Origin: an uncultured Planctomycetaceae bacterium
Lineage (GTDB): Bacteria; Planctomycetota; Planctomycetia; Planctomycetales; Planctomycetaceae
NCBI GenBank assembly: GCA_913031625.1
Contig: CAJWGB010000028.1
Coordinates: 1 to 35,865, forward strand
Direction of reading: 5' to 3'
Length of the DNA stretch: 35,865 nt
The position numbers and the translations under genes were made by a program. The notes below the pieces were generated by a model. It ran no database searches, was not told where the DNA came from, and saw nothing but the letters and a program-made list of their open reading frames with translations. Below, one piece after another: positions 1 through 35,865 of this stretch (positions are counted from its first letter, which is position 1; each line of letters starts with the position of its first letter).

Positions 1-290
1 TGACCCTGGCGGTTCGAGTTGAGAACGGTTTCGTCTTTTGAGACCTGGACACCTGCGGCCTCTTTCCCTGAATTGCAGGTTCAGCCGAGCTTTTTTCCTG
101 CAATTGAGCCCTGCCGGGCTGCTCTGCGGCCGATACAGGAACGATCCAGAGCAATTTTGGGATACTTTCATTCCGCCAGGGCGAAAGTTTGCCCGATTGG
201 CACCGGACTGGTATCCTCCGCGGTTCGCTGAGAGGGCATCCGTCCTCACTTATGAATCACAGTTCATCCAAAATTGGAGTTCGCGCCGGA
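1..290. other. Structured intergenic leader, no gene supported
   Basis: No convincing gene is visible here; the short open frames lack a ribosome site or recognisable protein. Two inverted repeats are seen directly. The first pairs AATTGCAGG (71-79) with CCTGCAATT (97-105) around a 17-base loop containing a run of six T. The second pairs AGCCC (107-111) with GGGCT (116-120) over a 4-base loop. They could be the terminator region of a gene left of the window or leader structure for the small basic protein that follows. I cannot decide between these. Confidence 0.3.
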
Positions 291-377
291 ATGGGAACTA
301 AGAAGACAGGTAAAGGACGTCGAAAAATTGGCCGCAAGAAGCGACGTATGCGAGCCAAAATTCGACATCGAAAGTAG
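291..377 (+). CDS. 28-residue extremely basic protein, possibly ribosome-associated (COX24/mS38-like)
   Basis: The frame starting at ATG 291 encodes 28 residues, of which 16 are Lys or Arg and none is acidic, with a core of GRRKIGRKKRRMRAKIRHRK type. A GGAG lies about 11 bases upstream, and a strong hairpin follows the stop by about 45 bases, so it looks like a self-contained transcription unit. Earlier in-frame ATGs (189, 252) would add sequence of no recognisable character, so the short form is preferred. Tiny RRK-rich proteins of this kind in bacteria are often assigned to the AURKAIP1/COX24 domain (related to mitoribosomal mS38) or resemble bTHX; the family assignment is from memory of composition and motif, not an alignment. 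A role binding rRNA is inference. Composition alone cannot exclude a nucleoid-binding peptide. Confidence 0.6.
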   Translation: MGTKKTGKGRRKIGRKKRRMRAKIRHRK

Positions 378-421
378 TTCTCGATCTGACAGTCTGCTGA
401 CTCTGCAGACGTCGGCATTCA

Positions 422-458
422 AAAGCCCGGTGCGTGTTGCGCTGCATCGGGCTTTCTG
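422..458 (+). terminator. Rho-independent terminator candidate after the small basic gene
   Basis: AAAGCCCG (422-429) pairs exactly with CGGGCTTT (448-455), and the stem extends inward through a G-T pair and further pairs towards a small loop. The T run at the 3' side is only three bases. It sits 45 bases after the stop of the small basic gene. Confidence 0.6.
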
Positions 459-724
459 CATGCGCGAACTTTGGACGGCTTGACCTGCAAATGGTTGACA
501 GCCGGCCGGCTCTCCAGACACTAAGGGACCGGAGACATCCTGATTCTCTCTGTATTCGAGAGAATCGGCATAATCTGCATGCCTTTGCTGGCTCCCGCAG
601 TTTCTGCCGAATTGCACCACAGTTCAGCTGCCTCCCCTCCGACCTTCCCCAATGTGTATGCACTTCCTGACCGGAAGAGATTTCCTTTCTTTTCCGATCA
701 GACCCCACCATCGGAGACACGTCC
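459..724 (+). promoter_or_regulatory. Leader region of the PSCyt1-WD40 gene with a hairpin at 540-568
   Basis: No gene is seen between the terminator at 422-458 and the next start. GATTCTCTC (542-550) pairs perfectly with GAGAGAATC (558-566) across a 7-base loop, and outer pairs extend the stem to 540-568. No T run follows, so it is not a typical terminator. A TTGACA (495-500) lies upstream but has no good -10 at 17 bases. The hairpin may be a leader structure or protein-binding site for the downstream gene; function is unknown. Confidence 0.35.
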
Positions 725-3178
725 ATGTCGTCAAGAACTCTTCGACTCGCCCTCCTCTTCTTCGTCTGCGCCGGGCTGGTTGTCCGCGCTGATGACCCCA
801 GGACAAAGGCTGTTCAGCAGCAGCTGGATGCGGCAAAGAAGTCCCAGGTCGCCGCACAGAAGCAGATTGCTCTCAAGCAGGCTGAAATCGATGTCGCTAA
901 GAAGCGCATCGCTGAACTTCAGAAACAGATTGAACAGAGTCAGAAAAGTATCGCCGCTGACGCTGCGGCGCTCAAGAAGGCCCAGCAGACAGAAGTTGCC
1001 TCCGGAGAATCGGTCGTCGTATTGCAGAAGCAGCTGGCGGCGCACAATCATGCCAATGGATTGATCGCCGCAGCGGATGCGGTTCGGGCTCAGGCTGACG
1101 CAGCACAAAAGAAGCACGACACACTCGTCAACCAGCTGGCGGACACGAAACGATCTCTGTTCGAAGCAAAGCAGAAACAGGCCAAAGCAGAAGCTGAGTT
1201 GAAGAAAGCTCAGGAACAGCTGCCGAAGAGTCAGGAAGCGTTGACCAAAGCTCGAACGACTCTCGATGCGGCTGCGAAGGAACTGGATGTCGCTCGAGTT
1301 GCCGTCAGCACGGCTCGCTCGAGTGCACGAGCAGACCGAGATGCGATCGCTCCTGCAGCGGCCCGAGTCGCGCGTGCAAAGTTGGCCCACGACAAAGTGC
1401 TGGCCAGCACTAAGTCACTGGAAGAAGCGCTGGCAGCAGTGCGAGCGGCGGCAGTTGCGGGAGGCACAGATCCAAATGCGGCTGGTGCAGAGATCGCTCA
1501 GTCACTGGCGTCTTTGAAGCCGCTTGAAGCTAACGCCGCTGCCATCATGGCAACGGCATCCCAACAGCAGAATGCGGCAACGGCGAAAGCGACGGCTTCG
1601 GCCAAAGGTCTTGCAGATAAACAGTCAAAAATCCGCGAGCTGCAGACCAAATACTCAGATCAGAGCAAAGCGCACTTCAAACTGCAGTTGCAGGTTGCTG
1701 ATCTGCAGGGAGCAGACAAACTCAATCAGACAATTATTGCTGAGGCAAAGAAATCTCAGGAGACACTGGCAGCCGCTCAGACACAGGTGGAAACCCAGAT
1801 TGCTGCTGCGGCCAGTGAAGTGGAAGCACACAATTCTGAGTATGTTGCAAAAATGAAACTGGCGGAAGCAGCACTTGAACCGCTCGGTCGGTTTGTGTCC
1901 TTCAGTAACCACATTGCTCCGATTTTCGCAAAGCGATGTGTGGCGTGTCACAACACCCGAACGGCCAGTGGGCGACTGAATATGGACTCCTTTGCGGCGA
2001 TCCTGAAGGGCGGTGAGTCTGGTGCGAGTCTGGAAGCTCACAATGCAGAAGACAGCCTGCTCGTCCTGATGATTGAAGACGGATCCATGCCTCAGAAGGC
2101 AGACCCCTTGTCTAAAGACGAGATCTCCGTCATTCGGAAGTGGATTGACGCGGGTGCTCCACTTGATGCGGGGCTTGTTGCCAGTGCGGAATTGTTCCAG
2201 GTAATTCCGGAAGTTCCGCAGCCGCTGCCTCCTAAGTCGTATCGCGTTCCAATTCCCGTGACAGCGACCGCGTTTAACCCGGAAGGCAATATCCTTGCTA
2301 CCTCCGGATACCATGAAATCCTGTTGTGGAGCACGGATGACAACAAACTCATTCGGCGAATTACAAACGTGGCTGAACGAGTCTATGACCTTGAATTCAG
2401 TGCGGATGGATCTCAACTGGCGGTTGCAGCTGGCACGCCCGGACAACTCGGGGAAGTCAAACTGTTTTCTGTCGCGGATGGCAGGCACATGAAAACACTT
2501 GTTCGTACGAAGGATGCAGTGTTTGCCGTGACATGGAGCCCGGACGGGAAATCCATCGCCTCAGGGGGTGCTGACCGAGTCGTCTCAACTGTTGAGGTTG
2601 CAACCGGAAAAACTCAGCTGACAATCGAAGATCACGCGGACTGGGTCATGGATGTGAACTGGTCGCCGGACGGCAGTCAGCTGGTCACGGCCAGTCGGGA
2701 CAAGACTGCCAAGGTATTCAATGTTGCTGATGGACGGTCACTGATTACCTTCAATGGGCACGGTAACTCTGTTTACACGGCTGCATTTCTGAAGGACGGA
2801 AAGCAGATCGTGAGTGGGGGCAGTGACAAGCAGCTCCGAGTCTGGAATGTTGCCGATGGGAAGGAAGCTCGAAAGATCGGCGGATTCGGCAGTGACATTT
2901 TCCGCATTGCCGTGACGGCAGAGAATCACGTTCTGTCTGCATGTGCTGATACAAAGGCATATCACCACAATGCAGCGGATGGCAAGGCTGTTCGTTCTTT
3001 TGCTGGCCACAAGGACTGGGTGTACACGCTGGCTTATAGTGCGAAACGTAAACTGCTGGCGTCCGGCAGCTACGACGGAGAGATTCGGCTGTGGAACTCA
3101 GAGGATGGCAGCGTGGCTGGCAGCTTTATCGCGGTTCCTCAGGCAGATACGAAAGCTGTTGCAGCAGCAGAAGAGTAA
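725..3178 (+). CDS. Secreted coiled-coil, PSCyt1 cytochrome c-like, seven-blade WD40 protein
   Basis: The 817-residue product has a signal peptide (about 1-22, ending VVRA). Residues 25-385 are Ala/Lys/Gln-rich and almost entirely helical heptad sequence, that is, a long coiled coil. A PSCyt1 (planctomycete cytochrome C) domain follows at about 393-480, with one haem motif CVACH (Cys405, Cys408, His409) and a likely distal Met in GSMPQ. Residues about 500-805 hold seven WD40 repeats, recognisable by SPDG/SADG turns and ending in LW/VW-type strands, enough for a closed propeller. The arrangement implies an exported, haem-carrying scaffold protein held away from its anchor by the coiled coil; its partner is unknown. 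Such PSCyt1-WD40 proteins are common in planctomycetes and their function is not established. The start fits a GGAG about 10 bases upstream. Confidence 0.9.
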   Translation: MSSRTLRLALLFFVCAGLVVRADDPRTKAVQQQLDAAKKSQVAAQKQIALKQAEIDVAKKRIAELQKQIEQSQKSIAADAAALKKAQQTEVASGESVVVLQKQLAAHNHANGLIAAADAVRAQADAAQKKHDTLVNQLADTKRSLFEAKQKQAKAEAELKKAQEQLPKSQEALTKARTTLDAAAKELDVARVAVSTARSSARADRDAIAPAAARVARAKLAHDKVLASTKSLEEALAAVRAAAVAGGTDPNAAGAEIAQSLASLKPLEANAAAIMATASQQQNAATAKATASAKGLADKQSKIRELQTKYSDQSKAHFKLQLQVADLQGADKLNQTIIAEAKKSQETLAAAQTQVETQIAAAASEVEAHNSEYVAKMKLAEAALEPLGRFVSFSNHIAPIFAKRCVACHNTRTASGRLNMDSFAAILKGGESGASLEAHNAEDSLLVLMIEDGSMPQKADPLSKDEISVIRKWIDAGAPLDAGLVASAELFQVIPEVPQPLPPKSYRVPIPVTATAFNPEGNILATSGYHEILLWSTDDNKLIRRITNVAERVYDLEFSADGSQLAVAAGTPGQLGEVKLFSVADGRHMKTLVRTKDAVFAVTWSPDGKSIASGGADRVVSTVEVATGKTQLTIEDHADWVMDVNWSPDGSQLVTASRDKTAKVFNVADGRSLITFNGHGNSVYTAAFLKDGKQIVSGGSDKQLRVWNVADGKEARKIGGFGSDIFRIAVTAENHVLSACADTKAYHHNAADGKAVRSFAGHKDWVYTLAYSAKRKLLASGSYDGEIRLWNSEDGSVAGSFIAVPQADTKAVAAAEE

Positions 3179-3218
3179 GGGCATCTCGACGCCGAAACTC
3201 AAACTACCCGCCACTGTC

Positions 3219-3252
3219 AGGGGATGGTCTTGTGACCATCCCCTTATTTTTT
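3219..3252 (+). terminator. Strong Rho-independent terminator
   Basis: An 11-bp perfect stem (3219-3229 with 3234-3244, GGGGATGGTC against GACCATCCCC) closes a 4-base loop and runs directly into TTATTTTTT. It is 41 bases after the stop of the WD40 gene and is the clearest terminator in the window. Confidence 0.9.
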
Positions 3253-3372
3253 CAGGGTTTTGACGGCATACGATGCTGCCTTGAGTCGTCTTTTCCGGTC
3301 TCCAATCGCTCTTTCCGAGGTGGTTCCGACCACGCTACACTGCGGTGTTATTTCTCGAACAGGGACGTTCGT

Positions 3373-4272
3373 GTGCCTCAATTGGATTCGCCATCCAAAG
3401 TCGTGCTGCTGATGCTGTTGCTGGCTGCGCTGATGGCCGGATGTGTGTCTCTGCAGGAGTACACGTTCGACAATGCTCGGATTCGGCAACAGCAGGAAGA
3501 AAGCCTCGGTTCCGGACCGAATCTAGTCGACGGAACATCTCTCACTCAGTTTTTTGGCCCGCGAACTGCATGGATTATGAGTGCGGATTCCGGGATGCTC
3601 GACGGGAATCACGCGCCAGGTTCGCTTATTGACGTTGGCGGACGCGCGGCAGCGGTTTCCAATGATGGCTACTTTCTTACGGCGGGTCATGTCGTTGAGG
3701 GCGGGATGCCAGTGATGGTGCTGTCTCCATTTCATGCCCATCCGGGAGCTCGTCCTGGCACTATTGACGGTCAGCCGGTTGTTCTTTCTCCCGGCCGTAT
3801 CGTACAGCACTTCGCGCCCGCAGATCTTGCCCTTGTGAAGTTTGAATGGGGACCCTCTGCTCACTTTTCGGTGACAGATCCGGACCCGTCATGGGGAGCG
3901 GAAGTTTTTACGGCTGCGACGTCCGGTGTCCTGATCGATGATCGCAACCGCCGCGAGGCGATCGGCAATGGACCATTTCAGGCACGCGGGAGAATCGTCC
4001 ATTCACGGAAGCACGAGAACAGACCGGATGTGCTTCAGGTCACCACGACGATTCCTGTGCGCGGTGGCATGAGTGGTGCGCCTGTTGCTGATGCTGATGG
4101 GAAACTCATCGGAATTCTGACTGCTGGAACGATGTCTCGATTGCGGTATCGTGCAATCTCATCTGAACTGCAGCAGATCGATGCGAAGGTTGTCTTCGAT
4201 GCAATCGAAAATGATCGCCGGAGTCAGCCTCAAGCCGGGCACAGTCAGTTTCCCTCGGCTGCCGGTTCGTAG
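3373..4272 (+). CDS. Trypsin-like (S1/HtrA-type) serine protease lipoprotein
   Basis: The open frame extends far upstream, but the GTG at 3373 is the likely start: an AGGG lies 8 bases before it, and translation from there gives a lipoprotein signal with lipobox LMAGC (Cys24). The resulting protein has 299 residues. The chymotrypsin-fold triad is complete: His106 in LTAGHVV, Asp151 in ADLALVKF, and Ser234 in GMSGAP. The fold is the compact trypsin-like type seen in HtrA/DegP proteases, but there is no PDZ domain. The product is probably membrane-anchored and acts in the periplasm. It has its own terminator upstream (3219-3252), so it is probably transcribed separately. Its 3' end overlaps the convergent esterase gene by 28 bases. 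Substrate is unknown. Confidence 0.85.
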   Translation: MPQLDSPSKVVLLMLLLAALMAGCVSLQEYTFDNARIRQQQEESLGSGPNLVDGTSLTQFFGPRTAWIMSADSGMLDGNHAPGSLIDVGGRAAAVSNDGYFLTAGHVVEGGMPVMVLSPFHAHPGARPGTIDGQPVVLSPGRIVQHFAPADLALVKFEWGPSAHFSVTDPDPSWGAEVFTAATSGVLIDDRNRREAIGNGPFQARGRIVHSRKHENRPDVLQVTTTIPVRGGMSGAPVADADGKLIGILTAGTMSRLRYRAISSELQQIDAKVVFDAIENDRRSQPQAGHSQFPSAAGS

Positions 4273-5270
4273 TCCTGCCACATCCAGACAAGAGTGTCAG
4301 CCAGTGTCTGCCGAAAGACGCGTCCGTCGCAGTGGCGAGAGTCTTTGCTGAAGACGTATCTGTAATCGTAACCTTTTGCTTCCAGAGCTGCGGCCGTTCT
4401 TTCGTTGGCCATCACCCAGTTGTGGTAGGTCTCTTCTGTATCCTTGTAGCGGTTATCGAACTCTGAGACGTGAGTGAAGATTCGCAGTGGTTTCTTCTCG
4501 CTCTTTTCAATGAGCTTCATGCCCGAATGATACTCCCACGCGCCCAGTGGATATTTTTCCTCTTCGGCAGCGTCATCATCCTGCTGATCAACAAATGTGC
4601 CGGAGTAGGTAATCAGTCTTCGAAACAGGTCGGGTCGGAACCAGCCCATCGTCAGTGCTGCTGCGCCGCCTGAACTGCAGCCCATGACGCCTCGTCCCCA
4701 CGGGTCTTTGGTGATTGCAAATCCGGGATAGGCTGCGCGAATCTCTTTGTTGTTCTCGACCGCAGGTAGAACTTCTTCATTAATAAACCGCGCCAGTCGA
4801 TCGGACATGGTGTCATATTCGAGTCCTCGCTGACTGCCTTTGCTGTCGTTACCTCCGTTCTGCACGCCGATGGCGACAAACGGCGGCAGCCTCCGAGTCG
4901 GATTCTTCGATACCGTGAGATTGTCGAGGGCATTCTGCACAAGCCTGAGATTTCCGGGAGCGTCGTGCATCACCAGAATCGGGGCTTTGGTTCGGTCTTT
5001 GTAGGCGGCCGGGATGTACACAAAGATCTGCCGCTCTTTCCGAACAGGCTTTCTGCGATCCAGAGTCGCATCATCCCCTTTGAATATCCTGCTGTCGGCC
5101 AGCGGCATCGCAAACTGAAAGAACTTCCCTTTGGGATTCCCCTGATCCATGAGGTCCGGATCAACGGTGTAGTCCGGTCCGATAGTGACTTTCCCATTCG
5201 GGAGTCTGTCGTCTGCCACAGATGAGCAGGACAGACACAGAGCAATGACAAGGATGGCTCGCGAAGTCAT
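4245..5270 (-). CDS. Secreted esterase of the putative esterase (PF00756) alpha/beta-hydrolase type
   Basis: The chosen ATG (5270) gives 341 residues beginning with a signal peptide (about 1-19, ending SSVA) and is preceded by AGGAG. A 26-residue upstream extension in the frame has no signal-like character and was rejected. The enzyme has the nucleophile elbow G-C-S-S-G (Ser199), an acidic region at 270-272 (SEFDNRY), and a C-terminal His313 in SRHCDGR, giving a plausible Ser/Asp/His triad. The central VMHDAPG segment likely forms the oxyanion strand. The family includes feruloyl/acetyl esterases and the esterase D group, and planctomycete members are often linked to polysaccharide breakdown. 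Substrate cannot be told from sequence. The gene stands alone on this strand and its 3' end overlaps the protease gene. Confidence 0.85.
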   Translation of the reverse strand: MTSRAILVIALCLSCSSVADDRLPNGKVTIGPDYTVDPDLMDQGNPKGKFFQFAMPLADSRIFKGDDATLDRRKPVRKERQIFVYIPAAYKDRTKAPILVMHDAPGNLRLVQNALDNLTVSKNPTRRLPPFVAIGVQNGGNDSKGSQRGLEYDTMSDRLARFINEEVLPAVENNKEIRAAYPGFAITKDPWGRGVMGCSSGGAAALTMGWFRPDLFRRLITYSGTFVDQQDDDAAEEEKYPLGAWEYHSGMKLIEKSEKKPLRIFTHVSEFDNRYKDTEETYHNWVMANERTAAALEAKGYDYRYVFSKDSRHCDGRVFRQTLADTLVWMWQDYEPAAEGN

Positions 5271-5515
5271 GGTTGGAGAATCTCCTGAGTGGCTGACGAA
5301 TGACAGCATGGTCGCGAATCGACGGCCTGGGAGCAATCGCCGCCCCACAATGTGAAGTCAGGGCCTGGGGATACCCCCCAATTGACTGAATTTGTCGGGC
5401 ATCGGCAACCATTATGACCTTCCTGTCCCCTAGGGAGGCGTGCTATCCGCGTGCCCCCACGAGTTTTGGATTTCTTAGGGCAACTACGACCAGCATATTC
5501 TGATCAGGATGCGTC

Positions 5516-6181
5516 ATGAGAATCTGCCCGGGCATGTACATTCAGATTTCAGGCACTCCTGAGCGCAGCATCGCCGCACGCATATTGTGGTGCCATGGTG
5601 CGATGCTGGGAGTGGAGATTGATCGTCGTGGATTTGAGTGTCACGTCGAGGACCAGCTGCACCTGACATATTCCGATGATGGAAAGCTGTTTACTAAACA
5701 GGTGCTTGTTCGGGGACTGGTCGAAAGTGCCGCCGATAATGCATCGCCCAATCTGGAATTCCCAGTTGCACCACTCGCTGATGACGCTGAGCCGGTTGTT
5801 GTTGTCCTTGTGTTTATTCCCGAACACATCGAAAGGCCCGGAGTTGTGGATCTTCGACAGTCGAAGCGAATGAATACTGCCGATCTCAATAAACTGATCA
5901 CTTTTGGCGATCGATACGATTGTGAATTGCAGGACGTCAGCCCGTCCGGTTTCTCGGTCGTTACGGCAGATGACTTCGCACTTGACTCAATTGTGCGAGC
6001 AGAGATCTCGGACGGCGGCGAGACTGCAGAAGGACGCGTCCGTATCCGCAATTCGCTGGTGCTGAAAAATGGGCGATTCAGATACGGTGTGGTTTGTCTG
6101 GAACGTCAGATCAAATCACTATGCGGTGTTCTGGCCATGCGACTGCACCGTCATCAGTCACACACCCCCGCAGGTTTCTGA
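5516..6181 (+). CDS. PilZ-domain protein, probable c-di-GMP receptor
   Basis: The product has 221 residues and no signal peptide or membrane segment. The second half carries both halves of the PilZ c-di-GMP signature: RxxxR (Arg114 to Arg118, RQSKR) and D/NxSxxG (Asp140, Ser142, Gly145; DVSPSG). The final GRFRYGVVCL resembles the last beta strand of PilZ barrels. The first 100 residues are beta-rich and may be a second barrel like the YcgR N-terminal domain, but I see no binding motif there. PilZ proteins change partner activity on binding cyclic di-GMP; the target here is unknown. ATG 5534 (residue 7) is an alternative start. An AGGA precedes ATG 5516. No cyclase or phosphodiesterase gene is nearby. 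Confidence 0.75.
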   Translation: MRICPGMYIQISGTPERSIAARILWCHGAMLGVEIDRRGFECHVEDQLHLTYSDDGKLFTKQVLVRGLVESAADNASPNLEFPVAPLADDAEPVVVVLVFIPEHIERPGVVDLRQSKRMNTADLNKLITFGDRYDCELQDVSPSGFSVVTADDFALDSIVRAEISDGGETAEGRVRIRNSLVLKNGRFRYGVVCLERQIKSLCGVLAMRLHRHQSHTPAGF

Positions 6182-6304
6182 ACATTCTGAATCGGACAGT
6201 CGATCCTTGACGAATCGGTGCCTTTGAGCGGACCCCAATTTGGTGTCTGGCGGAATTGCCGGTAAGCTACTCGACATTCCGAACTCTGTCAGAAAGGGCG
6301 TTCG

Positions 6305-6781
6305 ATGTCGGAAGGTGGTCTTCCCTCTCCTCCCAAAGCAACTGAAAAGCAGAAGGAACTGGCCAAGGAGCTGTGGGACCGACTGGCCCGCAGTCGACCA
6401 GGACCGAACAACAGGGACCTGATGTACCTTGCTCGGTTTGTGCCTCTGCTGTCCAGCGCTGCCACCAAGACTTTGCTGGGCAGAAAGCTGAGCCTTGATG
6501 AACTCAAGGAGTTGATTCAGCACGTACCCAAAGGGCGTGACGCGGCAGTCAAAGTAGCGATCAAGTCGTTTGGTGATGATCTCACTGAAGACGACCTGCG
6601 GTTTATCTTCTCTCAGACAAAGTCGGTTGAGATTGGCAAGTATCTGCTGAAGAAGTATCCGAACGACGCGAACCTCGGGCTTGTCGATCGCACAACCGAC
6701 GATCTCAAGGAAGTCGTTGAGAAAATGCGCGGACAGGAGCCAACAAAAGCGATTCTCCGCGAGATCGATCGGAAGTTGTAG
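6305..6781 (+). CDS. Hypothetical cytoplasmic protein, 158 residues, mostly helical
   Basis: I do not recognise this family. The product is charged, lacks a signal peptide or membrane helix, and appears mostly helical with Lys/Asp/Glu-rich repeats such as KELAKELWDRL, LSLDELKELI and TTDDLKEVVEKM. An AAAGGG lies about 6 bases before ATG 6305, and the gene is followed by a 7-bp hairpin, both of which support a real gene. It lies 123 bases after the PilZ gene on the same strand, so co-transcription is possible but not shown. Confidence 0.65.
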   Translation: MSEGGLPSPPKATEKQKELAKELWDRLARSRPGPNNRDLMYLARFVPLLSSAATKTLLGRKLSLDELKELIQHVPKGRDAAVKVAIKSFGDDLTEDDLRFIFSQTKSVEIGKYLLKKYPNDANLGLVDRTTDDLKEVVEKMRGQEPTKAILREIDRKL

Positions 6782-6790
6782 GACTCGCTC

Positions 6791-6813
6791 CGCACTCGAT
6801 CATGAGTGCGTTC
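6791..6813 (+). terminator. Hairpin after the 158-residue gene
   Basis: CGCACTC (6791-6797) pairs exactly with GAGTGCG (6804-6810) over a 6-base loop, 10 bases after the stop codon. Only TTC follows, so termination is likely but weakly supported. Confidence 0.45.
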
Positions 6814-6893
6814 AACGCTGATGACTTACGCTTAAACAGACTCGCGCGGCCGAATTAGTGTGAGTTTAATCAAGTCGATGAAGGGTGATTGCA

Positions 6894-8507
6894 ATGAGAT
6901 TCCGGTTGTACCCCACATTGCTGTCTGCGTTCATTCTTGTGAGTTCCGCAACGGTTACACAGGCCGATGGAATCACCGGCTCTGTCATAGACAGTTCAGG
7001 CAACCTTGTTGCCTGTCGACTCTATATCAGCAATACAGAGTCCGGCGAATGGTTCTATGCAACCAGTCTCGGCGGAACAGCCGTGACCTGTGAGAAGCAG
7101 AGTCGCAACCCGGGGAGTTTTGAAAAGCATACAGCGCTGACGGCTCACAGGTTCAAGTGTGAACTTCCGGCCGGAAAATACACGGTCCGCGCAGAGCGAG
7201 GAAAGCAGTACCTGCCGGCAGAAACGACTGTTGAGGTGCAGCAGGGCAGGGATGTTTCGGTTGAACTGCAGCTCCGGACGTTCATCGTGATGCAGGAACG
7301 TGGCTGGTATTCGGGCGACGGCCACATCCACCAGGATATCAACGATGTTCCAACGCTGATTCAGGCAGAGAATGTTAACGTTGGCCTGCCGCTTACGTAC
7401 TGGGTAAGGGACAGCAGTCAGATTCCCGCGAACGATGGCAGCATCTACCGTCCCCGTGCATCATGGGTGGATAACTCTCATCTCATTTACCCGGTGAATA
7501 CGGAATACGAGATCTTCAGCATCAACGGCAAGCCGCACACACAGGGAGCTGTTCTTGTACTAAATCACAGGAAGCCACTGACCAAACCAACACCCCCGGC
7601 GCGACCGATCGCGGAAGCCGCTCGCGAGCAGGGAGCATTGCTGGATCTCGAGAAACATTCGTGGAACTGGTCGCTGATGATCGTGCCCGTGATGAACGTG
7701 GATCTGTTTGAGTTGAGCAATAACCATCACTGGAAAACTGAGTTTGGACTCCCTCAGTGGACACTTGAAAACAGCCCTCGCGACTGGCCCGAGATCGAGA
7801 TTAACGATGCTGGTTTTACGGAGATGGGCTGGACGGAGTTTGGACTGCAGACGTATTACTCTCTCGTGAATTGCGGATTCCGACTGCGAGTCACCGCCGG
7901 AACAGCATTTGGAGTGCATCCTGTCCCGTTGGGGCACAGCCGGGTTTACGTTCATTGTGCGGACCGCTTTGACTTTAAAAACTGGATCCGGAATTTGAAT
8001 GCCGGACACAGTTTCGTCACAAATGGACCCCTGCTGGACGTCCGGTTCAATGGGGCACTACCTGGCGCACAGTGGAATCGATCGACACCAGAGAATCGTC
8101 TTCATATCACCGGTACGGTTGCTGGTCTGAATCCAGTGAAGTCAGTCCAGATTATTCGCAATGGTGAAATTGCAGCAGAACTGGATGTGCAGTCAGTCAA
8201 ACAGGAAGACGGGACATTTCGGGCGGAACTGGACACGACTGTTTCCGTCGAAGGAACTGGCTGGGTGGCTGTTCGTTGCTTTGAGGACCTGCCGCGGGAT
8301 AAGGTTTCTTTTGCTCACACGAATCCGGTTTACATTGATGTCCCGAATGCCCCTCTGCGACCTCGCAAGAAGCGTGTGCAGTTCTTTGTCCAGCGGATGG
8401 AGGAGGAGATCCAGCGCAACACAGGCATTCTGCCAGAAGATGCGGTCGATGAGTTTCGGTACGCGAAGAAAGTCTACGAGGACATTCTGGCGACGGCGCG
8501 CGATTAA
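6894..8507 (+). CDS. Secreted CehA/McbA-family metallohydrolase (PHP-like) with N-terminal beta domain
   Basis: ATG 6894 is preceded by AAGGG at good spacing; an in-frame GTG at 6885 is less likely. The 537-residue product begins with a signal peptide (about 1-24). Residues 26-130 look like a carboxypeptidase-regulatory/CarDB-type beta sandwich (GSVIDSSGN, LPAGKYTVRAERG). A metallohydrolase domain follows, starting with GDGHIHQD (His144 and His146), which matches the DxHxH entry motif of PHP enzymes. Further conserved features are an ALLDLEKHSWNW segment and ELSNNHHW. This pattern fits the CehA/McbA family, known from carbaryl hydrolase; planctomycete members are abundant and uncharacterised. 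The C-terminal part (about 380-530) is again beta-rich. Reaction and substrate are unknown. Confidence 0.75.
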   Translation: MRFRLYPTLLSAFILVSSATVTQADGITGSVIDSSGNLVACRLYISNTESGEWFYATSLGGTAVTCEKQSRNPGSFEKHTALTAHRFKCELPAGKYTVRAERGKQYLPAETTVEVQQGRDVSVELQLRTFIVMQERGWYSGDGHIHQDINDVPTLIQAENVNVGLPLTYWVRDSSQIPANDGSIYRPRASWVDNSHLIYPVNTEYEIFSINGKPHTQGAVLVLNHRKPLTKPTPPARPIAEAAREQGALLDLEKHSWNWSLMIVPVMNVDLFELSNNHHWKTEFGLPQWTLENSPRDWPEIEINDAGFTEMGWTEFGLQTYYSLVNCGFRLRVTAGTAFGVHPVPLGHSRVYVHCADRFDFKNWIRNLNAGHSFVTNGPLLDVRFNGALPGAQWNRSTPENRLHITGTVAGLNPVKSVQIIRNGEIAAELDVQSVKQEDGTFRAELDTTVSVEGTGWVAVRCFEDLPRDKVSFAHTNPVYIDVPNAPLRPRKKRVQFFVQRMEEEIQRNTGILPEDAVDEFRYAKKVYEDILATARD

Positions 8508-8826
8508 TCTCATACGGTGAGCCGTGGGTGTGAATCCACGGTCTGGCGGGTCACCAGGAATATCCGCACTCTGTGTCACACGGTGTATGACAGAGTTCGG
8601 ATTGTTCCCGCGCTTCAGCGTCTGATAGTCGACGTGCCACAGAAGGCGAGACCATCACCAGGGGACTCATGTTCCCCGCTCGCCTGGGCGCAGTTCCAGC
8701 TAACGGAGTCCGACCTTAGCCGGGGGCTAAGGCAACGAGGGCGCAGTCTAATTAATCCAGCGCGCGCAAAACGGTTAACCAGTCCGGATACTGGTTAACC
8801 GCTGACGAATTCAGATTTGCTGGCTG
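8508..8826. repeat. Intergenic cluster of four hairpins
   Basis: No gene is supported in this 319-base gap between convergent genes. Four inverted repeats are seen. (1) CCGTGG 8522-8527 pairs with CCACGG 8536-8541. (2) A nested hairpin has outer AGGCGAG 8644-8650 with CTCGCCT 8679-8685 and inner GGGGA 8661-8665 with TCCCC 8673-8677. (3) CCTTAGCC 8714-8721 pairs with GGCTAAGG 8725-8732 over GGG. (4) A 12-bp repeat lies at 8772-8801 (see the terminator entry). Hairpins 1 and 3 resemble short REP-like palindromes scattered between genes in planctomycetes (from memory). They could be dispersed repeats or parts of a structured RNA. Confidence 0.55.
8768..8801 (-). terminator. Rho-independent terminator of the YbjN-like gene
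   Basis: CGGTTAACCAGT (8772-8783) pairs perfectly over 12 bp with ACTGGTTAACCG (8790-8801), with a 6-base loop. Read on the minus strand, the stem runs straight into TTTT (8771-8768), and it lies 25 bases past the minus-strand stop codon. This is a good terminator for the leftward gene and may also stop rightward transcripts. Confidence 0.7.
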
Positions 8827-9456
8827 CTACTGGATTTTTCGTTCACCAAACTTGGAGGCCTTCTCAGAGGTCTGTGTCCGGTTACCAAGTGTTGGGTTGG
8901 GAACATTGTCCTGTGCGACCGGCTGCGAGTTCTGAGGTGCCCACTTGGCAACTGACCAGTTGGGATACTCATCGGCAACGCTGACAGCAAGGTCCTGGAG
9001 TACGGTTGTCATCGATTGTGAGGACAGTCCCTTGTTCTTGACGACACGTTGCAGAACGAAGCGTCGGTTGGCGGGGATGTAGGCAAAGAACTTGCCGTTC
9101 CCCATTCGGTCATTAGCTGCCAGCAATCGCAGCAGAGCAAGTTGAGGGACCTGACTGGATTTCTCCGGGATCTCGTCCAGCCATGCCATGACCCAGACGG
9201 ATTCTCCGTTTCGGCTCAGCACGGCAGACATGCTGAACTTCCACTCTTCCCCTCGGACACTTGTCTTGAAGGCGAAGTCGTAGCGTTTGTCAGTCTTTTG
9301 AGGCTTCAGGCCGATGGATTTCAGCGTGTCACCGAGAGACTGCTCATTGAGCGTCCCATCAGTAACAGACGCAGGTGCAGGTGCAGTTTGTGTTTGCTGA
9401 GCGTTCGTCGCACTGAGCAGCAACGCGGGCAGCAAAAAAGTACAGATGGATTTCAT
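8827..9456 (-). CDS. Secreted YbjN-like protein
   Basis: The product has 209 residues with a clear signal peptide (about 1-19, SATNA-QQ). Residues 35-165 look like a YbjN/type III chaperone-like alpha-beta fold: a helix (SLGDTLKSIGLKP), then strands typified by YDFAFKTSV and WKFSMSAVLSRNGESVWVMAWL, then helices. The tail after 165 is Gln/Asn/Pro-rich and probably disordered. YbjN-type proteins are usually cytoplasmic sensory regulators, so an exported version is somewhat unusual; the family assignment is tentative. ATG 9456 is preceded by a near-perfect AGGAGGA site, which fixes the start and suggests efficient translation. A strong terminator follows. Confidence 0.6.
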   Translation of the reverse strand: MKSICTFLLPALLLSATNAQQTQTAPAPASVTDGTLNEQSLGDTLKSIGLKPQKTDKRYDFAFKTSVRGEEWKFSMSAVLSRNGESVWVMAWLDEIPEKSSQVPQLALLRLLAANDRMGNGKFFAYIPANRRFVLQRVVKNKGLSSQSMTTVLQDLAVSVADEYPNWSVAKWAPQNSQPVAQDNVPNPTLGNRTQTSEKASKFGERKIQ

Positions 9457-9543
9457 GACGGTTCCTCCTGAGTTCGTCGTGGATACGTTGAGGCAGAAAC
9501 CCGTGAAATCATCTGGTCAGCGGCAGCATGTGCCGGTGTCTGA

Positions 9544-10158
9544 TCAGAAGAGTGCCTTGAGGCTGATCTGTGACCAGGTTTCAAACTCCTCAGATTCGCG
9601 CACAAGTTGTTCCGGTGGCGCGAATCCTGCGTCTATCATCGACTTTTCGCGTGGGGCAACTTTGGGGGAGTCCAGGTCAAATATGTGAACGATGCCCAAA
9701 TGGACGCGACCGACCTCCGTTTCGTCGTCGTTGATGAGGCCCACGCAGCTTTCCTGCCAGCCCGCTGTCAGTTCAACTTCTTCTTCGATCTCGCGTTTCA
9801 TGCCTTCGGAGTAGGGAGAACCTTCACCATTCAGGTCCAGCGTTGAAACGTGGCCACCGACACCAACCGAGCGTTTGGCGTGAAGCCGGGCTTCGCCCTG
9901 ATCGTTGCCACGGCGATAGCTGAAGACTTCTCCGTTGCATCGAAAAATGCAGTATGGGATCAGCTGTTTGAAGGAAGGGTCCTGCTCCATCGCGTCACGA
10001 GGTCGATAGCTGGCGTGAATCGGATCGAGGATCACATCGAGGTACTTCTGAGTGTCACCACAGAAGCCCTGAAAGTGCCCGATCTCATGGAACACTTCCG
10101 TCGGGATAACGAGTACGTGTTCAACAGGGACTTCAGCAGCCTTTGCCGTATCGCTCAT
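9544..10158 (-). CDS. NUDIX-type phosphohydrolase
   Basis: The 204-residue cytoplasmic protein has a NUDIX-like centre: REIEEEVEL (about residues 125-133) matches the RE-U-x-EE core that binds the metal-pyrophosphate. The upstream Gly and Glu of the 23-residue NUDIX box are not at their standard spacing, because a stretch rich in Gly, Ser and Asn takes their place. The preceding GGHVSTLD segment fits the usual GGxx strand before the box. It resembles the predicted MutT-type phosphoesterase group (COG4112-like, from memory). The substrate, a nucleoside diphosphate derivative by family, is not identifiable. The start has AAGGAG at ideal spacing and is 29 bases downstream of trpC, so the two are likely co-transcribed. 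Confidence 0.75.
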
Positions 10159-10187
10159 TGTGTGCTCCTTCGAAAGAAGATCCGTAA

Positions 10188-10976
10188 TCAGTTGCCGGTG
10201 CCCATCAGGTCGTGCACTGCTTTGCCAATGTCCGTTTGCCGCATGAGAGATTCTCCAACGAGAACGCCGCCGGCTCCGGCTTCCCGAAGTCGTACGATAT
10301 CGTCATGAGTTCGGATGCCTGACTCACTGACCAGCAGGACGTCGGAGGGTATCTGCTCCAACAGATGGAATGTATGTTCCAGTGTTGTCTGGAAGTTTCG
10401 CAGGTCTCGGTTGTTGATGCCAACCAGCTTCGCCCCCGTAGCCAGAACGCGAGGCAGATTTTGCGGCTCATAGAGTTCAATGAGCGTTTCCATCCCGAGG
10501 GAATGCGCGAATTGATAGAGGTCGTTCAGTTGCTCATTGTTGAGGCATTCCGCAATCAGCAGCACACAATCCGCTCCAGCGGCACGTGCTTCAAGAATCT
10601 GATAGCGGTCGATGATGAACTCTTTTCGCATCACCGGGATGTCGACAGCCGCGCGGATGGCTCTCAGAAAGTCAAGATGCCCCTGAAAGTACTTTTCATC
10701 CGTCAGAACGCTCAGGCAGTGAGCTCCGCTCTGCTGATATTGCTGCGCGATCGCTACCGGCTCAAAGTCCTCCCGAATGATTCCAGCGGACGGCGAGGCT
10801 TTCTTGACTTCAGCGATCAGGCCTGGCCGAGGGTCTGCTGCCAACGCTGACCGAAAGCATCGGACTGGGGGAGCATTCGAAATCTGAGACTCGAGCACTT
10901 CGACAGTGACACGCGCCCTTGCGGCCTTAACTTCCGTTTGCTTGTGAGCAACAATTTCGTCGAGGACGGTGGCCAA
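10188..10976 (-). CDS. trpC: Indole-3-glycerol phosphate synthase (TrpC)
   Basis: The 262-residue product catalyses ring closure and decarboxylation of CdRP to indole-3-glycerol phosphate in tryptophan synthesis; it is a cytoplasmic TIM barrel. Family hallmarks are the N-terminal [11 protein letters not shown], the [10 protein letters not shown] strand with catalytic Lys, [34 protein letters not shown] and VSESGI. The length is normal for the family. The start is TTG (10976), since no ATG or GTG is in frame upstream and the family begins at exactly this point. No other trp gene lies in the window, so tryptophan genes are dispersed, as is usual in planctomycetes. A NUDIX gene follows 29 bases downstream. 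Confidence 0.95.
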
Positions 10977-11090
10977 TGGGTTTTCCAGGGATCCGGAGGG
11001 ACTGAAGGTTTGTGTTTGCGTCAGTGGGCGGCGATCATATCCGCACGGTTGATCAAGACAACCAGCCTTCGCTCATCCAGACAGATTTTC

Positions 11091-12335
11091 ATGCCCCTGC
11101 TCCTCCTTCAGGCCAACCAGGCACTTCCGGAAGTCACCGTCGGTGGCGTCGTGGCAACGTTGATTCTGCTGGGAACCTGTCTGGTCAGCGTGGGGATGAT
11201 TCTTGTCTGGATCAGTCGAATCAATCAGGACGGCCACGCATTGCCGCTTGCGAAGCGGGAAGCGTTAACAGTTGGTCCCGGGCTGCTCATGGCTGCACTG
11301 ATCGTTGCCGCCGCGATGGCCGCACTGGTTCTGGTGCCTGATCCGCCGGACGCAGCAAATGCCAAAGTCGCTAATGCGGCCAATGCGGCGGCGGCCGGAC
11401 CGGGAGAGTTGGTGGAACGTCCGAAAGACGAATCAGCCGATGTCGAATCAACTGATGTCGAATCAACTGATGCGGCATCCCGGGAATCTGCGGAGGGCAG
11501 CGACGAAGGCACAGCGGCGGAGGATGAAGCGGCGGCAGGCGCGAAGAAAGCGAATGCGTTATCGTCGCGCCAGAAGTTCATTCAAATGTTCCTCGCGAAT
11601 CTGATGGTCAGTCTGATGATTGGCGGTGGTTTCGGATTGGCGGTCTGGATTGGACAGCGAGGACGTAGTCGCGCGTTTCGAGGTGAGGATGCCAACCAGC
11701 AGCGACAGGAAGAATCGGATCGCAGGGGGTGGGATGAACCTGGCCGCGGAGAGGACTCACCGGCGATCAGTCATCGCCCGTTTGGCCATGGTGGGCCACA
11801 GGACCCGATCTTCGATGCGGATTCCTATCCTGTGCCATCGGCCCACAACGAAGATGATCCCGATCCGCCGGGAGAGGTGGCTCCCTGGGAATTCGTTCCG
11901 GAATTCAGATTTGCCGCCGAGACGTTTTTGGCCGCGTATGTGCCAACTGTGATTCTCAAAGTGCTGCTGGCATACATGCTGCCGGAGTCAAAGTCTCATC
12001 CGTTTCTTGAAATGATTCGCGACGGAATTGACCCGGTGATGATCCTCGGTCTCGGATTCATGGCCGTTATCGTCGCACCGCTCACCGAAGAATTGCTCTA
12101 TCGGGTGACAATTTTTGGTGGTCTCGCGCAACAGCGCATGCACATGGTCGGAATGATTGTCTCATCAGTCATCTTTGCCTTTGCTCACGGATTTCCTGAC
12201 AGCATCGCCCTGTTGCCATTGGCATTCGTACTTGCCTACACCTACAGTCGCCGCCGCAGTTATCGGACAGTTGTCCTTGTGCATTTTCTTTTCAATCTGT
12301 TCAACATGGTGTTGGCCGTCCTTCCCATGCTCTGA
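11091..12335 (+). CDS. CPBP-family (CAAX-protease-like) intramembrane metalloprotease
   Basis: Starting at ATG 11091 gives 414 residues and avoids an unlikely 51-residue extension overlapping the trpC start region; the ribosome site is weak. Two N-terminal membrane helices (about 12-40 and 60-82) precede an Ala-rich and Glu/Asp-rich disordered stretch with a twice-repeated DVEST motif. A further helix and a charged cytoplasmic linker lead to the C-terminal CPBP domain, with EELLYR (Glu333, Glu334, Arg338), FAFAHGF and HFLFN, the three metal and catalytic motifs of the Abi/Rce1-like family (PF02517). Members cleave membrane or prenylated substrates, and many have unknown targets. It is divergent from trpC and 21 bases upstream of the sulfatase gene. 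Confidence 0.85.
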   Translation: MPLLLLQANQALPEVTVGGVVATLILLGTCLVSVGMILVWISRINQDGHALPLAKREALTVGPGLLMAALIVAAAMAALVLVPDPPDAANAKVANAANAAAAGPGELVERPKDESADVESTDVESTDAASRESAEGSDEGTAAEDEAAAGAKKANALSSRQKFIQMFLANLMVSLMIGGGFGLAVWIGQRGRSRAFRGEDANQQRQEESDRRGWDEPGRGEDSPAISHRPFGHGGPQDPIFDADSYPVPSAHNEDDPDPPGEVAPWEFVPEFRFAAETFLAAYVPTVILKVLLAYMLPESKSHPFLEMIRDGIDPVMILGLGFMAVIVAPLTEELLYRVTIFGGLAQQRMHMVGMIVSSVIFAFAHGFPDSIALLPLAFVLAYTYSRRRSYRTVVLVHFLFNLFNMVLAVLPML

Positions 12336-12356
12336 CGTTCTGGTGCATTGATTTCC

Positions 12357-13979
12357 ATGCGTATTTCCCGAATTCTCTCTGCCGCATTCCTGATTGCTTC
12401 GACAGGGCCTGTGTTTTCGCAGGATCAATCAACCGAAATTCAGCGGCCCAATGTTTTGCTGATGATGGTTGACGATCTTGGCTATTCGGATTTTGGCTGT
12501 TACGGCAGCGAAATTGAGACGCCAAACATCGATGGGCTGGCAAAGGGCGGGCTGCGAATGAGTCAGTTCTATAACACGGCCAAGTGTCATTCGTCGCGTA
12601 TCTGTCTGCTGACAGGCAAGTACACCTTTCAGGCCGGTAACAACGCAATGGACAAAGCGTTAACGGTGGCGGAGGTCATGCAGCACAACGGCTATTTTAC
12701 TGCCATGACCGGGAAATGGCATCTTAATAAGGAGCCGACGGACCGTGGCTTTCAGAGGTACTTCGGTCACCTGTCGGGAGCCACGAATTTCTTCACTGGC
12801 GACGATACGTTTCGACTGAATGGAGAGAAGTGGTCGGGGTTCGACGATGACTTCTATACAACCGACGCGAACGTTGACTATGCCATCCAGTTTATCGACG
12901 AAGCGCTTAAGGAAAAGAAACCCTTCTTCCAATACATTGCATTTAACGCCCCCCACTATCCTCTCCAGGCAAAAGAGCAGGATGTGAAAAAGTACAAGGG
13001 TCGGTATGCCCCAGGCTGGGACAAGGTTCGTCGAGCACGGTATCAGCGTCAAATCGAGATGAGTCTGATTAACGACAAACACGCATTGAGTCCTCGCCCG
13101 GACTACATTCCCGCATGGGAAGAGCTGACGCCTGAAGAACGGGCATGGGAAGAGTCGAGGATGGAAGTCTTTGCTGCGATGGTCGACTGTGTCGATCAGA
13201 ACGTTGGTCGCCTCGTCAGTTATCTGAAAAAACGCGGCGCCTATGAAAATACGCTGATTCTGCTTTGTTCTGATAATGGAGCCTGCCCGTTCGAACGAAC
13301 GCGGGGGAAAGAGCTGAAGCCATGGGATCCGAAATCTTACTGGTGCTACGATGTGGGCTGGGCGCACGTCGGTAACACTCCGTTTCGCTGGTATAAACAG
13401 AATCAACACGAAGGCGGGATTTCGTCACCACTGATTGCTCACTGGCCGCAGGGACTGACTGCTGAAAAGGGTTCGGTCAGCCACCAGCCAGGACACCTGA
13501 TTGATCTGCTGGCAACCTGCATGGACGCAACCGGAGCTGAGTATCCCCGGGAATTCAACGGGCAGGTGACGTCTCCGATTCAGGGGCGATCTCTGCTGCC
13601 GTTACTGCAGGGGAAAGAAAGAGAGGGGCATGACTGGTTGTATTTTCAGTTCAGCAACAATCGTGCAATTCGTCAGAGAGACTGGAAAGCAGTCTCGGCT
13701 CGTGGCGGCCGCTGGGAACTATATGACCTTGCCAATGACCGCAGTGAGCTTCACGATCTCGCCAGCAAACAGCCACAGAAGCTGGAAGAGATGAAGGCGC
13801 TCTGGCATCGCGTTGCGAAGGATGTTGACCAGGCCCCGAAGAATCACCGTAAGCCAGCCGGGAAGTCTCTCCAGACGTTTTCGCCGGGACAGATGACCAA
13901 ACGTGCGGCGGGGCCAAAACCGACAGGCAGCGAAAAGAAGTCATCTGGTCAGAGCAAATCGAAGAAAAAGAAGCCCTGA
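12357..13979 (+). CDS. Secreted sulfatase (arylsulfatase type)
   Basis: ATG 12357 gives 540 residues with a signal peptide (about 1-21); an in-frame TTG (12348) three codons earlier is less likely. The alkaline phosphatase-like sulfatase domain has the metal ligands MVDDLGY (Asp39, Asp40), the formylglycine site C-H-S-S-R (Cys77 to Arg81) followed by LLTGKY, GKWHL (Lys120, His122), CSDNGA and the late HEGGISSPLI. The central residue of the formylglycine motif is Ser rather than the usual Pro or Ala. The Lys/Ser/Gly-rich C-terminal tail looks disordered. Family members hydrolyse sulfate esters, often of algal or animal polysaccharides; substrate not predictable. The gene lies 21 bases after the CPBP protease gene, so co-transcription is possible. 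An activating enzyme is not in the window. Confidence 0.92.
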   Translation: MRISRILSAAFLIASTGPVFSQDQSTEIQRPNVLLMMVDDLGYSDFGCYGSEIETPNIDGLAKGGLRMSQFYNTAKCHSSRICLLTGKYTFQAGNNAMDKALTVAEVMQHNGYFTAMTGKWHLNKEPTDRGFQRYFGHLSGATNFFTGDDTFRLNGEKWSGFDDDFYTTDANVDYAIQFIDEALKEKKPFFQYIAFNAPHYPLQAKEQDVKKYKGRYAPGWDKVRRARYQRQIEMSLINDKHALSPRPDYIPAWEELTPEERAWEESRMEVFAAMVDCVDQNVGRLVSYLKKRGAYENTLILLCSDNGACPFERTRGKELKPWDPKSYWCYDVGWAHVGNTPFRWYKQNQHEGGISSPLIAHWPQGLTAEKGSVSHQPGHLIDLLATCMDATGAEYPREFNGQVTSPIQGRSLLPLLQGKEREGHDWLYFQFSNNRAIRQRDWKAVSARGGRWELYDLANDRSELHDLASKQPQKLEEMKALWHRVAKDVDQAPKNHRKPAGKSLQTFSPGQMTKRAAGPKPTGSEKKSSGQSKSKKKKP

Positions 13980-14292
13980 TCTGTCACCAGGCACTCAGCG
14001 CGTGAGGCTCGTCCAGCACGCTGGGGATTCTGCGAATCCCACTCGTCGAATTGCGGGCTGTGTTGGAACGAATTCATCCGACCAGTTGCGCGGCCACTCG
14101 GATTGGCTTTCCGATACGGTCTGATGTTCCGGTTCTGCCGGGGAGTATGGACTTCGCCAGAAGTCCCATTGGTCGAGATAGCATCACTACTTTCAGTCTG
14201 GCACGATACACCGACCCTCAGAGCCGACTTCCGGGTTCAATTCTCAACGGGCCCGTTCTTACCAGTCCTGTTCATCCTTCGGAGTTGCTATC
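13980..14292 (+). other. Intergenic region with one hairpin
   Basis: No gene is supported. GGGATTC (14024-14030) pairs exactly with GAATCCC (14034-14040) over a 3-base loop, 44 bases after the sulfatase stop; no T run follows, so it is only a possible terminator. The remainder should contain the promoter of the DUF3500 gene, but I see no clear -35/-10 pair. Confidence 0.4.
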
Positions 14293-15447
14293 GTGACTGT
14301 CCGCATTGCCACTGTTCTTCTGTTTTCTGTCCTGTTTGCAGATCACACCTCTGCTCAGCGCCGGCGCGGTAGTGGAGCGGAGTCCCTCAAGCAGCCGTTC
14401 CGTGGCATCGTCGCAGGGGGCAAGGTCGAAGAAGGGCTGTTTGAGATCAGGAGCACCGGTGTCTCGACAAAGCCGGTTGTTGAAGCGGCAAAGAAGTTTC
14501 TGACGAAGCTGTCTGACGACCAGGCCCTCAAGACGATGTTTCCGATTGATCACATCGAGTGGCGGAGCTGGGACAATCGTCATTTCTACAAGCGTCGGGG
14601 TGTTGGCTTCGATGAAATGAATGAGGAGCAGCGTGAGTTGGCATTTGGGCTGCTCAAGGCGAGCCTGAGCGCGAAGGGCCTGAAGAAGTCCCAGGACATC
14701 ATGAAGTTGAATGGTACGCTGGCTGAACTCGCCAACAACTTCGACGAATACGGTGAATGGCTGTATTGGATCACCATTATGGGAGAGCCTTCTGATTCGA
14801 AGCCGTGGGGCTGGCAGATTGACGGACATCACCTGATTATCAATTTCTTCGTGTTGGGCGATCAGGTTGTTATGTCTCCGGTGTTTGTCGGCAGTGAGCC
14901 TGTTCATGCCACCAGCGGTAAGTTCAAGGGGACGATCGTGATGCAGGAAGAGCAGGAGCACGGTCTGCGTCTGATCCAGTCGCTTGATTCTGCTCAGCAA
15001 GGCAAAGCGATCCTGTCGGCTGTCAAGAACGGCAATAACGCCCTGACTCAGGCATACAAAGACAACGTAGACCTGGACTATGCGGGAATCCCTGGTTCAG
15101 AGCTGAATAAAAAGCAGCAGGCTCTGCTGCTGACAGTGGTGGAAGAATTCGTCGGGACTATGCGGGACGAGCATGCCAGGGTGAAAATGGATGAGGTGAA
15201 GAAACATCTCGACCACACGTACTTCTCATGGATTGGGGACACGAAGGCTGACAGTGTGTTTTACTACCGTGTTCACAGTCCGGTCGTGCTGATCGAATTT
15301 GATCATCAGCGACGAGTGGCCCCGTTTCGGTCACCGATGCCGACACGCGAGCACGTCCATGCCATGTTGCGAACTCCGAATGGCAACGATTACGGAAAAG
15401 ACCTGCTCCGTCAGCATTACGAGAAGCACCACGCGAACAAAGAGTAG
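14293..15447 (+). CDS. Secreted DUF3500 protein
   Basis: The 384-residue product starts at GTG 14293, with CGGAG about 9 bases upstream, and has a signal peptide (about 1-21, ending TSA-Q). The body matches DUF3500 by several landmarks: WGWQIDGHHLIINFF, the TPVFVG-like segment MSPVFVGSEP, and the late DSVFYYRVHSPVVLIEFDHQ. The HxxxNF and late HxP/EFDHQ elements with many His residues suggest a metal or haem site, but no function is established for the family. Members occur in planctomycetes, bacteroidetes and fungi, often as exported proteins. The gene appears monocistronic, with its own upstream gap and a hairpin downstream. Confidence 0.85.
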   Translation: MTVRIATVLLFSVLFADHTSAQRRRGSGAESLKQPFRGIVAGGKVEEGLFEIRSTGVSTKPVVEAAKKFLTKLSDDQALKTMFPIDHIEWRSWDNRHFYKRRGVGFDEMNEEQRELAFGLLKASLSAKGLKKSQDIMKLNGTLAELANNFDEYGEWLYWITIMGEPSDSKPWGWQIDGHHLIINFFVLGDQVVMSPVFVGSEPVHATSGKFKGTIVMQEEQEHGLRLIQSLDSAQQGKAILSAVKNGNNALTQAYKDNVDLDYAGIPGSELNKKQQALLLTVVEEFVGTMRDEHARVKMDEVKKHLDHTYFSWIGDTKADSVFYYRVHSPVVLIEFDHQRRVAPFRSPMPTREHVHAMLRTPNGNDYGKDLLRQHYEKHHANKE

Positions 15448-15473
15448 CCGGTCAGAGACGCAGGGTTCTTCGT

Positions 15474-15492
15474 CGCGTGGAAGACACGCGTT
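15474..15492 (+). terminator. Hairpin after the DUF3500 gene
   Basis: CGCGTG (15474-15479) pairs with CACGCG (15485-15490) over GAAGA, followed by TT only, 26 bases after the stop. A second hairpin of the short palindrome type, CGCAGG (15514-15519) with CCTGCG (15525-15530), follows. Either could terminate the DUF3500 transcript. Confidence 0.4.
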
Positions 15493-15713
15493 CTCCATTC
15501 GCGTCGTATAAGCCGCAGGCTCAACCTGCGCTGCCTGACCGTCCCTGTATCTGATTGCGGCGATCGGCAAAAGCAGAACGGCTGTCTCAGAATGCGGCAG
15601 AAACTGCGCGCCTCAGGTTCACTATCGGCAGATGTCTGACGATGTCCCGGATGATGAAGGAATTCATCGTTGACGGATTTCTAAGAGGGGAAGCCATCAA
15701 AGGAACGGAGAAC

Positions 15714-17261
15714 ATGCGCAGGATGCATGATGTGAGATCGCTTCTTCTGCTAGCGGTTGTTGTTGCTCTTCCCGGCTGTTGTGGTCACCGACCATCTCAT
15801 CGCCCGCTGGCCGTTCTGTTTTCGACCCGGCCCATCAGGCCCACTGTTCGGTTGATGCAGCCGATTCCCCGGCACTCCACGGCCGCTGCTGAGCAACCAG
15901 TTCCTGAGCCAATCGTTCAGAAGCAGCCGAACCCGATCGACCAGAGCCCGGTCTACAGCCCGTCTGAAATCGATCTGCCTCCCGTTGTCGAACAGCTTCC
16001 TCCGGCTGAATCTGCGGAGACTGTTCTGCCTCCCGCTGTGGCCGAAGTCCCTGTGAATCCGCCCGATGTCGACGTTGAATCCGTTCTCAGGGAACCGATC
16101 ATCGTCGAGACGGAGGGGCCTCCTCCGACCGTCTCAGTGGATGTTGCAGAATCTTCTGAAGACAAGCTGCCGACTCGTGTTGCGCCAGAAACTGAAGCAG
16201 TGATTGATGTCACTGAGGTGCCTTCCATTGCAGATATTCCTGAAGTAAAGGAGCTGCCGTTCGGTGCGACTTCGACAGAGTCATCGTCTGTCCTTCCGGA
16301 ACCGGAGCCCATGAATGTTGCTCCTGATTCAGATCAGGAGACATCATCGGATAGGTTTGATCTGCCGGAGCCCAGTCGCGGAAATAAATCAGGTATTGAG
16401 TCAGACTTTGATCTGCCCGGCTCCCTCGATGACTCGGAGAAGAGGGACGTGGGAGTTAATGAAACGGACTCAACGGCGGCAGAAGAGGGGTTACTTGAGT
16501 TTCCTGCGTTTGACCTTCCGGACTCCACGTCGACCGATTCCGGCAGTCATCCTGAATCAGGTGTCAAATTGCAGTCTGCACCGACAAAGAACAGATCGGG
16601 CATTCACCACGGAACCATGATGTTGTGGAAGAGTGGCTATGGTCCTCGACGAATTGACGGGCCGAAAGGACAATTGCCTGGTATTGAGCTTAAGCGATCG
16701 GGTAAGGCCCATATCGATGATGAAGGACGACTTCAGGTCAGTGAAGGAGCGTATGTCGTTGAAGGTCTTGATGTTGAGCTTCTTGAACTGGCAAAAGACT
16801 CCAGTGAACTGACCGTGGAGCTGGTGTTTTCTCCGGCACATATGAAGCCAAAGGCCCTGGCTTTGATTGCATCGTTCTCCTCCAGCCATGAGTCGCGAAA
16901 CTTCTCTCTCGGGCAGCAGGGATCTGACCTCGTCTTTCAGTTGCGCACCAGTGAAACTGGAATGAACGGCCTTGAGCCACCGTTGAAAATTGCGAAATTG
17001 CCGCAGGAGATTCCTGTGCACATCGTGGTGTCCTACAGGAGCGGACGTCTGATCTGTCTGGTGAATGGAGTGGAGATGTTTAAGTCTTCTGATTTCACGG
17101 GCGACTTCTCAAACTGGGAACCGCACAACCTGATCATGGGAGACGAGTGGAATCACGATGCCGACTGGAATGGCAGCATTGAGCAGATTCAAATTCAAAC
17201 GCGAGCATTGAATCGGGCCAGGGCCCGCACACTGTTCAAGGTGTGGTCCGAGTCACGCTAA
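15714..17261 (+). CDS. Lipoprotein with acidic Pro-rich linker and LamG/ConA-like domain
   Basis: ATG 15714 with AGGAACGGAG just upstream gives 515 residues beginning with a lipoprotein signal, lipobox ALPGC (Cys22); the frame before this point looks non-coding. Residues 60-290 are low-complexity, rich in Pro, Glu, Val and Asp, and must be an extended linker. It carries three FDLP motifs (Phe215, Phe232, Phe266). The C-terminal 200 residues form a LamG/concanavalin A-like jelly roll: LTVELVFSPA, HIVVSYRSGRLICLVNGVEM and NGSIEQIQIQTRALN are the typical strands ending in the family's last-strand pattern. This suggests a surface or periplasmic lipoprotein that binds a glycan or protein. Ligand unknown. 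Confidence 0.75.
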   Translation: MRRMHDVRSLLLLAVVVALPGCCGHRPSHRPLAVLFSTRPIRPTVRLMQPIPRHSTAAAEQPVPEPIVQKQPNPIDQSPVYSPSEIDLPPVVEQLPPAESAETVLPPAVAEVPVNPPDVDVESVLREPIIVETEGPPPTVSVDVAESSEDKLPTRVAPETEAVIDVTEVPSIADIPEVKELPFGATSTESSSVLPEPEPMNVAPDSDQETSSDRFDLPEPSRGNKSGIESDFDLPGSLDDSEKRDVGVNETDSTAAEEGLLEFPAFDLPDSTSTDSGSHPESGVKLQSAPTKNRSGIHHGTMMLWKSGYGPRRIDGPKGQLPGIELKRSGKAHIDDEGRLQVSEGAYVVEGLDVELLELAKDSSELTVELVFSPAHMKPKALALIASFSSSHESRNFSLGQQGSDLVFQLRTSETGMNGLEPPLKIAKLPQEIPVHIVVSYRSGRLICLVNGVEMFKSSDFTGDFSNWEPHNLIMGDEWNHDADWNGSIEQIQIQTRALNRARARTLFKVWSESR

Positions 17262-17531
17262 TTGAAATCAGCTCTGGTCGAGTGGGTACCGTACACCGCA
17301 GCGTTTAGGGGCAGGCTTAGTTGATGGACATGAGATGCTGTCTGCGGATCTGGTTCTGCGGCTGCAGGCATAATGCTGGTGGGTGGTGCCACGTCTACTG
17401 AGGTGCTGGTTGTTGAGCCGAGTGTCGTAATTCGTTGCGAAAGTATGTAGGGGCGACGTGTGTCAGGAGCAAAGGAAAGGCTCGTTCCCGACGCACGGCG
17501 GTCGACTATGCTCTTCTCCTGGTTCGAAAAA
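17262..17531. other. Convergent intergenic gap, nothing identified
   Basis: This gap separates the LamG lipoprotein from the convergent HEAT-repeat gene. A minus-strand open frame of 94 codons crosses it but overlaps both gene ends and resembles no known protein. I see no strong terminator stem or repeat. Confidence 0.4.
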
Positions 17532-20500
17532 TCATACTGCACCTCGAATCTCCACAGGCTTGAGCTCCAGTGGCGAATTCATGTCAGGCCAGCGTTCTGC
17601 GATATCCAGCAGAGCGGCAATAATGTTTTCTCGATCCTGAATCGCGGAAGTTGCTGATACGCGGGTAAGAATTCTGACAGTCGTTTGCGCTGCAGACTGA
17701 TGACGCAGGGCTTCCCGAAGCAACAGGTCCATGACTCGTGTTTTTGCGATTCGCCCACGATTCACTCTTGAAAGCACGCTGACAAAAAAGGGTTCAAGCT
17801 CAGCCATTCGTTCCGGATTTTCCGTTGCATTCTGTTCAAAAAAACCGGATGCAAACAGCTGCATTGATTCAGACGGGTGTTCGCTCAGCTTGACAACGTA
17901 TTGCTCACCCTGGCCCGATTCAAAAGCGCGTTCAATCAGCCGCCGACCAAACTGCTGCACGTCCGGCCGAACACTGTCACAAATCCGAATCAACACGTCT
18001 GGCGGAAGCGCTCCCTCGTTTCCAAAATGTTCACCAAGAAACTGAAACCCAAATTGCCGAGAGTCTTGCCAGTTGCTGTCGGCGACCAGAGCCAGAGGTC
18101 CAGGGTCTTTTCGCAATCGTTCGAGCTGAGTTTCGCAGAGCTTCCATGCCGCTTCTCGGACAGCCAGAATCTCATGGGATGCGAGGGAGGCAATTTCTGC
18201 CAACTCCAGCTCACTCGCGTCGATGGTGTGCAGCAGGATTCCTCCGATTTCCTGAGCCGAGGCTGAATGAGATTCGAGCAGTGCCCAGATGGTTTTCACT
18301 TCGAACCCATTCAAAAAGTCCGACAGACAAGTTCGAAGAACATGGGCTGTATGGCGGGGGACTCCGTCGGGAGCCCCCGCAATCAACAGAGCCTGCACTA
18401 GTTTCAGTGTGAGTTCGTCTGCATCCTGAGGAGACTCCTGGGCAAACCTGCTCAGCAGGGTTTCTGACCCCGCCCGCACGTCCACGTATTGATGACGGGT
18501 CATGAAGAACAGAAAGTCTACCGATTCGGGCTGCCAACCGGCGACTCTGCCTGAGATGCGACTGGCGGACCCTCGCACGGACTCATCTTCTGAGTCCAGA
18601 AGAGACCGAACCACATCCAGCGGGGGAGCGGTGGCAAGCGAATCGTGATTCAGAATCAGTTCGGCGGCCAGTCGCTGGACAGCAGGCAGGCAGTGAGCAG
18701 CAAGGTCGCGAATGACGGCTCTGCCCAGCCGTCGGAGTGAATCTGCAAAAACGATCTGCAGGGTTTCGGTGATCGCAGCTGCTGTTTCCTGTTGGTGACC
18801 CTGCATCAGAATCAATGAACTGACGATGCGTCCGACGAGAACCTGAGTGACTTGCTCCGACAGTGACGAACTTCTGAGTCGTTCACGAATCATCTCCCGG
18901 GTCTGTTTTTGACGGCTGCAGACCAATCGGACCACCAACTCGGTATTCTGCAGGAGTAAGGACTCGTCTGCACTCAGCCAATTATACGCCTGCTGACGAA
19001 CCTGTGGCAGATGGCAGTCGGCCATGACACACAACAGGTCAGTGTCAGGGTGTTCTGAATCATAGAGCCGTACAGCATGGACCAGAGCGAACAGCAGCGT
19101 CACGTCATACTGGACATTGAGCAGCGCGACGATGTCTTTGGGGGTTAGCTGTTCGCAGAATTCCCGATTGTCGACGAGTACCCGAACACCAAACTCATGT
19201 ACGGGCTGGCAACTGCTGGCGGTTAACAGTTTCAGCACCACATCCGGGTGTTCGTCCCACAGTTCAGGCCATGCTTCTTCTCGCTCATCGGGTGCGTGGT
19301 GTCCAGGTTGCCACGGCGGGACGCACTGCCAGAGCCCTTTTTTTGCAGGGCGATATCGGCTGCTGTTTGAATACAGAATTCGATTCAGCAAATTGCTGAA
19401 TCGAAATCGATCGTAGTGAGTCGTGACATAGTCGTAGCGGCGCCTTTGGCGATCAAAGACGTAGGACATGTGTTCGAAAGGATCGAGCCCATCGTCGTCC
19501 GTGTAATTAAGCAGGATCGCAGCCGCCATTCGGACGTAGTCTCGATTCTGGCCCGCATTCACGAGGCGTTTGAGTGTTCTCCAGCAACGTCGTTGAAGGT
19601 ACGCGCGAGTCTGAACACTGTAGACCTGGTCGGGGTTTTTACCTTCGGTTGGCAGTGTACGGTGTTGGTAAACATAGCGCGGCTCCATTCGAAAGTTGTC
19701 GCGAGTTCGTTCAAACCGAAGTGCAAGGATGGCAAACACTTCGCTGTCCCGTCGCAGCTCAGCTGCTTTGAAGATGTGCCGCACCTTGTGAAACGTACCA
19801 GGGCGAAATTCGGTCTGCGACAGCCACTGTAACAGGGCCGGTCGTGTATGTTCGTTATCAATCAGATAGACGATTTCCGGCAGCCACTCAGAATCACCAC
19901 GGCCTGCATTCACCGTCCGCTCAATTGCACGGCAGAAATCTTCGGCCGGGCCGACTCGTGCGGAAGTCCGCAGTTCTTCCGGGAGTTGCTGAACACATTT
20001 CTCGACTTCGTTCGCAAGTTCGTCTGAAGGCAGGACTTCCAGCAGAGCCACGGCCGCAATCCGTCTCACGGCGGGAGCGTCGTGTTCTGCTTCCAGTTGT
20101 TTCAGGAACGGCACACTTGTCTCGGAGCCCATCTGTCCCAATGCCCAGACGATACAGTAGTCGAGCATGCTGTCCCCGGTTCCGATCAGGCTGACCAGCA
20201 GGTTTTCGGCCTCGGTCAACCGGTGTTCACCGCAGTGCCATGCGACCCGAGACAGTGGCCAATTTGCAGGTCCGTCGGTTCCTTCTGCAAGACGTTGCAG
20301 GAGGCGATCGTGGCGAGGGTCCGGTTTGGATGGAGATTCCGCGGGGGCGGAACTTTTCAGTGCCTGCGAAGCCTCGACTGTCTTTTCGTCAGGCAGCTGA
20401 AATCCCTGGGCCCTGCGTTTGGCAATCAATGACTCATAGACATGCCTGGCTTCGTCTCGAGAGACAGATAGGGGAGTTTCAGATCCTTCCTGCAGAACTG

Positions 20501-20627
20501 TCCCTTCCAGTCCCTGGCGAAAGTTGACCAGAAATCGTTCCGGACCGGTCTGGCAAAAGTCAATCTCGCAAACGATGACTCCGTCACCGCTGACTTTCGT
20601 GAGAATGATCTGCTGAACCGTCTTCAT
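17532..20627 (-). CDS. HEAT/ARM-repeat protein with a WGR-like N-terminal domain
   Basis: ATG 20627 with an AAGG site gives 1031 residues; the 61-residue extension of the frame upstream looks non-coding. Residues 1-85 resemble a WGR-type domain: strands VSGDGVIVCEIDF and ERFLVNFRQG, then a helix ending IAKRRAQGF, but the eponymous Trp-Gly-Arg is not kept. The rest is helical: paired-helix repeats are visible throughout (for example MGSETSVPFLKQLEAEHDAP, VRRIAAVALLEVL, VREAAWKLCETQL). No catalytic motif, signal peptide or membrane segment is seen. Large HEAT proteins with WGR-like heads are probably cytoplasmic scaffolds; partner unknown. It lies 127 bases downstream of the short-chain dehydrogenase gene. 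Confidence 0.8.
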   Translation of the reverse strand: MKTVQQIILTKVSGDGVIVCEIDFCQTGPERFLVNFRQGLEGTVLQEGSETPLSVSRDEARHVYESLIAKRRAQGFQLPDEKTVEASQALKSSAPAESPSKPDPRHDRLLQRLAEGTDGPANWPLSRVAWHCGEHRLTEAENLLVSLIGTGDSMLDYCIVWALGQMGSETSVPFLKQLEAEHDAPAVRRIAAVALLEVLPSDELANEVEKCVQQLPEELRTSARVGPAEDFCRAIERTVNAGRGDSEWLPEIVYLIDNEHTRPALLQWLSQTEFRPGTFHKVRHIFKAAELRRDSEVFAILALRFERTRDNFRMEPRYVYQHRTLPTEGKNPDQVYSVQTRAYLQRRCWRTLKRLVNAGQNRDYVRMAAAILLNYTDDDGLDPFEHMSYVFDRQRRRYDYVTTHYDRFRFSNLLNRILYSNSSRYRPAKKGLWQCVPPWQPGHHAPDEREEAWPELWDEHPDVVLKLLTASSCQPVHEFGVRVLVDNREFCEQLTPKDIVALLNVQYDVTLLFALVHAVRLYDSEHPDTDLLCVMADCHLPQVRQQAYNWLSADESLLLQNTELVVRLVCSRQKQTREMIRERLRSSSLSEQVTQVLVGRIVSSLILMQGHQQETAAAITETLQIVFADSLRRLGRAVIRDLAAHCLPAVQRLAAELILNHDSLATAPPLDVVRSLLDSEDESVRGSASRISGRVAGWQPESVDFLFFMTRHQYVDVRAGSETLLSRFAQESPQDADELTLKLVQALLIAGAPDGVPRHTAHVLRTCLSDFLNGFEVKTIWALLESHSASAQEIGGILLHTIDASELELAEIASLASHEILAVREAAWKLCETQLERLRKDPGPLALVADSNWQDSRQFGFQFLGEHFGNEGALPPDVLIRICDSVRPDVQQFGRRLIERAFESGQGEQYVVKLSEHPSESMQLFASGFFEQNATENPERMAELEPFFVSVLSRVNRGRIAKTRVMDLLLREALRHQSAAQTTVRILTRVSATSAIQDRENIIAALLDIAERWPDMNSPLELKPVEIRGAV

Positions 20628-20754
20628 GACGCCTTCGCTGTTGAGATGCTGGCAAGCCACTGTTCGGGGCGGTATCCCATCAATGAAATCTATGCCTGTT
20701 CCTGTTGGAGGTCTACCAGTCTGTCTTCGGTAAGGCACCCTGATCTGCTGACGC

Positions 20755-21546
20755 TCAGTCGTCGGCCATCGGGTAGGGATCTGCGAATGCTCCGAACGCG
20801 CCCAGTCCACCGTCTACCTCAAGGTCCGTTCCGGTGACAAAGGATGCCGCATCGCTCGACAGCCATAGCACAGCGGCCGCTACTTCCTCAGGAGTTCCGA
20901 TGCGACCCAGTGGGTGCCGATTGGCGATTGCCGCTTCGCCACCCTGCTGATTCAGGCTGGCTCTAACGAGCGGTGTATCGATTGCTCCTGGCGATACGGA
21001 AGCAACTCGGATGCCGTCTCGTGCATACTCCAGGGCCCATTGTCTCGCCTGCATGATGTTGGCGGCTTTAACCGGACCATAGGCGGCGACTCCTCTCGCT
21101 GTCCGATGACCCTGTCCGCTGGCGATGTTGATGACGCAGCCGGACTTTTGCTGCTGCATCTGACGCAGCGAGTGCATGGCCATCCACGTGTAGCCGGTCA
21201 GGTTGATGTCGACGATTCGGTTCCAGAGGCTGGTCGGCAGCTCGTGCAATGGTACGTAAGATCCGGGAGGCTGAATCGCGGCGTTATTGACCAGAACGTC
21301 GATGGCTCTGTGTTGATTAATGACGGTTTGAACGACTCGTTCACAGTCCTCGTCGGTCGCTGTGTTGCACGGCAGGTGAGTTACCCCCTCGATCGGGGAT
21401 TCAGGCTCCGTAATGTCAGCTGAATAAACGGTCGCCCCGGACCGAGCAAACTCTCGACAGATCGCCTCCCCGATTCCACTGCTGCCGCCGGTCACGATGA
21501 CGATCCGATCGGTGTTGTCGAATTTAACTGTTCCTTGTGGTCGCAT
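20755..21546 (-). CDS. Short-chain dehydrogenase/reductase
   Basis: The 263-residue product is a classical SDR: cofactor loop TGGSSGIG (Gly20 to Gly26), NNAA (87-90), active site Ser143 (NIASGQG), Tyr156 and Lys160 (YGPVK), and PGAIDTPL after it. Asp44 at the end of strand two (SADI) favours NAD over NADP. The C-terminal WLSSDAASFVTGTDLEVDGG is typical. Such enzymes oxidise or reduce hydroxy/keto groups of small molecules, often sugars or steroids; substrate is not predictable. ATG 21546 has GGAG 7-8 bases upstream. It lies 153 bases downstream of the TSUP permease gene. Confidence 0.92.
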   Translation of the reverse strand: MRPQGTVKFDNTDRIVIVTGGSSGIGEAICREFARSGATVYSADITEPESPIEGVTHLPCNTATDEDCERVVQTVINQHRAIDVLVNNAAIQPPGSYVPLHELPTSLWNRIVDINLTGYTWMAMHSLRQMQQQKSGCVINIASGQGHRTARGVAAYGPVKAANIMQARQWALEYARDGIRVASVSPGAIDTPLVRASLNQQGGEAAIANRHPLGRIGTPEEVAAAVLWLSSDAASFVTGTDLEVDGGLGAFGAFADPYPMADD

Positions 21547-21699
21547 CTCTGTCTCCAGTTCGTGGTCGCGATGGCTGCTCTAATTTCATCACGCCGTAAA
21601 GCTACTCGATGTCCGGTAGGACGCAATCGATCAGCGTTTCGGTGAGTCGAGGGAAGAACGAATGCAGGGTCCGCCAAGCCATGCCGGCCTCCACGGGAC

Positions 21700-22458
21700 T
21701 CAGTTCGCTGTTACTTCCGATGGCCCGCCGGGAGCAACAGCGTTCCAGAGTAGTCCGATTCCTAAAGCAATCAGCAGCCAGTACACGAGCGTAACGAACC
21801 GCTGTCGGTCCATTCCCTCTGTCATGCGCTGTGCAACCATGGTGGCGACGATGACCAGTGGCAGTGACCATGCTGAATAGACGAAGACATCCTGACTGAG
21901 GTTGCCTTCCATCGCGTGCCAGCTGAGCGCCCAGACGCTGCCAACGATGCAGTACGCCTGCAGCATTGCTCGGAATCGGGAGAGTTCCCATCGTCGCAGA
22001 GTGCCATAGATCACGAGTGGGGGGCCCGAGGTGTTGTACGCACCTCCCAGGATTCCGGCCATCAATCCAAACATTGGTGCCAGTTTCCGGCTGATCTGCC
22101 AGTCGGACTCCTTCGCTCGCAGATTCCAGCCTGCAAATCCGATCAGGACGATCCCAAGGATGACCAAGACGACAGCCTCGTCCACAACACGGATCATTCG
22201 AATTCCGATGGGGATCCCCACCATGCCGGAAACTGTCAGTATTGCCGCAGATCTGATTTCCACGTGCTTCCAGTCACGGAGCACGATCACGACGGCTGCA
22301 AAAAAAGCAATGACGGCCATCAGTGGAGTAGCAGTCCGCAGCGGCAGAATCATTGCCAGCAAAGGCATTGCAAACAGTGCGTCTCCGAAACCAACGGCCC
22401 CCCGGACTGTTCCGGCGCCCACAAAGATCAGAATGACCCAGGGGAGTGTCTCGTTCAC
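21700..22458 (-). CDS. TauE/SafE (TSUP) family permease
   Basis: GTG 22458 gives 252 residues with about eight hydrophobic helices. The family signature is seen in two repeats: [20 protein letters not shown] near the N-terminus, and [17 protein letters not shown] at about 140-160. Family members export sulfite, sulfoacetate or other organic anions, or take them up; direction and substrate are unknown. The start codon overlaps the stop of the upstream aroH by GTGA, so the two genes are translationally coupled. The frame extends further upstream, but only through the aroH coding sequence. Confidence 0.85.
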
Positions 22459-22826
22459 TGAGCGCTTTTCATGTCGGGGCGCAGCCGAGCTGCCTCTCGC
22501 AGATAAATGTGCTCGATTTCGGACGGTGCTCGCTCGGTGTTTACGTGCAGGAGAATTCGGATGCACTTTGGCATCGAGCCGGGAACCGGAATCTCCTGAG
22601 AGCAAAGAAGCGGGACGGTCGTCATGCCGATCAGACGTGCGGCCTCAGCCGGAAAGGCCGAGACGATATCGTGCGTCGTGGTGAACACTGCAGAAATCAC
22701 ATCGTCGTAATCAGTGATTTCATTTCTCTTGAGGATTTCCTCGATCAGCTCTCGGGTTGCGTCACGAATCTGATCGGGTTCATCAGCCTCAACTGAGATC
22801 GCTCCGCGAATACCCCGAACTGCCAT
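22455..22826 (-). CDS. aroH: Chorismate mutase, AroH class
   Basis: The 123-residue product matches the monofunctional AroH-type chorismate mutase of Bacillus: [11 protein letters not shown] at the start, [54 protein letters not shown] and [13 protein letters not shown] at the end. It converts chorismate to prephenate, the branch point towards phenylalanine and tyrosine, in the cytoplasm. The key Arg, Glu and Cys residues of the active site (near RGIRG, CSQEI, CIR and YLREA) are present. ATG 22826 has AGGTGA upstream; an ATG 12 codons earlier was rejected. The last four bases overlap the TSUP permease start. Confidence 0.95.
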
Positions 22827-23215
22827 TTCGTCACCTGAACTATACTTCGTGCGCGCGTCCACTGAGTCTTCCGCTCAGCTCAAAAACCGAGGTTTGCGGA
22901 GGGAAGTCGGCCATTCTGACGCACGCCCCTGGAGTCTCAAGACCAGATTCGATTCCGTACAAAAAATCTCGGTTCGGCAGCGACTTTCTCCCGATTCTGA
23001 CCCCCGGATGTCGGTGCTTGAAGTTTGGATCGGCCGGTGGTACCGTGCCCGCTCGTCGAAATCCGATCTGCTGACACCTGCGGTGCGCGCAGAGGCGGGT
23101 TCTCTTCTCTAGACTGCCACAACTCCTTTGATATCAACAGGTTGTGGAATCCAGTACGCCGGACAGGCGTCACATTCCGCCGTGATTACTACGGCAAAAT
23201 GAGGTTAGACTCAAA
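22827..23215. promoter_or_regulatory. Divergent intergenic region between aroH and ppdK
   Basis: This 389-base gap must contain both promoters. I see a 10-bp perfect palindrome TTGATATCAA (23128-23137) about 80 bases before ppdK, a possible operator or chance element. No good -35/-10 pair is evident on either strand. A TATAGT on the minus strand (22844-22839) is too close to the aroH ribosome site to be its -10. Confidence 0.35.
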
Positions 23216-25945
23216 ATGGCAGATAAGTACGTTTACACGTTCGGAGATGGAAAAGCTGACGGCGAAGCTTCTCAGAAGGAGCTTCTGGGCGGAAAAGGGG
23301 CCAACCTGGCAGAAATGAGCCGTATTGGCCTGCCGGTTCCAGCTGGATTTACGATCACAACAGAGGTCTGCACCTACTTTTACGACAACGACCGATCTTA
23401 CCCGCCCGAACTCGAAGCTCAGGTCAATGAAGCCATTGCTAACGCCGAAGCCGCGATGGGCAAGAAGTTCGGCGATGCTGAGAACCCGCTGCTGCTGAGT
23501 TGCCGCTCCGGAGCACGTGAATCCATGCCCGGAATGATGGACACTGTTCTCAACATCGGAATCAATGAGCAGGTCGTTCAGGCCCTCATCAAGCAGTCTG
23601 GCAATGAGCACTTTGCATGGGACAGTTACCGACGCCTGATTCAGATGTACGGTGACGTTGTTCTCGGTCTGAAGCCGGAATCCAAGAACGATCCGGACCA
23701 TTTCGAAGACATTCTGGAGAAAGCTCGCGAAGAAGTCGGAGCAGAGCACGAGAAAGATCTCAGTGTTGATGCTCTGAAAGACATCGTCAGTCAGTTCAAA
23801 GATGTCATCAAGACTCACGCTGGCATTGACTTTCCTGAGGATCCGATGGAGCAGCTCTGGGGCTGCATCGGCGCCGTCTTCGGCAGCTGGATGAACGACC
23901 GAGCGATGGTTTACCGTCGTCAGTACGGCATCCCTCACGAATGGGGCACAGCAACCAACGTTCAGGCGATGGTCTTCGGCAACCTGGGTGATGATTGTGC
24001 CACAGGTGTTGGGCTGACTCGTAACTGCTCTGACGGTACTCCCGGTTTCTGCGGCGACTATCTGATCAATGCTCAGGGAGAAGACGTCGTTGCCGGTACT
24101 CGTACTCCGAAGCGTGTTGAAGAAACACTGAGCGAAGACAAGCCGGACGCATTCGAGCAGTTGACGAACATCGGCAAGACTCTTGAGCAGCACTACAAAG
24201 ACGTCCAGGACATCGAATTCACGGTTGAGCGTGGAAACGTCTGGATGCTGCAGACTCGTAACGCCAAGCGAACCGGATTCGCTGCCGTGCGTATCGCCGT
24301 TGATCTGGTCAACGAAGGCCTGATCGACGCGAAGACTGCCCTCGAGAAACGACGTATCCCAGCGGACGACCTGAACCAACTGCTGCAGCCGATTTTCAAT
24401 CCGGCTGACAAGCAGAAGGCGGAAGGCGAAAATCGTCTGCTGGCCAAGGGCATCAACGCCGGCCCAGGTGCTGCCACTGGTCAGATCGTCTTCCATGCTT
24501 CAGATGCTGAAGCACAGTGGAATGCTGACAACGACCTGCAGCTCGTACTGGTTCGAAAAGAAACCAGCCCGGAAGACCTCCGGGGAATGAAGGTTGCCAA
24601 GGGCATCCTGACAGCCTTTGGTGGGGCGTCTTCTCACGCTGCTCTGGTTTCACGCCAGATGGGTAAGACTTGTGTCTGCGGTTGCGATGCTCTCAATATC
24701 GACTACGAAGCAGGGACTGTCACCGTTGGCGATACAGTGCTGCGTGAAGGGGACTGGATTTCCATCGATGGATTCAGTGGTGAAGTCTTCAATGGCAAGA
24801 TTGAAACCAGCCCGTCTGAGGTAATGGAAGTACTGACTGGTAACAAAGCTCCTGAAGAGAGCGAAGTTTACCAGCGATATGCTCAGCTGATGGCATGGGC
24901 GGACGAGCATCGAACTCTGAATGTTCGAGCGAACACCGAGTCTCACGATGCTGAAGTCAGTGTTCAGCTGGGTGCCGAAGGTGTTGGCCTCTGCCGAACC
25001 GAGCATATGTTCTTCGATCATCTCGATGAAATGCGTGAAATGATCTTCTCTTCCACAAAGGAAGATCGCGAAAAAGCACTCGCCAAACTGATCAACTTCC
25101 AGCGTGATGACTTCACTCACCTGTTCCGCACCATGGGCGGTAAGGCAGTTACGATTCGACTGCTGGACCCACCTCTGCATGAGTTCCTGTCTGAGCACCA
25201 CATGCACGACGACCCGACTCTGGCTGGCAAGCTGGCGTCAACATTCGGTGTGACCGAAGACGATGTGAAGCGACGTGTGGCTGAACTGGTTGAGAGCAAC
25301 CCGATGCTTGGTCATCGTGGGTGCCGACTTGGAATCGTTTACCCGGAAATCACAGCTATGCAGGCTCGAGCGATCCTCGAAGCAGCATGTGCTCTGAAGA
25401 AGGAAGGCGTTGAAGTTCATCCTGAAATTATGATTCCTCTGGCTGGTTACAAGACGGAAGTCGACAACCAGACAGCCGTGATCAAAGAGACTGCTGCAAA
25501 GGTCTTTGAAGAGCAGGGCGTTGAGGTTGACTTCATGACAGGTACGATGATCGAGATCCCACGTGCGGCTTTGACTGCGGGAGAGATTGCCGAGACTGCT
25601 GAGTTCTTCAGCTTCGGTACAAACGACCTGACTCAGACCGGATTGGGAATCAGCCGAGACGACTACAAGGGCTTTATCGGCTACTACACCGAGAACGACA
25701 TTGTCCCGGCTGACCCGTTCCAGACGATTGACCAGGTTGGAATCGGTCGCCTGATGAAGATTGGTGTCGGCGATGGTCGAGAAACCCGACCGGACCTCAA
25801 GATCGGCATCTGCGGTGAGCATGGTGGTGATCCGAAGTCAGTTTACTTCTGCCACGAGATTGGCCTGAACTACGTGAGCTGTTCTCCTCGCCGAATTCCG
25901 ATTGCTCGTCTGGCTGCCGCACAGGCTGCTGTCGAAGCAGGATAA
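23216..25945 (+). CDS. ppdK: Pyruvate phosphate dikinase
   Basis: The 909-residue protein interconverts ATP, phosphate and pyruvate with AMP, pyrophosphate and PEP. It has the N-terminal nucleotide-binding half (GGKGANLAEM, SGARESMPGMMDT, GTPGFCGDYLIN), the swivelling phosphohistidine domain (GGASSHAALV, His474), and the C-terminal PEP/pyruvate TIM barrel (CRTEHMFF, LGHRGCRLGI, FSFGTNDLTQT, GICGEHGGDP with catalytic Cys866). The length is near the bacterial norm, with a few extra residues. Ser472 stands where PPDK usually has Thr, two before the catalytic His. It is probably the pyruvate-PEP enzyme of this organism. Codon choice looks more restricted (many GCT, CGT, CTG) than in its neighbours, consistent with high expression. 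GAGG lies about 11 bases before the start. Confidence 0.97.
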   Translation: MADKYVYTFGDGKADGEASQKELLGGKGANLAEMSRIGLPVPAGFTITTEVCTYFYDNDRSYPPELEAQVNEAIANAEAAMGKKFGDAENPLLLSCRSGARESMPGMMDTVLNIGINEQVVQALIKQSGNEHFAWDSYRRLIQMYGDVVLGLKPESKNDPDHFEDILEKAREEVGAEHEKDLSVDALKDIVSQFKDVIKTHAGIDFPEDPMEQLWGCIGAVFGSWMNDRAMVYRRQYGIPHEWGTATNVQAMVFGNLGDDCATGVGLTRNCSDGTPGFCGDYLINAQGEDVVAGTRTPKRVEETLSEDKPDAFEQLTNIGKTLEQHYKDVQDIEFTVERGNVWMLQTRNAKRTGFAAVRIAVDLVNEGLIDAKTALEKRRIPADDLNQLLQPIFNPADKQKAEGENRLLAKGINAGPGAATGQIVFHASDAEAQWNADNDLQLVLVRKETSPEDLRGMKVAKGILTAFGGASSHAALVSRQMGKTCVCGCDALNIDYEAGTVTVGDTVLREGDWISIDGFSGEVFNGKIETSPSEVMEVLTGNKAPEESEVYQRYAQLMAWADEHRTLNVRANTESHDAEVSVQLGAEGVGLCRTEHMFFDHLDEMREMIFSSTKEDREKALAKLINFQRDDFTHLFRTMGGKAVTIRLLDPPLHEFLSEHHMHDDPTLAGKLASTFGVTEDDVKRRVAELVESNPMLGHRGCRLGIVYPEITAMQARAILEAACALKKEGVEVHPEIMIPLAGYKTEVDNQTAVIKETAAKVFEEQGVEVDFMTGTMIEIPRAALTAGEIAETAEFFSFGTNDLTQTGLGISRDDYKGFIGYYTENDIVPADPFQTIDQVGIGRLMKIGVGDGRETRPDLKIGICGEHGGDPKSVYFCHEIGLNYVSCSPRRIPIARLAAAQAAVEAG

Positions 25946-25957
25946 TCAGAGAAGTGA

Positions 25958-26019
25958 CTGCGGCTTCCGGCCGCAGCGCGAACAATGAACTAAGCCGGCC
26001 TCTCCAGGTCGGCTTTATT
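25958..26019 (+). terminator. Terminator pair after ppdK
   Basis: The first hairpin is CTGCGGC (25958-25964) with GCCGCAG (25970-25976). The second has a 9-bp stem, AAGCCGGCC (25992-26000) with GGTCGGCTT (26007-26015), containing one G-T pair, followed by TTATT. The second is a proper intrinsic terminator 46 bases after the stop; the first may back it up. Confidence 0.8.
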
Positions 26020-26213
26020 CGTGCGCACAGCCATGTGATTCTGGTCGCACCTTAAGGGAAGGCGTCTGATGAGGTGAAGATTCCTGCACGTCAAGCATTC
26101 ATTGCCGGAACTGTCGAGCGAGGTGTCGCTGCCTGCGGAGTCGAGTGGAGGTGTGCTGACACGGCAGCAATGGCAGAAGTATGCTGTTAGAATCTCTCTC
26201 TGAGGAATATCCC

Positions 26214-29200
26214 ATGCGTGACTGCCGAGTTGCTGTTGTTGCTCTCATCTTTCTGAGCAGCCTGTGTGTGGCACAGGACGACTCTCCGGAAGCAATTCGC
26301 TTCTTTGAGTCGAAGGTCCGCCCATTGCTCGCGAAGCACTGTCTGAAATGTCATGGTGCAAAGCGTCAGGAGGCGGGACTCCGGCTGGATACAGCTGAGG
26401 GGCTGAAGGCCGGCGGAGATTCCGGAGCAGTCGTGGACACTGCAAAGGGAACCCGACAGAACAGCCTGCTGCTGAGAGCCGTCCACCGCAAAGACGGGCT
26501 CGAGATGCCTCCTGAGAAGCCTCTTGATAGGTCAGAGATCAGAACGCTGGAAGAGTGGGTTGCGTTTGGTGCGCCATTTCCAGCAGCCGCGACCCGGGCA
26601 TCCGGGGACGGTTCCGGCCATTGGGCATTTCAACCAGTGAAGAATGTCAGAGTTCCAGGAAACACTGCGGACGATTGGAGTCGAACTGAGATCGATCGCT
26701 TTATAAAAGGCCGACTCACAGCAGCGGACGCGCGTCTCCGTCCATCCAAAGAGGCTGCTCCTGCAACCCTTGTTCGGCGTGCGTCGCTTCTCCTTCGGGG
26801 CTTGCCGCCGTCTGTCGAAGAGGTGAGCGCCTTTCTGAATCAGTGGCAGCAGGATTCTGAGCAGGCATGGTTGCAGCTAATCGATCAGATGCTGGCGTCT
26901 CCTGAGTATGGTGAGCATCAGGCACGGCAGTGGCTCGACGTCGCGCGGTACGCGGACAACAAGGGCTATGTTTTCTTTGAGGAGAAGAACTTTCCCTGGT
27001 CATGGACGTATCGCGACTGGGTTATTCGTGCATTCAACGAGGACATGCCGTTTGATCGCTTTGTGCGACTCCAGTTGGCCGCAGACCAGATTGAACCGCA
27101 GCACTCGCCTCATTTGGCGGCGATGGGTTTCCTGACACTGGGGCCACGATTCGTCAACAACACCCACGACATCATGGATGACCGCATTGATGTGGTGACT
27201 CGCGGGCTCATGGGGCTGACGGTGACATGTGCTCGGTGTCATGACCACAAGTTCGATCCGATTCCGACAGCCGACTATTACTCACTCTATGGAATCTTTC
27301 GAAGTTCCCGTGAGCCGTCTGTTGGCCCGCTGATCGCACCGCCACCAGATACTGACGAGTACAGGGCATTTGCAGCGGAGCTCAGGAAACGCACCGATGC
27401 GCTGGGGGCGTTCGTGAATAGCCAGCGGCAACTGATGATGTCCGGGGCCCGGGAACGGGCTGCCGAGTATCTCCTTGCTGCATGGCAGCGCCGGAATCAT
27501 CCGGACACCGAGAACTTCATGTTGCTGACGGACAAGGGCAGCATCAACCCGGCAATGCTGAAACGCTGGGAGGTGTACCTCAAGACCGCACGTCGGCAGC
27601 AGGATTCGTTCTGGCGACCGTGGTTCATGGTGGCTGACCTTGAAGATAAGGAGCTTGCGACAGGTCTGCCAAAGATTGGTGGCTGGCTGGAAACTGGTGA
27701 GGCAGTCCAGTCCGTTAATCCACTGCTGCGGTCGGCATGGCTGAATAAGGCGCCTCGGCAGATTGATGATGTGGTCGCGATCTACGGGGATCTTCTCAAA
27801 CGAATCCATCAAAAATGGCAGCAACAGATCAAGAGTGATTCCACGCTCGAAAGAATGAAGCAGCCGGCAGAGGAAACCATCCGACTGGTGCTGTATGGGA
27901 AAGGGGCTCCGGCAATGGTCCCTCAGGATCTTGGGTGGGGGTTTCTGGATCTGCTCCCGGATCGTCCGACACAGAACGAATACAAGAAACTGCTCGGTGC
28001 CGTCGAGACACAGGCACGCTCCGGAAAAGGGGCACCACCGCGCGCGATGGCGCTGGAAGACGCATCCGTCATGTACGACCCGGTAATCTTTCGCCGAGGG
28101 AACCCGAATCGGGAAGGGCCGGCAGTTCCGCGACGGTTTCTGAAAGTCCTCTCACCAGAGGCTCGTGCGCCTTATGGCGAACAGAGCGGCCGACTGCAAC
28201 TGGCCGAGGCGATCGTTGATCCTCGGAATCCGCTGACTGCACGAGTGTTTGTAAACCGCATCTGGCAGCAGCATTTCGGCGCGGGGCTGGTCAGTACTCC
28301 GAGTGACTTTGGCCTGCAGGGCAAGCGTCCGTCACATCCGGAACTGCTGGACTGGCTGGCAAAGACGTTTCTGGCGGACGGTGGTTCACTCAAGAAGCTT
28401 CATCGGCGGATTCTGATGTCGTCCGTTTTCAGGCAGGCAGCAACTGCGACTGCTGAGGTAACGACGGTGGCTCAGATTATTGACCCTGCGAATCGCCTTC
28501 TGTGGCGTTTCCCGCGCCGACGCCAGTCGCTGGAAGTCATGCGGGACGCTCATCTCTCGGTTTCCGGATCGTTGCAGAACCTACAGGGAGGGCCACCGGC
28601 TGAGATTTATGCTGGGTATCAGCCGCGCAGAACAATTTATGGTTTCGTTAATCGGATGGATCTTCCAACGCTGATGAGGACGTTCGATTTTCCCGAACCA
28701 GCTGCGACCAGCGGTCAACGCGAAGCCACGACCGTTCCTCAACAGGCGCTCTTCTTTCTGAATCACTCATTTGTGCGCGAATCAGCAATTCGGCTCTTGA
28801 AGCGTCCTGACGTAGGGGCGTCACTGGACACTGCTGAGCGAATCACACGGATTTATCGTCTCCTGTTTTCACGTGAGCCGTCGTCCGAAGAACTTGAACT
28901 TGCCCAGACCTTCGTAAATGCAGACAAACCTGCCGCGCCGCCGACACCGTGGCGTTATGGGTATGGGGGTGTTGATGAGAAGACTCAGCGAACCAGCAGC
29001 TTTCACGAACTGACTCACTCAACGGGAACCCGAATTCAGGCAGGCCCGGTGTTGCCGGACCCGAAACTTGGTTGGGTGTTTCATGACCGTACCGGAGGCC
29101 ATCCGGCGTCTTCATCGGATCATTGTTTCGTACTGAGGTGGATTTCACCCATTGATGGCAAAGTGCGGATCAGCGGCACTCTTACGCACCGCCCGGAACC

Positions 29201-29513
29201 CGGCAACGGAGTCCGCGCAAGAATCGTCTGCAGTGATCAGGGGATTGCCGGAACATGGCGAGTGGATCAGTCGTCGGAGGAAACAATTTCGGAGGCGATA
29301 AGTGTCTTCCGAGGGAGTACGATTGATTTTGTGGTGGACTGGCAGGGGCATATCACGCACGACGAGTTTGAATGGCCGGTTACAATTACGAACATTGACG
29401 GGGACCGAAGGAGCTGGAATTCAAAAGAGGACTTTCGCCAGCCTGTTTCTGACCCGTGGACCGATTATGTCCATGCCTTGCTGATGACGAACGAGTTTGT
29501 GTTTGTGGAGTAA
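26214..29513 (+). CDS. PSD1-type protein: PSCyt1, DUF1549 and DUF1553 domains
   Basis: ATG 26214 with GAGGA 8 bases upstream gives 1099 residues with a signal peptide (about 1-20). Domain order: PSCyt1 cytochrome-like (Cys43, Cys46, His47 in CLKCH; about 27-120), DUF1549/PSCyt2 (about 165-380, with a second CxxCH at Cys339-His343, CARCHDHKFDP), and DUF1553/PSD1 (about 650-900, LAEAIVDPRNPLTARVFVNRIWQ and PQQALFFLNHSFV). The last 200 residues are beta-rich, perhaps a jelly-roll. These proteins are abundant in planctomycetes, are exported and presumably haem-binding, and are of unproven role, with polysaccharide or sulfated polymer breakdown often proposed. The usual partner DUF1501 gene is absent here. 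Confidence 0.93.
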   Translation: MRDCRVAVVALIFLSSLCVAQDDSPEAIRFFESKVRPLLAKHCLKCHGAKRQEAGLRLDTAEGLKAGGDSGAVVDTAKGTRQNSLLLRAVHRKDGLEMPPEKPLDRSEIRTLEEWVAFGAPFPAAATRASGDGSGHWAFQPVKNVRVPGNTADDWSRTEIDRFIKGRLTAADARLRPSKEAAPATLVRRASLLLRGLPPSVEEVSAFLNQWQQDSEQAWLQLIDQMLASPEYGEHQARQWLDVARYADNKGYVFFEEKNFPWSWTYRDWVIRAFNEDMPFDRFVRLQLAADQIEPQHSPHLAAMGFLTLGPRFVNNTHDIMDDRIDVVTRGLMGLTVTCARCHDHKFDPIPTADYYSLYGIFRSSREPSVGPLIAPPPDTDEYRAFAAELRKRTDALGAFVNSQRQLMMSGARERAAEYLLAAWQRRNHPDTENFMLLTDKGSINPAMLKRWEVYLKTARRQQDSFWRPWFMVADLEDKELATGLPKIGGWLETGEAVQSVNPLLRSAWLNKAPRQIDDVVAIYGDLLKRIHQKWQQQIKSDSTLERMKQPAEETIRLVLYGKGAPAMVPQDLGWGFLDLLPDRPTQNEYKKLLGAVETQARSGKGAPPRAMALEDASVMYDPVIFRRGNPNREGPAVPRRFLKVLSPEARAPYGEQSGRLQLAEAIVDPRNPLTARVFVNRIWQQHFGAGLVSTPSDFGLQGKRPSHPELLDWLAKTFLADGGSLKKLHRRILMSSVFRQAATATAEVTTVAQIIDPANRLLWRFPRRRQSLEVMRDAHLSVSGSLQNLQGGPPAEIYAGYQPRRTIYGFVNRMDLPTLMRTFDFPEPAATSGQREATTVPQQALFFLNHSFVRESAIRLLKRPDVGASLDTAERITRIYRLLFSREPSSEELELAQTFVNADKPAAPPTPWRYGYGGVDEKTQRTSSFHELTHSTGTRIQAGPVLPDPKLGWVFHDRTGGHPASSSDHCFVLRWISPIDGKVRISGTLTHRPEPGNGVRARIVCSDQGIAGTWRVDQSSEETISEAISVFRGSTIDFVVDWQGHITHDEFEWPVTITNIDGDRRSWNSKEDFRQPVSDPWTDYVHALLMTNEFVFVE

Positions 29514-29525
29514 GGACACACAGCC

Positions 29526-29861
29526 ATGGACGCCGAATCCAGGGATGACAACCGGGCAAACGCCTTGCTGAGGCTCATCCTGTGGCTTGCAACTCCCACC
29601 GGTCTCCTGATTTTGCTGATCGGTCCTCTTGCTGTTTTGAACAGTGAAGGATTTGGGGACCAGCCGGGAGCAGCCAGTGAGTCTGAACACTGGCGCACTG
29701 TGTCGTGGATCCTTATGCCTCTGGGGGCAGCTCTTTCCGGGCTTGCTGCGATCGGCCTCTTTGCACTGCGATGTCGCCACCGGATGAGCGTTCAATGTGA
29801 TTCCGGCACCGTGATCGAGTCAGCTCGAATGGCAATTTCGGCGGGTGATCCTCCCGATTGA
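29526..29861 (+). CDS. Small two-helix membrane protein
   Basis: The 111-residue product has two hydrophobic helices (about 16-39 and 61-83), with a short charged N-terminus and a hydrophilic C-terminal tail beginning CRHRMSVQCD. It is not recognised. A TAAGGA site overlapping the stop of the PSD1 gene lies 9 bases before the ATG, and only 12 bases separate the two genes, so they are likely co-transcribed. Membrane insertion is clear from the sequence; a link to the PSD1 cytochrome is inferred only from the spacing. Confidence 0.6.
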   Translation: MDAESRDDNRANALLRLILWLATPTGLLILLIGPLAVLNSEGFGDQPGAASESEHWRTVSWILMPLGAALSGLAAIGLFALRCRHRMSVQCDSGTVIESARMAISAGDPPD

Positions 29862-29890
29862 CAGGGACGCTGGTGTTGGAGGTTCATTTG

Positions 29891-29922
29891 TTGACACGTG
29901 TCTGTTGACCGAGGGGTAGACT
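29891..29922 (+). promoter_or_regulatory. Possible promoter of the two-domain hydrolase
   Basis: TTGACA (29891-29896) is followed after 20 bases by TAGACT (29917-29922). The hexamers are fair but the spacing is longer than usual, so this is a weak candidate. It lies 89 bases before the next start. Confidence 0.25.
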
Positions 29923-30010
29923 TCAGTTTTGCGAGTTGTCTGAGACTGTCAAAAGTTCGCCACTGTCCCGGTTGATTGCCGCACGGCCATGGACCATTCA
30001 CAATAATGAG

Positions 30011-31897
30011 ATGAAGACACTTATTTTTGCGTGCTGCCTGTTCCTGACTTCGTTCGTTGTTGCTCAGGAAGACCGAACTCAGTTTCTGTGGGACATGGAA
30101 CGTCTGCGCAAACCTCCCAAAGTTGAGTGGGGGCAGACTCAGGGGAGGCTGCAGGCAGTCTACTACCAGGGTGAGCCCCGCAACGGCAAGCCGACCCGAG
30201 TCTTTGCATGGCTGGCGCGTCCGGATGCGTCTGAGTTTGGACCGGGACCATGGCCGGGTGTTGTGCTCGTTCACGGAGGCGGTGGTCGAGCGTTTGCCGA
30301 TTGGGCAATGCACTGGGCAGATCGTGGCTATGTGGCCATTGCGATGGACACGGCGGGTTGTGGTCCGGATGGCAAACCGCTGCCCGATGGTGGCCCCGCT
30401 CAGTCACACGAGTCGAAGTTTCGTGACTTCACTGCTGGTGAAGAGAGGGAGATGTGGACATACCACGCTGTTTCAGATGCAATTCTAGCGCATTCTCTGA
30501 TTCGCGATCTTCCTGAATGTGATGCTGATCGGACGGCTTTGACCGGAATCAGCTGGGGAGGATATCTGACCTGTATTACAGCCGGAGTCGATCATCGTTT
30601 CAAAGCTGCGGTTCCGGTCTATGGGTGTGGGTTTCTGTCCGATAACAGCGCGTGGTCCGCAGAGATTCTGCCGGCCATGGAGGCGGGGGCGCTGAGACGC
30701 TGGCGGTTGCTGTTTGATCCGGGGCGTCATGTGGGGCGTGTCAGGTGTCCCATCATGTTCCTCAATGGAACGAATGATTTCGCATACCCGCTGGACAGTC
30801 ATCGTAAAACAGTCGAACAGGTCAGACCTGAGCTGGCGACAGTTTCAATCCAGCTCCGTTTGCGCCACGGCCACATCTGGACATTTGGTGTCGTGGATGC
30901 ATTCATTGACAGCCAGATGAATCAGGGACGGCCGCTTGCTCAGGTGGGGGAAGTTCGCGTGCGAGACGGAGTGGCCACTGCAGGGATTCGCAATGGCGTG
31001 TCTGACATTGAGACTGTCAGGTTGTTGTTCACGCATGACACCGGACAATGGCAGAAACGCAACTGGAGCGAAGTAGATGGAGCGTTTGATTCGGCAACGA
31101 AGCAGCTGACAGCGCAGCTTCCTGAGCAGCGCCCGATTACATTTCTGCTTCAGGCGACTGATAGCCGTGGTTTTCAGACTTCAACGTCTCACTTCCATCT
31201 TCATGAGGGAGTTGATGAATCCAATGCGTCGCTGGTTCCGACTCCAAAGCTTGAGGAGGACTTTTACGACTGGTACCGCCGCCATGCAGACGTGCTTCGA
31301 ATCAAACGCGAGGTGAATCCCGCGACTGTCGTAATTGGGGATTCAATCACCCATATGTGGGGAGGCCGGCCGAGTCAGAAGGATCGGCAACGAGGTCAGA
31401 AATCGTGGGCGAAAACGTTTGGCAGCAGTGGACTCAATCTCGGTTTTGGCTGGGACCGTACTCAGAATGTCCTCTGGCGGATCGACCATGGAGAACTCGA
31501 TGGCATTACTCCTGAGACAGTGATCATCCACATCGGGACCAACAATCTTGCGGGCACTAAGAATCACCAAAGCAGCGTACCGCGCGAGATCGCGGAAGGC
31601 ATCGAATTAATCGTGCAACGTGTCAGGCAGAAGCTGCCGCAGGCGAAGATTGTTGTGATGAGCGTGTTTCCTCGCGGGAAGGAGAAGACACATACATTGA
31701 GAAGTCCAATTCGCACGGTCAACGACATGCTGCCGGAGCTTCTGAAGGGTGAAGAAGTGACGATTGTCGATCTGTCAGACCAATTGCTGAATGATGATGG
31801 CAGCGTTTCCAGAGAGGTCATGAGCGACTATCTGCATCCCACTGCGCGGGGATACCAGATCTGGGCTGATGGTATAGCTCCGCATCTTGCTCCCTAG
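30011..31897 (+). CDS. Secreted fusion: alpha/beta-hydrolase plus SGNH (GDSL-like) esterase
   Basis: ATG 30011 gives 628 residues with a signal peptide (about 1-18, ending VVA-Q); the preceding frame looks non-coding and the ribosome site is weak. The first half (about 30-400) is an alpha/beta hydrolase of the acetyl xylan esterase/dienelactone hydrolase type: VLVHGGGG oxyanion strand, nucleophile GISWGG (Ser181), GTNDFAYP (Asp256) and RHGH (His286 or His288). The second half (about 435-628) is an SGNH hydrolase: block I GDSIT (Asp444, Ser445), block II LNLGFGWDRT, block III GTNN, and block V DYLHPT (Asp606, His609). Both active sites are complete, so it may be a two-headed carbohydrate or acyl esterase (inference). 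The bonds cleaved are unknown. Confidence 0.88.
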   Translation: MKTLIFACCLFLTSFVVAQEDRTQFLWDMERLRKPPKVEWGQTQGRLQAVYYQGEPRNGKPTRVFAWLARPDASEFGPGPWPGVVLVHGGGGRAFADWAMHWADRGYVAIAMDTAGCGPDGKPLPDGGPAQSHESKFRDFTAGEEREMWTYHAVSDAILAHSLIRDLPECDADRTALTGISWGGYLTCITAGVDHRFKAAVPVYGCGFLSDNSAWSAEILPAMEAGALRRWRLLFDPGRHVGRVRCPIMFLNGTNDFAYPLDSHRKTVEQVRPELATVSIQLRLRHGHIWTFGVVDAFIDSQMNQGRPLAQVGEVRVRDGVATAGIRNGVSDIETVRLLFTHDTGQWQKRNWSEVDGAFDSATKQLTAQLPEQRPITFLLQATDSRGFQTSTSHFHLHEGVDESNASLVPTPKLEEDFYDWYRRHADVLRIKREVNPATVVIGDSITHMWGGRPSQKDRQRGQKSWAKTFGSSGLNLGFGWDRTQNVLWRIDHGELDGITPETVIIHIGTNNLAGTKNHQSSVPREIAEGIELIVQRVRQKLPQAKIVVMSVFPRGKEKTHTLRSPIRTVNDMLPELLKGEEVTIVDLSDQLLNDDGSVSREVMSDYLHPTARGYQIWADGIAPHLAP

Positions 31898-32200
31898 ACG
31901 AGGTACATGAGACCGGAAACTTAGTCCGTCTGGTCCTGATGCCGGATTCTTCGAGCCCGAAGCTTAGTCCGGACAGGCAGGTGCAACGAATCTGCATGCA
32001 AACTCTGTGCATCTCTGTGACCTCAGTGGTCAAAATGAATTACTACGGAGAGCACAGAATCAGTGCGTCTGGCCCGACGCTCATGCGTCTCGGCTACCAG
32101 AAGCAACGCTGCTAAACGACTGACGACTGATGTAATTCGCTGTGATGCGGCGGGTATTCATCGATCCAGACGACGCACCTGAAGCAACCGTGTTTCAGTT
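31898..32200. other. Convergent intergenic region with hairpin and CTCTGTG element
   Basis: No gene is supported. A hairpin spans 31942-31972: CCGGA (31942-31946) with TCCGG (31968-31972) outside and CTTCG (31949-31953) with CGAAG (31958-31962) inside. The nonamer CTTAGTCCG occurs twice (31920-31928, 31963-31971). At 32003-32030 a short CTCTGTG-rich stretch appears (CTCTGTG, then CATCTCTGTGACC, then TCAGTGGT), with GAGAGCACAGA a little further on. The hairpin may end the hydrolase transcript. Confidence 0.45.
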
Positions 32201-33403
32201 TCATACTGGCAAAGAGATCGTAAACGTCGTCCCCTCACCGACCATTGTTTCAACGTCGATTGAGCCACCATGATCCCGGATAACTCCATAGCTCACGGCA
32301 AGCCCCAGGCCGCGGCCGGCACCCACTTTCCGCGTCGTATAAAACGGTTCGAAGAGGTGCTTTCTGGTGTTGTCGTCGATTCCGCAGCCTTCGTCCTCGA
32401 TTCGAATCACGGCATGGTCGTCTTCCTGTCGAGCGTTGACTCGAATCGTTTGCCCGTCTTCGCTTGCCTGGATGGCATTCAACAGCAGGCTGTGAAAGAC
32501 CTGTTTCAGTTTGGCTGGACGGCAGGCGATTGTCAGATCCCCATCAATGTCTGTGTCTACCGTGATCTGCTTCTCTGAAGTTTCGGCTGCCAGGATCTGC
32601 AACGTGGAACGCATGGCGTTGGCCACGTTCATGATATCTGAGTCTGCTTCGTCCAGATGAGCAAAGTCCCGCAGGTTGTTGACGATCTCACGGACACGAA
32701 ACAGACCGTCGCGTGAGGACTGAAACAGTTGTGGCAGATTCTCGTGCAGCCACGGAAGATCACACTGCTGCTGCTGCTTTCTCAATTGAGCCGCTGTGTC
32801 CAGATCGGCGCTCTGGAACTTTGGCAAAGCATCCGCAAAGTCCTGTGTCAGCTGCAATAGTGACTGCACATCGCGTTGCAGCACAGCCAGATTATTGGTC
32901 ACAAATGCGATTGGATTGTTAATTTCATGGGCCATCCCCGCGGCGAGCTGGCCCACGCCAGCCAGCTTCTCACTTTGAATGAGGGCCGCCTGAGTGTCGA
33001 GCAGCTTCTGATTCTGTCGAATGAGCTCCAGTTCGAGGTTTACAATTCGTTCTCCGGCAAGCAGACGAACTCGGAGCTCTTTGGGATTACAGGGCTTGCC
33101 GAGAAAGTCGTCGGCCCCCGCTTCCATCGCTTCGACGAGATTCTCATTCTCGGAGCGAGCGGTCAGCAGAATGACATATACGTATTCCGGCCGGTCGTCA
33201 GCGCGGATGCGTCGGATCAGATCCACCCCGTCCATTCCGGGCATTACCCAGTCGGTCAAAACAAGGGTGAAATCGCCGGACTCAAACGCCTCCCATGCCT
33301 CAGTGCCATCAGCAGCCTCGGTCACTTCGTAATTCCAGCCACGCAACTGTGATGCCAGCAGGCGGCGCATGGTCAGGCTGTCTTCAGCCAACAGGACTTT
33401 CAT
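32201..33403 (-). CDS. Receiver-first hybrid histidine kinase
   Basis: ATG 33403 gives 400 residues starting MKVLLAED; the 42-residue extension above it looks non-coding. Residues 1-118 are a response-regulator receiver (acidic pair Glu7/Asp8, phosphoacceptor Asp51, Thr81, Lys103). A short coiled linker follows, then a HisKA-type dimerisation helix with His159 in GMAHEINNP. The catalytic ATPase domain (about 285-400) has the N box (LLLNAIQAS), G1 (DEGCGID), F box (LFEPFYTTR) and G2 (GRGLGLAV). No sensor or membrane helix is present, so it is a soluble kinase that probably receives phosphate from another kinase and passes a signal on; direction and partner are unknown. No cognate regulator is adjacent. 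Confidence 0.92.
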   Translation of the reverse strand: MKVLLAEDSLTMRRLLASQLRGWNYEVTEAADGTEAWEAFESGDFTLVLTDWVMPGMDGVDLIRRIRADDRPEYVYVILLTARSENENLVEAMEAGADDFLGKPCNPKELRVRLLAGERIVNLELELIRQNQKLLDTQAALIQSEKLAGVGQLAAGMAHEINNPIAFVTNNLAVLQRDVQSLLQLTQDFADALPKFQSADLDTAAQLRKQQQQCDLPWLHENLPQLFQSSRDGLFRVREIVNNLRDFAHLDEADSDIMNVANAMRSTLQILAAETSEKQITVDTDIDGDLTIACRPAKLKQVFHSLLLNAIQASEDGQTIRVNARQEDDHAVIRIEDEGCGIDDNTRKHLFEPFYTTRKVGAGRGLGLAVSYGVIRDHGGSIDVETMVGEGTTFTISLPV

Positions 33404-33556
33404 GAGACGGGCACAGCAAAAGGACAGCAGTCCGAGGAGAGCTTCGGCGAGGTGCGATCCCCAATCTACGATGTCCGTTCCGCAGTGTCCATGTTCGGCG
33501 CGGAGGATTCGTCGTGTTTCGCAAATCACACTCGTGAGCGGTCTGCCTGAGAGGCC

Positions 33557-34636
33557 CTACTTTGCTCGGAGGACAGAGTCGATTGTGCGATAAGCTTCTT
33601 CCCGCATGTGTTCCGGGAAGTTGTGATCGCTGTCCGGGTGGCGGATGACGAGTTTGCCCTCGGCGCCCAGCAAATTGTAAATCGGTCGTGCTGCGTCGGC
33701 ACAACGATCAACACTCTTCCACCGGAAGTTGCTGTCCTTCAGGGGGGCATTCACGAAGAACGGCCGAGGAGCGAGTGCTCCCAGAAGTTCCTGAAAGTCG
33801 TATGGGATCTCCTTCAGGCGGCCGCGGTAATTGGACAGCCGGGGCATATATCGGATCTGGCACCATCCCTGACCAAAGAACCAGACACGTTCCGCTCCGT
33901 CCATATAGTCCAGGTACGAGTCGAATCCGCAGCTGCTGGCAAGTACGCTGATTCGCTGGTCGAGGACGGCCGTATAAATGGCGTTGTGGCCGCCGAGTGA
34001 ATGTCCAATGGCCCCAAATCCGCGGCTGTTGTCTACATAGGGGAGTGTTTCCAGCAGGTCAATTCCACGACTGTTATCCCAGATGGCCTTCATCGTACCG
34101 CTCACGAAGCCTGCCTTGCCGAGGTTCGGCCAGTAGTTGGCAAGGTGAGGATAGGCCGGAGATAGTGTCACGTAGCCTCGTTCTGCCAGTTCAGCAGCGT
34201 ATTGCCGGCCCGCTCGACCTCCTAATCCCATGACAACGTCATGCCCCACATTGTTATCTGTCGGGTGCAGACACAGAACTGCCGCTGCTTTACCTTTGCC
34301 GGCGATGACATCTTTGGGGATGCAAAGCCATGCCGGCACTCGGGAAGCTGTGTCGGGTTGATAGGTGATCAGTCGTCGGACGTATTTGCCGGCGTCTTCT
34401 TCCTTCTCGATTCTAACGTCCAGATCACAACGTCGATCAGCGCCCGGGAGTGGTCCCATCACTGTCTGCATAGCCTTCACGATCTCATTCCGGCGGTGCT
34501 GCCAGTCCGCTGCAGTCTTCACAGGCCGGATGGCTCCTTTGGCATCGCGATACTGGAGCAGGTTGTCGCGGTCCAGCCGCTGAGCACTGGCAGAAACGGT
34601 CAGGCTGACGAAGATGACAAAGGGCAGCATTTTCAT
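33557..34636 (-). CDS. Secreted alpha/beta-hydrolase, dienelactone hydrolase/acetyl xylan esterase-like
   Basis: The 359-residue product has a signal peptide (about 1-18, ASA-Q) and an alpha/beta-hydrolase core: LCLHPT with the oxyanion turn, the nucleophile elbow GHSLGG (Ser213), Asp301 (LKDSNF) and His338 (SDHNFP). It belongs to the broad group including acetyl xylan esterases and dienelactone hydrolases, probably acting on an ester-linked carbohydrate outside the cytoplasm. The ribosome site is weak; a second ATG (codon 3) is possible. It lies 153 bases upstream of the histidine kinase start on the same strand, so co-transcription is possible. Confidence 0.85.
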   Translation of the reverse strand: MKMLPFVIFVSLTVSASAQRLDRDNLLQYRDAKGAIRPVKTAADWQHRRNEIVKAMQTVMGPLPGADRRCDLDVRIEKEEDAGKYVRRLITYQPDTASRVPAWLCIPKDVIAGKGKAAAVLCLHPTDNNVGHDVVMGLGGRAGRQYAAELAERGYVTLSPAYPHLANYWPNLGKAGFVSGTMKAIWDNSRGIDLLETLPYVDNSRGFGAIGHSLGGHNAIYTAVLDQRISVLASSCGFDSYLDYMDGAERVWFFGQGWCQIRYMPRLSNYRGRLKEIPYDFQELLGALAPRPFFVNAPLKDSNFRWKSVDRCADAARPIYNLLGAEGKLVIRHPDSDHNFPEHMREEAYRTIDSVLRAK

Positions 34637-34864
34637 GGCAGGATCCGATGGGTGAAGTGGATCGACAGTTTGGCGTGTGTCCGCTGGAACTGCCAGTCAG
34701 TCCGCCATGCGGCAACGGCACCCAATATTGTCGACAGACGCATTGTTTGATTGCGCCAGAACGAAGATACGAGGGCAGGGCACTGCCCACCAACGATTCA
34801 TGTGTCAATTTGAGATGAGGTGATTCACCTCAGAGAACACAGAGGGTCACGGTGATGGCGACAA
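34637..34864. repeat. Intergenic gap with inverted CTCTGTG-type element
   Basis: No gene is seen. At 34816-34832 TGAGGTGA and TCACCTCA form a perfect 8-bp inverted repeat with a single base between them. Directly after it comes CAGAGAACACAGAGGGTCACGG (34831-34852 region), whose reverse complement reads CTCTGTG then TTCTCTGAGGTGA. This matches the CTCTGTG-rich element at 32003-32030 in inverted orientation. Confidence 0.45.
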
Positions 34865-35776
34865 TCAGGAGTCGTCGGCGTGAGCAAGGATGGTGAAAAT
34901 GGCGGTCACTTCCTCGCCGTACTCCATTCTCAGGAATGCCTGTTTCTGAGCGATCACTCTCAGTCCGCTTTCGGCAGCGGCTTCGGCAATATGATCTTCG
35001 TGGTGTTGATAGCGCCCGTTATCGGTCAATACGAATGGAGGCGTTGCGGACCGTTCCACGGAAATCGCGATTCGCCCGTCATGTGCCAGATGACTTGCTG
35101 CGGGTTGCAGGACCTGAGTGAGATCTCCAAAGTAGATTAGTGTGTCCAACGCCACAATCAGATCAAATTCGTGGCCACACTGCTCAAGCCACCCTGAAAC
35201 TTCGGCCTCATGAAGGCTTGTGTAAATCTGCAGCTTCTCGGACTGCGTCAGCATTTCCGGCGAAAGGTCAACTCCCGTCAATTCCTCGCAGCGATCTGCA
35301 ATCGTGCGTCCGGCCAGACCTGTGCCGCAACCAAGGTCGACTGCTCGCAGGCCTCCGCGGTCCTGCAGTTCTGAGTTAATAAGTTCAGCGAGGTGGACCG
35401 GCCCCTCGTACCCCAGCTGCTCAAGCATGTTGTCTTCATAGAAGTTTGAAAACCGTCGATACAGCTGTTGGATGCACTCTGTCGGCACGCGTGTCGGGGC
35501 GGCTTCATCACGCAGTGACGTCAGCAGGTGACGCACTTCTGCGTCATTCGGGTTGAGTTCCAGGACAGCTTCGTAGGCTTCGCGGGCTCCATCGCGGCGC
35601 CCGGTCATGTGGGCGAGTTCTCCGAGGTTTCGCAGGAAGCTGACGTCGTCCGGGCGGATTTCACACGCTCGATGCTGGCACAGCCAGGCGGCCTGAACGC
35701 TTCCGTCGTCGCGCAGCCGAGTAGCAAGGTCGGAAAGCTCCTGTGCATCCCAGTGGCGGTGTTGCGACAGCCAGAG
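34865..35776 (-). CDS. TPR-containing SAM-dependent methyltransferase, start uncertain
   Basis: The methyltransferase domain has motif I DLGCGTG, then VDLSPEML and LDTLIYFGD, and is preceded by a TPR segment (REAYEAVLELNPNDAEV). The first ATG is at 35608 (247 residues), but the same frame upstream, up to a TAG at 35779-35777, still reads as TPR: EIRPDDVSFLRNLGEL lies just before the ATG, and AAWLCQHRACEIRP further up. So the coding part probably starts upstream of that ATG, either at a non-standard start such as CTG 35770 or beyond a frameshift or stop. A partly broken gene or a sequence error near the window edge is possible. Fused TPR-methyltransferases occur in many bacteria; the substrate is unknown. 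Confidence 0.75.
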   Translation of the reverse strand, partial: LWLSQHRHWDAQELSDLATRLRDDGSVQAAWLCQHRACEIRPDDVSFLRNLGELAHMTGRRDGAREAYEAVLELNPNDAEVRHLLTSLRDEAAPTRVPTECIQQLYRRFSNFYEDNMLEQLGYEGPVHLAELINSELQDRGGLRAVDLGCGTGLAGRTIADRCEELTGVDLSPEMLTQSEKLQIYTSLHEAEVSGWLEQCGHEFDLIVALDTLIYFGDLTQVLQPAASHLAHDGRIAISVERSATPPFVLTDNGRYQHHEDHIAEAAAESGLRVIAQKQAFLRMEYGEEVTAIFTILAHADDS

Positions 35777-35865
35777 CTATATCAGGTGCTAAACATCAAG
35801 TATTGCGCGGGTTGCGCCATCAAATAGATACCGTTCAATCACATCGGATAGCAGACAGTATTCTT

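Follow-up and report, generated by a model that had tools for sequence, protein, structure and literature searches.

The window, a stretch of 35,865 nucleotides from an uncultured Planctomycetaceae bacterium, carries near its start a very short open reading frame with a ribosome-binding motif in front of it and a hairpin behind it (Table 1). Translation of positions 291-377 on the forward strand gives MGTKKTGKGRRKIGRKKRRMRAKIRHRK and then a stop. With eight lysines and eight arginines, 16 of the 28 residues (57%) are basic, one further residue is a histidine, and aspartate and glutamate are absent. This agrees with the original prediction, made from the DNA letters, of a 28-residue protein with 16 basic residues and no acidic one.

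Table 1. Features at the 28-codon locus, in window coordinates
Feature	Position	Strand	Basis
Highly basic, bS22-like 28-codon gene plus stop	291..377	+	translation, relatives' conservation, codon constraint
GGAG Shine-Dalgarno core, 11 nt 5′ of the ATG	276..279	+	sequence reading
Strong hairpin 3′ of the gene with a short T-run, possibly a transcription terminator	about 422..455	+	RNA folding

The prediction had also described a plausible ribosome site, a strong hairpin after the gene, and a locus that looks like its own transcription unit. The ribosome site recurs in relatives: a Shine-Dalgarno core is present at 107 of 121 loci of the own-class type, compared with 349 of 3307 background positions. 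This set of 121 is what remains of 131 loci (L001-L133 without L031 and L032) once identical neighbourhoods are removed. The hairpin is likewise strong, with the RNA of positions 378-470 folding at -41.4 kcal/mol (z -4.2) and none of 200 shuffles doing as well. We also compared 143 family loci, picked by a narrow motif and for having 800 nt of DNA downstream; at 106 of them, the strongest 45-nt hairpin in the 100 nt that follow the stop beats control positions. That the gene is its own transcription unit is plausible. A consensus scan of positions 1-760 gave no sigma-70 promoter and did not list the hairpin as a terminator. The T-run is short, and the two terminator-like sites in that scan, where 1.0 was expected, both lie away from the hairpin.

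Conservation and coding constraint

Of 57 further genomes from the same genus, family and class, 54 match the 28-residue frame (55 of 58 with its own genome included), at 71-100% identity over 25-28 residues and E values of 3e-10 to 3e-4. Each matching genome holds one match at E < 0.001, with a second, chance-level match (E 0.3-0.87) in five genomes, and in the source genome the gene of the window is the sole match. The three genomes without a match were searched again with profile A2, which found nothing at E ≤10 in G001 (90% complete) or G034 (99% complete) and, in G019, a best match at E 2.0. G034 is a member of the same family, and its lack of a match would reflect loss or strong divergence. 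A wider scan of contigs kept at least 80 loci, whose record labels are planctomycetes or just “bacterium”. Among the carriers is a cultured planctomycete, Blastopirellula marina (locus L082). As sampled, the gene is near-universal in its own class.

The codon pattern across the 121 own-class-type loci is that of a protein under constraint, with pS at 0.756 (saturated), pN at 0.118 and pN/pS at 0.156. Identity at codon positions 1, 2 and 3 is 0.87, 0.89 and 0.41, and falls near chance in the flanks (0.25-0.29 upstream, 0.26-0.36 downstream). All 121 frames run to a stop 28-30 residues from the aligned start position; that position holds ATG, GTG or TTG in 118, and the remaining three have an ATG one codon later. 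The 119 distinct DNA sequences yield 54 distinct 28-residue translations. In 25 diverse own-class rows, G7, G9, G14 and H26 are invariant and M20 and I24 are kept in at least 90%, while some own-class loci carry Gln15 and six carry Thr16. The basic 28-residue frame is thus a real, strongly constrained gene, usually present once per genome. The two checks proposed with the original prediction, conservation of the frame in related genomes and a synonymous/nonsynonymous signature of coding, both came out in its favor.

The same data bear on whether the locus is a protein gene at all. From the shortness of the frame and the hairpin that follows, one might suspect an open frame arisen by chance or an RNA element under conservation, but this reading is refuted by the codon pattern and retains practically no probability: third codon positions vary freely as the amino acids hold, and frame and stop persist at every one of the 121 loci. 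Nor does Rfam offer a family, the single match (E 0.85, positions 601-650, opposite strand) being taken as chance.

Relatives elsewhere in the phylum

Profile A2 matched 39 of 392 genomes of the phylum at E 1e-10 or better, all of them labelled as the gene's own genus, family or class; among the misses listed in this search, G034 is the only genome from these groups. Inspection of 15 weak A2 matches brought out five true short frames, for example MGKPRRRRKIGSKKRHMRWKIRHKIS with GGAG upstream, and the other ten were dropped. Profile A3, which adds the divergent forms to A2, matched 45 of 150 genomes of another class at E 1.5e-4 or better and 18 more at E 0.01-0.09, leaving 87 without a match. 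Two of the 45 (G457 and G526) have two good matches each, pointing to gene duplication or redundant assembly contigs. We inspected 35 of the better other-class loci, along with 15 of the 18 weakly matching genomes. Of these 15, 14 carry a 24-residue form, MAKPRRRRKIGSKKRKARRDRRKR being an example, and the remaining match (L193), where there is no 24-residue member, was rejected. In family f108, 13 inspected homologues (L179-L191) are cut to 24 residues and have an added acidic residue (..KARRDRRKR/K); upstream of each stands GAAAGGAG, exactly or nearly so. Seven inspected genomes of family f53 have forms like MAFKPRRRRKIGSKKRRMRKLRSKKK, and the f19 form is MASGKKTGRGRRKIGSKKRRARRRRRKKRGK. Of 14 matches inspected from another search, eight are convincing and six were dropped.

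A joint profile (A5) was then run on the 392 genomes of the phylum, from which some of its own rows derive. It matched 55 at E 2e-5 or better, 39 belonging to the own class and 16 lying outside it, and four more at E 0.004-0.007; 333 gave no match at E 0.01. Across the 17 rows of A5, M1, R10, R11, K12, G14, K16, K17 and R18 are invariant. The relatives elsewhere in the phylum share the core RRK[IV]GSKKR, and most have a Shine-Dalgarno-like site. Their length is 24-31 aa, compared with 28-30 codons at loci of the own-class type. Outside the own class, the gene is patchy or too diverged for detection.

Family libraries and predicted structure

Searches of Pfam, NCBIfam and the PDB returned nothing useful, either for the single 28-residue protein or for the family sets; two hits, one family member to Apelin (E 1.4) and one to LapA_dom (E 2.3), were taken as chance. 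The original prediction had likened the C-terminus to COX24/AURKAIP1-type proteins and proposed a comparison with the COX24 domain profile, which gave no match. COX24_C (PF08213) was over its cut-off in none of 20 genomes and had no match at the 28-residue locus, and it matched 0 of 30 and 0 of 17 family members. Four weak PF08213 matches (E 0.125-4.1), in three of the 20 relatives and all away from the locus of this gene, were rejected. Given this failed profile test, the planctomycete 28-residue family is not to be filed under PF08213. The failure is weak evidence against a bS22 identity, because PF08213 itself matches just three of five bS22 sequences from solved ribosomes. In the open-access library searched, we found no paper joining Planctomycetes with bS22, AURKAIP1, or unannotated small ribosomal proteins.

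For a natural 30-residue close homologue, AlphaFold2 predicts one helix from residue 4 to 28 (mean pLDDT 78, pTM 0.37). A predicted single helix would fit bS22, a helical peptide of the helix-bend-helix kind, but also many other basic peptides.

Comparison with bS22 and other small basic ribosomal proteins

Two reports describe bS22 as a short basic helix, 55-65% basic, in the h2/h27/h44/h45 pocket of 16S rRNA, analogous to mS38 and to eL41, whose basic helix of 24 aa occupies that pocket too (PMC10618245, PMC10085706). The Borrelia protein, 61% Lys/Arg, occupies this pocket and had no annotation until its density was seen (PMC10618245). A third report states that bS22 resembles mS38 in fold and position, and that mS38 restrains the upper part of h44, close to the decoding centre (PMC6582356).

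Among the closest known counterparts of the planctomycete protein are the bS22 proteins from Bacteroidota and from Borrelia (PDB 7jil, 9i5v, 8fmw), which are 28-30 aa long and very rich in lysine and arginine. Both sides have, in a similar order, a basic N-terminal run, then K-[IVM]-small-small, HKR/KKR, an R, and a basic end, but the planctomycete core is RRK[IVL]G[SRQ]KKR and its middle is shorter. In size, the family (24-31 aa) overlaps the bS22 chains (28-33 aa), and the Lys/Arg content of the window protein falls inside the bS22 range. The actinobacterial bS22 of M. smegmatis and C. acnes (PF08213, COX24_C), a basic protein of 33 aa, is alike in length and composition, but its alignment is no better than shuffles. 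The C-terminal domain of mS38/AURKAIP1/COX24 is a Lys/Arg-rich helix along h44; these proteins, however, are longer and mitochondrial, with transit and N-terminal parts, and their profile PF08213 is not matched by the planctomycete family.

We scored profiles against their own column-shuffled versions, which preserves composition. The rows were hand-chosen representatives (12 of the own class, eight of subfamily B, three of C, four of D and one of E), and the decoys were eL41, bL37, bTHX, bL34 and bL36. Against Bacteroidota/Borrelia bS22, D reached z 4.2 (P 0.0007) and B z 3.1 (P 0.0055), with P 0.013 for both C and E, while the own class (P 0.13) and the window protein alone (P 0.20) did no better than shuffles; the 42 comparisons, from six queries, are non-independent and the best P values modest. 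Subfamilies B, C, D and E gave P > 0.12 with all five decoys. For D and B, it is chiefly the Flavobacterium sequence that carries the signal (P 0.001 and 0.004, respectively), and Borrelia bS22 alone gives P 0.09 for D and 0.07 for B. No likeness beyond shuffles was found for any of the six queries with actinobacterial bS22 (P 0.10-0.46), with eL41 (P 0.21-0.85) or with the bTHX of Thermus (P 0.19-0.95).

As a positive control, Borrelia and Flavobacterium bS22 found each other at once (z 10.7). Actinobacterial and Bacteroidota/Borrelia bS22 gave only P 0.21 jointly (range 0.2-0.6), so the shuffle test misses an accepted pair, and by the same measure the divergent planctomycete forms lie closer to Flavobacterium bS22 than actinobacterial bS22 does. 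The window protein is in turn tied to these divergent forms, with P 0.0001 for B and 0.0015 for D, and also by the profile E-values of A5. When hhalign compared A5 with A6, the bS22 set, 19 columns running from Met1 to Met1 aligned at P 0.003, although the probability was only 10%; A6 with A2 aligned in one column. These sequence comparisons support, without proving, a relationship to bS22 that runs through the more divergent planctomycete members. The original suggestion of a ribosomal subunit component akin to the mS38 type holds in its direction, by way of the bS22 likeness of the intermediates, and not for the window protein taken by itself.

Possible functions of the 28-residue protein

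On balance, the product of the gene is probably a bS22-like protein of the small ribosomal subunit, an analogue of mitochondrial mS38 and of cytosolic eL41. The peptide, mostly alpha-helical and rich in lysine and arginine, would sit in the 16S rRNA pocket of h2/h27/h44/h45. It may also touch 23S rRNA across the interface, adding an intersubunit contact, and could stiffen upper h44 near the decoding centre; this binding site and mechanical role in the ribosome are what we infer for it. If so, Pfam and NCBIfam are missing a planctomycete ribosome component near the decoding centre, and the pocket theme of bS22, mS38 and eL41 would reach another bacterial phylum. The family would then provide the sequence with which density in maps of planctomycete ribosomes can be interpreted, and iterated six-frame profile searches with codon tests could reveal more ribosomal proteins of under 30 residues.

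Lysine- and arginine-rich sequences align easily, and convergence may lie behind the likeness to bS22. A planctomycete interface peptide could have evolved independently to fill the h44 pocket, a new convergent ribosomal protein family that would escape the family libraries because its members are only 24-31 residues long; we consider this a minority possibility. It is also rather unlikely that the protein belongs to another site of the ribosome, as a bL37-like filler of the large subunit or as an rRNA-binding peptide that is peculiar to planctomycetes and has no relation to bS22. Strong conservation and basicity would suit any rRNA-binding filler, and the own-class profile scored P 0.04 against the bL37 of M. 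smegmatis, the lowest of the 30 decoy comparisons and better than its score against bS22, with P 0.08 for the window protein. Subfamilies B-E, in contrast, have no likeness to bL37 (P 0.60-0.94) and yet align with bS22.

Functions away from the ribosome fare less well than the bS22-like reading. With 57% Lys/Arg and no acid, the protein could be a nucleic-acid binder that compacts the nucleoid, in the manner of protamines or histone tails, or an RNA chaperone. Tails of that kind, which depend on composition only, are generally not kept residue by residue. Here the sequence is, the non-basic G7, G9, G14, M20, H26 and I24 included, and a helix is predicted in the homologue, which makes such a role improbable. 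We give a very small chance to a secreted or antimicrobial peptide, or to a leader peptide regulating the downstream gene. The basic helix would suit an antimicrobial, and bS22 from C. acnes is itself reported to inhibit the growth of bacteria when added (PMC10085706). Visual inspection shows no signal peptide, however, and near-universal presence with constraint as deep as the class is unlike bacteriocins. For a leader peptide, a relative of the next gene downstream is found at 30 of 122 loci of the own-class type, a count that takes in the locus of the window and, in some cases, a short stretch only, but this neighbour is not seen at the other 92, where flanks are short.

Gene neighbourhood

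Comparison of neighbours, made without 29 own-class-type loci (Gln15 or Thr16 forms) and with one dropped locus (L213) counted in, found no cluster widely common to the subfamilies and recognised no ribosomal gene among the representative neighbours. In the window, the next gene downstream (725-3178, +) encodes an 817-aa protein with PSCyt1 (planctomycete cytochrome C domain) and WD40 repeats. Farther along the forward strand lie genes for a Sulfatase (PF00884; 12348-13979), a Pyruvate phosphate dikinase-like protein (23216-25945) and an 1110-aa protein with PSCyt1, PSCyt2 and PSD1 domains (26181-29513).
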